DNA of 64,000 bases, from positions 62,001 to 126,000 of the forward strand of contig JAILOK010000056.1 in the NCBI GenBank assembly GCA_024690825.1. Reading direction: 5' to 3'. The notes under the pieces were generated by a model that was not told the DNA's origin, ran no database searches, and worked only from the letters and a program-made list of their open reading frames with translations. Shown here piece after piece: positions 1-64,000 of the stretch. The DNA is from Lachnospiraceae bacterium. GTDB lineage: Bacteria; Bacillota; Clostridia; Lachnospirales; Lachnospiraceae. Both the position numbers and the translations under genes were made by a program. Every line of letters starts with the position of its first letter. Position 1 is the stretch's first letter.

Positions 1-195
1 ATGCAGAGAGAGGAACTCCTTGATTTTATTGCCGAACATCTCCCTGAACTTAATGAAAGACTTGAAAAACGCGGGTACAGGGTGACTTCGGATGTTGCCT
101 TAAACAGGGAACAGAAAAATGTTCCGCAGATAATGTTTCGGACCGTAAAGGATGAGCGTCTTGTCCAGAAGCTCTCCTTTGATGCAAAGGCGTAG
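1..195 (+). CDS. C-terminal fragment of FliK/YlqG-like protein (partial at left edge)
   Basis: Short ORF at window edge resembling a FliK C-terminal domain, immediately upstream of an FlhB-C-like gene (ylqG-ylqH-like order). Confidence 0.4.
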   Translation: MQREELLDFIAEHLPELNERLEKRGYRVTSDVALNREQKNVPQIMFRTVKDERLVQKLSFDAKA

Positions 196-209
196 AGGGC
201 GTAAAGATC

Positions 210-506
210 ATGGCTGATGATAAGAAAAAGATAAAAACAGCCGTAGCGCTGAGTTATGATGCCGGCGACGCCGCGCCGAGAGTTGTTGCGAGCGGACGGG
301 GACTGGTTGCCGAAAAGATCATAGAAAAGGCAAAAGAAAGCAATGTTGCAGTCCATGAAGACAGCAAACTGGCTCAGACCCTGGCAAACCTTGAGATAGG
401 TGAAATGATCCCGCCCGAACTGTATGAAGTTGTTGCTGAGGTTCTGGTCTTTGTCAACGACATGGAAAAGATCAGACAGAAGATCGATATGACAGGGAGA
501 AGATAG
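210..506 (+). CDS. FlhB C-terminal-domain-like protein (YlqH type)
   Basis: 98 aa, 'KKIKTAVALSYDAGDAAPRVVASGRGLVAEKIIEKAKESNVAVHEDSKLAQTLANLEIGEMIPPELYEVVAEVLVFV' typical of the FlhB cytoplasmic domain. Confidence 0.85.
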   Translation: MADDKKKIKTAVALSYDAGDAAPRVVASGRGLVAEKIIEKAKESNVAVHEDSKLAQTLANLEIGEMIPPELYEVVAEVLVFVNDMEKIRQKIDMTGRR

Positions 507-874
507 GGACGGACGGAAAAAAGAATACCCGTAAAAAAGGAAACGCGGGAGAAGACATGGCGGCGGATTTCCTTCAGGAAAACGGGATAAGGATCATCGA
601 AAGAAATTACAGATGCAGGATGGGTGAGATCGATATCATCGGTTTTGACGGTGACACGCGCGTCTTTTTTGAGGTGAAGTACAGAAAGAACGCCGATTCC
701 GGCCATCCCTGTGAGGCGGTTGGATTTACAAAACAGAGGACTATCTGCAGGACGGCGGACCATTACAGGATGGTAAAAAGACTGCCCGTTGATATGCCTT
801 ACAGATTTGATATAATATCAATCAGTGGCAGCAGTGTGGAATGGTATAAAAATGCATTTGAATATATCGAATGA
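503..874 (+). CDS. UPF0102/YraN family endonuclease-like protein; start uncertain (ATG at 557 lies inside the conserved domain)
   Basis: 'NYRCRMGEIDIIGFDGDTRVFFEVKYRKN' YraN core; in-frame upstream codons encode KKGNAGEDMA, the expected GxxGE..A N-terminal motif. Confidence 0.75.
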   Translation: MGTDGKKNTRKKGNAGEDMAADFLQENGIRIIERNYRCRMGEIDIIGFDGDTRVFFEVKYRKNADSGHPCEAVGFTKQRTICRTADHYRMVKRLPVDMPYRFDIISISGSSVEWYKNAFEYIE

Positions 875-889
875 GCGGAGGTAGCTGGT

Positions 890-1438
890 ATGAGCAGGAT
901 AGCAATGTTTCTGGCAGACGGATTTGAGGAGATCGAGGGACTGACATCCGTTGATATGTGCAGGAGAGCCGGAATAGAGGTCGTGACGGTATCGGTCATG
1001 GATGAACTTCTGATAAAGGGATCGCACGGGATCAATGTCTATGCAGATGAGATGTTCGGCGAGGGAAAATACGACGGCTTTGACATGCTCGTTTTGCCGG
1101 GCGGAGGTCTGGGAACAAAGAATCTTGAAGAGCATGCGAAAGTTCTGGCGGAAGTAAAAAAGGCTCATGATGCGGGGCGTTTTATAGCTGCCATCTGCGC
1201 CGCACCGAGGATCATCGGAAGACTCGGATTCCTTGAAGGAAAAAAAGCTACCTGCTATCCCGGTAACGAGGAGCATCTGAAGGGCGCAGAGTACCTGCCG
1301 CAGTGCAAAGCCGTAACGGACGGGAAAATGATCACGGCCAGGGGAATGGGAGCGGCCATGGAATTTGGCAAAGAGATAATAACCGCGCTCGAGGGGAAGG
1401 AAAAAGCAGAGGAAATAATGGATATGATCCGGTTTTAG
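890..1438 (+). CDS. DJ-1/PfpI family protein
   Basis: 'AMFLADGFEEIEGLTSVDMCRRAGIEVVTVSV', 'FIAAICAAPRIIGRLG' nucleophile elbow. Confidence 0.93.
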   Translation: MSRIAMFLADGFEEIEGLTSVDMCRRAGIEVVTVSVMDELLIKGSHGINVYADEMFGEGKYDGFDMLVLPGGGLGTKNLEEHAKVLAEVKKAHDAGRFIAAICAAPRIIGRLGFLEGKKATCYPGNEEHLKGAEYLPQCKAVTDGKMITARGMGAAMEFGKEIITALEGKEKAEEIMDMIRF

Positions 1439-1477
1439 GAAATGATACAGGATCAACCGGTACAGGAGGACTTACAA

Positions 1478-2683
1478 ATGTCAGAAAGAGATATCCTTGC
1501 GGAGCACAGAGTGGTGGCACCGTTAAAGATAGCCGTTATGGATAATATAGGACCGTTCGGGGATATGGTGAACAAGTATCTGGTCGAATACCGCAGGGAC
1601 AGAGACCATGAGCATGCCGATTCTCCGATATTCCAGGGCTATACGGCCGATAATTACAAGATAGACTTTACGCTCTCGCGTTTCGGAACGGGTGAAGGAA
1701 AGTGCATCCTGAATGAATCTGTCAGAGGGAAGGACCTTTATATCATCGGTGACATGACAAACTACTCAATGACCTATAATCTGAATGGGTTCGCTAATCA
1801 TATGTCTCCCGATGATCATTATCAGGATTTAAAAAGGATCATTGCTGCGGTAGGAGGAAAAGCTCACAGACTTACAGTTGTAATGCCTTTCCTGTATGAG
1901 TCCCGACAGCACAAGAGAAGTTCGAGGGAATCTCTTGACTGCGCGATGATGATCGATGAGCTTGCGCAGATGGGCGTGACAAACCTTATGACTTTTGATG
2001 CGCATGATCCGTCGGTGCAGGCCGCATCACAGCTTTGCGGATTTGATAATTTTTCCGCATTTTATCAGTTTATCAGGGCGCTCCTTGATACCGAGGAGGA
2101 TATGATAATCGACAAGGATCATACTGTGATAATAAGCCCGGATGAGGGCGCGCTGAACAGGGCGATCTATTTTGCCACCGTTTTGGGAGTCGATACGGGA
2201 ATGTTCTACAAGAGAAGGGATTATACGCAGATCGTGAATGGCAAGAATCCCATAGTTGCTCATGAATTTTTGGGTGAAGCAGTGGACGGAAAGGATGTCA
2301 TAGTGGTTGATGACATGATAAGCTCCGGCGGATCGATGCTTGATACCGCAAAGCAGCTTAAGTCCATGAACGCCAAAAGGGTATTTATCTGCTGTACCTT
2401 CGGGCTTTTCACTGACGGAATGAAGGAATTTGATGAGGCCTATGAAAAATGCTATTTTGACAAGGTCATTACCACGAACCTCAATTACAGGAGAAAAGAA
2501 CTGCTGACGCGTCCTTATTATGTGGAAGCTGATATGAGCAAATATCTTGCCCAGATAATTGATTATTCCAATCATGATATTTCTATGGACAATGTCCGTA
2601 CTCCTACCGACAGGATCCGTGAGATACTTGTCCGTTACAACAACCGTGAGGATGTACCCATAGCCAAATATCATGATGAATGA
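1478..2683 (+). CDS. prs: ribose-phosphate pyrophosphokinase (long ~400 aa form)
   Basis: PRPP-binding 'DVIVVDDMISSGGSMLDTAKQLK'; ATG at 1478 preceded by AGGAGG. Confidence 0.85.
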   Translation: MSERDILAEHRVVAPLKIAVMDNIGPFGDMVNKYLVEYRRDRDHEHADSPIFQGYTADNYKIDFTLSRFGTGEGKCILNESVRGKDLYIIGDMTNYSMTYNLNGFANHMSPDDHYQDLKRIIAAVGGKAHRLTVVMPFLYESRQHKRSSRESLDCAMMIDELAQMGVTNLMTFDAHDPSVQAASQLCGFDNFSAFYQFIRALLDTEEDMIIDKDHTVIISPDEGALNRAIYFATVLGVDTGMFYKRRDYTQIVNGKNPIVAHEFLGEAVDGKDVIVVDDMISSGGSMLDTAKQLKSMNAKRVFICCTFGLFTDGMKEFDEAYEKCYFDKVITTNLNYRRKELLTRPYYVEADMSKYLAQIIDYSNHDISMDNVRTPTDRIREILVRYNNREDVPIAKYHDE

Positions 2684-3995
2684 CGGTTCACGCAAAATTG
2701 TGAAAATAAGACCGAAAAGTCCGGCATCCATGTGTGATATCAGCGTCGGAGACGAACTGATAAGCGTGAACGGTCTTGTCATAAAGGATGTTTTTGATTA
2801 TCAGTATGCGTGCTGTGACGAAAGGTGCATCCTTAAGCTTAAGGACAGCAGCGGCAGGCTTAAAAAAGTGTCCGTCGAAAAGACGGAGGATGAGGATATG
2901 GGGCTTGTCTTCGAAGAAGGCCTCATGGATCATTACCGCTCCTGCCGTAATAAGTGCATTTTCTGCTTTATAGACCAGATGCCGAAAGGCATGAGAAAAA
3001 CGCTGTATTTTAAGGATGATGATTCGAGACTTTCATTTCTTCAGGGAAACTATGTCACTCTTACAAACATGTCGGATGATGATATAGATCGTATCATCAG
3101 GTATAACTTAAGTCCGGTCAACATTTCATTTCAGACCACAAATCCTGAATTACGAATAAAGATGATGGGCAACCGTTTTGCGGGCGAGGCGCTTCTGAAG
3201 GCAAAAAGACTCAATGACGCCGGAATTACCATGAACGGCCAGATCGTGCTGTGCAGGGGTATAAATGACGGGGAAGAACTTGAAAGGAGCATCAGTGACC
3301 TGTCGGCTTATATCCCGAATCTTCAGAGCCTTTCCGTTGTACCGGTGGGACTTTCAAAGTACAGGGAAGGACTGTTTGAACTTGAGCCTTTTGATGAGAA
3401 GGATTCCGGAAAGGTCATAGATTCTATCGAAAAATGGCAGAAAAAACTGTACAGAAAGCACGGGATACATTTTGTTCATGCCTCCGACGAATGGTATGTT
3501 AAGGCCGGAAGGGATCTGCCGGAGGCCGAAACCTATGACGGCTACCCGCAGCTTGAAAACGGGGTCGGGATGCTGAGACTTCTGAAAGAAGGATTTGAGG
3601 AATCCGTCAGGGGTCTTGTGGTATCGGATGTCAGGAGAGAGTTTTCCTGTATAACCGGAAAGATCTCTTATCCGTTCATTGTCAGGATCACGGAGAGGAT
3701 GAAGGAGTATTATCCCAATGTTGCTGCTCATGTATACTGCATAGAAAATGAATTCTTCGGGCCGAACATAACCGTTACGGGGCTTTTGACCGGGAAGGAT
3801 ATAATAAAACAGCTTGAAGGAAAGAAACTGGGAGAACGGCTCTATATCCCGGAAAATGTCCTTCGCGCGGGAGAGGATGTGCTGCTGGATGATGTGACTT
3901 TGGGCGATCTCGAGCAGTCTTTACAAGTCAAAGTCGATATTGTAAAATCAGACGGTACTTCGTTCATAAACATGTATGAGGGTGGAAGATCATGA
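2673..3995 (+). CDS. PDZ/radical SAM-like DUF512 family protein
   Basis: N-terminal PDZ-like, 'CRNKCIFCFIDQMPKGMRKTLYFKDDDSRLSFLQGNYVTLTN' CxxxCxxC motif. Confidence 0.88.
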   Translation: MMNDGSRKIVKIRPKSPASMCDISVGDELISVNGLVIKDVFDYQYACCDERCILKLKDSSGRLKKVSVEKTEDEDMGLVFEEGLMDHYRSCRNKCIFCFIDQMPKGMRKTLYFKDDDSRLSFLQGNYVTLTNMSDDDIDRIIRYNLSPVNISFQTTNPELRIKMMGNRFAGEALLKAKRLNDAGITMNGQIVLCRGINDGEELERSISDLSAYIPNLQSLSVVPVGLSKYREGLFELEPFDEKDSGKVIDSIEKWQKKLYRKHGIHFVHASDEWYVKAGRDLPEAETYDGYPQLENGVGMLRLLKEGFEESVRGLVVSDVRREFSCITGKISYPFIVRITERMKEYYPNVAAHVYCIENEFFGPNITVTGLLTGKDIIKQLEGKKLGERLYIPENVLRAGEDVLLDDVTLGDLEQSLQVKVDIVKSDGTSFINMYEGGRS

Positions 3996-5320
3996 GCAGA
4001 GGGCTGGTCGCCATTGTAGGCAGACCGAATGTCGGAAAATCCTCTCTTTTTAATATGCTGGCCGGCGAGCGCATCGCGATCGTAAAAGACGAACCCGGCA
4101 TTACGAGAGACAGGATATATGCCGATGTCGAATGGAACGGCAGAAACTTTACCATAATCGATACGGGCGGGATAGAACCGGAAAGCCGCGATGAGATCCT
4201 GCAGCAGATGCGTCATCAGGCCGGGATAGCCATAGATGCCGCGGATGTGATCATTTTCATGACTGATGTCCAGCTGGGACTTTCGGATGCGGATCACAAG
4301 GTGGCGGATATATTGAGAAAAAGCCGTAAGCCCGTGATACTTGCCGTGAACAAGGTTGACAGTTTCAAAAAATATGAGGCGGATGTTTACGAATTCTATA
4401 ATCTGGGACTCGGGGATCCCATCCCCATCTCTGCCGGAGAAAGACAGGGAATAGGAGAGCTCCTTGACGAGGTCACAAAGAATCTTCCCGACGGAGCCGA
4501 TGACAGGAATGCGGACGAAAGACCGAGGATCGCGATAGTCGGACGGCCCAATGTCGGAAAATCCTCGATGATCAACAGATATCTCGGCAAGGACAGGCTC
4601 ATAGTCTCGGATGTTGCAGGAACAACAAGAGATGCCGTGGATACGGTCGTGAAAAGGAACGGCAGGGAATATATTTTTGTTGATACGGCCGGACTTCGGA
4701 GAAAGAGCAGGGTTAAGGAAGAACTTGAGGCATATATGATCGCAAGGACCGTTTCCGCGGTTGAAAAGGCGGATGTGGTCATCCTTGTGATAGATGCCGT
4801 GGAGGGAGTGTCCGAGCAGGATGCAAAGATCGCGGGTATTGCCCATGAGCGCGGAAAGGGGATAATAATAGCCGTCAATAAGTGGGATGCCGTGGAAAAG
4901 GATGACAAGACGATCTATAAGATGTCCCGCGATATAGAACAGAAGCTGTCATTCATGCCTTATGCCGAGATCCTCTTTGTGTCGGCAAAGACTGGACAGA
5001 GACTTGAGAAGATGTTTGCTTCCATAGATACGGTGATAGAAAACAGATCGCTGCGGGTACAGACCGGTGTATTGAACGAGATCATGGCAGAGGCAGTAGC
5101 CATGCAGCAGCCGCCGTCGGACAAAGGGAGAAGGCTCAGACTTCTCTATATCACCCAGGTGGCCGTAAAACCGCCGACATTTGTAATATTTGTTAATTCT
5201 TCAAAACTCATGCATTATTCATATACAAGATATATCGAAAACAGGATCAGGGAGACTTTTGGATTTTCCGGAACACCGGTCAGGTTTATCATAAGAGAGC
5301 GCGGAGAGGAGAAGGAATAA
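3992..5320 (+). CDS. der: ribosome biogenesis GTPase Der (EngA)
   Basis: Two tandem GTPase domains (GRPNVGKSSLFN, GRPNVGKSSMIN) plus KH-like C-terminus. Confidence 0.97.
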   Translation: MSRGLVAIVGRPNVGKSSLFNMLAGERIAIVKDEPGITRDRIYADVEWNGRNFTIIDTGGIEPESRDEILQQMRHQAGIAIDAADVIIFMTDVQLGLSDADHKVADILRKSRKPVILAVNKVDSFKKYEADVYEFYNLGLGDPIPISAGERQGIGELLDEVTKNLPDGADDRNADERPRIAIVGRPNVGKSSMINRYLGKDRLIVSDVAGTTRDAVDTVVKRNGREYIFVDTAGLRRKSRVKEELEAYMIARTVSAVEKADVVILVIDAVEGVSEQDAKIAGIAHERGKGIIIAVNKWDAVEKDDKTIYKMSRDIEQKLSFMPYAEILFVSAKTGQRLEKMFASIDTVIENRSLRVQTGVLNEIMAEAVAMQQPPSDKGRRLRLLYITQVAVKPPTFVIFVNSSKLMHYSYTRYIENRIRETFGFSGTPVRFIIRERGEEKE

Positions 5321-5322
5321 TA

Positions 5323-6012
5323 ATGTTCAGGCTTATCTGCTTATTGATCGGTTATGCTTTTGGACTTTTTCAGACAAGTTATATCTACGGAAAGGCACAC
5401 GGGATAGATATAAGAGAGCACGGTTCCGGAAATGCCGGGACTACAAATATGCTGCGTACCATGGGTACAAAAGCCGGTCTTATAACATTTGCGGGAGATG
5501 TGTTAAAGACCATGGCGGCGGTGTGGGTATGCCGCCTGATCTTCGGAAGCGCACATCCGGATCAGATTCCTCTGATCATCAGCTGGGCGGGGGTCGGAGC
5601 GATACTCGGCCACAATTTTCCCTTCTATCTCGGATTTAAAGGCGGAAAGGGCATTGCGTGTACAGCGGGATTTATCTTTTCTCTGGATCCTGTCATGTCT
5701 TTGCTCGGATTGACGGTCTTTTTTTCGATCTTTTTTATCACGCACTATGTATCACTGGGTTCGGTGATGGTATATATCACGATCTTTATAGAATTTGTGG
5801 TCTTCGGCGTGCTTCACCTTCTGATGTTCAAGGAGGCTACGAACGCTGAAGTTGTGGAATGCTGCATCCTGGTTGCTTTTCTGACGGCGATGACCATTTT
5901 CAAGCACAGGGAGAATATAAAGAGACTGATGAACGGAACAGAAAAAAAGACTTATCTCAAAAAGAACCGTCCGGAAATTCAAAATGACACCGGAAATGAC
6001 AGTAAGGACTGA
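5323..6012 (+). CDS. plsY: glycerol-3-phosphate acyltransferase PlsY
   Basis: 'REHGSGNAGTTNMLRTMGTKAG', 'GHNFPFYLGFKGGKGIACTAG'. Confidence 0.95.
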   Translation: MFRLICLLIGYAFGLFQTSYIYGKAHGIDIREHGSGNAGTTNMLRTMGTKAGLITFAGDVLKTMAAVWVCRLIFGSAHPDQIPLIISWAGVGAILGHNFPFYLGFKGGKGIACTAGFIFSLDPVMSLLGLTVFFSIFFITHYVSLGSVMVYITIFIEFVVFGVLHLLMFKEATNAEVVECCILVAFLTAMTIFKHRENIKRLMNGTEKKTYLKKNRPEIQNDTGNDSKD

Positions 6013-6031
6013 ACACGAAAAGGAGCATGAA

Positions 6032-7027
6032 ATGTCAAAGGTAGGAATGATCGGAGCAGGAAGCTGGGGAACCGCGCTGTCCAGGCTTTTAGACAGGAAC
6101 GGACATGAGGTTACGATATGGTCCGCCATAAAAGATGAAATTGATATGCTCAATAAGTACAGGGAGCATAAGGAAAAACTGCCGGGTGTTCCTTTGGGTG
6201 ACAGGATGAAATTTACCCCGGACCTTGCAGAGGCTGTAAACGGAAAGGATATACTGGTACTTGCCGTGCCGTCGCCTTTTACCAGGAGTACGGCGCGCAT
6301 GATGAAAGAGGTGGTCCCCGAAAATCCTTTGATCGTCAGTGTCGCAAAGGGCATCGAGGAGGACACTCTTCTTACTCTTACCGGTGTAATAGAGGATGAG
6401 ATAAAAGATGCCGCGACAGTCGTGCTGTGCGGACCAAGCCATGCGGAGGAAGTTGCCATAGGCATGCCGACAGCCATAGTCGCCGGAAGCCGGAACAATA
6501 CGGATTCAAAGACGGTTCAGGATATCTTTATGAGTGAGGTGTTCAGAGTCTATACATCCGATGACCCGTACGGAATGGAACTTGGCGGGGCGCTGAAGAA
6601 TGTCATAGCGCTGGCAGCCGGTATTGCGGACGGTCTCGGATACGGCGATAATACAAAAGCCGCCCTTATCACAAGGGGCATACATGAGATATCCGTCCTG
6701 GGCGAGGCGGCAGGCGGGAAAAGAGAGACTTTCCAGGGACTTACCGGCATCGGAGATCTGATAGTGACCTGCGCGTCCATGCATTCCAGAAACAGAAGGG
6801 CCGGCATACTTATCGGACAGGGAAAAAGCTATGACGAGGCCATGAAGGAAGTAAATCAGGTGGTTGAAGGTGTCTACAGCGCAAAAGCTGCGGTTGCTCT
6901 TGCCGCTAAGTATAATGTTCCGCTGCCGATCATAGAGCAGGTGAACGAGATACTCTTCGGAGGCAAATCACCGGCTGATGCGCTTTCCGAACTCATGGGG
7001 CGAGCAAAAAAAGAAGAGTTTGTATAA
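6032..7027 (+). CDS. gpsA: NAD(P)H-dependent glycerol-3-phosphate dehydrogenase
   Basis: 'GMIGAGSWGTALSRLLDRNGHEVTIW', 'GALKNVIALAAGIADGLGYGDNTKAALITRG'; start set at ATG 6032. Confidence 0.96.
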   Translation: MSKVGMIGAGSWGTALSRLLDRNGHEVTIWSAIKDEIDMLNKYREHKEKLPGVPLGDRMKFTPDLAEAVNGKDILVLAVPSPFTRSTARMMKEVVPENPLIVSVAKGIEEDTLLTLTGVIEDEIKDAATVVLCGPSHAEEVAIGMPTAIVAGSRNNTDSKTVQDIFMSEVFRVYTSDDPYGMELGGALKNVIALAAGIADGLGYGDNTKAALITRGIHEISVLGEAAGGKRETFQGLTGIGDLIVTCASMHSRNRRAGILIGQGKSYDEAMKEVNQVVEGVYSAKAAVALAAKYNVPLPIIEQVNEILFGGKSPADALSELMGRAKKEEFV

Positions 7028-7038
7028 CAGGCTTCGTA

Positions 7039-7905
7039 TTACCGTATGCTTTCAAATATCTGTTTTGCAAGCCACGGTTTGTTCATGATGTAGAGATGAA
7101 TACCGTCAACACCCTCTTTGAGCAGGTTCTCCGCCTGTTTTACGGCATAGGAGATGCCTGCTTCTTTCATGCTTTCGGGATCGTCCCCGTATTTTGCTAT
7201 TATGTCGGAAAGGGCTTTGGGTACGGAAGTGCCCGAGAGCGTTACGGTATTCCCGAGCATCTTTGCGCTTGTTATGGGCATGATGCCCGCCGATACGGGA
7301 ATATCGATCTTTCTTTTCTTTATTCTTTCGAGCATCTTAAGGAAGGTATCATTATCAAAAAACAGCTGAGAGATGAAAAAAGAGCAGCCGGCGTCTGCCT
7401 TTATCTTTAAATTGTCGGCATCGCTTTCAAGATCGGGCGCTTCAAAGTGCTTTTCGGGATAGCAGGCGCCTGCCACGGTAAAGTCCGGGTATTCTTTTGT
7501 GATGAAACTTGCCATGTCGCTTGCGTGTATGAAATCCCTGCGGTCAAATTCTTCGTCAGTCATTGTTTTCGGCCTGTCGCCTCTTAGAGCCAGAACATTT
7601 TCTATGTTGTTCTTTCTGAATGCAAGGAGGCCTTCCTCAAGTCTCTTTCTGTCAAAGCCTACACTTGTTATATGTGAAAGAACCTCAAGACCGCAGGTGT
7701 TTTTTGCGTATGACGCGATCTCAAGAGCCTTTCCGGCATTTGATCCGCCGGCTCCGTAGGTCACGGAGATGAAATCCGGTCCTATGTCCTTAAGATCCTG
7801 AAGTTTGCTGTTGATATCCGTAAATTCAGCCTCTTTTTTCGGCGGATATATCTCGCATGAAAAAACTGGTTTTCTGCCGCCGTAAAGGCCTTTGATAGAA
7901 GCCAT
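7039..7905 (-). CDS. metF: methylenetetrahydrofolate reductase
   Basis: 'VFSCEIYPPKKEAEF', 'DFISVTYGAGGSNAGKALEIASY', 'ENVLALRGDRP'; start set at ATG 7905. Confidence 0.95.
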   Translation of the reverse strand: MASIKGLYGGRKPVFSCEIYPPKKEAEFTDINSKLQDLKDIGPDFISVTYGAGGSNAGKALEIASYAKNTCGLEVLSHITSVGFDRKRLEEGLLAFRKNNIENVLALRGDRPKTMTDEEFDRRDFIHASDMASFITKEYPDFTVAGACYPEKHFEAPDLESDADNLKIKADAGCSFFISQLFFDNDTFLKMLERIKKRKIDIPVSAGIMPITSAKMLGNTVTLSGTSVPKALSDIIAKYGDDPESMKEAGISYAVKQAENLLKEGVDGIHLYIMNKPWLAKQIFESIR

Positions 7906-8014
7906 AAAAATTCCTCCCCGTTCTTTAAAAAAAGTACTGTATATGTTATGATTATCCCACATATTTATTTTATTATCAATTAAAGCAACCAATATTTTCG
8001 GAGAGGGCATACAG

Positions 8015-8404
8015 GTGAAAAAAGTACTTTTGATAGATGATATGGCAACGATCCTTTCGCAGGCAAAGCTGATAATGCAGGACAGGTACGAGCTCATTAC
8101 CTGTGATGATGCAAAGGAGGCCTTAACTCTTGCAGGTGAAAATCATCCCGACATAATACTTGCGGATATGTATCTGGAGGGAGAGGGGGCATACCGTCTG
8201 CTTGAATCGTTAAGACAGCAGGAAGAATTAAAGGATATACCGATGCTCTTTACAGGATGTGATGTATCCGTTATGGCTCTTTCAAAGGCTTTTTCGCTGG
8301 GTGTGTCGGATTTTGTGAAGAAACCCTTTACGGAAAATATTGTTTTCAAAAAGATAGAGGAACAGCTGAAATTATCTGAGATAGGCTATAAATATGGTAA
8401 ATGA
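8015..8404 (+). CDS. single-domain response regulator (GTG start)
   Basis: REC domain with DD, D (ILADMYL), T (LFTG), K (VKKPF). Confidence 0.9.
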   Translation: MKKVLLIDDMATILSQAKLIMQDRYELITCDDAKEALTLAGENHPDIILADMYLEGEGAYRLLESLRQQEELKDIPMLFTGCDVSVMALSKAFSLGVSDFVKKPFTENIVFKKIEEQLKLSEIGYKYGK

Positions 8405-10487
8405 TCTTTTCCGGGCTTATTTCGGCGATGATATACCGCTGGAGGAAAAAAACGTCAATCTGGCAATGGTGTTTTATTTCACCATCATGTTTGCCGCCCT
8501 TATCTACGGGTTGATCATCTCTCTTCCCCTTCCTTTTTTTGTTGTTACGCTGATAGTATTCTTTCTGACGATAATACTGCATACCTACACCGTCAGATAC
8601 AGAATGTACAATGAAGGGGCTTTTATCACATCACTTATAATAAATGTGATCGAGCTCCCCGTGTCTTTTTATTATGATTCGAGACTGATCTGTCCCGCTG
8701 TCATTTTCTTTATAATGAGTTTCTTTTTCTGCATATTCTGTCTGAAAGGAAAGCTTCTTGCCATAGCTTTGGTTTTTTCATCAGTATCCTATCTACTTTC
8801 TGTTTACGGCATTTATTATCTGTACTACAGGACGAGAACCTTTGACCTTGGCAGGGTGAATGTCATTACGGAGGTTCTGCTTCCCCTGGCAGTATGCGCT
8901 TTTTATGCATGCAAGGCCATGGACTACAGGGACAGGATATATGAAAGGGAAGAAAAAAAGGTCGCCGACGGACGCAGTCAGGCGGAAGAAATGGCCAGGA
9001 CAAAGGATCTGTTCCTCATGAACATGTCACATGAGATGCGCACTCCCATGAATACGATAATAACGGCAACGGGTCTTATAGGAGACAAGACCGAAAGCGC
9101 GGCAATGCGGCAGAATGTGGCATATCTTCAGAATGCATGCAATGCGCTGATCTCAAATATTGACGATCTGCTGCTGTTCTCAAAGGCCGAAAACAGCAGC
9201 ATGAGTCTGACGGAAGTGGATTTTGATTCAAGGATACTTTTTGAAGATATAATAAATATCATTTCGGTAAGGCTTCTTGACAGTCCGGTAAGGTTTAAGA
9301 TCGCGATCGATCCTGACATACCGGCAGTTCTTAAGGGCGACAGCGCCAAGATCAGACAGCTTTTCATAAACATCCTGAACAATGCGGTCAAATATACCCC
9401 GGAAGGTTCCATCACCCTTGAGGTTGGATTCGAAAAGGTGTCGGATGAAAAGATCATGATGAAGGCATCCATAAGTGACACCGGAATAGGGATCAGAAAG
9501 GAGGATATTCCGAGGCTTTTTGATGCTTTTGAAAAGTTTGATGACAGGGAGCATGACAGCATGAAGGTGGAAGGAACAGGTCTCGGACTTTCCATCTGCA
9601 GGTCGATCATCGACAACATGGACGGAAAGATAGATGTGGAGAGCACCTACAATGAGGGAAGCCGGTTTACCTTTGAGATACCTGTGCATATAGTCGATGA
9701 ATCTCCGATGGTTTCCGTTGAAAATGCAAAGCACATTTCGGTGCTCCTGTATGAGAAAGATAAAGATACTTCGGATACTTCCGTAAAGGTCTTTGATGAT
9801 CTGGGTGTGGCCTGCACAGCGGTTTACAGTGATGAAGACCTTGATAAGGCGGTAAATGATCCCGGTTTTTCTCATCTGTTCATATCTCTTGATCATTTTG
9901 AGAGGAATCTCGGACATCTTCCGGATAAAGACCTGAAATACGTGGTGATCTCGCATCTTGACGGCTCCGACAGGATACCCCGGGATGTGGACAGGCTGTT
10001 AAGACCCGTAAGCACGATTTCCGCAGCCATGTATTTCAATCATGACAGTTATACAAAGAGACATGATCTGAACCGCGGTTTTATGTGTCCCAAAGCGAAT
10101 GTAATGATAATAGATGATAACAGGACCAATCTTTTCGTTATAGAAAGACTCCTGAAGCGTTACGGCATGAATACCGTGACCGTGCAGCGTGGGCAGGAGG
10201 CTTTGAATCTCATAGGCGATAACAGGTTTGACATGATCTTTATAGACTATATGATGCCGGAGATGGACGGGATAGATACATTAAAAAAGATCAGACAGAC
10301 ACCCAGACAGTGGTGTGCCGAGGTGCCGTGCATAGTACTTACCGCGGATGCTGCCGACGGGGCCAGACAGATGCTCATAAATGCGGGCTTTGATGACTAT
10401 ATATCAAAACCCATACAGGTTGAAAGGCTTGCCGAGGCCATATATGACCAGATAGACCCGGCTCTTATAGAGTGGGTCAGGGACTAA
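8394..10487 (+). CDS. membrane hybrid sensor histidine kinase with C-terminal receiver
   Basis: N-terminal TM segments, H-box MNMSHEMRTPMN, N-box ILNNAVKYT, G1 DTGIGI, G2 EGTGLGLS, C-terminal REC. Confidence 0.95.
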   Translation: MVNDLFRAYFGDDIPLEEKNVNLAMVFYFTIMFAALIYGLIISLPLPFFVVTLIVFFLTIILHTYTVRYRMYNEGAFITSLIINVIELPVSFYYDSRLICPAVIFFIMSFFFCIFCLKGKLLAIALVFSSVSYLLSVYGIYYLYYRTRTFDLGRVNVITEVLLPLAVCAFYACKAMDYRDRIYEREEKKVADGRSQAEEMARTKDLFLMNMSHEMRTPMNTIITATGLIGDKTESAAMRQNVAYLQNACNALISNIDDLLLFSKAENSSMSLTEVDFDSRILFEDIINIISVRLLDSPVRFKIAIDPDIPAVLKGDSAKIRQLFINILNNAVKYTPEGSITLEVGFEKVSDEKIMMKASISDTGIGIRKEDIPRLFDAFEKFDDREHDSMKVEGTGLGLSICRSIIDNMDGKIDVESTYNEGSRFTFEIPVHIVDESPMVSVENAKHISVLLYEKDKDTSDTSVKVFDDLGVACTAVYSDEDLDKAVNDPGFSHLFISLDHFERNLGHLPDKDLKYVVISHLDGSDRIPRDVDRLLRPVSTISAAMYFNHDSYTKRHDLNRGFMCPKANVMIIDDNRTNLFVIERLLKRYGMNTVTVQRGQEALNLIGDNRFDMIFIDYMMPEMDGIDTLKKIRQTPRQWCAEVPCIVLTADAADGARQMLINAGFDDYISKPIQVERLAEAIYDQIDPALIEWVRD

Positions 10488-10498
10488 AGGAGGAGACA

Positions 10499-12619
10499 AT
10501 GAAAAAGATAAATTCATTCCTCTTAAATGATGATGTTCCTTACAGGGAAAGACTTTTTGTCCTGGTGTCCGTTTATGCCCTGGCAACGATCATGATCGGT
10601 ACGGTCGTTGCGGCGGCGGCAGGGCTTGCCGGAACAGCGGTCCTTGTATTTTCATTCGGGCTGGCATATCTGTGCCTGCTTATTTTCAGTATTCAGTTTG
10701 GCAGATTTGAGTTCGCCTCGATAAGCTTCTGCTATCTGCTGAATTTTCTGATGCTTCCCATAATGTATATGTTCAGCGGAGGTATCAAGGGAGGAATGGA
10801 ATATTTTTTCATTCCGGGTCTCATCGAAACCTTTATTCTCCTTGAAGGCGCGATAAAGGTGATTTCACTGATCTTCTTTTCATGCTGGTATATCTTTATC
10901 ATATGTCTGGAGGTGTCGGGATTAAATCTTGTCAGAAATATTCCGGAGGGAACGGAATTTATCATAAGCAATGCGATAGCGGTATTCTGTTCGGTTGCCC
11001 TTAATCTCTTTATTGTCAGATATCAGGGAATACTTTTGAAAAGACAGAATATCAAGGTCGGGGAAGCCATGGATTCCTGCAGGGAAAGTGCCCGGACAAA
11101 AAGCAGATTTCTGGCAAACATGTCACATGAACTCAGGACGCCGATGAATGCCATCATCGGAATGGCAAAACTCATGGAGAAGGTTGATGAAGGAAACGAG
11201 GTGTCGGATGAGCTCAATGTAATTAAGGATACGGCTGAAACATTGCTTAAACTGATCAATGACATACTGATGTATTCAAAACTTGAATCGGGAAAAGCCG
11301 AGACGGTAAATGAGCAGTTTTATTTTGACAAACTGATCAACAGCATTATCCTTGAAGCCCAGGATGCGGCTTTTGAAAACGGGACCGAGCTGGAAGTTGA
11401 GCTTTCTCCCGATATGCCGTTCATATATTACGGAGACGAGATCAAGATATCAAGGATACTGACGACGCTTCTGATGGGCGCGGTTGAGAATACCGAAAAC
11501 GGAAGAGTGATCATGGCTTTGGGAGCGGAAAGGACGAGAGACGGTTCAAAGGCAAGGATCACCGGCAGGATCACCGATACCGGGGAGGGTCTTTCAAAAG
11601 AGGATCTTGAAAACATATATAACGGCTTTGAAAGCTATGATTCCAAAAAGGACAGCAGGATAAAGATACTGGGGCTCGAACTGACGGTCTGCAGAGGCCT
11701 GCTTGAGATGATGAACGGAGAACTGCATTATGACAGCATAAAGGATGTGGGAAGTTCCGTGACATTTTCATTTGACTGTTTTGTGGCCGATCAGGACAGT
11801 CTGCTTGATACGACAGGCAGGGAAAGCTCCAGGGTTCTGGCTGCGGGTTATTCGGAGTGGGAAGTAAGGGTGTGGTGCAGGAGACTTAATGAATTCAAAA
11901 CAGTTGCGGATCATGCACTGACGGAAGAAGAATTTGCCTCCCAGATCAAAAAGTCGGATTATTCGCATATATTCATAGATGCGGCAATGTATGACAGCGT
12001 GAAAAAGTATCTGGATGAAACGACCGAAAAGGAGAAAACCTATATCGTGGGAGATATCACTCACAGATTCGGAGATTTCAGGAAATGCAGGCTGGTCAGG
12101 AGACCGTTGACTTTGATAAACCTGAGCGATATCTTCTGCGACAGATGGAATGAAAAGGAATATGAAAATGCCGAAGATGTTGGAAATTTTGTCTGCAGGG
12201 ATACGCTGGTTGTGGTCGTGGATGATAACAGGGTCAACTTAAAGGTGGCGCAGAACCTGCTTGAAAGTTACAGGATAAGGGTCATACCGGCTGACAGTGG
12301 ATTTGTGGCGATCGGCATACTCCGGAATGTAAAACCGGATATAATCTTCATGGATCAGGTGATGCCGGGGATCGGCGGAGTGGAAACCATGCAGGAGATC
12401 AAATATGACAAACGTAATGCCGATATTCCCGTCATATGCCTGACTGCGGATCTGGATGACGATATAAAGGAGAATCTGATAGAAAACGGATTTGATGATT
12501 ATCTTCCCAAACCGATCAGGGATAAACAGGTGGAAAAGATCCTTTTGGATTATCTGCCTTCGACAAAGATCGTATACAAGGGAATGGGAAAAACAGGAAG
12601 GCTGAGAGATGAGGCTTAA
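10499..12619 (+). CDS. membrane hybrid histidine kinase-like protein with degenerate ATP-binding motifs and C-terminal receiver
   Basis: H-box ANMSHELRTPMN intact; N-box reads LLMGAVENT, G2 reads KILGLELT; REC with intact D and K. Confidence 0.9.
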   Translation: MKKINSFLLNDDVPYRERLFVLVSVYALATIMIGTVVAAAAGLAGTAVLVFSFGLAYLCLLIFSIQFGRFEFASISFCYLLNFLMLPIMYMFSGGIKGGMEYFFIPGLIETFILLEGAIKVISLIFFSCWYIFIICLEVSGLNLVRNIPEGTEFIISNAIAVFCSVALNLFIVRYQGILLKRQNIKVGEAMDSCRESARTKSRFLANMSHELRTPMNAIIGMAKLMEKVDEGNEVSDELNVIKDTAETLLKLINDILMYSKLESGKAETVNEQFYFDKLINSIILEAQDAAFENGTELEVELSPDMPFIYYGDEIKISRILTTLLMGAVENTENGRVIMALGAERTRDGSKARITGRITDTGEGLSKEDLENIYNGFESYDSKKDSRIKILGLELTVCRGLLEMMNGELHYDSIKDVGSSVTFSFDCFVADQDSLLDTTGRESSRVLAAGYSEWEVRVWCRRLNEFKTVADHALTEEEFASQIKKSDYSHIFIDAAMYDSVKKYLDETTEKEKTYIVGDITHRFGDFRKCRLVRRPLTLINLSDIFCDRWNEKEYENAEDVGNFVCRDTLVVVVDDNRVNLKVAQNLLESYRIRVIPADSGFVAIGILRNVKPDIIFMDQVMPGIGGVETMQEIKYDKRNADIPVICLTADLDDDIKENLIENGFDDYLPKPIRDKQVEKILLDYLPSTKIVYKGMGKTGRLRDEA

Positions 12620-13310
12620 CAAGATCCTGTCAGAATATGGGATCTGTTCCAGAAGACAGGCGGACAGATATATCGAAGAGGGCAGGGTGAGTGTTAACGG
12701 GCAGACGGCGCAGCATGGCATGCAGGCGGATCCCGAAAAGGATATCATTCTTATTGACGGAAAAGGTCTTGGAGAGAAACCCGAAACCGTGATCCTGGCA
12801 TATAATAAACCTGCAGGCGTTGTCTGTTCGACGGTATCACAGGGAAAAGAAGTAAATGACATAATCTCGGTTCTGGGCCTTAAGATGCACCTTTATCCGG
12901 TTGGACGACTTGACAGGGAAAGCACCGGTCTCATACTTCTTACAAATGACGGTGATCTTACGGACAGTCTGCTGAGATCGGCAAACGGACACGAGAAGGA
13001 ATATACCGTTAAGATCAACGGGGATTTCTCGGACGATGAACTTTCCAGGATACGAAAGGGCGGGATACCGCTGCTTGAAAACAGAAAGACAAAGCCCTGC
13101 AGGATCAAAAGAACAGGAAACGGGGAGTATGATATAGTGCTCACGGAAGGGATGAACAGACAGATAAGGAGACTCTGCGCTCTTTTTGAAAAAGAGGTCA
13201 TATCACTTCACAGGATAAGATTTTTAAGTGTTGAGCTGAACGGACTGAAAACGGGAGAATACAGGATCCTTTCGGAAGAGGAAAAAAATGGACTATACGG
13301 CGGAATATGA
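12609..13310 (+). CDS. RsuA/RluB-family pseudouridine synthase
   Basis: S4 domain 'MRLNKILSEYGICSRRQADRYIEEGRVSVNG' and 'VGRLDRESTGLILLTNDGDL'. Confidence 0.94.
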   Translation: MRLNKILSEYGICSRRQADRYIEEGRVSVNGQTAQHGMQADPEKDIILIDGKGLGEKPETVILAYNKPAGVVCSTVSQGKEVNDIISVLGLKMHLYPVGRLDRESTGLILLTNDGDLTDSLLRSANGHEKEYTVKINGDFSDDELSRIRKGGIPLLENRKTKPCRIKRTGNGEYDIVLTEGMNRQIRRLCALFEKEVISLHRIRFLSVELNGLKTGEYRILSEEEKNGLYGGI

Positions 13311-15297
13311 AAAACTGACACGGACAATCAAATATCACATGCGTAAGTATTACGATGAAGATACTCCGGAGATTTCCGACAGGGAATATGACGAACTTAT
13401 GATGAGGCTTAAAGATATGGAAAAGGAACATCCTGAGCTTGTCCGGGACGATTCCCCTACCCGTATCATAGGCGGCAGTACAAAGAGAACGGCAGGCGTC
13501 AGTGTGGAGCACGATGTTCCGATGCTTTCGATCCGGGATGTTTTTTCGAAAGAGGAAGTGTCGGAGTGGGTAAATGAAGTAAAGAGCGTTCATCCCGATG
13601 CCCTGTTTGATGTCGAACAGAAGATAGACGGTCTGTCGATGAGCATCAGATATGAAAAGGGACGGCTTGTCATGGCAGAAACAAGAGGAGACGGCCATAC
13701 AGGTGAGGATGTTACCGAAAATGCGCTTGTGATAGATGATGTGGTGGAGACCCTTCCCGAAAAAGAGGATTATCTCGAGGTAAGGGGCGAAGTCTACATG
13801 AATCATGAAAGCTTTGAAAAGACAAATTCCGAACAGGAGCTGTACGGGAAAAGGTTATTTGCCAATCCCAGGAACTGCGCGGCCGGAACCTTAAGACAGC
13901 TTGACAGCGCCGTGGTCAGACACAGAAACCTGTCCATGTTTGTTTTCAATGTGCAGAAGGGAAGTGATGCCTATATGACATCACATGCCGGTTCCATGCA
14001 GATGCTCGCCGAAAGGCTTGGAATGAAAACGGTTCCCACAAAGCTTTGCAGGGACATCGATGAGATAATGAAGGAGATTGACAGGATAGGCGAAATGCGG
14101 GGAGAACTCCCCTATGATATTGACGGAGCCGTCATAAAAGTTGACAATATCGCCTACAGGGATGATTTCCCTGCCGGGAGTAAATATACTTCGGGTCATA
14201 TAGCATATAAATATCCCCCGGAGGAGAAGGAGAGCGTGATAAGATCGATCGAGCTTTCGGTAGGTATGACCGGAAGGATAAATCCTACCGCTGTTTTTGA
14301 TCCCATAAGGCTGTGCGGTACCTCCGTTTCAAGAGCCACCCTTCACAATCAGGATTTCATAGATGAACTCGGCATAGGAATAGGACAGACCGTGATCGTA
14401 TATAAATCGGGTGAGATCATTCCCAAGATCAAGGGTGTGAATAAAGAAAAAGCTCCGAAGGACGGAGAAGTTTTTAAGATCCCCGACACCTGTCCGATCT
14501 GCGCCTTTCCGGTAAGACGGGAAAAGGACAGTGCGGATCTTCGCTGTATCAATCCTGAATGCAGCGCCAAACTCATGAAGAGGATCGTCAATTTTGTCGG
14601 CCGGGATGCGATGGATATCAAAGGCCTCGGGGCCGAGTCGATAAAAGCCCTGCTTGATGAGGGGTATATCAGGGATATCAGCGACATCTATACCCTGAAG
14701 GAAAAGCGGGATGAACTCATATCAAAGGGGCTGGTCGGTAAGGAAAAAAACACGGCAAAGCTTTTGGAAGCCATTGAAGCATCAAAGGTAAATCCTCCGG
14801 AAAAGCTGCTCACCGGTCTTTCAATAGAAAACGTGGGCAGAACTTCGGCAAGAACGATCATGAAGCACTTCAGGACATTTGATGCCCTCATGAGTGCCTC
14901 GCTGGAAGAACTGACAGATGTAAGAGATGTTGGAGAGATAACAGCGGCATCCATATATGAATTCTTCAGAAATGAAGAGATCGCAAAGCTCATGGAAAGA
15001 CTGAAGGCATACGGCCTTAATATGGCTTCGGACGAGACCGACACGGGAGATGATGTTCTGGCGGGAAGGACTTATGTGATAACGGGAGATCTTGCGCATT
15101 TTTCGAAAAGGGAGGATCTTGTCCTTCTTATAGAAAAGCATGGGGGAAAAGCGGCAGGCAGCGTTTCAAAAAAGACATATGCTCTCATAAACAATGACGC
15201 CATGTCGAACTCCGGAAAAAATAAAAAAGCGAAGGAACTCGGAATACCTGTTATTACCGAGGAAGAGTTCTTAAAAGAACTGGGTGAGACGCCATGA
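13288..15297 (+). CDS. ligA: NAD-dependent DNA ligase
   Basis: Adenylation motif 'FDVEQKIDGLSMSIRYE', Zn-finger 'CPICAFPVRREKDSADLRCINPEC', HhH and BRCT. Confidence 0.97.
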   Translation: MDYTAEYEKLTRTIKYHMRKYYDEDTPEISDREYDELMMRLKDMEKEHPELVRDDSPTRIIGGSTKRTAGVSVEHDVPMLSIRDVFSKEEVSEWVNEVKSVHPDALFDVEQKIDGLSMSIRYEKGRLVMAETRGDGHTGEDVTENALVIDDVVETLPEKEDYLEVRGEVYMNHESFEKTNSEQELYGKRLFANPRNCAAGTLRQLDSAVVRHRNLSMFVFNVQKGSDAYMTSHAGSMQMLAERLGMKTVPTKLCRDIDEIMKEIDRIGEMRGELPYDIDGAVIKVDNIAYRDDFPAGSKYTSGHIAYKYPPEEKESVIRSIELSVGMTGRINPTAVFDPIRLCGTSVSRATLHNQDFIDELGIGIGQTVIVYKSGEIIPKIKGVNKEKAPKDGEVFKIPDTCPICAFPVRREKDSADLRCINPECSAKLMKRIVNFVGRDAMDIKGLGAESIKALLDEGYIRDISDIYTLKEKRDELISKGLVGKEKNTAKLLEAIEASKVNPPEKLLTGLSIENVGRTSARTIMKHFRTFDALMSASLEELTDVRDVGEITAASIYEFFRNEEIAKLMERLKAYGLNMASDETDTGDDVLAGRTYVITGDLAHFSKREDLVLLIEKHGGKAAGSVSKKTYALINNDAMSNSGKNKKAKELGIPVITEEEFLKELGETP

Positions 15298-15926
15298 AAA
15301 AGGTCAATATGTTTTTGCTCGACTGGCTGATCGTACCGGTATGGTGTCTGCTCTTTCCGCTCGGCGAGGTGTTGAGCGCTGTGATAATGATGTTTGTGAC
15401 GGCAGTATTCTGTTACCTGAACTACCGTAACAGCAAAAAAACGGTAACGCTCTTTCTTGAGGACATAAACCTGATGGGGGCGGCTGTTCTGGGCATACTG
15501 TTGAACAATCTCCTTTATATCAGATTTATCTATGCCGACAGGGAAAAAGTCAGCGCGATGGTCCTGATCATATTTCTGGCTCTGGTGTATCTGACTTTTA
15601 TCATGATATTCTCCATGACCGTAAAAGAGATCGGACGCAGGAGAAGGAGAAGGATCATAAATAAACTGGCATCGCCCGATCATACGGAAACTGACGAAAG
15701 CTACCCGGACGATGATGAAGAATACGATGATGATGATGGGTATGATGACGATGACGATGATGCCGGATTTGAAACAGAAAGACGGGTACTTGCAAGTATG
15801 AGCCGTATGAGTGATAATGGAAGGGACGGAAGTGAGATTTCCGAAGATGATGAAGAAGACAGTCCTGAAGAAGACGATGAATCTAAAGGCCCCAAGTTCA
15901 AGGTGATAAAGAAGGCCAGAAAATAA
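15294..15926 (+). CDS. hypothetical membrane protein with poly-acidic cytoplasmic tail
   Basis: N-terminal TM segments followed by Asp/Glu-rich tail; ORF overlaps ligA stop. Confidence 0.7.
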   Translation: MKKVNMFLLDWLIVPVWCLLFPLGEVLSAVIMMFVTAVFCYLNYRNSKKTVTLFLEDINLMGAAVLGILLNNLLYIRFIYADREKVSAMVLIIFLALVYLTFIMIFSMTVKEIGRRRRRRIINKLASPDHTETDESYPDDDEEYDDDDGYDDDDDDAGFETERRVLASMSRMSDNGRDGSEISEDDEEDSPEEDDESKGPKFKVIKKARK

Positions 15927-15960
15927 AAAAGGGAAAATCTACGGAGAAGGAGGAAAATGA

Positions 15961-16587
15961 ATGGAAGAACAAACGACTGCGGTGGTGAAGGGCAATAACG
16001 AGAATGATTCGAACGGTACCGTGAATGTGACGGGAACGGTATTGCCGGAGACTGCGGCAACATCGGATGATTCGGGCAGCAAAAAGATCGAAAATGAAGC
16101 AAATGGTTCAAACGGAGGTGTGAACATGGCAGAACAGGTAAATAAGAATGAGGTTTCGGCTGTTGATATCGGAAAGATCGAGGAGATGCTTAAAAGGATC
16201 GAAAAATCAAACAAGAAGCAGGTGCGCTGGGCGCGTATAGCAGCTCTCTTTATGATCCTGCTGTTTGTGGTAATAGGCGGAGCCCTTTTCATGGTTGTTC
16301 CGAAAGCCATCAATACACTGGCCAATATCGATGTGGCAGTTAATTCGGCAAACGAGGTATTAAAGCAGGCCGATGCGGCTATCAGCGACATAAATGAGAT
16401 GAGCAGAAGCCTGACGACTACAAGCGATGAGCTTTCTGCCATGCTTTCCGAAAATTCCGAAGCTCTGGCAAGTGCCATATCGCAGATCGAGGCGATCGAT
16501 TTCGACAGCCTGAACGAGGCGATAAAAGATCTTGAGACAACGGTGGGACCTTTGGCAAACTTCATGGGAAGATTTTCAAAGAAATAA
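15961..16587 (+). CDS. hypothetical single-TM protein with coiled-coil-like C-terminus
   Basis: ORF between conserved genes, TM 'IAALFMILLFVVIGGALFMVV', preceded by GGAGGA. Confidence 0.7.
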   Translation: MEEQTTAVVKGNNENDSNGTVNVTGTVLPETAATSDDSGSKKIENEANGSNGGVNMAEQVNKNEVSAVDIGKIEEMLKRIEKSNKKQVRWARIAALFMILLFVVIGGALFMVVPKAINTLANIDVAVNSANEVLKQADAAISDINEMSRSLTTTSDELSAMLSENSEALASAISQIEAIDFDSLNEAIKDLETTVGPLANFMGRFSKK

Positions 16588-16590
16588 TAA

Positions 16591-19500
16591 ATGATAACCG
16601 TACTTAGGGGTCCCGCAGGCGCTGGCAAGACCACGCGCCTGTACGGGATCCTTCTTGAAAAAGCAAAAGAACAGAAGACAAGAGACTTCATCTTAAGTGT
16701 CCCCGAGCAGTTCACTTTGAGCGCCATGAGACATATCATGGAAATGAGTGAGGAAAAGGGGATACTGAATATTGATGTATTAAGTTTTAACAGACTGTCA
16801 CACAGGATCTTTGAAAGCTCCGGAGACGGAAAAGCCCGGATCCTTGATGACACGGCAAAGAATCTTCTGATCAGACTGATCGCATCCGAAAAAAAAGACA
16901 GTCTGAAGATATTTGGAAATAATATGAACAGACAGGGCTATGTCAGCAGCGTAAAATCCGTGATATCGGAGTTTATGCAGTATGGATATGGCCTTTTTGA
17001 TATTGATGACATGATCGCAAAGATTCGGGATACTGAGCCTGCGCTGGCCTGTAAACTGTCCGATATCCGTATCATCTACGAAGAATTCCAAAAGAAACTC
17101 GGAAAAGAATATATGACAAGAGAGGAACTTCTTGTAAGAGCCGCACGGGATGCAAAAAAAGCTCCGTTTTTAAAAGGTACGGCTGTTTTTCTTGATGGTT
17201 TTACGGGCTTTACACCGGTTCAGTATGAATTCATAAGGAGTATCTATGAGATAACCGGAGAAATGTATGTCACTGTCACGGATGACGGGAGCGGGGACCC
17301 GCTTTTTGAACTCGGAAGGTCGACCATAGATCACCTTGAACAGGTTTCAGACGGAGATCTGACGGTCATGGATGTGAATGAAGGTAAAATTGTCCGGCAT
17401 GCGGATCCGGGCGTGTTCGGATTTATCGGTAAAAACATTTTCAGGAGAACGGGGAAGACCGTCGATAATGACGGCTCTGTCAGCTTCTGTGCCGCAAAAA
17501 GCATGGAAGAGGAAGTAGGCTTTGTCCTGTCCGGCATCAGGAGCCTCGTTTCAGACAGGGGATACAGGTACAGGGATATAGCTGTGATCATGGGTGATAC
17601 CGGGCAATATGCTGATATCCTGAAAAAAGAGGCCCTTCGTTTGGATGTGCCGGTATATGTTGACGCCACAAGAGGGATAGAGTTCAATCCTTTTTCACAG
17701 ATGCTGAAAGCGGCCGTGAATTGCGTCAGGGAGGATATGTCATATGAGTCCGTATTCAACTTCTTAAGAACTCAGATGACGGGACTGGATACAGACGATA
17801 TCGATATGGCTGAAAACTATATCAGAGCCTTCAAAATAAGGGGCATGAACCGGTATGCAAAGGAATTTTCGGAAAGCTACGCCGGCATCAGTGAAGAGAT
17901 GAAAGAGGCGGCAAACCGGGTGAGAGTACGCGCGGAAGGTCTCTTAAGACCGCTGTATGATATCAGAAGATCCGCCACGGCGCATGATTATACCGGAAAA
18001 TTATATGAACTGACGGTAAATATGTCATCTGCCGCTTATCTGGAAAAGAGGGCCGCTGAATTTGAAATACAGGGCGATATGGTCCGGAAGATGGAATTTG
18101 AACAGATTTACAGGGAGATCATGGATCTGTTTGACTCGATAGTTTCAACGATCGGGGATTCTGTCATGGATATAGAAGAGTATTACGGCATCCTTGAAGC
18201 CGGACTTTCGGAGATAAAGGTGGGGACGCTTCCTCCTGCGAAAGACTGTGTCAGTGCAGGCGATCTTGAAAGGAGCCGTTTCGGTGATATAAAAGCCCTG
18301 TTCTTCATCGGTCTTTCGGAGAATAATGTCCCCGCGCCCCCGTCAAAGGGCGGGATCATCTCGGATATGGACAGGCAGCTGTTAAAAGACAATGATTTTG
18401 AGCTTGCTCCTACGGCTGTGGAAAAGGCTGCTGTCGGTAAATTTTATTACTACATGAATATACTTAAGCCTTCAGAGAAGCTCTGTCTTTCGTATTCATC
18501 AACCTCCGGAGACGGTTCGTCCCGGAAGATGTCATATTTTATGAAGGAGACCATGCGTCTTTTTAATGAGGCAGAGATCCGGGAATACGATGACAGGAAG
18601 GATTCCGTGATCTTATGCCGGTCGGATGCCCTTAAGACATTTGCGGATTTAATAGGATGTGATGAAAGCGCGGTGCCTTTATACCGGGCACTCAGTCCCG
18701 ATCCGGCTGCGGACAGGATAGTTGACGCACATTTTACCGTTTGGGCAGACAGATTGTCCAAAGACGCGGCAAAGGTGCTTTTCGGCGGGACAAAACAGGA
18801 GAGCCCCAGTCAGCTTGAACGCTTTGCAGCCTGTGCCTACGCGCATTATCTGCAATACGGGCTGAGGCTTAAGGAAAGGATTGATTTTGAATTTGCTTCA
18901 GATAATATAGGAACCCTGCTGCATGATATATTAAAAAGATATTCCGTTGAGCTTGAGAATGAAAAACTTACATTTGTAAATGTTACGGATGAAGAATCTG
19001 AAACGGTTCTGAAAAAAGTTCTTTCGGAAGCAGGGGAGGAAAAGATCGAAAGACTTTATGAGAGCAGTGCCAGAAATGCATATATGAAAAAGCGGATAGA
19101 ACGGATAGCGGGGAGAACGGTTGACACTTTACGGTATCAGGCGCGAAGCGGTGATTTCCTGCCGTCTGCATTTGAAAAGGATTTTCATTTTAACGGACTT
19201 AAGGGCTATATTGACAGAGTGGACAGATACGAAGACGGTCAGGATGTTTATATCAGTATCATCGATTACAAATCCGGGGATAGGAAATTTGATCGTGACA
19301 GGATTTATTACGGTCTGGATCTGCAGCTTTTGATCTATATGTCGGCTGCCATGGACATGGAGATATCCCTTAACGGAAGAGATGGCAGCACGGTTCATCC
19401 CGCAGGCCTCTTTTATTATCATATCGATGATCCCATAGTAGATGAAAAACCGGGTATTTCCGAAGAAGATGTGGAAGAAAAGATCCGGGCCGAACTGCGC

Positions 19501-19854
19501 CTTTCGGGTGTGGTCAATTCGGATGAAAAGATCATTCATGCCTATGACAGGGGTATTACCGCAAACAGAAGCTCGTGCGTCATTCCGGTGCGTGCCGATA
19601 AGAACGGGGAAATACGCGATAATAAGATTGTCCTTGATGAGAACGACATGAAGAAAATGATAGACCGCACCTTGTCCCTGGTAACGGATTTCAGGGAGTC
19701 AATAAAAGATGGAGTCATAAGCAGGGCGCCTTATTATTTTACGAACGGTAATGCCTGTCAGTATTGCAGATATCTGTCCATATGCGACAGGGGAAAAATG
19801 AGAAGGTTGAAAAAGGGAGCATGGAATACACCGGAGAACAACAGCATGTCATAG
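16591..19854 (+). CDS. addB: ATP-dependent nuclease subunit B
   Basis: 'GPAGAGKTTRLY', nuclease motif 'IIDYKSGDRKFD', C-terminal 'CQYCRYLSICD' Fe-S cysteines; followed by addA. Confidence 0.95.
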   Translation: MITVLRGPAGAGKTTRLYGILLEKAKEQKTRDFILSVPEQFTLSAMRHIMEMSEEKGILNIDVLSFNRLSHRIFESSGDGKARILDDTAKNLLIRLIASEKKDSLKIFGNNMNRQGYVSSVKSVISEFMQYGYGLFDIDDMIAKIRDTEPALACKLSDIRIIYEEFQKKLGKEYMTREELLVRAARDAKKAPFLKGTAVFLDGFTGFTPVQYEFIRSIYEITGEMYVTVTDDGSGDPLFELGRSTIDHLEQVSDGDLTVMDVNEGKIVRHADPGVFGFIGKNIFRRTGKTVDNDGSVSFCAAKSMEEEVGFVLSGIRSLVSDRGYRYRDIAVIMGDTGQYADILKKEALRLDVPVYVDATRGIEFNPFSQMLKAAVNCVREDMSYESVFNFLRTQMTGLDTDDIDMAENYIRAFKIRGMNRYAKEFSESYAGISEEMKEAANRVRVRAEGLLRPLYDIRRSATAHDYTGKLYELTVNMSSAAYLEKRAAEFEIQGDMVRKMEFEQIYREIMDLFDSIVSTIGDSVMDIEEYYGILEAGLSEIKVGTLPPAKDCVSAGDLERSRFGDIKALFFIGLSENNVPAPPSKGGIISDMDRQLLKDNDFELAPTAVEKAAVGKFYYYMNILKPSEKLCLSYSSTSGDGSSRKMSYFMKETMRLFNEAEIREYDDRKDSVILCRSDALKTFADLIGCDESAVPLYRALSPDPAADRIVDAHFTVWADRLSKDAAKVLFGGTKQESPSQLERFAACAYAHYLQYGLRLKERIDFEFASDNIGTLLHDILKRYSVELENEKLTFVNVTDEESETVLKKVLSEAGEEKIERLYESSARNAYMKKRIERIAGRTVDTLRYQARSGDFLPSAFEKDFHFNGLKGYIDRVDRYEDGQDVYISIIDYKSGDRKFDRDRIYYGLDLQLLIYMSAAMDMEISLNGRDGSTVHPAGLFYYHIDDPIVDEKPGISEEDVEEKIRAELRLSGVVNSDEKIIHAYDRGITANRSSCVIPVRADKNGEIRDNKIVLDENDMKKMIDRTLSLVTDFRESIKDGVISRAPYYFTNGNACQYCRYLSICDRGKMRRLKKGAWNTPENNSMS

Positions 19855-22800
19855 ATATCAGGGGTACAAATGCCCTTGTTTCCGCAGCGGCGGGGTCGGG
19901 AAAGACCGCCGTTATTGTTGAGCGCCTGATACAGAGGGTGATAAAGGACGGGATCGATATCGATCAGATCCTTCTTGTTACATTCACAAAAGCGGCAGCC
20001 GGGGAAATGAAGGAAAGGATAAGGGCTGCTTTTGAAAAGAAGCTTGATGATACCGATCCGGGATCGCCTTCCTTCAGACATATCGAAAAGCAGTTTTCGC
20101 TCCTTTATTCAGCGCCTATCACAACCATAGATTCATTCTGTCTTGATGTCATAAAAAATAACTTTGATGTCATAAGTCTCGATCCGTCATTCCGGGTTGC
20201 GGATGAAGGGGAGATCGCAATGATAAGAGCCGATGTAATGGATGAACTGATGGAAAGGCACTATTCAGTAAAGGAAGATGAGATCGGTTTTTATGATTTT
20301 CTGGAAAGATTTTCCGTAAAAAGAAATGATGATGATATTACGGATGCGATTGTAAAGATACATGATTTTGCCGTAAGCCGTCCGAATCCGGAAAACTTCA
20401 TCGCTTCCACGACATCGGTCTATGAAGCGGAAAGCGCGGAGGATCTTAATAAAAACGGACTGTTTCTGACGGCGCACAGTCTTGTCAGGGATAAGCTTTT
20501 GCGGATCATGGAAGCAATGAAAAGAGCATGTGATCTTGCAATGTCTCCCGGCGGTCCCAAAGCATATCAGGCTTCTTTTGAGGATGATATCAGCATGTTA
20601 AAGGATCTTGCGGATACGGATTCCTTTCTGACTCTCTTTGAAAGATTTTCATCCGCGTCTTTTTCAAGGCTTCCCACCAAAAAATCCCCGGATGAAGACA
20701 AAGACATCAGGGAAGAAGCTAAGGCACTGAGGGCCAAAGCCAAATATGTATTTGACAATATGAAAAAATCTCTTTTCGACGGAAGTATCGATGATATCCT
20801 GGAGGAGTTAAAAACAGGCAGAAAAGATATCGAGGTCCTCTCTGCGCTTGCGCTGGAATATTACAGTGATTACAACAGCGAAAAAAAGAAGAGATCACTT
20901 ATGGATTTTGCGGATCTGGAGCACACTGCGCTTAAGATACTGAAGGACGAAGCGGTTCAGAAAAGATACAGGGAGCATTTTAAGGAGATCATGGTCGATG
21001 AATATCAGGACTGCAACCGTATACAGGAGGAGATATTCAAGAGCGTTTCAAACGGGAACAATCTGTTCTGTGTAGGAGATGTGAAGCAGAGCATCTATTC
21101 CTTCAGGGATGCGTGCCCGGATCTTTTTATAGACAAGTACAGAGATTATGAAAAAGAAAAGGGCGGCAGGCTTCTCCTGCTGTCAAAGAACTTCAGGAGC
21201 AGGAAGAGCATTCTTGATGCCACAAATGTAATATTTAGGAATGTCATGCATGCATCCGTGGGAGGAGTGGAATACGATAAAAATGCATTCCTAAATTATT
21301 CTCATACCTACACTCATGACAACCCCGGTGATATGACAGAGTATCTTCTGACAGAATATGATCATGATTCGGGTCTTTTACAGCAGGAAACCGAAGCGCT
21401 GTCCATTGCAAAAAGGATAAAGGAGCTTGTGGGTAATTATGAAATAGAAGACAGGAAGGCTGGCACCGTCAGGAAGTGCGGATATAAAGATATAGTTATA
21501 CTGATGCGTGCCATGAATGGATATGACAGCGAATATGCCAGGATACTTGGAGACAACGGCATACCGGTATCCCTTGACAACAGGAGCGGATATCTGTTCT
21601 CGGATGAGATAAGAACCCTGATCGCTTTTCTTAATGTGATTGACAATCCGTATCAGGATATACCCCTGGCCGGAACACTTTTAAGCGTTTTCGGGGGATT
21701 TGATGAAAGCGGACTGGCTCTTATAAGGTCGGCCTGTCCGGAAACCGGGCTTTATAAGGCAGTTGTTTCCGCCGCGGAAAACGGTGATGAAAAAGCCTGC
21801 GGATTCTTAAAAAAACTTGAAGACTACAGGCATGCCGCCTCATATCTTTCGATGTTTGAGCTTCTTTCCCTGATAATAAAGGACCATGATTACGACAACA
21901 TCGTAAGAGCCGGGAACGACGGGCAGATAAGGCTTGCAAACCTGAATATGCTCCTGTACAGGGCCTCCGAATTTGAAAAGACTTCATTTAAGGGACTTTT
22001 CAGATTCATACGATACATCGAGTATATGAAAAAGTATGAGATCGACTTAAAGGGACCTTCGGGAGAAGATTCCGAAAGAGACGCCGTCAGGATAATGAGC
22101 ATTCATCATTCCAAGGGACTGGAATTTCCGGTGGTGTTTGTCTGCGGACTCTACAGGCAGTATAATATGATGGATTTAAGGGAAAGGATCATTACGGATG
22201 ATCTTTTCGGAGCCGGGGCGGATATCATAGATGTTATCCGACGGACAAAGAAAAAAACCTTCATCAAAAAACTCATCGCATTCAGAAAGGAAAATTCGAT
22301 ACGGGGCGAGGAACTGAGGATTTTATATGTTGCCATGACAAGAGCCGAACAAAAGCTTATATTGTCAGCGATGGAAGCAAAAGATGACTTTGGGAACGGT
22401 CTTGGAAGATCAAAAAAAGAGATGCCTGCATCAGTTGACGACGCGGGTTCATACAGTACCCTCATAGATCTGGCTTTCAGTATGGATGATGAGGTGGAAA
22501 ATTTCATTAAGAAGGATATAAGGACCACGGAAGAACTTACCCTGAATGTGTTTGATGAGGCGGAAGATGCAATGTTTCAGAAAAAGGATTTTATCCTGAA
22601 GGCTGAAAACTACGAGGGTGATGAAGACAGGGAAATAAGGAAATGCTTCAGGACGGATCCTTCGTCAAAAGCTTTGTCTGCCGTCCCCGAAAAACTTTCG
22701 GTATCCTACATAAAGCATGAAGCCATGGAAGAAGCGGGGGTGGCAATAGCTGCTCTTGCCCCGGAAAAGACGGTGCCGGTACCGCGCTTTTACCTCGGTG

Positions 22801-23342
22801 AGGGGCAGGATGGCGGACAGGCCAACAACGGTGCCCTTAAAGGAACCGCATATCACGCGCTTTTTGAGCATCTGGACTTTGAGCGGATGTCAGATGCGGA
22901 GGATGTAAAAAAGCAGATAGATGATCTTGTATCATCAGGTATCCTTGATGAAAAAGATAAGGGAATGATAAATGCGGAAGATATAGTTGATTTTGCCCGC
23001 TCGGATCTTGCAGACAGGATGCAAAAGGCCGGAAGAGAAGGGAATCTTTACAGAGAAAGGCCGTTTGTCATCCTTGTGAATGCGGATGAGATAGATCCCT
23101 CGTATCCGTCAGATGAGACCGTGATGGTCCAGGGTATAATAGATGCATATTTTATTGAAGACGGTAAGGCCGTTATCATGGATTACAAGACCGATAAGGT
23201 CAGAGACGGCGGAGAACTGGTAAAAAAATACAAAGCCCAGCTTGATTTCTACGCAAGGGCCATAAGGCAGCTTACCGGAATGGAGATCGCGGGAGAAATA
23301 ATATATTCCGTTACACTGGGTGAAGAAATTGTGATAATATAA
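19821..23342 (+). CDS. addA: ATP-dependent helicase/nuclease subunit A
   Basis: UvrD-type 'ALVSAAAGSGKTAVIVERL', 'MVDEYQDCNRIQEEIF', nuclease 'VIMDYKTDKV'; start at ATG 19821 inside addB. Confidence 0.95.
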   Translation: MEYTGEQQHVIDIRGTNALVSAAAGSGKTAVIVERLIQRVIKDGIDIDQILLVTFTKAAAGEMKERIRAAFEKKLDDTDPGSPSFRHIEKQFSLLYSAPITTIDSFCLDVIKNNFDVISLDPSFRVADEGEIAMIRADVMDELMERHYSVKEDEIGFYDFLERFSVKRNDDDITDAIVKIHDFAVSRPNPENFIASTTSVYEAESAEDLNKNGLFLTAHSLVRDKLLRIMEAMKRACDLAMSPGGPKAYQASFEDDISMLKDLADTDSFLTLFERFSSASFSRLPTKKSPDEDKDIREEAKALRAKAKYVFDNMKKSLFDGSIDDILEELKTGRKDIEVLSALALEYYSDYNSEKKKRSLMDFADLEHTALKILKDEAVQKRYREHFKEIMVDEYQDCNRIQEEIFKSVSNGNNLFCVGDVKQSIYSFRDACPDLFIDKYRDYEKEKGGRLLLLSKNFRSRKSILDATNVIFRNVMHASVGGVEYDKNAFLNYSHTYTHDNPGDMTEYLLTEYDHDSGLLQQETEALSIAKRIKELVGNYEIEDRKAGTVRKCGYKDIVILMRAMNGYDSEYARILGDNGIPVSLDNRSGYLFSDEIRTLIAFLNVIDNPYQDIPLAGTLLSVFGGFDESGLALIRSACPETGLYKAVVSAAENGDEKACGFLKKLEDYRHAASYLSMFELLSLIIKDHDYDNIVRAGNDGQIRLANLNMLLYRASEFEKTSFKGLFRFIRYIEYMKKYEIDLKGPSGEDSERDAVRIMSIHHSKGLEFPVVFVCGLYRQYNMMDLRERIITDDLFGAGADIIDVIRRTKKKTFIKKLIAFRKENSIRGEELRILYVAMTRAEQKLILSAMEAKDDFGNGLGRSKKEMPASVDDAGSYSTLIDLAFSMDDEVENFIKKDIRTTEELTLNVFDEAEDAMFQKKDFILKAENYEGDEDREIRKCFRTDPSSKALSAVPEKLSVSYIKHEAMEEAGVAIAALAPEKTVPVPRFYLGEGQDGGQANNGALKGTAYHALFEHLDFERMSDAEDVKKQIDDLVSSGILDEKDKGMINAEDIVDFARSDLADRMQKAGREGNLYRERPFVILVNADEIDPSYPSDETVMVQGIIDAYFIEDGKAVIMDYKTDKVRDGGELVKKYKAQLDFYARAIRQLTGMEIAGEIIYSVTLGEEIVII

Positions 23343-23374
23343 ATAAACAATGTCTGTATAAGGATCTGTAACAG

Positions 23375-24505
23375 ATGAATAATTTCGATCGATCAAAAAA
23401 ATACATAGTTATGGTCTTTCTTGTCATTTCGTGTGCATTATCTGCTGCCTGCGGATCGGATTCCCGTACTGAGGCAGGGGACAGCGAAGAGGCGGAGACG
23501 GCCGTACAGATACCGGAAGAAATACCGGAGCGGGCAATTATTACACCTGTAACCGAAGAAAGCTACAGGGTGTTAAAAAGGGCCGGAGCCGGGCAGGATG
23601 TCTTTTTGCAGGAAGATATAAGCCTGTTAGTGGAGCAGGCAAGAAAGAACGCCTCTGCAGCCGTTCAGCCGTCTGCAGATCCCGGGGATGCCGGGACATC
23701 CGGTGAAACGGAAAACGGATCTGAAGATACGCCGGAGGATGAAGGAGAAAAGCAGGAAGATGCCGGAGATTCTGAAGGATCTTCAGATGAGACATATGTT
23801 GAAGAAGCCGGTGATGAAAAGTCTGAAGAATCCGCCGATCCCGTGCAGGAGGCACCGAAACCCGCAACCGGCGGGGGAAAGGTGGTCTGCATAGATGCGG
23901 GACACCAGAGAAAACAGAATTCCGCAAAAGAACCCGTAGGTCCGGGATCGTCGGAGACAAAGATGAAGGTGACAAGCGGTACATCCGGGACTACCACAGG
24001 AGTACCCGAATATCAGCTGACCCTTGCTGTTGCCTTAAAACTTCAAAGCGTGCTTCAGCAGAGGGGATATACGGTTGTGATGTGCAGATCTTCCCATGAT
24101 GTCGACATCAGCAATGTGGAAAGAGCTCAGGTTGCAAATAATGCCGGAGCCGGTGCCTTCATAAGGATCCACGCGGACGGAGCGCAGAGTGCATCGGCAA
24201 CAGGCGCGTCGACTCTTGCCCCTTCTGCCTCAAATCCATATTGCGCCCAGATATCGTCTTCAAGCCAGTCTCTTGCAAAAAACGTGATCAACTCGTATTG
24301 CGCCAAAACCGGCATGAAGAACAGGGGAATGCAGATAAATGACGGCATGACGGGATTAAACTGGTCACAGGTTCCCGTGACGATAATAGAAATGGGATTT
24401 ATGACCAACCCCTCCGATGACCAGCTCATGGAGACAGAGAGCTTCCAGCAGTCGGCGGCAGAGGGGATCGCGGACGGTATAGATGCTTTTTTTGCAGGAA
24501 GATAG
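23375..24505 (+). CDS. N-acetylmuramoyl-L-alanine amidase (Amidase_3), lipoprotein
   Basis: Lipobox-like LSAAC; 'VVCIDAGHQ', 'FIRIHADGA', 'VTIIEMGFMTNPSDDQLM'. Confidence 0.93.
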   Translation: MNNFDRSKKYIVMVFLVISCALSAACGSDSRTEAGDSEEAETAVQIPEEIPERAIITPVTEESYRVLKRAGAGQDVFLQEDISLLVEQARKNASAAVQPSADPGDAGTSGETENGSEDTPEDEGEKQEDAGDSEGSSDETYVEEAGDEKSEESADPVQEAPKPATGGGKVVCIDAGHQRKQNSAKEPVGPGSSETKMKVTSGTSGTTTGVPEYQLTLAVALKLQSVLQQRGYTVVMCRSSHDVDISNVERAQVANNAGAGAFIRIHADGAQSASATGASTLAPSASNPYCAQISSSSQSLAKNVINSYCAKTGMKNRGMQINDGMTGLNWSQVPVTIIEMGFMTNPSDDQLMETESFQQSAAEGIADGIDAFFAGR

Positions 24506-24525
24506 AAATTTTACATGTGTAGTAT

Positions 24526-25326
24526 TTGATGCAGAGACTGATGAAGCACAACAGGCTTTACGGCAGGAAGTGTGTATTTATGTTTGACCCGGAAAAGAAG
24601 TGCAAAGTACTTGGAATCGATATAAATGTAGGTGATCTGAACAGCGCCGCGGATCATGTGATAAAAAACAGGGATGATCTTGCGGGAGCTTATGTCTGTT
24701 TTTCCAATGTCCATACAACCGTCATGGCATTTAAAAATGACGCATACAGGGAAGCCTTAAGAGGAGCAAAACTGGTCTTCCCTGACGGCTTTCCCATAGC
24801 GAAAGAGCAGAGAAGAAAGGGATTTGAGGAAGCTGAACGCATCGCCGGACCTGATTTCATGAAGGAGATTTTTGAAAGAAGCGCAGACGGCTCTATAAGC
24901 CATTATTTTTATGGTTCGACAGATGAGACATTAAAAAAACTTACGGGAAACCTTAAGGAAAAGTATCCCAGGATAAATATCGCAGGGATGTATTCTCCGC
25001 CCTTCAGGAAACTGACGGATGAAGAGATCGATAACGATATAAATATGATCAATGATTCAGACGCGGATTTTGTATGGATAGGTCTTGGCGCTCCCAAGCA
25101 GGAACTGTTCATGCAAAAAACCGGAGGGAGAGTAAATGCCCTGATGTTTGGTGTCGGAGCGGGTTTTGCCTTTCACGCCGGAACAAAAAAAAGAGCCCCA
25201 AAGTTCATGCAAAAGCTGGGACTTGAATGGCTTTTCCGCCTTCTTTCCGATCCAAAGAGGCTCTTTGGAAGATATTTTGTTACAAATACGCAGTTTCTGT
25301 GGTATACAAAGGTGATGAAAAAATAG
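24526..25326 (+). CDS. WecG/TagA/CpsF family glycosyltransferase
   Basis: 'KLVFPDGFPIAK', 'DADFVWIGLGAPKQELFMQK', 'GVGAGFAFHAGTKKRAPKFMQKLGLEWLFRL'. Confidence 0.94.
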   Translation: MMQRLMKHNRLYGRKCVFMFDPEKKCKVLGIDINVGDLNSAADHVIKNRDDLAGAYVCFSNVHTTVMAFKNDAYREALRGAKLVFPDGFPIAKEQRRKGFEEAERIAGPDFMKEIFERSADGSISHYFYGSTDETLKKLTGNLKEKYPRINIAGMYSPPFRKLTDEEIDNDINMINDSDADFVWIGLGAPKQELFMQKTGGRVNALMFGVGAGFAFHAGTKKRAPKFMQKLGLEWLFRLLSDPKRLFGRYFVTNTQFLWYTKVMKK

Positions 25327-25335
25327 CGGATACGG

Positions 25336-26820
25336 TCATCTGTCAAAGCACAGGATGATGCTGCTCTCGCGCCTGTACAGCCTGTATACCGAATTAGAAC
25401 TGAAGGGTCTGTTATTCTTTATATAGTCCCTATCCTCATCGGAGATCTCGTTCCACATCAGCTGCTGCTGCAGATAATGATTTAACGGGGCGGTTCCTAT
25501 CCAGTTTTCTTCAAACATATAGACCGGAACTATGGCAGAGAACTGAGGATATTTATCACATAACAGCTTTAATTCCCGGCATTTCGGCATAGAGCCCGTG
25601 AGAACTATTTTTTCGCATTCCCTGTCAGGGTCTGCCTTCTGTATATCCTCTGCCACATCCCTTATTACAAAATCTTCGTATTCCTTCTGGCATTTTAGGG
25701 CATTTCCGTATGAAAAAGCATAGGAATAGTTAAAAATGATGCACGGGATCATGATGATAATGAGCGCTTTTTTTAACATACCCCGGGAAAAGGAGGCTGC
25801 CAGACCGAAAAACAGCATTACGACGCAAAAGCCCGTAAGCATGTGATCGCTTTTGCCGATGGAGTTCAAAAACAGAAGCGGAAGAACGGAAACAAACAGC
25901 AGGCAAAAAGGGGTGATAAACAAAAGTATCACCGATAATACGCATTTTTTTGCGCCGGTATTCTTTTCTTTGCAGAACATGATCAGTGCTGTGAGAGCAA
26001 GGACGATAAACAGGATCAGGGGTATGAGGAGGCTTTTTGTAAGCCCACTGCAATATCTCATGAAAATATTGATGATATTTACAGACTGATCCTTCAGGCT
26101 TTCCGGTGAAAAATCCATCTTCGAGGCCTCTGCGCGCCAGCCTTTTTTGTCAACCGTTGCGGGTGCTATGGCAGCCAGATAACAGAGGATCCCGGCTGCG
26201 CCTCCTACGGCGTATGCGGACAGTGTTCTGATCAGTTTTCCGATACCGTCTTTTCCGGTGACAACGAAAAGAAAGATCTCCATGACAAACAAAGCTGCGT
26301 ACAGACCGATCGAAGGCTGAAACAGGCAGAGTATGGCAAGCGATGCCGCAAAATGCAATAATATGCCGGGGATTATCTTCTTAAAGCTTACGCAGTGGAT
26401 GGCAAATGATAAGCATATCGACAGCACCATGGTCAGACAGTCAAATTTATATGACAGACACGGGAGAAGGAAGGGATTGAACATCACGAGCGCGCCCGCG
26501 TAAACAAGAAGCGGTGATATGTCTGCATCAGGAAGTTTGACCGTGATATATGATGTTATGGCAAACGCCAGAAAGAAAGCGCTCAATATGAGAGGCAGGG
26601 GAGAAATATCCGCAAGAGGCCGCCCGAAATTGATGAAGATCATGATAAATTCGGTTAAAGGCCTTCCGTCGCCGATCCAGCCTGATACGCCTAAAAGGGA
26701 TCTGCTGATGTCGTCGTTATAATATCTGTCGGCCAGCATGATCGGGAGAACATATAACATATATAAAAAGACCAGTATGCAAAAATACCTGATAAACCGT
26801 TTGTCTTTAAATCGCTGCAT
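25336..26820 (-). CDS. polytopic membrane protein, GtrII-like glucosyltransferase family
   Basis: 'ADRYYNDDISRSLLGVSGWIGDGRPLTEFIM' typical of Glucos_trans_II; many TM segments; start set at ATG 26820. Confidence 0.75.
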   Translation of the reverse strand: MQRFKDKRFIRYFCILVFLYMLYVLPIMLADRYYNDDISRSLLGVSGWIGDGRPLTEFIMIFINFGRPLADISPLPLILSAFFLAFAITSYITVKLPDADISPLLVYAGALVMFNPFLLPCLSYKFDCLTMVLSICLSFAIHCVSFKKIIPGILLHFAASLAILCLFQPSIGLYAALFVMEIFLFVVTGKDGIGKLIRTLSAYAVGGAAGILCYLAAIAPATVDKKGWRAEASKMDFSPESLKDQSVNIINIFMRYCSGLTKSLLIPLILFIVLALTALIMFCKEKNTGAKKCVLSVILLFITPFCLLFVSVLPLLFLNSIGKSDHMLTGFCVVMLFFGLAASFSRGMLKKALIIIMIPCIIFNYSYAFSYGNALKCQKEYEDFVIRDVAEDIQKADPDRECEKIVLTGSMPKCRELKLLCDKYPQFSAIVPVYMFEENWIGTAPLNHYLQQQLMWNEISDEDRDYIKNNRPFSSNSVYRLYRRESSIILCFDR

Positions 26821-27023
26821 CTTAACCCGTTTCTTTCTCTCTTGCTTAAAGGATGCCCGTGTTTTCACGCGCTGTCCCGGAACGGTTTTATTATAATAGC
26901 ATCCCTGTCTGCTGTCCATATACCGGACATGGTGTATAAATACCATGGGGATTTTGTTACCGAACTGTGTTATACTGTAACTGCCGTGTGTTTTCAAAAG
27001 GTATGGATCAAATCGGAGGATTT

Positions 27024-28523
27024 ATGGCTGAATATGTGATGGCCCTTGATCAGGGTACCACCAGTTCCAGATGTATCATCTTTGATAAAAAAGGAAAGGT
27101 CGTATCATCAGCGCAGAAGGAATTTGAGCAGTATTATCCGAAGCCGGGCTGGGTTGAGCACAATCCGAAAGAGATATGGTCGTCCCAGATCTCGGTAGCC
27201 GCCGAGGCGATGGCGGTGATCGGCGCTAAAAGCGGTGATATTGCAGCCTTAGGGATAACAAACCAGCGTGAGACCACAATAGTATGGGACCGGATCACAG
27301 GGGAACCCGTATTCAATGCGATAGTCTGGCAGTGCAGGAGGACCGCGCCTATCATAGACGGCATAATAAAAGCCGGTCATTTTGATATGATCCGTGAAAA
27401 GACAGGTCTTGTCCCTGACGCCTATTTCAGCGCATCAAAGATCAGATGGATACTTGATAATGTGGAGGGTGTACGAAAGCGGGCGGAAGACGGGCAGCTC
27501 CTTTTCGGGACCGTCGATACTTGGCTTATATGGAAGCTGACCAAGGGGCAGGTTCATGCCACGGATTACACTAACGCCTCACGCACCATGCTTTATAACA
27601 TAAAGGAACTGAAGTGGGATGAAGAACTTCTGAAGCTGTTTGATATCCCGGAAAAAATGCTTCCAAAGGTATATCCTTCGGGACATATTTTCGGAACTGT
27701 AGAGGAAAGCATCCTCGGAGGACCGATCCCAATTGCCGGAGCAGCGGGAGACCAGCAGGCGGCAATGTTTGGGCAGTGCTGTTTTGAGAAGGGAGATGTC
27801 AAAAATACCTACGGTACAGGCAGCTTCATTCTCATGAACACCGGAAAGGACAGGATAAGATCGGATAACGGACTCGTGACCACGATAGCGGCAGGATGTG
27901 ACGAAAAACCCGATTATGCCCTTGAAGGAAGCGTATTTGTTGCCGGAGCGGCTGTCCAGTGGCTCAGGGACGGCATGGAGATGATAAGGACTTCTTCTCA
28001 GTCGGAAGACTGCGCAAAAGCGGTAGATGATTCGAACGGAGTCTATGTCGTTCCCGCCTTTACGGGTTTAGGCGCTCCCTACTGGAATCAGTACGCCCTT
28101 GGCAGTATCTTCGGTGTCACGAGAGGATGCAGAAAAGAGCATTTTATCCGCGCGGCTCTTGAATCCATAGCCTATCAGTCTTATGATGTATTTCATGCAA
28201 TGGAGGAGGATGCAGGGGTAACTTTAAGAGAACTTAAAGTGGACGGAGGAGTCAGCGCCAACAATTTTCTGATGCAGTTTCAGGCAGATATAAGCGGTAC
28301 CGTGGCAAGGCGTCCCGAATGCATTGAGACAACGGCTCTGGGCGCGGCATATCTTGCCGGATTGTCGACAGGTTATTTCAAAGATAAGGAAGAGATCAGA
28401 AAAAACTGGCAGGAAGGCAGAAAATTTGTGCCGGGTATGGACGAGGAAAAAAGAAACAGACTGATAAGCGGCTGGAAGAGAGCGGTCAGGGCTGCCATGT
28501 TCTGGGCAGATGATGCCGGGTGA
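27024..28523 (+). CDS. glpK: glycerol kinase
   Basis: '[21 protein letters not shown]', '[13 protein letters not shown]'-type motifs; start ATG 27024 after GGAGG. Confidence 0.97.
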
Positions 28524-28537
28524 GAAAGGAGAATATT

Positions 28538-28918
28538 GTGAAGGAATCATTACGAAAAAACGGAAAGGGCATAATCCTCATGTCGGTATCGGCGTTGAGC
28601 ATTTCCATAGGCCAGCTTTTGTGGAAACTGGCGGATCTTGGAAGTATCACGGGTGAACTGGGGAGTGTTTCGGGTCTTATTACTCTGTTTTTGAGAGTGC
28701 TGCCGGGATTTATCATATATGCCGTGGGAGCTCTCGTTATGACCATTGCTTTGGGCTACGGGGAATTGTCGGTTCTGCAGCCGGTCAATTCCATGAGCTA
28801 TGTATTTGCGCTTATCCTCTCGGCCATGTTTTTGACTGAACCGATCACGGTGCTCAAGGTTGCGGGAATAATCGTCATCATCGCCGGAGTGATACTGATG
28901 GGAGGGAGCAGCAAATGA
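28538..28918 (+). CDS. SMR/EamA-like small membrane transporter subunit 1 (GTG start)
   Basis: Four TM segments; GTG at 28538 preceded by AAGGAG; paired with next gene. Confidence 0.75.
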   Translation: MKESLRKNGKGIILMSVSALSISIGQLLWKLADLGSITGELGSVSGLITLFLRVLPGFIIYAVGALVMTIALGYGELSVLQPVNSMSYVFALILSAMFLTEPITVLKVAGIIVIIAGVILMGGSSK

Positions 28919-29247
28919 AGGTTATAATATGTGTTCTTTCGATGACCTGTATAGCTTCGTTTGCGAGCTATTTCTTAAAAAAATCATCATCAGTGGATAA
29001 TAAATTAAAGATACTGCTTTCGCCCTGGTTTTATCTGGGCGGTATTCTGTATGTGATATCAGCAGGGATAAATATCTATCTTCTGCAGCTCATACCCTAC
29101 ACGGTCGCGATGCCTGTGGGTGCTTTGACTTATGTCTGGACGATGTTCGTTTCAAACAGGCTTCTGCATGAGGCGATCACGAAAAGGAAGATCATCGGAA
29201 TGTTTGTTATCTTCTGCGGCGTGGTTTTAGTGGCATTGGGTCAGTGA
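28915..29247 (+). CDS. SMR/EamA-like small membrane transporter subunit 2
   Basis: Four TM segments, overlaps upstream gene by ATGA. Confidence 0.75.
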   Translation: MKVIICVLSMTCIASFASYFLKKSSSVDNKLKILLSPWFYLGGILYVISAGINIYLLQLIPYTVAMPVGALTYVWTMFVSNRLLHEAITKRKIIGMFVIFCGVVLVALGQ

Positions 29248-30584
29248 CCATGGAGATACCGGCAGCTTTTCTTGAAAAGATGAAAGAAAGCCTCGACAGT
29301 GAGTACGGGGCTTTTCTTGACAGTCTGAAAAAAGAAGAGGTAAAGGCACTCAGGTTAAATACTCTGAAGGGTGTCACAGAGCTTTCAAAGGAACTGCAGG
29401 AAATGTGGCACCTTGAGAAGGTTCCCTGGGAGGAGACGGGTTTTTATTATGAAGCGGAAGGCTTGCTGACACCGGGAAAACATCCCTGTCATGATGCGGG
29501 CGCCTACTACATACAGGAAGCATCTGCCATGTATCCGGTAAATCTCCTTTCGCCGCATGAAAATGAAATGATCCTGGATATGTGCGCTTCCCCCGGAGGA
29601 AAGAGTACGCAGATCTCTTCCTATATGCGTAATACAGGCCTTCTGGTCTCAAATGAGATAATCGGATCAAGGGCGCTTGTCCTGTCCTCCAATATTGAAA
29701 GAATGGGAGTAAAAAACGCAGTGGTTACCTCCATGGAGCCTGCAGCGGTCGCAGATGCGTTTCCGTCATGCTTTGACAGGGTTTTGGTTGACGCGCCCTG
29801 TTCAGGCGAGGGCATGATGAGAAGGGGAGATGCCGCAAGGGAAAACTGGAGCATGGAAAATGTCCTCATGTGCGCGGCAAGACAAACCGATATCTTAAAT
29901 GAGGCGGCAAAATGCGTAAGACCGGGAGGAAAGCTTGTCTACTCCACCTGCACCTTTTCAAGGGAAGAGGATGAGGATAATGTGGAATTATTCCTTTCGG
30001 CCCACCCGGATTTTTCGCTCGTCGGCACGGAAAAGCTTTATCCTCATAAGATACGCGGTGAGGGACATTTTGCGGCGCTTTTTGAAAGAGACGGAAATGC
30101 GGACAGTACAGCTGCCTACAAACGTAAGAAAAATATAAAGCCGCCTTCGGGACTGAAAACCGCTCTTGAATTCCTGGAAGGATTTCTGACAGAGGAAGCA
30201 TTTTCAAAGATCGATCCCGAAAAGATCATATCATTTAAGGATGATCTTTATTATCTTCCGGACAAAATAAGCGATATAGGCCGTCTTAGGGTGATAAGGC
30301 CGGGACTGTGTCTTGGAAGCATACAGAAAAACCGCTTTGTCCCGTCTCATTCTCTTGCCATGGCGCTCGTAAGGAGCGATGTGAAAAATTCTGTCGATCT
30401 TCCCTGTGAAAGCAGCGCCGCTTTGTCATATCTTTCGGGCATGTCCGTTGATCCGGGCGCTGTCAACGCAGAAATTACGGACGGCTGGTGTCTTGTTACT
30501 ATCGGCGGTGTTTCGGCGGGTCTTGGAAAAAAGACCGGAAATATCATAAAAAATCATTATCCGAAAGGACTTCGAAGACAATGA
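29244..30584 (+). CDS. RsmF/RsmB-like rRNA (cytosine-C5)-methyltransferase
   Basis: 'ILDMCASPGGKSTQISSYM', 'VLVDAPCSGEGMMRR', 'LVYSTCTFSREEDEDNV'. Confidence 0.95.
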   Translation: MTMEIPAAFLEKMKESLDSEYGAFLDSLKKEEVKALRLNTLKGVTELSKELQEMWHLEKVPWEETGFYYEAEGLLTPGKHPCHDAGAYYIQEASAMYPVNLLSPHENEMILDMCASPGGKSTQISSYMRNTGLLVSNEIIGSRALVLSSNIERMGVKNAVVTSMEPAAVADAFPSCFDRVLVDAPCSGEGMMRRGDAARENWSMENVLMCAARQTDILNEAAKCVRPGGKLVYSTCTFSREEDEDNVELFLSAHPDFSLVGTEKLYPHKIRGEGHFAALFERDGNADSTAAYKRKKNIKPPSGLKTALEFLEGFLTEEAFSKIDPEKIISFKDDLYYLPDKISDIGRLRVIRPGLCLGSIQKNRFVPSHSLAMALVRSDVKNSVDLPCESSAALSYLSGMSVDPGAVNAEITDGWCLVTIGGVSAGLGKKTGNIIKNHYPKGLRRQ

Positions 30585-31162
30585 CGATATATCTTGAACA
30601 CATCTGCAAGACATTTAAGGGGGTTACGGCTCTTGATGATTTCAGTCTGTCGGTCGAGGATGACAGATGCTATGTGCTCGTGGGTCCGAAAGGGTGCGGA
30701 AAGACCACGGCGCTAAAGATATTCATGGGCCTTATAAAGCCTGATTCCGGGAAGGTGAGCAGGATGGGGGATTACAAATATCCATCCTTAAGGAGTGCCT
30801 ATGTCCCGCAGCTGAGCAGTCTTAATCCAAAAAAGAACGCCGTATGGAATGTGAAAAAAGCCCACCGGACAGCATCAAAGAAAAGAGCCGTCGAAGAACT
30901 CGGAAGGTTTTTAAGCGAGGCGGAAATGAACTGTCAGGCGGGTGAACTGCCGGAGGGAAAGCAGAGGATCATAGAGATCGTAAAGGCGCTGTTTGTTCCT
31001 GCCGATTTCATAGTTTTGGATGAACCGTTTAACGGCATGACCGAAGACGAAAAAAGGGCATCTCTTGAATATATCCTCGGACAGCGGGGCAGCAGACCGC
31101 TTCTTATCGCATCAGTACAGGAACCGGAAAACAGCCGGAATTTCATAGTAAGGCATATGTAA
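30581..31162 (+). CDS. ABC transporter ATP-binding protein with atypical signature motif
   Basis: Walker A GPKGCGKTT, Walker B FIVLDEPF; signature reads LPEGKQR; start overlaps upstream stop (ATGA). Confidence 0.85.
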   Translation: MTIYLEHICKTFKGVTALDDFSLSVEDDRCYVLVGPKGCGKTTALKIFMGLIKPDSGKVSRMGDYKYPSLRSAYVPQLSSLNPKKNAVWNVKKAHRTASKKRAVEELGRFLSEAEMNCQAGELPEGKQRIIEIVKALFVPADFIVLDEPFNGMTEDEKRASLEYILGQRGSRPLLIASVQEPENSRNFIVRHM

Positions 31163-31163
31163 A

Positions 31164-31201
31164 AAACAGGACAGAGGGATCATCCCCCTGTCCTGTCGGA
31201 T
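31164..31201. terminator. bidirectional intrinsic terminator
   Basis: ACAGGACAGAGGG-atcat-CCCCCTGTCCTGT hairpin between convergent genes. Confidence 0.85.
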
Positions 31202-31217
31202 ATTAAGAAGTTTCTTC

Positions 31218-31772
31218 CTAATAATTTTCCGCCTTTACCTGGAAATAACTTTGAGGGTGGTTACAGACGGGACATTCATCCGGCGCTTTAGGCCCTACAA
31301 CGATATGTCCGCAGTTTGCGCACTGCCATATCATGTCGCCGTCTCTTGAGAAAACGATGCCGTCTTCAATATTCTTCAAAAGCTTCCTGTAGCGCTCTTC
31401 ATGTTCCTTTTCGATCGCAGCGACCTGTTCAAAGATCTCCGCTATGTCATCAAAGCCTTCTTCCCTTGCGGTTTTTGCAAAGGCGGGATACATTTCCTTC
31501 CATTCATGTGCTTCACCGTCAGCGGCATCTTTCAGGTTCTGCACGGTGTCGTTTATGCCGTAAAGGATCTTGTACCAGAGTTTTGCATGTTCCTTTTCAT
31601 TGTCGGCAGTCTCCAAAAAAAGATTGCTTATCTGGACATAGCCGTCCTTTTTTGCCTTTGAAGCAAAGTAGGTGTATTTATTGCGCGCCTGTGATTCGCC
31701 GGCAAAAGCTTCCTGCAGGTTTTTTTCGGTTTGGGTCCCCTTGAGTCTGGGATTGGTTTCAAGATTTGCCAT
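31218..31772 (-). CDS. rubrerythrin
   Basis: Ferritin-like ExxR...'[11 protein letters not shown]' and C-terminal rubredoxin '[29 protein letters not shown]'. Confidence 0.97.
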
Positions 31773-31941
31773 ATTTTAAATCCTCCTTATCCTGTGAACC
31801 GCTTTAAGCGGTCTGCCTTTAAAAACGAAAAATTATGAATAACTTTATATTAGCCCAAAGATGCGGGTTTGACAAGAATGGTGACAGGGTTTAAATTGAT
31901 AGGGAATATATAAATTTTTAGCTGAAAAAGAGGGAAAATCG

Positions 31942-32868
31942 ATGTATATCAACAGATTGCTTTTAAAGAATAACGCAAGAAAAACATTGTCAAAGAGCTA
32001 TTGGAGCTGCGTGCTGGCAGGTCTTGTCATGGCGCTTGCAGCCGGAGACTTGGGCAGCAGTCCTTCACCCGGAAGGTACAACGTCAATGATATCATAGAA
32101 GGCGGTTTTTCCGGAGAGAGTATATACAGATATGATACAGGCGATCTCTTCGGCGGCATGTTTGGAAGTCTCAATATCCCGGCATATATGATCGGAACCT
32201 CTATCAGCATCCTTACTATCGCGATCGTCGTATCCGCGCTTTTGACGATCTTCCTGCTCCAGCCGTTGGAAGTGGGATGCCGGAAGTTTTTTATCGATGC
32301 CGGAAAGGAAGATTACAATCTGGCAGATCTGGGGGAGGCTTTTTCGGCGTCATATACAAATGTGGTGAAGATCATGTTCTTAAGACAGCTCTATATCTTT
32401 CTGTGGGCGCTGCTCTTTATCATACCCGGAATAATAAAGGCCTACGAGTACAGAATGGTGCCTTATATCCTTGCGGAGAATCCCGGGATCTCCGATCAGG
32501 AAGCATTTATGGAATCAAGGAGGATCATGACCGGATCAAAATTTGATGCCTTCATATTTGATCTGTCATTTTTGGGGTGGTTTCTGCTTGATGCCGTGAC
32601 CCTCGGCGCTGCCGGGATCTTTTTTGTCAATCCCTACTATTACAGTGCATGTGCCGGGCTGTATGAATTTCTGAAAACAAAGCCCGCATATTACAGCGGT
32701 CAATATTCCGGACAGCCCGAATACGGACAGCCCGAATACGGACAGTACGAGTATAAACAGCCTGAATATGGGCAGCCTGAATACGGACAGATCCCGGAAG
32801 CGAAAGAACCCGACAGTACGGTGCCGGCAGATGACGCGAAACCGTTTAATACGCCCTACGGGCAGTGA
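31942..32868 (+). CDS. DUF975 family membrane protein with QPEYG-repeat tail
   Basis: 'GCRKFFIDAGKEDYNLADLGEAF', 'IPGIIKAYEYRMVPYILAENP', multiple TM segments. Confidence 0.88.
   Translation: MYINRLLLKNNARKTLSKSYWSCVLAGLVMALAAGDLGSSPSPGRYNVNDIIEGGFSGESIYRYDTGDLFGGMFGSLNIPAYMIGTSISILTIAIVVSALLTIFLLQPLEVGCRKFFIDAGKEDYNLADLGEAFSASYTNVVKIMFLRQLYIFLWALLFIIPGIIKAYEYRMVPYILAENPGISDQEAFMESRRIMTGSKFDAFIFDLSFLGWFLLDAVTLGAAGIFFVNPYYYSACAGLYEFLKTKPAYYSGQYSGQPEYGQPEYGQYEYKQPEYGQPEYGQIPEAKEPDSTVPADDAKPFNTPYGQ
32713..32790 (+). repeat. 15-bp-period coding repeat (Q-P-E-Y-G)
   Basis: cagcccgaatacgga-like units repeated, encoding QPEYGQPEYGQYEYKQPEYGQPEYGQ. Confidence 0.85.
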
Positions 32869-32969
32869 GAGACAGTTTTATGGATAAGAAATCTTAAAAC
32901 TCCCGCGGCAGGAAAGAAAATACAGACCGGGGACGGGACAAAAACCGTGAAGATGGTGAGTATTCGTAC

Positions 32970-32998
32970 TTCACATGAATCTGATTTTGTGATAAAAT
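32970..32998 (+). promoter_or_regulatory. sigma-A-like promoter for the SPFH gene
   Basis: TTCACA (32970-32975), 17 nt spacer, TAAAAT (32993-32998). Confidence 0.6.
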
Positions 32999-33004
32999 AT
33001 GCGG

Positions 33005-33103
33005 GATTGGGTGGATTTGCGCCCATGAAATGCGCCGTTAAGTGCGCAAAGGCAAGTAGACCGGGCGTTTAAGGCGCCCCACAGATTAACGGAGGAGATA
33101 AAT
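33005..33103 (+). promoter_or_regulatory. structured 5' leader (candidate cis-regulatory RNA)
   Basis: P1 TTTGCGC/GCGCAAA, P2 GGCG/CGCC, P1-loop CCGTTAA complementary to TTAACGG overlapping SD. Confidence 0.5.
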
Positions 33104-34309
33104 ATGGGATTGATCAAGGCCATTACAGGCGCTGCAGGCGGAGTGCTCGCTGATCAGTGGAAAGAGTATTTTTATTGTGAGTCCATCAATGAAGATGTGC
33201 TTGTAGTGAAGGGACAGAAGAGAGTGTCCGGACGTTCTTCGAATACGAAGGGCGAGGATAACATTATCAGCAACGGATCGGTCATAGCCGTAAACGACGG
33301 TCAGTGCATGATCATAGTTGACCAGGGAAAGGTTGCCGAGATCTGCGCGGAACCCGGCGAATTTACATATGATTCGTCTACCGAGCCTTCGATCTTTTCA
33401 GGAAACCTCGGCGAGAGCATCCTTGATACCTTCAAGGCCATAGGAAGGCGTTTTACCTTTGGCGGAGACACGGGCAAGGATCAGAGAGTTTATTATTTCA
33501 ATACAAAAGAGATCATAGGAAATAAATACGGTACTGCCAATGCGGTTCCTTTCAGGGTTGTGGATAACAACATCGGTCTTGACATAGATATCTCCATCAA
33601 GTGTTTCGGAGAGTATTCATACAGGATCGTAGATCCCATCCTTTTCTATACGAATGTCTGCGGAAATGTTGATTACCAGTACGAAAGATCCGAGATCGAT
33701 TCACAGTTAAAGACAGAGCTTTTAACCGCCCTTCAGCCTGCATTCGCAAAAATATCGGAGCAGGGGATCAGATACAGCGCGCTTCCCGGACATACAACCG
33801 AGATCGCCGATGCGTTGAATGAGGTCCTTACCAAGAGTTGGAAGGAAAAGAGAGGAATAGCTGTTGCATCCTTCGGTGTATCATCCGTAAAGGCATCCGA
33901 AGAGGATGAACAGATGATCAAGGAAGCTCAGAGGAATGCAATAAACAGAAATCCCAATATGGCTGCTGCCACACTTGTGGGAGCACAGGCTCAGGCCATG
34001 CAGGATGCCGCAAAGAATCCGAACGGTTCAATGATGGCTTTTGCCGGCATGAACATGGCCGGACAGGCCGGCGGAATGAATGCAGGCCAGCTTTTCAGCA
34101 TGGGAGCAGCACAGGCGCCTCAGCCGGCACCCGCACCCGCACCTGCACCTGCGCAGGGTGGATGGACATGCTCCTGCGGAACGGTAAATACCGGAAAGTT
34201 CTGCTCAAACTGCGGAAGTCCGAATCCGGCCGGTCCCTGGACATGCTCCTGTGGAACGGCAAATACCGGAAAATTCTGCTCAAACTGCGGAAGCCCGAAG
34301 CCGCAGTAA
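33104..34309 (+). CDS. SPFH-domain (YdjI-like) protein with two C-terminal zinc ribbons
   Basis: 'MGLIKAITGAAGGVLADQWKEYFYCESI' N-terminus; Ala/Pro linker; WTCSCGT(V/A)NTGKFCSNCGSP x2. Confidence 0.9.
   Translation: MGLIKAITGAAGGVLADQWKEYFYCESINEDVLVVKGQKRVSGRSSNTKGEDNIISNGSVIAVNDGQCMIIVDQGKVAEICAEPGEFTYDSSTEPSIFSGNLGESILDTFKAIGRRFTFGGDTGKDQRVYYFNTKEIIGNKYGTANAVPFRVVDNNIGLDIDISIKCFGEYSYRIVDPILFYTNVCGNVDYQYERSEIDSQLKTELLTALQPAFAKISEQGIRYSALPGHTTEIADALNEVLTKSWKEKRGIAVASFGVSSVKASEEDEQMIKEAQRNAINRNPNMAAATLVGAQAQAMQDAAKNPNGSMMAFAGMNMAGQAGGMNAGQLFSMGAAQAPQPAPAPAPAPAQGGWTCSCGTVNTGKFCSNCGSPNPAGPWTCSCGTANTGKFCSNCGSPKPQ
34163..34306 (+). repeat. tandem 75 bp direct repeat encoding duplicated zinc ribbon
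   Basis: tggacatgctcctg...ctgcggaag units starting at 34163 and 34238. Confidence 0.85.
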
Positions 34310-34420
34310 ATCCTGCGGATCGATTTAAGAAAAAGCAAACCGGGAGATCAGCTGCAGGGACGGACTTCCTGCAGTAGTCGACCGGACACAGACTACAGCT
34401 TATTTAAGGAGGATCAAAAA

Positions 34421-34879
34421 ATGGAAGATAAATCATTCACGGATAAATTCAATGAAACAGTAGATAAGGCTGCCGAAAAGGCAAAACCCTATGTAGATAA
34501 GGCTGCTGAAAAAGCAAAGCCCTATGTTGACAAGGCTGCAAAGAAAGCAAAGAGTGCAGTTGACAAAGCGGAAGAAAAGGCAAAGCCCGTTGTCGAAAAG
34601 GCAAAGAAGCAGGTTAAGCCTGTCGTAAAGGCTGCAAAGACAAAGGCAAAGGCGGTAAAAAAGGCAGTAGATAATAAGATCTTTGAACATGAGGTTATCG
34701 TTCAGTTTGGAGGAAATTCCTACTATGCCAAGGATATGAACGAAAGGGCGATCGAGGATTTTGCCTCAAAGGGCGGCAAGAAGGATGCCATCAAACAGGT
34801 TCAGCTCTATGTCAAGCCTGAGGAAAGGGCATGTTACTATGTGATCAACAATAAAGAAACCGGAAGGATAGATATTTAA
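34421..34879 (+). CDS. Lys/Ala-rich repeat protein, DUF6465-like
   Basis: (K/D)AAEKAKPYVD 11-residue repeats then a small conserved-looking C-terminal domain. Confidence 0.75.
   Translation: MEDKSFTDKFNETVDKAAEKAKPYVDKAAEKAKPYVDKAAKKAKSAVDKAEEKAKPVVEKAKKQVKPVVKAAKTKAKAVKKAVDNKIFEHEVIVQFGGNSYYAKDMNERAIEDFASKGGKKDAIKQVQLYVKPEERACYYVINNKETGRIDI
34460..34558 (+). repeat. 33 bp (11 aa) coding tandem repeat
   Basis: gtagataaggctgc-type units at 34460, 34493 and 34526. Confidence 0.8.
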
Positions 34880-34894
34880 GGGTTTAAGAGCAGT

Positions 34895-35620
34895 ATGGAA
34901 AGATTACTCATCATTTCCTCAAATACACAAAAGATGAGAGAACTGCAGCACTTCTTTGAGGGTGACTACAGGGTTCAGGCTTTGCCGCTAACAAACGGCA
35001 ATATCATGAATGAGCTGACGGTCGCGCCTGACTGCATAGTTGTGCATGCAGAGACACTCACGAGGACCAAGCTTTTTGGCATTATGGATTTCAGGGAGCA
35101 GGAGAGCATCATCAATGTTCCCCTGCTGCTCATTGCGGATGATGCTGATCTTGAGATCTTCAAGCAGAATGTTAAGCCTGCGCCCGATTATGTGGTGCCG
35201 CTTGATGCGTCTATGCGTGATATTCGTCTGGGGATCGAAAGACTGTGCGCTACCTCGGAAAAGATAAAATCCATACTTGTGGTGGATGATGATTCAGTCT
35301 CATTGAAGCTTGTAAAGTCATATCTTGATGAGACTTACAAGGTGAATTGCGTTAAGTCGGGAATGCTTGCATTGAAATTCCTTGAAAAGCAGAGACCCGA
35401 TCTGATACTTCTTGACTGTTATATGCCGGAGATGAACGGCGCTCAAACTTTGCAGCACATAAGAAGTATGCCGAATTTAAAGCGTGTTCCCGTTGTATTT
35501 CTGACAGGCAATTCCGACAGGAATATGGTGATGAACTGCATATCGCTTCATCCCAGCGGATTTCTGGTCAAACCCATCAAAAAAGAAGACCTGCTTGCAA
35601 AGCTGAAGCAGGTGATCTGA
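34895..35620 (+). CDS. tandem receiver protein (degenerate N-terminal REC plus canonical C-terminal REC)
   Basis: C-terminal half has VVDDD, LLDCYMP, FLTG, VKP; N-terminal half has receiver-like fold pattern without acidic pocket. Confidence 0.85.
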   Translation: MERLLIISSNTQKMRELQHFFEGDYRVQALPLTNGNIMNELTVAPDCIVVHAETLTRTKLFGIMDFREQESIINVPLLLIADDADLEIFKQNVKPAPDYVVPLDASMRDIRLGIERLCATSEKIKSILVVDDDSVSLKLVKSYLDETYKVNCVKSGMLALKFLEKQRPDLILLDCYMPEMNGAQTLQHIRSMPNLKRVPVVFLTGNSDRNMVMNCISLHPSGFLVKPIKKEDLLAKLKQVI

Positions 35621-35623
35621 TCG

Positions 35624-36388
35624 TTATCTGTTTTTATCGTATATTATCTTTAAGCCTTTGAGCAGCAGATCGGGATCGAGGGTTATGTCATGTTTGCAAT
35701 GCGGGATTATGACCGCTGCAAGTCCTCCTGTTGCGACAACGGAAGCTTTTTGGCCCAGTTCCTCTTCGAACCGGTCGATCATGCCGTCTATACGGGAAGC
35801 TTCTCCGTAGATGATACCGCTTTTCATGGCGTCAATCGTATTGGCGCCTATTACTTTTTTAGGGGTGGAATATGAAATCCTTGGCAGAAGAGAAGTCTTT
35901 GAAACAAGCGATTCCAGAGAAACATTCACACCCGGAAATATGATACCGCCGATATACGAACCGTCTTTATCAAGTGCCGTCATTGTTGTCGCTGTTCCCA
36001 TGTCGATAACGATATTCGGAGCACTGTAAAGATTAAGGGCAGCGATTGAGTCAACAGCGATATCCGCGCCCAAAGATCCCGGATCATCTATTCTGATATT
36101 CAGCCCTGTCTTAAGGCCTGCGCCCACAACGAGGGGTTCATTTCCCAGAACCTTCCTGAGGGCGTTTTTTACTACATGAGTAAGAGATGGGATTACCGAA
36201 GAAATAATGCTTCCCGTCACATCTTCTGCAGCTGTTTCATGGATGTCCATCACAGCCTTTATGACCATGGCATATTCAAGTTCGGTATAGTTAAGGTTTG
36301 TAGATATCCTCTCCGTGAAGTGGATCTTCTGATCATCTATGCATCCGACAACAATATTGGTGTTGCCCATGTCGACAGCCATTATCAT
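35624..36388 (-). CDS. coaX: type III pantothenate kinase
   Basis: 'MIMAVDMGNTNIVVGCIDD', 'IVIDMGTATTMTALDKDGSYIGGIIFPGV'. Confidence 0.95.
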   Translation of the reverse strand: MIMAVDMGNTNIVVGCIDDQKIHFTERISTNLNYTELEYAMVIKAVMDIHETAAEDVTGSIISSVIPSLTHVVKNALRKVLGNEPLVVGAGLKTGLNIRIDDPGSLGADIAVDSIAALNLYSAPNIVIDMGTATTMTALDKDGSYIGGIIFPGVNVSLESLVSKTSLLPRISYSTPKKVIGANTIDAMKSGIIYGEASRIDGMIDRFEEELGQKASVVATGGLAAVIIPHCKHDITLDPDLLLKGLKIIYDKNR

Positions 36389-36401
36389 TTTCAGACACCT
36401 C

Positions 36402-36989
36402 CTATGAAGTCTTCTTTACAGCGGAGATTATCCTGATTATTACCGGTGTAAGAATTATGTCGAAGGCAAGCTCGAACAGGAAATTAACGCCTATGAAGGC
36501 AACGAGCAGAAATACGACAGGATTCTGACCCGCGGCGCTTTCCACCAGAAGATTCCTGAATACGGTAAGCATTGCCAAAGCGAAGAGGCCGGTATTGGCA
36601 ATGGGCGCTATCAGAGCGGCAACCGCAACACCGACATATTTATGCTTCTGCAGAGCCTTATAAACGATGCCCGCAAAGAAACCGGCAGCAGCACCCTTGA
36701 CCAGACATGTGGCGACTGTAAATACCGGATTCTGGTTAAACATGATCAGACTGAAAGGTTCCAGACCGGAGACTACCGTGATAACAACTATGATGCCGAA
36801 TATCAGTCCCAGAAGAGCTCCTGCTCCGGGGCCGAAAAGGATCGCTCCGATGATTATGGGAATAAGAGCAAGCGTAGGTGTGAACGGACCGAAATGGATC
36901 CCGGACGCAAAAGCCTGAAGTACTATTACGATACCTACAAGTATTGCAGTGCCCACAAGTTTCTGTACTTTTGAATTTTTACTAAGCAT
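36402..36989 (-). CDS. ECF transporter S component (possibly pantothenate/PanT-like)
   Basis: Six hydrophobic segments, ECF S-component-like pattern; adjacent to and co-directional with coaX. Confidence 0.82.
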   Translation of the reverse strand: MLSKNSKVQKLVGTAILVGIVIVLQAFASGIHFGPFTPTLALIPIIIGAILFGPGAGALLGLIFGIIVVITVVSGLEPFSLIMFNQNPVFTVATCLVKGAAAGFFAGIVYKALQKHKYVGVAVAALIAPIANTGLFALAMLTVFRNLLVESAAGQNPVVFLLVAFIGVNFLFELAFDIILTPVIIRIISAVKKTS

Positions 36990-37072
36990 TTTATCCTCCT
37001 GCTGACATTCTTCGATGTCCCAAAGGAGGAGTGGCGGTCCCCCTTAGGACTAAAGATACATCGCGTTATAGT
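36990..37072 (-). promoter_or_regulatory. structured 5' leader with alternative anti-SD pairing
   Basis: Lower stem CGATGT/ACATCG, hairpin AAGGGGGA/TCCTCCTT, the latter also complementary to SD AGGAGGA. Confidence 0.55.
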
Positions 37073-37078
37073 GGTTGA

Positions 37079-37107
37079 AGTATAACATGAGAGGAAACAA
37101 AACACAA
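37079..37107 (-). promoter_or_regulatory. sigma-A-like promoter for ECF-coaX operon
   Basis: Minus strand TTGTGT (37107-37102), 17 nt, TATACT (37084-37079). Confidence 0.5.
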
Positions 37108-37114
37108 GGAATAT

Positions 37115-37143
37115 TTGACCTTTTGGGGGTCCCGGAGTAATAT
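37115..37143 (+). promoter_or_regulatory. sigma-A-like promoter for NUDIX gene
   Basis: TTGACC (37115-37120), 17 nt, TAATAT (37138-37143). Confidence 0.55.
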
Positions 37144-37181
37144 ATGATGGATTTAGGGGGATTTTTTACGGAGGAAACGGA

Positions 37182-37721
37182 ATGATACGGGAATTTGAAC
37201 TTATAAAACGGGATGTCGTCGATAAAACAAGGGTATTTGATTACTGCAAGGATACGCTCAGACTTCCCGACGGGAGAACGACGGTTTATGAGACTCTTCT
37301 TCATAAGGGTGCGGCGGCTGTCGTGCCTGTGCTTGATGACGGAAGGATACTCTTAGTCAGACAGTACAGACATGCGATAGGCAGGACTGCACTTGAGATA
37401 CCCGCAGGGGGAAGGGACAGCGTTGATGAACCTTTTATAAATGCGGCGGCAAGGGAACTGGAGGAGGAGACCGGGTACAGAAGCGATGATCTGGAGCCGC
37501 TCATAAGCATCGTCACAGCCATAGCCTACTGCAATGAAGTTATAGAAGTTTTTGTCGCAAAAAATCTGAAACCTTCAAATCAGAATCTGGATCCGGATGA
37601 GTTTATCGAGGTGGAAGCATTTAGCCGGGAAGAACTTTCGGACATGATCTTTGAGGGAAAGATACAGGATTCAAAAACCATAGCTGCGCTCATGAGTTAT
37701 TTTCATAAATCCTTTTCATAA
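37182..37721 (+). CDS. NUDIX hydrolase (ADP-ribose pyrophosphatase-like)
   Basis: 'GRDSVDEPFINAAARELEEETGYRSDDLEPL' NUDIX box. Confidence 0.94.
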   Translation: MIREFELIKRDVVDKTRVFDYCKDTLRLPDGRTTVYETLLHKGAAAVVPVLDDGRILLVRQYRHAIGRTALEIPAGGRDSVDEPFINAAARELEEETGYRSDDLEPLISIVTAIAYCNEVIEVFVAKNLKPSNQNLDPDEFIEVEAFSREELSDMIFEGKIQDSKTIAALMSYFHKSFS

Positions 37722-37749
37722 ATCCTTTTCATAAATCCTTTACATAAAA
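37700..37749 (+). repeat. 13 bp tandem repeat (ttttcataaatcc) x ~3.8 spanning the NUDIX stop codon
   Basis: Units at 37700, 37713, 37726 and partial unit from 37739. Confidence 0.9.
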
Positions 37750-37874
37750 ACTAAATTTTTTTTTATTATGTGATTTTACAACATGTTGTGAGACGAAAAA
37801 ACGAAGTCAACGACATGTTGTTGTTTTTGCCCAAAAGTGGGGATTTTAGTGCGAAAAACAGGGAAAATATGGCA

Positions 37875-37903
37875 TTGCTTTTCTCAAAAATCGTATATAT
37901 AAT
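37875..37903 (+). promoter_or_regulatory. sigma-A-like promoter for xerD
   Basis: TTGCTT (37875-37880), 17 nt, TATAAT (37898-37903). Confidence 0.7.
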
Positions 37904-37956
37904 GTCATAAGTGGTGCTTCGGGGAAGCACGCGGATGGAGAGGATAAACACGGTTT

Positions 37957-38841
37957 ATGGAACAACTCATCGAAGCATTCATAAATTATTTACATAATGT
38001 GAAGAAGACTTCCAAGAATACTGAGCTGTCATACAGACGTGACCTTATGAAGATGAACTCTTATTTCTCCGCAAGGGGTGTAAAGGATGTTCATGAGGTA
38101 AAGAATGAGGATCTTGTCGGATATGTGCAGCATTTCAATGACGAGAAAGCGGCGCCGGCTTCAGTATCGAGAAGTATCGCATCCATCAGAGCGTTCTTTA
38201 ATTATCTGGAGAAGGAGAGTATCATAGAAACTTCTCCCGCCGACGGGATCAAATCTCCCAAGATAGAAAAAAAACTTCCGCAGATCATGACTCAGGACGA
38301 AGTGATAAGGCTTTTGGAGCAGCCGTCGGGAGACACTCCCAAGGACATCAGGGACAAGGCCATGCTCGAGCTTCTGTATGCTACGGGAATGAGGGTTACG
38401 GAGCTTATCACGCTGAAGGTTTCCGACATAAATCTTCAGATGAACTATGTGGACTGCCATGATCCCAATAAGGACAGGATAATTCCGTTCGGAATAGAAG
38501 CGAGAAATGCCCTGAAGAATTATATAGAGCATTCCAGGGAAGCGATGATAGAGAATAAGAACGAGGAAACGCTCTTTGTCAACTGTTCCGGAGCGCCGAT
38601 GTCCAGGCAGGGCTTCTGGAAGCTGATCAAGTATTACACAAAGAGAGCGGGCATACAGATGGATATAACCCCTCATACCTTAAGACATTCTTTTGCGGCC
38701 CATCTGGTCGAGAACGGAGCAGATTTAAGGTCGGTTCAGGAGATGCTCGGACATTCGGACATATCTACCACACAGATCTATGCGGCATTAAGCCACAATC
38801 ATATCAGAGAAGTATATGAAAAAGCGCACCCCCGTCACTGA
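37957..38841 (+). CDS. xerD: XerD-like tyrosine recombinase
   Basis: 'LLYATGMRVTELITL', 'HTLRHSFAAHLVENGADLRSVQEMLGHSDISTTQIY'. Confidence 0.92.
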   Translation: MEQLIEAFINYLHNVKKTSKNTELSYRRDLMKMNSYFSARGVKDVHEVKNEDLVGYVQHFNDEKAAPASVSRSIASIRAFFNYLEKESIIETSPADGIKSPKIEKKLPQIMTQDEVIRLLEQPSGDTPKDIRDKAMLELLYATGMRVTELITLKVSDINLQMNYVDCHDPNKDRIIPFGIEARNALKNYIEHSREAMIENKNEETLFVNCSGAPMSRQGFWKLIKYYTKRAGIQMDITPHTLRHSFAAHLVENGADLRSVQEMLGHSDISTTQIYAALSHNHIREVYEKAHPRH

Positions 38842-38857
38842 GGGATGCGCTATTTTA
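38823..38857 (+). terminator. intrinsic terminator overlapping xerD stop
   Basis: AGCGCACCCC..GGGATGCGCT hairpin followed by ATTTTATT. Confidence 0.75.
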
Positions 38858-38932
38858 TTACATTGATCTAAGCTGTCCGGCCTTCGCCGGGATCACGCAG
38901 GGTCTTTTGCGTTCAGCGTTAATCCGGCCCGT

Positions 38933-40471
38933 TCATTTTGCGTGTACTTCATCATAAACATCAGTAACTGACTTTTCGGGAGCCGCTGTGATGCTGCTTA
39001 CGATCAGGTTCACGATCAAAGAGATGATGAATGCGGGAAGCAGCTCGTAGATCGCGAATACGCCGCCCATGGGCGCTATCACAAACTTCCATACAAATAC
39101 CATTATACCGCCGGCGATAAGGCCTGCAAGGGTGCCCTGACGGTTTGAACGTCTTCTGAAGAGCGACAGGAGTATGGCAGGACCGAAGGTGGCTCCGAAA
39201 CCGGCCCACGCGAAGGATACCACTCGGAATACCGAACTGTCGGGATTCCAGGCGAGAATGATCGAAATGGCGGCTATGGTTATGACGGTTGCCCTGGCTG
39301 TTATCATGGTAGCGCGCTGGCTTAACTTGATCTTGAAGAAATCCTGCATCAGATCCTGCGATACGCTTGATGCTGCGGCAAGAAGCTGCGAATCGGCAGT
39401 TGACATGGTAGCTGCAAGAATACCCGCAAGGATGATGCCGGCGACAAGAGCAAGGATAAATCCGTTCCGGCTCATGAGGTCGGCTATCTTTATGATGACC
39501 GTCTCTGATTCGGAACTTGATTCAAGCATAGGTATCTTTCCGGCAACTGACATGCTGTAGCCGATGAGTCCGATAAGGATCGCAACCGCCATGGAGACAA
39601 GCGCCCATATGGATGCAATGCGGCGTGATACCTTCAGATCGCTTTCCTTCCTGATAGCCATGAAACGAAGAAGTATATGCGGCATTCCGAAATATCCGAG
39701 TCCCCATGCCATCGTTGAAACGATGGGAAGGAAACCGAAGGATCCGGCTGTGCCCGATGCCGCATCATATCCCTTGAATACGGAAAGGTATCCGGGAAGC
39801 GCTTTTGCGTTTTCCATTACATTTGACATTCCGCCTGCCTGGTTAATGCCGAAGAAGACGACCACGATCAGAGCGATCGTCATGAATATGCTCTGTATGA
39901 GGTCGGTGGTTGATACCGCAAGGAAGCCGCCCAAAGTCGTATAGGTGATTATTATTACGGCTCCGAAGAGCATGGCGATATGGTACTCGACGCCGAAAAG
40001 GCTGTTGAAGAGAGTTCCCACTGCCTTAAAGCCGGATGCCGTATAAGGTATGAAGAATATCAGTATAATAAGCGCCGATATGCATGACAGAGCGTGGCTT
40101 TTGTCTTCATAACGGTTTGAAAAGAATTCGGGTATGGTAAAAGCGTTTATGCGTGCCGAATATCTTCGAAGGAGCCTTGATACGAGCAGGAAATTGAGGT
40201 AGGTTCCCAAAGCCAGTCCTATGACGGTCCAGCTGACCTCGGCCACGCCTGCGATATAGGCAAGTCCGGGCAGACCCATCAAAAGATAGCTGCTCATGTC
40301 GGAGGCTTCCGCGCTCATCGCGGTTACAAGCGGCCCTAAGGACCTTCCGCCGATGTAGAAGCCGTCAGCGGTATCAGCGGCGCCCTTCCTGTTAAAGATG
40401 ACACCTACCATAAGCATTGCAAAAAGGTAGGCTACTATGGTTACAACGATTATGATCTGCGCAGTAGTCAT
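38933..40471 (-). CDS. putP: sodium/proline symporter (SSS family)
   Basis: 'GFYIGGRSLGPLVTAMSAEASDMSSYLLMGLPG', 'AWAGFGATFGPAILLSLFRRRSNRQGTLAG'; start set at ATG 40471. Confidence 0.92.
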   Translation of the reverse strand: MTTAQIIIVVTIVAYLFAMLMVGVIFNRKGAADTADGFYIGGRSLGPLVTAMSAEASDMSSYLLMGLPGLAYIAGVAEVSWTVIGLALGTYLNFLLVSRLLRRYSARINAFTIPEFFSNRYEDKSHALSCISALIILIFFIPYTASGFKAVGTLFNSLFGVEYHIAMLFGAVIIITYTTLGGFLAVSTTDLIQSIFMTIALIVVVFFGINQAGGMSNVMENAKALPGYLSVFKGYDAASGTAGSFGFLPIVSTMAWGLGYFGMPHILLRFMAIRKESDLKVSRRIASIWALVSMAVAILIGLIGYSMSVAGKIPMLESSSESETVIIKIADLMSRNGFILALVAGIILAGILAATMSTADSQLLAAASSVSQDLMQDFFKIKLSQRATMITARATVITIAAISIILAWNPDSSVFRVVSFAWAGFGATFGPAILLSLFRRRSNRQGTLAGLIAGGIMVFVWKFVIAPMGGVFAIYELLPAFIISLIVNLIVSSITAAPEKSVTDVYDEVHAK

Positions 40472-40635
40472 GATGTATCTCCTTCCTACTAAATAAAAAA
40501 ATTTCAAACGCAATTATATTTGATTATCCATGAATCGTCAAATGTGGTATCAGCCCGCTGTTCGTATCTGTTCAAAAAACGTAAAAGATGATATAATTAT
40601 CTACCCATTGGCGAAGAAAAAAAAGGAGGCATGTC

Positions 40636-40962
40636 ATGAGAATCACAGTTGCAGATACACAGGGAAATGTGGCGGATTTTAAGGATGCGGAAAGCTTTCT
40701 TTTATTTGATGTTGAAAACGGTACGGTAACGCTCGGACAGAGTGTCACGGTAAGAAAAGACTGGTACATGTCAGCTCCCGAGTTCCTTGCAGAGGAAGAG
40801 GTTGATGCCGTTATATGCGCAGGCATGGGACGCGGAGCCAGAAGCTCCTTTAAGGAGGCCGGCATAGAGGTTTATGCAGGCGTATCCGGAGGATCAAAAG
40901 AAGCCGTAGAGGCATTTATGGACGGCTCTTTAAGTTTTGATCCACTGGCCGGAATGATATAG
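40636..40962 (+). CDS. NifB/NifX dinitrogenase cofactor-biosynthesis-domain protein
   Basis: 'FLAEEEVDAVICAGMGRGARSSFKEAGIEVYAGVSGGSKEAVEAFMDGSL'. Confidence 0.88.
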   Translation: MRITVADTQGNVADFKDAESFLLFDVENGTVTLGQSVTVRKDWYMSAPEFLAEEEVDAVICAGMGRGARSSFKEAGIEVYAGVSGGSKEAVEAFMDGSLSFDPLAGMI

Positions 40963-40976
40963 GAAAGAATATTATG

Positions 40977-40991
40977 GGCACCTCTGGTGCC
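40977..40991 (+). terminator. weak hairpin, possible terminator
   Basis: GGCACC-tct-GGTGCC, only an AT-rich tail and no clean U-run. Confidence 0.4.
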
Positions 40992-41015
40992 TCAATATAA
41001 AAGGGGGAATCCAAA

Positions 41016-42182
41016 ATGAATAAAAATGATCTTATCTTCGGGAAACTTCTGCCTGCGCTTATGCTCGTGACCGTGCTTGTGACCGGATGCGGGGGTGCCG
41101 CCGCGGACATGGCGGAACGCGCTTCGGAGGCAGCCTATGATGTGGCGTCAGACCTTGCCGACATGGGCAGCGCTAAAATGGCAGCGCCCATGGCCAAAGC
41201 TTCGGGAGGATATGCAGCAAATGACATGGCTTTTGAGGCTGAGGCGGAAGAGGCATACTATGGTGAAGAATATGATGATGGAGGATATGAGGACGGCTAT
41301 GATGAGTCCGATATTTCGACCATAGGTTCTACGGGGGATTCTCCGGTCCTTGATGCCGACAAGATTGTTTATTATGCAGATATCAACTTAAGTTCCAAGC
41401 ATTTTGACAATGCAAGGAATCAGATAGATGAACTTGCAGAAAAGTACGGCGCGATCCTGGAAAATGAAAATTACAATGAGGGAGATATAGGCTGGTATAC
41501 CAGAGGAGACGAGAACGGTTCCAACCGCAGGTATTACTATGCCGAGTACAGAGTCCCTGCCGAGAACTACAAGGCGCTCCTTTCAGAGGCTTATGATCTT
41601 GATGCAGTCGTCAGCAACTTAAACAGAAGCGCCCGGAACATCACGAGAAGCTATTATGATACGAAAGCTGAGATAGAGTCTCTTGAGACCGAGATGGAAC
41701 AGCTTGAGGAGATCATGAAGGACGCAAGGAAGATCGAGGATGTTCTTTATATCCAGGAAAGGATCACCGAAGTCAGGACACAGTTAAACCGCTGCAAGTC
41801 GGATATCTCGAGAATGGATACGGATGTTGCCTACTCCTATGTCAATATTTCGCTGCAGGAGGTTAAAGAGTACAAGGAACCCGAACCGCCGGCTGACCTG
41901 CCGTTTGAACAGCAGCTGTGGCAGAGCTTCAACAATTCGATCATTGAATTCTACGACTTCTGCGATAAGGCAGCGATCTATATTGCAAGAAACTGGATAA
42001 AGATACTGGCATGGCTTGTTGTCATCCTGATCATCCTGTGCATAATAAGAGGCGGTGGGGCCAGACGCTATGCCAGAAGGGAATTAAAGCGCGAATACAA
42101 GGAAAAGAAGCTTGAGATGAAGAAGAGATATAAAGAGATGAAGCAGGAGATGAAACAGAAAAAGAAAGAAGAAAAAGACTGA
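41016..42182 (+). CDS. DUF4349 lipoprotein
   Basis: Lipobox LVTGC; 'RIIYYADINLSSKHFDNARNQIDELAEKYGAILENEN'-type DUF4349 pattern, C-terminal TM. Confidence 0.88.
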   Translation: MNKNDLIFGKLLPALMLVTVLVTGCGGAAADMAERASEAAYDVASDLADMGSAKMAAPMAKASGGYAANDMAFEAEAEEAYYGEEYDDGGYEDGYDESDISTIGSTGDSPVLDADKIVYYADINLSSKHFDNARNQIDELAEKYGAILENENYNEGDIGWYTRGDENGSNRRYYYAEYRVPAENYKALLSEAYDLDAVVSNLNRSARNITRSYYDTKAEIESLETEMEQLEEIMKDARKIEDVLYIQERITEVRTQLNRCKSDISRMDTDVAYSYVNISLQEVKEYKEPEPPADLPFEQQLWQSFNNSIIEFYDFCDKAAIYIARNWIKILAWLVVILIILCIIRGGGARRYARRELKREYKEKKLEMKKRYKEMKQEMKQKKKEEKD

Positions 42183-42200
42183 AGACATAGTTTAAGATTT

Positions 42201-42229
42201 AAGGCCCTGTCAGGTTGACGGGGCCTTTT
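42201..42229. terminator. bidirectional intrinsic terminator
   Basis: AAGGCCCTGTCA-ggt-TGACGGGGCCTT then TTT between convergent genes. Confidence 0.9.
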
Positions 42230-43403
42230 CATTTGAAGGGTCTTTTGAATAAACTATCTTTAAAAGTATCGGAGTGATGATGGAGCTTGCTATTATCAGC
42301 AGGATGACCGATGTGAAATAGGTCTGGTCCAAAAGTCCGGCAGCAAGCCCTCGCTGTGCGACTATAAGGGCAACCTCGCCTCTTGTCATCATACCGAGCC
42401 CTATCTTAAGGCTGTCGTTCATGCTATATCCCAGTCCCAAGGAGGCGCCGGTACAGCCTATTATCTTTGAAAGAAGTCCGACAACCACAAAGGCCAGGGA
42501 GAAGACGAGTACACTCATATTCACATTTCTGATGTTTGTCTGCAGACCTATACTGCAAAAGAAGACGGGTCCGAAGAGCATATAGGAATTTACATCCATC
42601 TTTCTTGAAATGTAGGCTGAGTCATCAAGTGAGCTTAGGATAACTCCGGCGATATAGGCTCCGGTAATATCGGCAACACCGAAAAACTCGGCAGCGATCC
42701 AGGCGAGGATGAAAGCCAGAGCCATGCCCATGATCGGAATACGCCTCGTATGCGGATACCTTTTGTCCAGCCGTTTGAACACATGATAGGTGATTATACC
42801 GACTCCTATGGAAAATACAAAGAAAAGGAAGGTGTGAAATACCACATCCCAGATCTTTGCATTCGGATCTCTGAATCCTATCACAACTGTAAGAACGATG
42901 ATTCCTATAACATCATCTATGATCGCGGCGCTCATTATGGTGGTACCGATGGAATCAGACAGCTTTCCCATTTCCTTTAATGTCTGAACCGTGATGCTGA
43001 CAGAGGTCGCTGTAAGGATAGTCCCTATAAAGACCGCCTTCAGAAAATGCGTGGTGCCGGGACCCGAAAAACCGTAAAAGCACATGTAAAGAACCGTTCC
43101 TAATATCAGGGGAACAAATACTCCGGCACAGGCAATGACAGTGGATTTTACTCCGGTTTCTTTAAGCTCCTTTATATCGGTGTTAAGTCCTGCCGAAAAC
43201 ATCAGCATTATCACGCCGATCTCCGCCATACCCTGAAGAAAGTCGGAAGACTGCAAAAGGCCGAGCATTGAGGGGCCTATGATAAGTCCGGCTGCGATCT
43301 CGCCCACTACCATGGGCGCTTTTATCTTTCTTGCCACCAGTCCGAAAAACTTGGCGGCCAGTACTATTATGGCAAGCTGCCTTAAAATTTCTGTTGTATC
43401 CAT
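42210..43403 (-). CDS. cation:proton antiporter (CPA2, NapA/KefB-like)
   Basis: 'VVGEIAAGLIIGPSMLGLL', 'ATSVSITVQTLKEMGKL', 'MTRGEVALIVAQRGLAAGLL'. Confidence 0.93.
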   Translation of the reverse strand: MDTTEILRQLAIIVLAAKFFGLVARKIKAPMVVGEIAAGLIIGPSMLGLLQSSDFLQGMAEIGVIMLMFSAGLNTDIKELKETGVKSTVIACAGVFVPLILGTVLYMCFYGFSGPGTTHFLKAVFIGTILTATSVSITVQTLKEMGKLSDSIGTTIMSAAIIDDVIGIIVLTVVIGFRDPNAKIWDVVFHTFLFFVFSIGVGIITYHVFKRLDKRYPHTRRIPIMGMALAFILAWIAAEFFGVADITGAYIAGVILSSLDDSAYISRKMDVNSYMLFGPVFFCSIGLQTNIRNVNMSVLVFSLAFVVVGLLSKIIGCTGASLGLGYSMNDSLKIGLGMMTRGEVALIVAQRGLAAGLLDQTYFTSVILLIIASSIITPILLKIVYSKDPSNEKAPST

Positions 43404-43501
43404 GACCTGCTCCTTTTTTGTGCTTTAAGTGCCGAGAAAATATTTTAGTTTTTCTTTTTTTTTTAGTCAAGATTAAATTTTTGTGATAAAATACAGTTAA
43501 T

Positions 43502-44074
43502 ATGGAAGTTCAATTATTACTTTTTTTACAAAACTGTGTCAGAAATCCGATCCTCGATCCTTTGATGATGTTTATCACGAAGCTGGGTGATGGAGGGGTT
43601 TTCTGGCTGATCTTTACGGCAGTTCTTTTAGTGTTTAAGAAGACGAGGCGCATCGGGCTGTACTGTATGGCTGCGATCGTCTTTGATGTACTGATCGTAA
43701 ATGTCCTGGTTAAGCCCATAGTAGGGAGGATACGGCCCTATGAGGTCATAGAGGGGCTTATATGCATGGTCGGACCACAGAAGGATCCGTCCTTTCCGTC
43801 GGGTCATACCGCTTTTTCCTTTGCGGCCGGTTTTGCTTTCTTTTTGAAGGCTCCGAAAAAATTCGGGATACCGGCTCTGATACTTGCTGTTCTGATAGGT
43901 TTTTCAAGACTCTATGTGGGAGTCCATTATCCCACTGATGTCATTGCGGGTTTGATCTTCGGTATTATCTGCGCGCTGCTTTCGGTATTTGTCATGGACA
44001 GGATATTTGCCGGGATCGAAAGAAAGAAGAACGACGCTGCCGGGCAGAACAATGAGCAGACAGACCGGCAATGA
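43502..44074 (+). CDS. PAP2 family phosphatase
   Basis: 'KPIVGRIRP', 'PSFPSGHTAFSFA', 'SRLYVGVHYPTDVIAG'. Confidence 0.95.
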   Translation: MEVQLLLFLQNCVRNPILDPLMMFITKLGDGGVFWLIFTAVLLVFKKTRRIGLYCMAAIVFDVLIVNVLVKPIVGRIRPYEVIEGLICMVGPQKDPSFPSGHTAFSFAAGFAFFLKAPKKFGIPALILAVLIGFSRLYVGVHYPTDVIAGLIFGIICALLSVFVMDRIFAGIERKKNDAAGQNNEQTDRQ

Positions 44075-44136
44075 TTACAATATTATTAAGATCTTATTGA
44101 GGAGATTATTAAGATTATATTAAGGAGGGACAGGTA

Positions 44137-44835
44137 ATGAAAAAGTATGTTGCGGAGTTTATCGGTACATGCGTACTGACACTGTTTGGCTGCGGCGCCG
44201 CTGCGGTATCCGGAGGAGTGGAGGGTGAACTCGGAGTACTCGGGATAGCCCTTGCATTCGGACTTGCGGTTGTGGCCATGGCCTTCGCGATCGGGGATAT
44301 CTCGGGGTGCCATATCAATCCCGCGGTTTCTCTGGGCGTATTCGTTGCAGGAGGCATGTCGGCCGGCGATCTTATCGGCTATATCATATCACAGTTTCTG
44401 GGAGGCGCTGCAGGCGCCGGGCTTCTGTACATCATTGAGATCATGACGGATTCGGTGGATGTTTCGTCAAACGGACTCGGAGCCAACGGATACGGTGATT
44501 TTTCCTATGTGGGAATAAACCTCGGGGGAGCGATCCTTGTTGAGATCATCCTGACCTTTGTTTTTGTCCTCGTGGTGCTTGCAGTTATATCAAAGGCCGA
44601 TAATTCGATCATAGGCGGAGTGATCATAGGTCTTACTCTTACATTTGTACACATTTTCGGTATCCCGCTTACGGGTACCTCGGTCAATCCGGCAAGAAGC
44701 CTCGGACCGGCTCTTTTCTCCGGTGTTGATTATATCGTCCAGTCATGGGTGTTTATTGTTGCTCCACTGGTCGGCGCAGTACTTGCCGCTGTGATCTTCA
44801 AACTGCTTTACAGCGGGAGCTCGGAAGAGGAATGA
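44137..44835 (+). CDS. aquaporin (MIP family)
   Basis: Two NPA boxes: 'GCHINPAVSLG' and 'GTSVNPARSLGPAL'. Confidence 0.96.
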   Translation: MKKYVAEFIGTCVLTLFGCGAAAVSGGVEGELGVLGIALAFGLAVVAMAFAIGDISGCHINPAVSLGVFVAGGMSAGDLIGYIISQFLGGAAGAGLLYIIEIMTDSVDVSSNGLGANGYGDFSYVGINLGGAILVEIILTFVFVLVVLAVISKADNSIIGGVIIGLTLTFVHIFGIPLTGTSVNPARSLGPALFSGVDYIVQSWVFIVAPLVGAVLAAVIFKLLYSGSSEEE

Positions 44836-45518
44836 AGCCTCTCATCTGTTCCTTTTCGGGAGTATATGAAGGACAGAGGATAACGGCGGTCTCGGATATC
44901 GTGGATTTTTCGGATATGAGGGGCTGCAGCATGTATGTGGACGAAGAGGCGGAAAAGATCATTTTGGACAGGCTGTCCGGGCATTCGTTTACGGGTCTGC
45001 ATTTCATCGATAACGGAAACTATCATTATATGACAAGGCTTTTTCTTTCTTTTGTAAGAGATGAATTTGACCTGTGTCTTTTTGATCATCATACGGATGA
45101 CAAGCCGCCCGCCTTTGGCGGATTGAAATCCTGCGGTTCATGGGTTTACGATATCAGAAACGAGAACGCATTTCTGCGCGATCTTGTCCATATCAGAAAA
45201 AAAGGTGATGAAACAGGTCTTTTCCCGGGGGAAAGACCTGTTTATATTTCGGTTGACAAGGATGTTCTTTCTGCCGATGTTCTTCATACGAACTGGGATC
45301 AGGGTGATATGACAAAGGAAGAGTTCTTTGAGATCTTCACGGGTATAATAAAAACGCGGCCCGTCCTCGGCATTGACATATGCGGGGAGGACGAGCCGGA
45401 TAAAAGCCGGGTCGAAAATGATGCCTTTAACATGGAGATCATTGACACGCTCAGACGATCTTTTTCGTCCGTGAACGGTCTTTTTTCGCCAGATTCTCCC
45501 TGGCCGTTGAAAGCATGA
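44832..45518 (+). CDS. arginase/agmatinase/formiminoglutamase family protein
   Basis: '[16 protein letters not shown]', '[22 protein letters not shown]'; start ATG 44832 overlaps aquaporin stop. Confidence 0.88.
45211..45243. terminator. strong hairpin inside arginase-family CDS; candidate terminator of the convergent minus-strand gene
   Basis: AAACAGGTCTTT..TCCCGGGGG..AAAGACCTGTTT; on the minus strand followed within 7 nt by a T-run (cctttttttc). Confidence 0.5.
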
Positions 45519-48500
45519 GTTTGATCCTGTTCAGCTGGTTTACCTCGGACGCTCCGGGGTCATAGTCTATGGCAACTATATTTGCCCTGCGGTATTCCTG
45601 ACGTATGCGTTTTATTACTCCTTTTCCCACGACATGATTAGGCAGACATCCGAAAGGCTGCGTACAGACGATATTATAAACGCCCATATGTATGAGCTCG
45701 AGCATCTCGCCGGTCAGGAACCATCCTTCACCCGTCTGATTTCCGATCGAAACGATACTTTCGGCAAGATCTGCTATATCCTTTATGTGGGAATGAGGTA
45801 CAAAGTGCTCGGAATGCACAAGTTCGCGTGAAGCTGTCTTTCGCATCGTTTCTATTGCCTTAATGCCGAGCTTTGAGATACGGCTTGCTTTTTTGGAAGT
45901 GCCAAGCTTGTCGGCCTTGTATATCTGGTTGTAAAAACAGTAGAGCATGAAATCCAAAAGGTCGGGAACAACGGCTTCCGCACCTTCGCTTTCAAGGAGT
46001 TCGACGAGATGGTTGTTTGCCGCGGGCATGAATTTCACCAATATCTCCCCTACGACGCCGACACGGGGCTTTTGCATCCGTTCGTCTATGGGAAGCATGT
46101 CAAATTCCCGGACTATCCTTTTGCAAAGGCGTTTATAGCGTGAATATGAGACTGAACCGCTCGTCAGGAACTGCAGACACTCATTGGTGAGTTTTCTGTG
46201 CAGCGAATTGGCTGAACCTGCCTTAAGTTCATAGGGACGCATCCTGTACAGGCATCTCATAAAAAGATCTCCGAATTCGGCGGCATATGCCAGTCTTATG
46301 AGGAGAGAGGGACTGAGCTTAAATCCGGGATTGGGCTCGAATCCGGACATGTTAAGAGATATCACGGGAACCTGTTCCATGCCGGCCATTTTAAGCGCCC
46401 TTCTTATGAAAGCGACATAATTTGTGGCTCTGCAGCCGCCGCCTGTCTGACTCATGACGACAGCGGTGCGGTCGAGATCAAATCTTCCCGAGAGAAGGCT
46501 TTCCATGATCTGTCCGACCACCATCAGAGAGGGATAGCAGGCATCATTATTGACATATTTAAGTCCGACATCTACAGCGATATGCCCGTCGTTTTCCATG
46601 ACCTCCAGGTTATATCCGCAGGCTCTGAATGCCGGTTCGAGAAGGTTGAAATGTATGGGTGACATCTGCGGACAGAGGATGGTATACCCTTTTTTGTTCA
46701 TCTCTTCTGTATAGATCACTCTTTTATTAGCGCTTGGACGGATCCTGCGTTTTACATCACGCATCTCCCTGACGCGTATGGCGGCAAGCAGAGAGCGTAT
46801 CCTGATCCTTGCCGCTCCCAGATTATTAACCTCATCTATCTTCAGACAGGTATATATCTTGTCTGCGCTGTCGAGTATCTCCATGACCTGATCGGTGGTC
46901 ACCGCATCAAGTCCGCATCCGAAGCTGTTCAGCTGGATGAGGTCAAGATCGTCCCTTGTCCTTACAAACTGGGCTGCGGCGTAGAGCCTTGAATGGTACA
47001 TCCACTGGTCCATTACCCTGATGGGACGGTCGACCTTTGCAAGGTGCGAGACCGAATCCTCGGTAAGGACGGCGACTCCGAAGGATGTGATCAGTTCGGG
47101 AATGCCGTGATTTATCTCCTGATCGATATGATAGGGACGTCCGGCCAGAACTATTCCGTGTCTGTCGTTTTCCCTCATCCACTGCAGGGTTTCCTCACCC
47201 CTGATCCGTATATCTTCACGCGCCCTTTGCTGTTCGTCCCAAGCGGCAAAGACTGCCTTTATTATGCTTTCCGGTTCGATCTCGGGGAAGGCTTCCATGA
47301 GGCGGGGATATATATGATCCGGATCATCAAAGGCTATGAACGGATTTCTGAAGTCTATGTCCCTCAGCGGCAGGTCCTCAACATTGTTTTTGATATTCTC
47401 GGGATAGGATGTAACGATCGGACAGTTGTAATGATTGCCGGCATCCTCAAATTCATTGCGTTCATAGAAGAGTGAAGGATAGAAAATGAGCCCGATACCC
47501 TGATTTATGAGCCATTCGATATGACCGTGAACAAGCTTTGCGGGATAGCATTCCGATTCCGAAGGGATCGATTCGATCCCCAGCTCATATATGGCATGTG
47601 TCGAAGCCGGAGACAGCACGACGGTAAAGCCGAGTTTTGTGAAAAATGTGAACCAGAAAGGATAGTTCTCATACATGTTGAGAACCCGGGGTATGCCGAT
47701 CCTTCCAAAGGGTGCTTCGTCCGCCGGCAGGGGCGTGTATCCGAAGATCCGCTTAAGTTTATAATCAAAAAGATTCGGCACATCGGTATTTGTTTTGGGC
47801 TTTCCCGCTCCTTTTTCACAGCGGTTCCCCGATATATAGGTTCTGCCGCCGCTGAATCTGTTGATGGTCAGACGGCAGTGATTAAGGCATCCCTGACACT
47901 TGGCCATGGAAGTGGTGAACTGAAGCTCATTTATATCCTTTATTGAAAGCATGGAGGACCCGGTCCCCTGCACATGACGTTCGCGCGCGATCAGTGCAGC
48001 GCCGAAAGCTCCCATGATGCCGGCTATGTCGGGCCTGATAACCTCGAAATTTCCGATCTTTTCAAGAGAACGCAGAACGGCGTTATTATAAAAGGTTCCG
48101 CCCTGTACGACTATGGTGGATCCCAAAGATGCGGCATCGGATACCTTGATGACCTTGAAAAGCGCGTTTTTTATTACGGAATAAGCCAGTCCCGCGGAAA
48201 TATCATCAACACCGGCGCCTTCCTTCTGAGCCTGCTTTACCTTTGAATTCATGAATACGGTGCAGCGGGTTCCGAGATCTATGGGATGTTTGGCAAAGAG
48301 CGCTTTTTCGGCAAAATCTTCAACCGACATGTTAAGCGATTTGGCGAAGGTCTCAAGAAAGGAACCGCAGCCGGAGGAGCAGGCTTCGTTAAGCTGAACC
48401 GAATCAACGGTGTTATTCTTTATCTTTATGCACTTCATATCCTGACCGCCGATATCGAGGATACAGTCCACATCAGGGTTAAAGAAGGAGGCGGCATAAT

Positions 48501-49707
48501 AGTGCGCCACTGTCTCGACCTCGCCCTCATCGAGCATAAGAGCAGACTTTATCAGCGCTTCTCCGTACCCGGTAGAGCAGGCTCCGGCAATGGAGACGCT
48601 TTTGGGCATGAGATCATAGATCTCCTTTATGGATCTGATCGCCGTGAGAAGAGGCGATCCGTTATTATTGGAATAAAAAGAATAGAGAAGCTCGCCGTTT
48701 TCGGAAATAAGGGCGCATTTGGTCGTCGTGGAGCCTGCGTCTATGCCGAGATAGGCACGCCCCCTGTAGGAAGAGAGAGGCTTCTTTTTTACCTTTGCCC
48801 TGGCATGGCGTCTGGAAAAGGCCCTGTATTCGGTGATGTTTGCGAAAAGAGGTTCCATCCGCGCAACCTCGAAGTCCATATGGATCGGACCTGAGAGGAT
48901 CCCGACCATGCTGCTCAAGGGTCTTACATGAACGCCGTCATGATTCATTGCCGAGCCTATGGCTGCGAAAAGGTGAGAGTTTTCGGGAACGATCGCATGC
49001 TCATCATCGAGTTTTAATGTTCTGATAAATGATGAACGCAGCTCGGAAAGAAAATGCAAAGGACCACCCAGAAACGCGACATGTCCTCTTATGGGTTTTC
49101 CGCAGGCAAGTCCCGATATGGTCTGGTTTACAACAGCCTGAAAAATGGATGCGGCAAGATCTTCTTTGGTGGCGCCTTCATTGATGAGAGGCTGGATATC
49201 GGATTTCGCAAAGACTCCGCATCTGGCAGCTATGGTATAGAGGCTGCTGTATTGTTTTGCATATTCGTTGAGTCCGGCCGAGTCCGTCTGGAGGAGGGAG
49301 GCCATCTGGTCGATGAACGATCCGGTGCCGCCGGCGCAGATGCCGTTCATGCGCTGTTCGACATTCCCGTCCTCGAAATAAATGATCTTTGCGTCTTCGC
49401 CGCCGAGTTCTATGGCAACATCGGTCAGAGGGGCAAAGTATTTCAGGGCCTTTGAAACGGCAATGACTTCCTGAACAAAGGGCACATTAAGGGCATTGGC
49501 CAGTGTCAGTCCGCCGGATCCGGTTATTACCGGATCGACATCCACATCACCGGTGACCTTGAAAGCATCATCTAACAGGGAATGAAGAGTTTCCTTTATA
49601 TTGGCAAAGTGACGCCTGTAATCCGAGAAAAGGATGTCCATATCCTCATTGAGGAGCGCCACCTTGACGGTCGTTGAACCTATATCTATACCAAGCATGC
49701 ATGACAT
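45451..49707 (-). CDS. 2-hydroxyacyl-CoA dehydratase activator-like protein (two BcrAD/BadFG ASKHA domains plus DUF2229/HgdB-like regions)
   Basis: '[16 protein letters not shown]', '[15 protein letters not shown]', '[15 protein letters not shown]', '[18 protein letters not shown]'; start set at ATG 49707. Confidence 0.93.
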
Positions 49708-49731
49708 AATAAAAAACCTCTTATGGATCAA

Positions 49732-49890
49732 ATGATGTCACGAATCGCTCAGCTGCCGGGGCAGCTTCCGCGATTCCAAAACACTCGCAATCGGTGCAGC
49801 TGCACCGATTGCTTGTGTTTTACGGGTCACAAGGACATAATGCTTATCATGCAAGCATGAAGCATTATGTCCTTCTGACCCTGACATCAT
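49732..49890. repeat. four-way-junction-like palindromic element: outer 9 bp inverted repeat enclosing three hairpins
   Basis: ATGATGTCA (49732-49740)/TGACATCAT (49882-49890); hairpins 49742-49776, 49778-49821, 49824-49881. Confidence 0.85.
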
Positions 49891-49919
49891 ATTATAGTGT
49901 TATTATTATAAATAGACAA
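49891..49919 (-). promoter_or_regulatory. candidate sigma-A promoter for the dehydratase-activator-like gene
   Basis: Minus strand TTGTCT, 17 nt, TATAAT (49896-49891). Confidence 0.5.
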
Positions 49920-49975
49920 GATAAAGATTTTAAGGTATTATCCGTAATAGTGTCTGTCTGATAAAGGAGTGCAAA

Positions 49976-51250
49976 ATGGGAGATAAGCAGATAGTCATAG
50001 CGGTTTTCATTCTGATGTACATCGTTATGATCTTTTTTCAAAAATTCAGGGTGCATGCGGCTTTGGGGGCCGCTCTGATCCTTATCGTCACAAAGGTGAT
50101 CCCGCTTTCGGCCCTTCCTTCGGCCATAAACTGGAATGTCCTTATGATGATAGCCGGGACCATGGTTGTGGTGTTTTTCTTTATCGACTCGGGAATGCCT
50201 TCAAGGATAGCGGACGGTCTGATGGAAAAATCCGCCAATGTTATGTGGCTGATAGTATCAATATCGCTGTTTTCCGGCCTTGTATCGGCTTTTATCGATA
50301 ATGTCGCAACCGTTCTGATGATCGCGCCTGTCGGTCTTGCGATCTGTAAAAAGATCGATATCGATCCGGTTCCGGTGATCATTTCCATAGCCGTAAGCTC
50401 CAATCTTCAGGGCGCGGCAACTCTTGTGGGTGACACGACATCCATACTGCTCGGCGGATATGCGGGTATGAATTTCCTTGATTTCTTCTGGATGAACGGA
50501 AGGCCGGGAATGTTCTTTACAGTCGAATTAGGCGCGCTGGCAACCATTCTTGTGATGTTTATCCTCTTTAAGAAATACAGGGATAAGGTAGAGGTCAGGG
50601 AGAAAACGGAGGTTAAGGATATAGTCCCTTCGATCATGCTGCTTCTTATTGTGATACTTCTCATTGCGGTTTCGTTCATACCGGGCAAGCCCGAGATGAT
50701 AAACGGCATCATCTGCATGAGCATAGCTCTTGTAACGATCCTGCAGGATCTTATCAGGCACAGGGACAAAGAGAGATTTGTCAGGGCGCTTAAAGATGTG
50801 GATTATCAGACACTGCTGCTTTTAGTGGGTATTTTTGTGGTCGTTCAGTCACTTACCGAGACGGGACTTATCGATGATATGGCATCCGGCATAATAAAAG
50901 CAGGGGGCGGCAGCACCTTCCTTCTCTATACGATACTGGTGTGGGCTTCCGTTCTGATATCGGCCTTTGTTGATAATATACCTTATGTGGCAACCATGCT
51001 TCCCGTGGTCAGATCGATATCACTTTCCATGGGGGCGTCGCCGTATCTGCTCTATTTCGGACTTCTTACCGGAGCGACGCTCGGCGGTAATCTGACACCG
51101 GTAGGAGCATCTGCGAACATAACAGCCATAGGTATTTTAAAGAAGGAAGGGTGTGAGGTCTCGTTTGCGGATTTTGCAAAGATAGGCATACCTTTTACCC
51201 TGATCGCGGTTTTTGTGGGATATGTTTTTGTCTGGTTCGTATGGAAATGA
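49976..51250 (+). CDS. ArsB/NhaD/SLC13-type permease
   Basis: 'DNVATVLMIAPVGLAICKK', 'FVDNIPYVATMLPVV', 'LTGATLGGNLTPVGASANITAIGILKKEG'. Confidence 0.93.
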   Translation: MGDKQIVIAVFILMYIVMIFFQKFRVHAALGAALILIVTKVIPLSALPSAINWNVLMMIAGTMVVVFFFIDSGMPSRIADGLMEKSANVMWLIVSISLFSGLVSAFIDNVATVLMIAPVGLAICKKIDIDPVPVIISIAVSSNLQGAATLVGDTTSILLGGYAGMNFLDFFWMNGRPGMFFTVELGALATILVMFILFKKYRDKVEVREKTEVKDIVPSIMLLLIVILLIAVSFIPGKPEMINGIICMSIALVTILQDLIRHRDKERFVRALKDVDYQTLLLLVGIFVVVQSLTETGLIDDMASGIIKAGGGSTFLLYTILVWASVLISAFVDNIPYVATMLPVVRSISLSMGASPYLLYFGLLTGATLGGNLTPVGASANITAIGILKKEGCEVSFADFAKIGIPFTLIAVFVGYVFVWFVWK

Positions 51251-51263
51251 TAAAGGAGATGCG

Positions 51264-52184
51264 ATGAACGCTTTTTTGAACAGGATAGAAAGAAAATTCG
51301 GCAGGTACAGCGTGCCTCAGCTTACCAAATTCATAATCCTTACCTATATCATAGGATATCTTCTGTACTTTACCGAAGCCCTGACCCATGTGAAGGTCTT
51401 AAGCCTGATCTATTTAAGTCCGAGACTGATCATTTCGGGAGGACAGGTGTGGAGGATATTTACATGGATATTCATGCCTCCCACAAGACCCGATATATTT
51501 ACAGTCATAATGCTTTTTTTCTATTACCGGATAGGCACGGCTTTAGAGCAGACCTGGGGGGATTTCAGGTATAATCTCTATATTTTCTCGGGACTGTTTT
51601 TCATGCTCGCCGGTGCCTTCGTGCTTTACTTTTTCGGCATAAACGTGGACGGGATGTTCACGACTTATTATATTACGATGTCGATCTTTCTTGCTTTTGC
51701 GGCCTGTTACCCTGATATGCAGGTGCTGCTGTATTTTCTGATACCGCTGAAGATCAAGTATCTGGCGTTTCTTGATGTGGGACTGATCGCAGTCAATGCG
51801 ATCTATGCTACCGTGCCTGAAAGGCTTGCCATCGTCTTTTCACTCCTTAACTTTGTGATATTTTTCTTTACGACCAGAAACTATAAATCAATATCACCTG
51901 CAGAGAGAGCCAGAAAGAACAACTTCAGAAGGGCAATGGAACAGGGACCTTATCATACGGAAAGCAAAGGAGGACCCGGATTTTTTTCGGAGACAAAACA
52001 GAGCGTGAACTACAATGCCGGAGAGACCATGAAAAAAGGACAGATATCCAAACACAAGTGCGCGATCTGCGGCCGGACGGAGATAGATCATCCGGAACTC
52101 GAATTCAGGTTCTGTTCAAAATGTGAAGGAAATTATGAGTATTGCAACGATCATCTCTTTACGCATAAACACATTAAAGTATAA
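51264..52184 (+). CDS. rhomboid-like membrane protein with C-terminal Cys/His motif
   Basis: Multi-TM 'IYLSPRLIISGGQVWRIFTWIFMPP'; C-terminal 'KCAICGRTEIDHPELEFRFCSKCEGNYEYCNDHLFTHKH'; start ATG 51264. Confidence 0.75.
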   Translation: MNAFLNRIERKFGRYSVPQLTKFIILTYIIGYLLYFTEALTHVKVLSLIYLSPRLIISGGQVWRIFTWIFMPPTRPDIFTVIMLFFYYRIGTALEQTWGDFRYNLYIFSGLFFMLAGAFVLYFFGINVDGMFTTYYITMSIFLAFAACYPDMQVLLYFLIPLKIKYLAFLDVGLIAVNAIYATVPERLAIVFSLLNFVIFFFTTRNYKSISPAERARKNNFRRAMEQGPYHTESKGGPGFFSETKQSVNYNAGETMKKGQISKHKCAICGRTEIDHPELEFRFCSKCEGNYEYCNDHLFTHKHIKV

Positions 52185-52224
52185 AGTCATTGGGTTAATC
52201 TAATCTGTACAGAAAGGGTAGAAA

Positions 52225-55149
52225 ATGAAGATCGAAGATGTAAAGGAATATGAGGTGATAAAAAAGCAGGACATAAAGGATCTGCGCTCAAAAGGATATC
52301 TTCTGAGACACAAAAAGAGCGGCGCGAGGATATGCATCCTGCAGAATGATGACAGGAACAAGGTTTTTTATACGGCATTCAGGACCCCGCCGTCGGATTC
52401 CTGCGGAACGCCTCACATACTTGAGCATACCGTGCTCTGCGGATCAAAGAAGTACCGCGCCAAGGATCCCTTTATCGAACTTGCAAAGGGATCTCTCAAT
52501 ACCTTCTTAAATGCCATGACATATCCGGACAAGACGGTTTTTCCGGTGGCCAGTACCAATGATACGGATTTCAAAAACCTCAGCGATGTTTATATGGATG
52601 CGGTACTCCATCCGAATATTTATGAAAACGAAAAGATCTTCAGGCAGGAAGGCTGGCACTATGAACTTGATGCCCCCGACGGGGAACTGACATATAACGG
52701 AGTGGTCTATAATGAAATGAAGGGCGCCTTTTCGTCACCTGATGATGTTCTTGAAAGGTTTGTGTTTAATTCCCTGTATCCGGATACGGCCTATGCACTT
52801 GAATCCGGCGGGGATCCGGACGATATTCCTGATCTTACATATGAAAGATTTCTGGAGCTTCATAAAAAATACTATCACCCTTCCAATTCCTATATCTACA
52901 TATACGGCAACTGCGACATGGCAGAAAGGCTTAAGTGGCTCGACAGGGAGTATCTGTCGGAGTACGGGAAAGAGGAGATCGATTCAAAGATAAGAAAACA
53001 GAAGCCTTTTTCATCCATGCTCAGGACGGAAAAGAAATATTCGCTTTCAGATTCAGAGGATCTGTCAGATAATACCTATCTTTCCTTAAACTATGTGACT
53101 GACGGGGATCTTGATCCGAAACTGAAGGTTTCATTCCAGATACTCCAGTACGCGCTTCTTGAGTCCCAGGGCGCACCCTTAAAGCAGGCTGTACTTGACG
53201 CCGGAATCTGCAAGGATGTGGAGAGCGTTTATGAGGGAGGCATACTTCAGCCGTATTTTTCGATCGTTGCAAAATATTCTGACGAAAAACATTCTGATAC
53301 TTTTATAAAGATCATCAATGAAAAGATAACGGAACTGATAAAAAACGGAATAGACCGGCAGTCTCTGCTGGCAGGCTTAAATATCTTTGAGTTCAAATAC
53401 AGGGAAGCGGATTTCGGCAATTATCCCAAGGGACTGATGTACGGTCTTGAGTGCCTTGACAGCTGGCTTTACGACGACTCTGATCCTTTTTCACATATCG
53501 AACTTAACGGGGTTTTCGAAGCATTAAGGGCAGAGATAGAATCGGACAGCCGTTATTTTGAGAAGATCCTGGAAAGGTTCTTTGTAAAAAACACGCACTC
53601 CTCATTTGTCATGCTTAAACCGGAGAAAGGCCTTTCGACGAGGAAGGAAGAGGAAACTGCAAAAAAACTTGCGAAGCTTAAAGAAAAGCTTTCGCCGGAA
53701 GAGACTGCAAGGATCATAAAAGAAACGAAGGAGCTGAAAGAATACCAGTCAGGTCCCAGTACGCAGGAGGAGCTTAAGACGATCCCCATACTTGATATAA
53801 AGGACATAGAAAAGCAGGCTCTGCCGATCAAAAATGATGAAAAACGGGTCGACGGAAGTATCTTTCTTCACCATGATATCTACACCAACGGCATCGCCTA
53901 TATCGGCCTTATGTTTTCGATGCAGAGCATTCCGGAGGAACTGGTAACGGCGGTCGGGCTGTTGAAATCGGTTCTCGGCGCCGTCAATACAAAGGAACAT
54001 ACTTATAAGGAACTGAACAATCTCGTAAATATCGAGACCGGAGGACTGAGTTTCGAGACAGCCTTCTACAGCTGCAGCGAATCCTTCCGGGATTTTGATG
54101 AAGAGTTTGAGATCAGGGTCAGGGTGAAGGAGGACAGGATCGGGAAAGCCTTTGATCTGATAAGGGAAATTCTATTTGATTCCGATTTTTCGGATAAAAA
54201 GAGACTTAAAGAACTTGTCGGGATAATGAAATCCAGGGCACAGTCAGTGATGCAGTCCTCAGGACATGTCGTCTCATCCACCAGGGCTCTTTCATACATA
54301 AGCGATCAGATGTATTACAACGACAAACTTTCCGGTATAGAGTTCTACCGTTATGTTGATGAGCTTGAACGCGATTTTGAAAACAGGATAGACAAAGCGG
54401 TAAAAGACATGAAGAAGGTGCTTGAGATACTGCTTCACGGTGACAATCTCATGACGGATGTGACATCCTCAAAGAAGGCTTTTGACGAGACGGTTAAGAG
54501 CACGCTTGAGCTTAAAAAGCTGCTTTCAAAGAAAGCATCGGTGCCTGCGAAGATCAGATTTGCAAGGCATAAGGCAAATGAAGGGTTCAGAAGCCCCGGA
54601 CAGGTGCAGTATGTTGCGAAGGCCGGAAACTTCTTTGAAAAGGGCCTTCCCTACAGAGGAGAACTCAGGGTACTTAAAGTTATCATGGGATATGATTATC
54701 TGTGGAATAATGTGAGGGTTTTGGGCGGTGCGTACGGATGCATGTCGGGCTTTTCGAGAAACGGGAACATGTTCTTTGTTTCATACAGAGATCCTCATCT
54801 TAAACATACCCTTAAAGTTTTTGATGAGGCTGCGGAATTTGTGAAAAAATTCAAAGTCAGCAAAAGGGATATGAACAAATTTATAATAGGTACGATCTCT
54901 GATCTGGATACTCCCTTAACTCCCAAGGCGGAAGGCTTAAGGTCGCTCGGAGCCTATATGTCCCGCGTGACTTTTGAGGAGTTGCAGGAAGAAAGGGACA
55001 GCATTCTTTCCTGCAGCCAGAAAAGCATAAGGGAACTGGCACAGTATCTTGAACTGACAATGAAGGATGATGTCATCTGTGTTGTCGGCTCCGAGGAGAA
55101 GATCGATGAGAACAGCAAACTGTTCGGGGAAGTGAGGAACCTTCTGTAA
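52225..55149 (+). CDS. M16C (presequence protease-like) zinc metallopeptidase
   Basis: Inverted zinc motif HxxEH 'CGTPHILEHTVLCGSKKYRAKDPFIELAKGSLNTFLNAMTYPDKTVFPVAS'. Confidence 0.96.
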   Translation: MKIEDVKEYEVIKKQDIKDLRSKGYLLRHKKSGARICILQNDDRNKVFYTAFRTPPSDSCGTPHILEHTVLCGSKKYRAKDPFIELAKGSLNTFLNAMTYPDKTVFPVASTNDTDFKNLSDVYMDAVLHPNIYENEKIFRQEGWHYELDAPDGELTYNGVVYNEMKGAFSSPDDVLERFVFNSLYPDTAYALESGGDPDDIPDLTYERFLELHKKYYHPSNSYIYIYGNCDMAERLKWLDREYLSEYGKEEIDSKIRKQKPFSSMLRTEKKYSLSDSEDLSDNTYLSLNYVTDGDLDPKLKVSFQILQYALLESQGAPLKQAVLDAGICKDVESVYEGGILQPYFSIVAKYSDEKHSDTFIKIINEKITELIKNGIDRQSLLAGLNIFEFKYREADFGNYPKGLMYGLECLDSWLYDDSDPFSHIELNGVFEALRAEIESDSRYFEKILERFFVKNTHSSFVMLKPEKGLSTRKEEETAKKLAKLKEKLSPEETARIIKETKELKEYQSGPSTQEELKTIPILDIKDIEKQALPIKNDEKRVDGSIFLHHDIYTNGIAYIGLMFSMQSIPEELVTAVGLLKSVLGAVNTKEHTYKELNNLVNIETGGLSFETAFYSCSESFRDFDEEFEIRVRVKEDRIGKAFDLIREILFDSDFSDKKRLKELVGIMKSRAQSVMQSSGHVVSSTRALSYISDQMYYNDKLSGIEFYRYVDELERDFENRIDKAVKDMKKVLEILLHGDNLMTDVTSSKKAFDETVKSTLELKKLLSKKASVPAKIRFARHKANEGFRSPGQVQYVAKAGNFFEKGLPYRGELRVLKVIMGYDYLWNNVRVLGGAYGCMSGFSRNGNMFFVSYRDPHLKHTLKVFDEAAEFVKKFKVSKRDMNKFIIGTISDLDTPLTPKAEGLRSLGAYMSRVTFEELQEERDSILSCSQKSIRELAQYLELTMKDDVICVVGSEEKIDENSKLFGEVRNLL

Positions 55150-56052
55150 ATGAGTGAACAGGGATTCAGATGCGGCTTTGTAACGCTCATGGGAAGATCA
55201 AATGTGGGAAAGTCCACGCTTATGAACAGGATCATAGGCATGAAGATAGCGATAACCTCCCCCCGCGTGCAGACCACGAGGAAAAGGATCAGGACGGTAT
55301 ATACAAATGACAGGGGCCAGGCTATTTTTGTCGACACGCCGGGTGTTCATACGGCAAAGACAAAGCTGGGAGAATATATGGACAGGGCGGCGCTTGAAAG
55401 CCTTACGGGCGTCGATGTATGTCTGTGGGTAGTCGAGCCGTCATTAAAGATAAACGAAAATGACAGCCGGATCGCAAAGGCTCTCTGCGATTTTGGTAAA
55501 AAGATAATCATAGTGATCAATAAATGCGATACCGTAAAAAAAGAGGAGCTTCTTCCGGTTACCGGCGCTTTTTCGAAAATGGCCCCCTTTGAAGCGATAA
55601 TCCCTGTATCCGCCCTGACCGGAGAGGGCGTGGATGAACTGACGGAGGAAATAATAAACAGCCTTCCCGAAGGTCCGGCTCTTTATGATGAGGAAACCGT
55701 GACGGAAGAAACCGTTCGCTTTCTGGCATCCGAGATGATACGGGAAAAGGCATTGAAAAACTTAAAGGAAGAAGTGCCCCACGGCATTGCGGTGGAGATC
55801 CTGTCAATGAAGGAAGAGAAGGATATCACAAGGATCGATGCCGAGATCATCTGCGAAAAGGATTCGCATAAAGGGATAATAATAGGGCGCGGCGGCTTGA
55901 TGCTTAAAAAAATAGGTTCACAGGCAAGATATGACATAGAAAAAATGCTTGACCAGCATGTGGCATTAAAACTGTTTGTCAAGGTCAGAAGCAACTGGCG
56001 GGACAATGAAAAACTGATGAAGAGTTACGGATATGATACCGGAGATCTTTGA
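55150..56052 (+). CDS. era: GTPase Era
   Basis: 'GRSNVGKSTLMNRIIGMKIAITSPRVQTTRKRIRT', KH domain 'HKGIIIGRGGLMLKKIGSQAR'. Confidence 0.97.
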   Translation: MSEQGFRCGFVTLMGRSNVGKSTLMNRIIGMKIAITSPRVQTTRKRIRTVYTNDRGQAIFVDTPGVHTAKTKLGEYMDRAALESLTGVDVCLWVVEPSLKINENDSRIAKALCDFGKKIIIVINKCDTVKKEELLPVTGAFSKMAPFEAIIPVSALTGEGVDELTEEIINSLPEGPALYDEETVTEETVRFLASEMIREKALKNLKEEVPHGIAVEILSMKEEKDITRIDAEIICEKDSHKGIIIGRGGLMLKKIGSQARYDIEKMLDQHVALKLFVKVRSNWRDNEKLMKSYGYDTGDL

Positions 56053-56708
56053 AATTGAGTGAATTGCTGCAATTTTCCGGCATGGTATTAAAATCCTTTG
56101 ATCATGCCGAATTTGATAAAAGAATGATCGTATTGACACGTGAGACCGGAAAGATCACTGTTTTTGCGAAGGGAGTAAAAAGACAGGGGTCAAAAAATAT
56201 GGCGGCGTCAATGCCTTTTGTTTACGGCACTTTTAAGCTTTTTGAAGGAAAAAGGGCATATAATCTGGCAGAGGCCGATATATCCAATTATTTTGAAGAA
56301 CTTCGGCTTGATATGGAAAAGATGTGCTACGCATCTTTTTTTACTGATATTGCCGACCGTACTACAAGAGAGAATAATGATGAGGCCCAAATCTTAAGGC
56401 TGTTATACCGGTCGATGCAGGCTCTGCTGACGCCCGGCCTTGAAAACAGATTCGTGAGCACGGTATTCCAGCTTAAGCTTCTGATGCTCAACGGTGTTTA
56501 TGACGGATCCGTGGATGATGATGTTGAAGGCGCGGCAAGGCATGCCGTGGATTATATAATGAAAACCGATATCAGAGACATCTTTGCTTTCAGGGTCAAC
56601 GATACTTCGGCCTCTCAGCTTGAAAGTTTAGCGGAAAAACACCGCCGGGAGTTTGTCGGCGGCACTCTAAAAAGCCTTGAAGTGATGAAGGATATGGGAT
56701 ATAATTAA
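56049..56708 (+). CDS. recO: DNA repair protein RecO (TTG start overlapping era stop)
   Basis: 'FSGMVLKSFDHAEFDKRMIVLTRETGKITVFAKGVKRQGSKN'; follows era. Confidence 0.88.
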   Translation: MKLSELLQFSGMVLKSFDHAEFDKRMIVLTRETGKITVFAKGVKRQGSKNMAASMPFVYGTFKLFEGKRAYNLAEADISNYFEELRLDMEKMCYASFFTDIADRTTRENNDEAQILRLLYRSMQALLTPGLENRFVSTVFQLKLLMLNGVYDGSVDDDVEGAARHAVDYIMKTDIRDIFAFRVNDTSASQLESLAEKHRREFVGGTLKSLEVMKDMGYN

Positions 56709-56770
56709 AAGCCGCGTGTGATGGGATTTTAGGCCTTTGGCGCAAATGAGAGTATAACGGCGGGATCATA

Positions 56771-57373
56771 ATGAGTAAAAAAAGAAAAAGACGCAGACAA
56801 AAGGTTTTGATCGCCAGATTTATATTTGCAATGTTCGTTGTCTTGATAATGGGGCTTTTGGTGGTTGGCGGCTTCAGCATGGTAAAGAAGTTCTCGGAAT
56901 CGAAGGACAGGGATATAGAGGTTTCGACACTGATATTCGAAAAGAACGGCGGCATTAAGCAGGTGATAGTCGAGGATTTTGATCCCTCGCTTTATGATGA
57001 AGCCGGACTCAGAGCCATGATAGAAGAGGAACTGTCCAGATTCGGCAAAGCGATCGATATGGATTCACTTGAAGTGGAGGACGGAAAAGCAAAACTTACC
57101 CTGCTCTATGATGATGTACAGGTCTGTGCAAATTTCAACGGCATCAGCCTGTACGCGGATACGATAGATGACCTGAAAAAGAAGGGCGTTAACTTTCCGG
57201 GAGATGCGCTTTTGGCTGAGGGAAAGAATGCCGTGATACTGTCGGCCTCGACTGATGTGATAGTACCGAAAAAGATAAGGTATTCTTCACCCGGCGTGAC
57301 GGTGGATCAGGATGATGAAAGACATGCCTCGGTGATCGTTGAAAGCGGCAAGAACGCCCTTATAATATACTGA
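56771..57373 (+). CDS. hypothetical single-TM protein
   Basis: Basic N-terminus, one TM segment, extracytoplasmic domain; ORF fits gap between recO and glyS. Confidence 0.7.
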
Positions 57374-57390
57374 AAGAGGAGATTTTTATT

Positions 57391-58788
57391 ATGGAAAAGA
57401 CAATGGAAAAGATCGTGGCTCTTGCCAAAAACAGAGGTTTTGTTCATCCGGGCAGCGAGATCTACGGCGGACTTGCAAACACCTGGGATTACGGAATCCT
57501 TGGCGTTGAACTGAAAAATAATATCAAAAAGGCATGGTGGCAGAAGTTTGTTACCGAAAGCCCGACCAATGTCGGCGTGGACTGCGCTATCCTTATGAAC
57601 CCCCAGACCTGGGTGGCGTCGGGACATCTCGGAAGCTTTTCCGATCCGCTCATGGACTGCAGGGAATGCCATGAACGCTTCAGGGCTGACAAGATAATAG
57701 AAGATTTTGCGGCGGAAAAGGGCATCACTCTTGAATCGAGCGTGGACGGCTGGACACAGGAGCAGATGAAAAATTTCATCGAGGAAAACAATATCCCCTG
57801 CCCCTCCTGCGGGAAGCACAACTTTACCGATATCAGACAGTTCAATCTGATGTTCAAGACCTTCCAGGGCGTTACGGAGGATGCAAAATCCACTGTGTAT
57901 TTGAGACCCGAGACGGCGCAGGGCATCTTTGTCAATTTCAAGAATGTCCAGAGAACATCCCGCAAGAAGATCCCCTTCGGCATATGCCAGATCGGAAAGT
58001 CTTTCAGAAACGAGATCACTCCCGGAAATTTCATATTCCGCGTAAGGGAGTTTGAGCAGATGGAGATGGAGTTCTTCTGCGAACCCGATACGGATCTTGA
58101 GTGGTTTGCCTATTGGAAGAAATACTGTATAGATTTTCTGAAGAACCTTGGAATGAAGGAAGAGGAGATGAGAGTCAGGGATCATGATCCGGAAGAACTT
58201 TCATTCTATTCGAAGGCAACCACCGATATAGAATTCCTTTTCCCGTTCGGATGGGGAGAGCTCTGGGGCATAGCCGACAGAACCGATTATGACCTCACGC
58301 AGCATCAGAATGTTTCGGGTGAGGACATGACCTACTTTGACGATGAGAAGAGGATCAAGTATCTTCCTTTCGTTATCGAGCCTTCACTCGGTGTCGAAAG
58401 ACTGTTCCTTGCGATGCTGTGCGGTGCATATGATGAGGAGAATATCGGAACGGATGAAAATCCCGATGTCAGGACAGTACTCCGGTTCCATCCCGCGCTT
58501 GCGCCTGTCAAGATCGGCATACTTCCTCTTTCCAAAAAGCTTAACGAGGGTGCGGAGAAGATCTATGCCGAGCTCTCAAAGAAGTATAACTGCGAGTTCG
58601 ACGACAGAGGAAATATCGGCAAGAGATACCGCCGTCAGGATGAGATCGGTACGCCTTTCTGCGTAACCTATGATTTCGATTCCGAGACGGATAACATGGT
58701 GACCGTGCGCTTCCGTGATTCCATGGAGCAGGAAAGAGTGTCCATTGAAGGTCTGTCGGATTATTTCTCTGACAAGTTCACATTCTGA
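57391..58788 (+). CDS. glyS: glycyl-tRNA synthetase (dimeric, single-chain type)
   Basis: '[38 protein letters not shown]', '[40 protein letters not shown]'. Confidence 0.97.
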
Positions 58789-58800
58789 AAAATAATCAGA

Positions 58801-58821
58801 TGTCCCGGAATTTCCGGGACA
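58801..58821. other. perfect palindrome between glyS and alaS
   Basis: TGTCCCGGAA-t-TTCCGGGACA; no U-run follows. Confidence 0.7.
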
Positions 58822-58845
58822 AATGCCTGTTTGGAGATGTTTATG

Positions 58846-61500
58846 ATGAAAAAAATTACCTACAACGAATTAAGAAATGCATGGCTTGATTTCTACAAGG
58901 AAAGGGGACATGTCGATATCGGGGCGGTATCGCTCGTATCTGACGGATCTACCGGCGTCATGTTCAATGTCGCGGGAATGCAGCCCCTTATGCCCTATCT
59001 TTTGGGTGAAAAGCATCCGAAGGGAACAAGACTCTGCAACATACAGGGCTGCGTACGCACCAATGATATAGATTCCGTGGGAGACAAGAGCCACCTTACC
59101 TTTTTTGAGATGATGGGAAGCTGGAGCCTCGGAGACTACTTCAAGGAAGAACGCTGTAAGTGGAGCTTTGAGCTTCTTACGCAGGTTTTCGGGTTTGACG
59201 CGGATCATCTTGCGGCCACGGTATTCGAAGGCAATGAGAATGCACCCAGAGATGAAGAAGGAGCAGCCTTCCGCGAAAAATCGGGGTTCAAAAAAGAAAA
59301 TATTTTCTTCCTTCCCGCCGAAGATAACTGGTGGGGACTTGAGTACGGCCCCTGCGGACCCGACTCTGAAATGTTCTTTATTGACGATACAAAGGCACCC
59401 TGCGGACCGGATTGCAAGCCCGGATGTCACTGCGGAAGATATACCGAGGTGGGCAATGATGTTTTCATGCAGTATGAGAAGCATCATGACGGACATCTCA
59501 CACCGCTTAAGCAGAAGAATGTCGATACCGGGTGGGGACTTGAGAGAAATTTTGCGTTCCTTAACGGGATAGATGATGTTTATAAGACTGAGCTTTTTGC
59601 ATCCGTTATCGCAAAGATCGAAAGTTTAAGCGGATTTATATATGATGCGGAAGACAAAAATACCCGCTCGATGAGAATAATAGCCGATCACCTCCGTACC
59701 GGAGTGATGCTCATCGGAGACGAAGCGAGGCTTCTTCCGGACAATACGGGAGCGGGATATATCTTAAGAAGACTCATCCGCCGTGCCGTGCGTCACGGCA
59801 GATCCCTCGGGCTCGATGCCGAAAAACTCCTCCTTATTGCAAGCATCTATATCGATGATATTTACAGCGAAGGATATCCGCTTCTGGTCAAGAACAAGGA
59901 TTATATCCTCGGTGAACTGAAAAAGGAGATAAAGCGTTTCGAGGCAACCCTGGAAAACGGCATGGCAGAGTATAAAAAGATCCTTGATGCCACAGGGAAT
60001 GCCGGATCGGGTGAGATCGAAGGAAAGGATGCATTTTATCTCTATGATACATTTGGTTTCCCTGTTGAACTGACGGTCGAGCTTGCAGAAGAAGCGGGTC
60101 TTAAGGTTGACATGGACGGATTTAAGGCGGCGATGGAAGGGCAGAAGGCCAAGGCAAGGGAGAATGCAAACTTCTCTGCAAAGCTCACAGACTCTGCCGT
60201 TTACGATAAACTTGATGAAAATCTTACAAGCGAATTCATCGGATATGAAACACTCAAAGGTGAAGAAGTGATCGCAGCCATTGCAGGAGAGGAATCCCTT
60301 CTTGATTCTCTTTCGGAAGGGAAGGAGGGTACGATCATCACCTCAAAAACTCCCTTCTATGCAACAATGGGTGGTCAGAAGGGCGATACCGGCATCATAA
60401 AGACTTCTTCTGCCGAGTTTAAGGTAAGCGAAGCCGTAAAGCTTCCCGGAGGAAGGATCGGACATGTAGGCAAAGTGATGAAAGGCACGATAAGCAAAGG
60501 CGATAAGGCAGAACTTCTTGTCGACAAAGCAAACAGAGATGCAACCTGCAGGAACCATACCGCTACACACCTTCTTCAGAAGGCTCTTCAGGAGATCCTC
60601 GGAGACGGAGCTCATCAGAAGGGTTCATACCAGGATGGGACAAGGACGCGTTTCGATTTCAGCTACGGTCAGGCTATGACTGCCGAACAGATAGCTGCAG
60701 CCGAAAAAAAGGTCAATGAGAAGATCGCTGAAGATATAGATGTTGTGACCTCTGTTATGGGAATAGAAGAAGCCAAGGCGACCGGAGCCATGGCTCTCTT
60801 CGGAGAAAAGTACGGTGATACCGTGCGGGTTGTAAATGTGGGTGACTGGTCTGTTGAACTTTGCGGTGGAACCCATGTAAAGAAGACGGGTCAGATCGCA
60901 TTCTTCAAGATCCTGTCAGAGAGCGGGATCGCAGCGGGAGTCAGAAGGATCGAGGCTGTAACCGGTTCCAATGTGCTTGAATATTACAGAAAGATAGAAG
61001 AAAGGCTTGAGGATGCGGCAAAGGCTGCAAAGACAACTCCGGATGCCCTTGTCGACAGGATAGGAAAGCTTCATGATGAGATAAGGGCATTAAAGTCCGA
61101 AAACGAATCGCTGAAGTCAAAGGCTGCAAATGAAGCTCTTTCAGATGTGACCGATATGGTTAAGGAAATAAAGGGGGTTAAACTTCTTGCAGCCTCCTTA
61201 AAGGGAGTGGATATGAACGGGCTTCGTGAACTTTCGGATAATATGAAGACGAAGCTTGAAGAAGGAGTTGTAGTCCTTCTTTCCGAGAATGACGGAAAAG
61301 TGAACATGGTGGTATCCGCAACCGACAAAGTGATAAAGAAAGGTGCTCATGCGGGAAACCTCATAAAAGAGATCGCTTCGCTTGTAGGAGGAGGCGGCGG
61401 CGGACGCCCGAATATGGCTCAGGCCGGAGGCAAGGATCCGTCCGGCATTGAAAAGGCGCTGAAAAAGGCTGAAGAGGTTCTTGAGGCGCAGCTGGGGTAA
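58846..61500 (+). CDS. alaS: alanyl-tRNA synthetase (divergent clade with Cys-rich insert)
   Basis: 'TFFEMMGSWSLGDYFKEE', 'RNHTATHLLQKALQEILGDG', C-terminal 'GGGGGGRPNMAQAGGKDPSGIEKAL'. Confidence 0.95.
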   Translation: MKKITYNELRNAWLDFYKERGHVDIGAVSLVSDGSTGVMFNVAGMQPLMPYLLGEKHPKGTRLCNIQGCVRTNDIDSVGDKSHLTFFEMMGSWSLGDYFKEERCKWSFELLTQVFGFDADHLAATVFEGNENAPRDEEGAAFREKSGFKKENIFFLPAEDNWWGLEYGPCGPDSEMFFIDDTKAPCGPDCKPGCHCGRYTEVGNDVFMQYEKHHDGHLTPLKQKNVDTGWGLERNFAFLNGIDDVYKTELFASVIAKIESLSGFIYDAEDKNTRSMRIIADHLRTGVMLIGDEARLLPDNTGAGYILRRLIRRAVRHGRSLGLDAEKLLLIASIYIDDIYSEGYPLLVKNKDYILGELKKEIKRFEATLENGMAEYKKILDATGNAGSGEIEGKDAFYLYDTFGFPVELTVELAEEAGLKVDMDGFKAAMEGQKAKARENANFSAKLTDSAVYDKLDENLTSEFIGYETLKGEEVIAAIAGEESLLDSLSEGKEGTIITSKTPFYATMGGQKGDTGIIKTSSAEFKVSEAVKLPGGRIGHVGKVMKGTISKGDKAELLVDKANRDATCRNHTATHLLQKALQEILGDGAHQKGSYQDGTRTRFDFSYGQAMTAEQIAAAEKKVNEKIAEDIDVVTSVMGIEEAKATGAMALFGEKYGDTVRVVNVGDWSVELCGGTHVKKTGQIAFFKILSESGIAAGVRRIEAVTGSNVLEYYRKIEERLEDAAKAAKTTPDALVDRIGKLHDEIRALKSENESLKSKAANEALSDVTDMVKEIKGVKLLAASLKGVDMNGLRELSDNMKTKLEEGVVVLLSENDGKVNMVVSATDKVIKKGAHAGNLIKEIASLVGGGGGGRPNMAQAGGKDPSGIEKALKKAEEVLEAQLG

Positions 61501-61503
61501 AGC

Positions 61504-62469
61504 TTGAATAAAGGTAAAGAAAAAATGACAATGCTGAAACTTGATCCCTCGGTAAAAGACTATGTCTGGGGAGGAAGGCGGCTTATAGATGAATACGGGA
61601 AAAGAGCGCCGGGCGGGACGATAGCCGAAACATGGGAACTGTCGTGTTATCCGGGAAGTGAATCGGTCATCCAAAACGGGGAGTATGCAGGAAAGACCTT
61701 AAGCGAATACATGGATATCGCAGGCAGGAAAGTATGGGGGAAAAACTGCGCGCACCTCGATCATTTCCCGGTGCTTGTAAAGCTTATAGACGCGAAGGGA
61801 GATCTTTCGATCCAGGTCCACCCGAACGATGAATATGCCAGGCTTCACGGACATAATTACGGCAAGAGCGAGATGTGGTACATCATAGATGCGAAGGAAG
61901 GAGCAGCTCTCTGCCACGGACTTAATAAAAAGATCACAAAAAAAGAATTTAAGCAGAGGATAAAGGACGGTACGCTGATGGAGGTCCTTAACAGAGTCCC
62001 TGTAAAGAAGGGGGATGTTTTTTTTATCGGCGCCGGAACCATACACTCCATAGGAAAGGGCATTCTGCTCGCGGAAGTTCAGCAGAGCTCAAATGTAACC
62101 TACCGGGTATTTGATTACAAACGTAAGGATAAGGACGGTAAGGAAAGAAAGCTTCATATCAAAGAAGCGCTGGATGTTGCCAAACTTGAACCGGAGGGAG
62201 AGCGCTATCAGGGCGTTTTCAGTTCCTTTGACTGTGCATATTTCACGGTGGACAGGAAGGATACGATCGATGGAGACAGTGATGAGATAACTGTGACTGC
62301 CGGAGAGGATTCTTTCAGACATCTCCTTTTTACACGCGGGAGCGGAAAGATACGAAACGGCAGTGAAGAGATGGAGTTCAAAATAGGTGACAGTATCTTT
62401 TTACCGGCTTCAAGCGGTGAACATGTTATCACAGGGAAGTTTGAGGTTATTATTACACATGTCGGATAA
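61504..62469 (+). CDS. manA: class I mannose-6-phosphate isomerase
   Basis: 'DYVWGGRRLIDEYGKRAPGGTIAETWELSCYPGSESVIQNG', 'LSIQVHPNDEYARLHGHNYGKSEMWYIIDAKEGA'. Confidence 0.95.
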   Translation: MNKGKEKMTMLKLDPSVKDYVWGGRRLIDEYGKRAPGGTIAETWELSCYPGSESVIQNGEYAGKTLSEYMDIAGRKVWGKNCAHLDHFPVLVKLIDAKGDLSIQVHPNDEYARLHGHNYGKSEMWYIIDAKEGAALCHGLNKKITKKEFKQRIKDGTLMEVLNRVPVKKGDVFFIGAGTIHSIGKGILLAEVQQSSNVTYRVFDYKRKDKDGKERKLHIKEALDVAKLEPEGERYQGVFSSFDCAYFTVDRKDTIDGDSDEITVTAGEDSFRHLLFTRGSGKIRNGSEEMEFKIGDSIFLPASSGEHVITGKFEVIITHVG

Positions 62470-64000
62470 TTTATCTTGCTCTTCAAGAGTTGTTTCTACA
62501 GTCGAAATACCCCATGGTATCAGAATACAGACGGATAATACGCTCACCCTTGATATCGCAAGCTTTTCAAAGGGCGATGTAGTCTTTAATCTTACGCGTC
62601 TTCTGGGATATGAGGGTGAAGACAGGGGATTTGACTTAAACAGTGCCCCCGAGGAGACTTTTTATGAGGCGGGCGCTGATGAGATCACCTTAAATGCGGG
62701 CGCTTTTACCGTAAGAGCCGGAAAGACCGTTCCGGAAATCAGGATCGAAAGAGAAGGCAGGCTTCTGACATCAATAAAGCCGGGTGATCTGGGCTTTGAA
62801 CGAAATCCGGCCGGAGAGGCAGATGAGTATCCCGTATCGATGACGGTAGGACTTTCTTTCGGAGCATCCGAAATAATATGGGGCTTTGGAGGGACAAAGG
62901 CTCCGTTTGTAAAGAACGGACAGACGATAAAAGGAACATTTCCCATATATTTTTCGGATAAGGGATATGCTCTGCTCTGTGATCATAAAGAAAGCGTAAG
63001 TTTCAGCGTGGGAGGTGAGGACCCCGGAAGGATGGTCATACGGGTTCCGGGCGAGCAGCTCTCATTTCATCTGATCAGCGGAAAGGATATAAGGGAGATA
63101 TCGGCAAATCTTAAAAATCTTACAGGAATGCCGGGCCTTGTTCCCGCCGCTGATTTCAGCCCGTGGATCTTTGCCGATCCCTCAATAGTCTGTGACAGCA
63201 CATATATCGGCACGCTTCACGGAGAGGGCTTCAGGATATGCATGAATGCGGGACCTTTTGTCAGACAGGATGACATCCTTTTTGCCGAGGGACTCGAAAA
63301 AGGATATTTTACCAAAAGGGAAGACGGCCGTGGAATAAAACAGGAGGACAGGCTTCCCGGCGCACCCGCTCTTATAGATGTTGAGGATCCTTCAGCTGTG
63401 AAGTGGTACTCCGAGAAGGTGAAGGAACTCCTTGATAACGGAGTCGACGGTTTAAGTTCTTATTATCCGGAACTGCTCACGGACCTTTTGCCGGACGCTT
63501 CAGTCTCTCTTTTTTCCGGGAATCCGGATCCGGACAGCAGCTTTGTTGTTTACAGGATTCCGGATGCGGATAAGAACTTTTCGCATATGGCAAGGACCTT
63601 AAGATCGGGCCTTTCGATGACCTTCGGCGGAGCGGCTTATTTCTGTCATGAGATATCTCCTGATATGGCAGACAGGGATCCGGAACTTTTCAAAAGATGG
63701 ATCCAGTTTGGATGTTTCTCAACGCATTTCGGCCTGAGGCTTCCGGAGACAAGACAGAACGGAGTTTTCTTTGAAGGTGAGGAACTTGAGGTCTTTAAGA
63801 AGTTTTCGGGGATCAAGAACATGCTCATGCCGTATCTTTATGAGCAGGCATGTATTTCCCATGAAACCGGTCTTCCGGTTGCAAGACCGATGGCCATGGC
63901 TTTCCCAGAGGATCCGGCATGCTTTTATCTCGACCGTCAGTATATGCTCGGTGAGAGCATACTTGTGGCACCGGTATTTGAAGAAAAAGGAAAGAGCAGG
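62459..64000 (+). CDS. GH31 (YicI-like) glycoside hydrolase family protein with altered catalytic motif; truncated by right window edge
   Basis: ORF from ATG 62459 (not in supplied track because it runs off the window); 'MARTLRSGLSMTFGGAAYF' and 'KNMLMPYLYEQACISHETGLPVARPMAMAFPEDPACFYLDRQYMLGESILVAPVF' match GH31 C-terminal motifs. Confidence 0.85.
   Translation, partial: MSDNLSCSSRVVSTVEIPHGIRIQTDNTLTLDIASFSKGDVVFNLTRLLGYEGEDRGFDLNSAPEETFYEAGADEITLNAGAFTVRAGKTVPEIRIEREGRLLTSIKPGDLGFERNPAGEADEYPVSMTVGLSFGASEIIWGFGGTKAPFVKNGQTIKGTFPIYFSDKGYALLCDHKESVSFSVGGEDPGRMVIRVPGEQLSFHLISGKDIREISANLKNLTGMPGLVPAADFSPWIFADPSIVCDSTYIGTLHGEGFRICMNAGPFVRQDDILFAEGLEKGYFTKREDGRGIKQEDRLPGAPALIDVEDPSAVKWYSEKVKELLDNGVDGLSSYYPELLTDLLPDASVSLFSGNPDPDSSFVVYRIPDADKNFSHMARTLRSGLSMTFGGAAYFCHEISPDMADRDPELFKRWIQFGCFSTHFGLRLPETRQNGVFFEGEELEVFKKFSGIKNMLMPYLYEQACISHETGLPVARPMAMAFPEDPACFYLDRQYMLGESILVAPVFEEKGKSR

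Follow-up and report, generated by a model that had tools for sequence, protein, structure and literature searches.

Results

Locus and structure of the element

The window analysed here (the whole 64,000-nt stretch of DNA from a Lachnospiraceae bacterium) carries a structured element in the intergenic region between a CoA-enzyme activase gene and a divergently transcribed permease gene. The natural unit is the 157 nt from 49733 to 49889 on the minus strand, which spans the Rfam model RF01699 end to end. The features of the locus are as follows.

45451–49731, minus strand: CoA-enzyme activase fusion gene (BcrAD_BadFG + DUF2229), downstream of the RNA.
49727–49733, no strand: flank ATTTGAT (minus-strand reading) on the opposite side from ATAATAT; matches ATNNNAT and differs from ATAATAT.
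49733–49889, minus strand: RF01699 element, very probably a decayed MITE copy, with an outer stem closing three hairpins in a four-way junction (cmscan; fold z −13.1).
49733–49740, no strand: outer stem arm TGATGTCA.
49734–49739, minus strand: right end GACATC; the 3′ terminal-repeat hairpin (~34 bp) of intact copies is absent.
49742–49776, minus strand: H1, the last hairpin, with a purine-rich internal loop conserved among relatives.
49778–49821, minus strand: H2, the middle hairpin, with conserved internal loops in most relatives and a 26-nt perfect palindrome in the window copy.
49824–49881, minus strand: H3, the first hairpin of the RNA, with an apical CUUG loop and a G-C closing pair.
49872–49888, minus strand: left terminal inverted repeat GATGTCAGGGTCAGAAG, with one mismatch to the family end GATGTMAGGGTCAAAAG (sequence and family ends).
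49882–49889, no strand: outer stem arm TGACATCA.
49889–49895, no strand: flank ATAATAT (minus-strand reading); matches ATNNNAT, with 4/7 positions identical to the opposite flank.
49891–49919, minus strand: promoter-like TTGTCT-17-TATAAT (consensus match only); the RNA start would fall at the first bases of the element.
49976–51250, plus strand: CitMHS/ArsB-type permease gene, the divergent neighbour.

An earlier sequence-only reading had described an outer pair, ATGATGTCA (49732–49740) and TGACATCAT (49882–49890), enclosing H1, H2 and H3 in a nearly linker-free four-way junction, and all of these arms were found in place. The 26-nt perfect palindrome within H2 lies at 49787–49812, and both the MFE and the centroid fold give the junction on either strand with hardly any unpaired linker. 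The folding energy was −99.4 kcal/mol (z −13.1) for the minus strand and −92.7 kcal/mol (z −12.6) for the plus strand, and none of 200 shuffled sequences folded as well. The palindrome occupies positions where relatives have asymmetric conserved loops and resembles the product of template-switch (quasi-palindrome) correction. A scan flagged H2 as an intrinsic terminator on both strands, a role that was rejected: the tail (TTGTGTTTTA/GAGTGTTTTG) belongs to the foot of that stem, and the element has no U-run after it.

The minus-strand promoter proposed earlier (TTGTCT-17-TATAAT, 49919–49891) is present as a sequence, yet it is weak evidence, being one of seven consensus matches in 600 bp where 1.7 were expected. 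Three relatives share the gene pair, and in their alignment the conservation of the intergenic region falls on the plus-strand promoter-like TAGACA-17-TATTAT of the permease gene. The likely start codon of the activase, judged from the sequence, is an ATG near 49707. The element thus lies between the promoter-like site and this start codon, which fits the reasonable idea, based on the consensus match, that its RNA would form the 5′ leader of the activase mRNA.

Rfam identity and distribution

The only above-threshold Rfam match in the window was RF01699 (Clostridiales-1 RNA), found by cmscan on the minus strand with 101.7 bits against a gathering threshold of 48 and covering model positions 1–166 of 166. 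The curated threshold was therefore passed over the full model, and the consensus structure is kept by covariation. Rfam files this family as an sRNA of unknown function. Clostridiales-1 was introduced by Weinberg et al. 2010 (PMC2864571), where a table rates it as 'probably' RNA and 'probably not' a riboswitch or cis-regulatory; function and mobility go unmentioned in the main text. The RNA itself is thus already known, whereas no claim of its mobility was found in the open-access literature searched. Self-cleaving and splicing RNAs were also considered, and no such Rfam family matched the element. The suggestion of an unknown structured regulatory RNA holds in part: the fold is conserved at the RNA level (see below), but the RNA is already catalogued and a regulatory role is putative.

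A covariance search for further copies revealed a multi-copy, dispersed family; a single-copy element that is syntenic everywhere, the pattern expected to speak against mobility, was not what was found. The genome of the window (2.95 Mb) holds six copies above threshold, together with fragments that are internally deleted and keep their ends. RF01699 matches occurred in 43 of 48 genomes of the genus sample; several of these carried at least 46 copies each, many of them scoring equally within one genome, i.e. near-identical. In the Lachnospiraceae sample, 133 of 250 genomes matched, which corresponds to 132 of 249 genera. A phylum-wide sample of 299 genomes gave four positives, all Lachnospiraceae. 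Within the samples searched, Clostridiales-1 RNA is restricted to this one family, and the element is common in gut and rumen Lachnospiraceae. Viral contigs scanned for the ends described below yielded a single site, and carriage by phages is therefore not supported. A one-contig genome of another genus (G264) contained 32 end-like sites and no long pair.

Terminal inverted repeats and target duplications

The boundaries of the mobile unit were apparent in one high-copy genome (G001). The left flanks of its copies differ wholly up to TGATG, and in most copies a 34-nt tail, GTAAGGGGCAAAATTTACTTTTGACCCTTACATC, extends beyond the Rfam model, followed by differing flanks that repeat 7–8 bp of the left flank. 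The tail and the flank repeats place the ends of the unit at the GATGTMAGGGTCAAAAG inverted repeats, which are 17–18 bp long in intact copies. The end pattern GATGTNAGGGTCAAAAG occurred 193 times in this genome, against 0 for a reversed-pattern control. All fetched DNA contained 131 distinct repeat-bounded units of 36–399 bp. Perfect 7-bp direct repeats flanked 47 of them and repeats with 6/7 identity a further 16, where random re-pairing of the flanks predicts 1.05 and 6.3, respectively. The consensus of the duplicated target was ATNNNAT. Copies from other genera possess the same ends (TGATRCCAGGGTCAAAAGG ... CCTTTTGACCCCAACATCA), and duplications were present in many genera. In the genome of the window itself, the copy on contig C95 is flanked by the duplication ATATGAT. 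Units of 36–73 bp, which lack most of the hairpins, also carry duplications.

Taken at the family level, the units are short, non-coding and dispersed in many copies; they end in inverted repeats, duplicate their target and have an autonomous partner bearing the same ends, as is characteristic of MITEs. The element in the window is very probably a member of this MITE family. The earlier suggestion of a MITE/REP-like mobile element is accordingly upheld by the copy number and dispersal of the family, by its terminal inverted repeats with duplicated targets, and by its absence from particular loci. The duplications that it called for exist in the family (47 perfect among 131 units), whereas the flanks of the window copy agree at 4/7 positions.

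Other repeats were seen beside or within the units. Six units of 344–399 bp (L143, L144, L147, L148, L151 and L262) and L160 contain a second inverted repeat, GTTACTGTTCA...TGAACAGTAAC, nested within the longer Clostridiales-1 unit, which is apparently another small repeat family inserted there. In L141 (G000:C137), a separate repeat without an Rfam match, the long palindrome TGACAGGGGGACGGTTCTGGTGTCAAC...GTTGACACCAGAACCGTCCCCCTGTCA, comes after a MITE end near 862. Next to one copy of the MITE end, at a contig end of G001 (C1, L165), lies a sequence similar, as judged by eye only, to a group II intron 3′ end.

Candidate transposase and autonomous elements

Autonomous partners were obtained only via a wide genome scan for the end sequence. 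One such element (L312) is 1714 bp long, has GATGTAAGGGTCAAAAG at both ends and encodes a 522-aa transposase; a relative (L353) is 1902 bp long. In the genome of the window, contig C39 (335–2208) carries an 1874-bp insertion sequence with a 561-aa frame, the ends GATGTAAGGGTCAAAAG and GATGTTGGGGTCAAAAG, which are the two end types of the MITEs, and a perfect 7-bp duplication, ATATAAT. The best family for the transposases was IS1182 (NF033551, E 3e-38 to 1e-41), but the scores of 131.8, 143 and 139.2 bits fall below the curated cutoff of 270, and we therefore name them IS1182-like. Their Pfam matches were DUF772 and DDE domains. Only 5 of the 48 genus genomes yielded the gene. The MITEs and the insertion sequences have only the 17–18 bp ends in common, and the latter possess further subterminal repeats around CCTTGAAAA. 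From the matching ends and the target duplications we infer that the IS1182-like transposase would mobilise the MITEs in trans.

Other candidates were rejected. Among the PF00872 (IS256/Mutator) and PF01609 transposases of four high-copy genomes, none had the ends of the element, and the inward flanks of 40 single ends in G001 contained no transposase. An 854-bp unit with MITE-type ends (L184:44–897, G001:C9) was discarded as a partner: it has no clear duplication, and its gene pair encodes a HEPN-like protein and an MNT nucleotidyltransferase (PF08780 and PF18765/PF01909) instead of a transposase; the pair may be a mobilised toxin–antitoxin-like cassette. Related IS1182-like transposases (~50% identical) in L211/L371 (G001:C15) and L373 (G010:C96) have different terminal repeats, ATGAGTCGCCCGACAAATG, which indicates that end specificity diverged within the transposase group. 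A further relative (L372:881–2734, G029:C15) has the ends GATTAGGGTGTCAAAAG and the 7-bp duplication CTATAAG, thereby supporting duplications of this length for the group.

The window copy as a probable decayed insertion

The window copy retains a complete left end and lacks the second full terminal repeat, the unit stopping at the inner GACATC. The right hairpin could have been lost by a deletion between two ACATC repeats, and the transposition of this copy is itself presumed from the behaviour of its family. Three relatives (G016, G009 and G045) have the same divergent gene pair without the element; they supply the empty sites that the sequence-only reading had proposed to look for, at intergenic regions too diverged to give the exact junction. 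The decayed ends and these absences indicate an old, decayed insertion that is no core feature of the locus. At the orthologous intergenic region, G045 (C161, L085) has another insert rich in hairpins, TCAGGTATTGTCAGGCTCCCGG...CCAATACCTGA, which matched no Rfam family over threshold.

These observations bear on the Rfam classification of Clostridiales-1 as a stand-alone sRNA gene, which the host would retain for regulation of its own and whose copies would be paralogues. Strong RNA-level conservation with invariant loop positions, the strand-asymmetric mismatches described below and the table rating of Weinberg et al. (PMC2864571; probably RNA, probably not cis-regulatory) would all suit such a gene. 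However, an ordinary sRNA gene would not be expected to have terminal repeats, 7-bp duplications, autonomous insertion sequences that match it, or dozens of near-identical dispersed copies with unrelated surroundings; moreover, the syntenic site is empty in three relatives, and there is no conserved upstream promoter, the flank differing in each copy right up to TGATG. We consider this explanation quite unlikely.

Orientation relative to genes and probable selection on the RNA

The copies are not oriented randomly relative to genes. Among 92 copies with called neighbours, those in tandem-gene settings were sense in 40 cases and antisense in 18 (p 0.005). A sense stop codon lay within 6 nt of the 5′ end in 21 cases, compared with four antisense stops at the 3′ end (p 0.0009). 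Where a long sense frame was open 60 nt upstream (41 copies), its stop was within 6 nt of the element in most; in nine of these near-stop cases the called element opened with the stop itself, mostly as the TGA within TGATG. Because the target ATNNNAT is palindromic, it cannot of itself favour one orientation, and the bias more likely stems from selection on transcribed copies.

The alignment of 35 sequences from many genera, including the window copy, revealed compensatory changes on both sides in 39 of 42 consensus pairs. The earlier reading had named the lack of such changes as evidence against an RNA, and the opposite was found. Paired cells made up 95.3% of the alignment, against 71.5% after shuffling and 31–44% when the structure was slid. 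Conserved loop sequences comprise the apical GCUUGC of H3 and the internal loops of H2 and H1. Mismatches provide a test of the strand, because a pure DNA structure predicts equal numbers of G·T and A·C mismatches on one strand. On the Rfam strand of 64 copies, 41 G·U and four A·C mismatches occurred inside Watson–Crick stems; the G·U cases came from many positions, one recurrent place accounting for about a dozen. The RNA fold of the Rfam strand was more stable than that of its complement in 64 of 64 copies, by 11.3 kcal/mol on average. The copies counted here are related and hence not independent, and the direction was uniform. The fold has thus probably been selected as RNA, as far as sequence comparison can tell.

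Two other explanations of the fold were weighed against this evidence. The first holds that the structure acts as DNA, a cruciform or single-strand hairpins being recognised by the transposase in the style of REP/RAYT or IS200/IS605 systems, with no role as RNA. The hairpins are near-perfect on both strands, the family is mobile, and inverted repeats or stem-loops are the reported targets of IS1272, a member of the IS1182 family (PMC5678879). This explanation is nevertheless highly improbable in view of the 41 G·U against four A·C mismatches, the strand difference of 11 kcal/mol in all 64 copies, the orientation bias relative to genes, and the 7-bp duplications with long terminal repeats, features foreign to HUH single-strand elements. 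The 36–73 bp units also duplicate their target, which indicates that the hairpins are not needed for transposition. The related proposal of a single-strand-DNA recombination substrate is not supported, given the strong strand asymmetry of the mismatches, and a DDE-type transposase acting on the terminal repeats explains the mobilisation.

The second explanation attributes the compensatory changes mainly to template-switch (quasi-palindrome) correction and regards the fold as a functionless by-product of mutation in a neutral MITE. In the window copy, H2 is a perfect 26-nt palindrome where relatives have internal loops, and many pairs, particularly in H1 and H2, switch directly between Watson–Crick types with very few G·U intermediates. 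Both features fit such correction as a source of compensatory changes, whether alongside selection or in its place. It does not, however, predict the excess of G·U over A·C, the conserved non-palindromic internal loops and apical GCUUGC of most copies, or the sense-orientation bias. We judge it unlikely as the main explanation and retain selection of the fold as RNA.

Discussion

Proposed mechanism and implications

In the mechanism that we propose, the 17–18 bp repeats (GATGTMAGGGTCAAAAG) would be recognised in trans by an IS1182-like transposase whose gene lies elsewhere, and the unit would be inserted at AT-rich ATNNNAT sites with duplication of 7 bp. The body would be kept since it is transcribed in the Rfam orientation within host mRNAs and folds into a compact four-way-junction RNA, which may render insertion in transcribed intergenic regions tolerable or useful. 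The typical site would be directly behind a stop codon, and the left end TGATG could supply the TGA itself. The window copy would have lost its right repeat and duplication; situated between the promoter-like site and the activase start, it may be transcribed as an mRNA 5′ leader. A specific cis role behind stop codons is conceivable, and we advance it tentatively, at somewhat less than an even chance. The fuller proposal is more tentative still: the transposon would have recruited a purpose-built structured RNA as cargo, making insertions behind stops harmless or beneficial through the shaping of mRNAs, as an intron-free analogue of IStrons in about half of the sampled Lachnospiraceae genera.

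Clostridiales-1 has been an orphan RNA family since 2010. On this evidence it very probably forms the body of a transposable element whose ends and target site are defined and for which there is a candidate transposase. This nature explains the copy number and scatter of the family and makes its function testable, and it cautions against treating the genomic neighbours of Clostridiales-1 as members of a regulon. If the proposal is true, a conserved, RNA-selected fold carried as cargo behind stop codons would be an unusual transposon lifestyle in compact bacterial genomes, and mRNA ends would be affected in a dominant gut and rumen bacterial family. The same approach, combining terminal repeats, target duplications and strand-asymmetric mismatches, is applicable to other orphan Rfam families.

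Comparison with known systems

The element agrees with RF01699 end to end in sequence and structure model, above the curated threshold; the Rfam model covers only part of the mobile unit and omits the 3′ terminal-repeat hairpin. The general traits of MITEs (reviewed in PMC10969869) are short non-coding units, the terminal repeats of an autonomous element, AT-rich intergenic targets, short duplications and stable folds, and Clostridiales-1 units share these with the MITEs of IS elements. Unlike in the usual IS-derived MITE, the body is a covarying RNA and not an internal deletion of an insertion sequence. Perfect 7-bp duplications were found here, whereas IS1272, from the IS1182 family, is reported to replace stem-loops without duplication (PMC5678879).

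Clostridiales-1 units resemble REP/BIME, BOX, RUP and other bacterial intergenic repeats in being dispersed, palindromic, intergenic sequences that end up in mRNAs. They differ from REP/BIME, BOX and RUP in their length of ~160–190 nt, in one conserved four-way junction and in DDE-type terminal repeats with 7-bp duplications. REP/RAYT and IS200/IS605 elements have hairpin-guided ends and no duplication, in contrast to the 7-bp duplications and 17–18 bp repeats observed here, and, unlike for REP/BIME, a RAYT-type gene is unnecessary as an explanation. IStrons combine a group I intron with an insertion sequence, and many start with UGA or UAA, whereby an insertion in frame supplies the stop codon itself (PMC4227781). 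Clostridiales-1 units differ in that no intron, splicing or ribozyme family, including a group I intron, was recognised in them, in that they stand behind genes and not inside them, and in that their transposase would be supplied in trans. Like IStrons, they are DNA transposons that carry a conserved structured RNA and often start at a stop codon.
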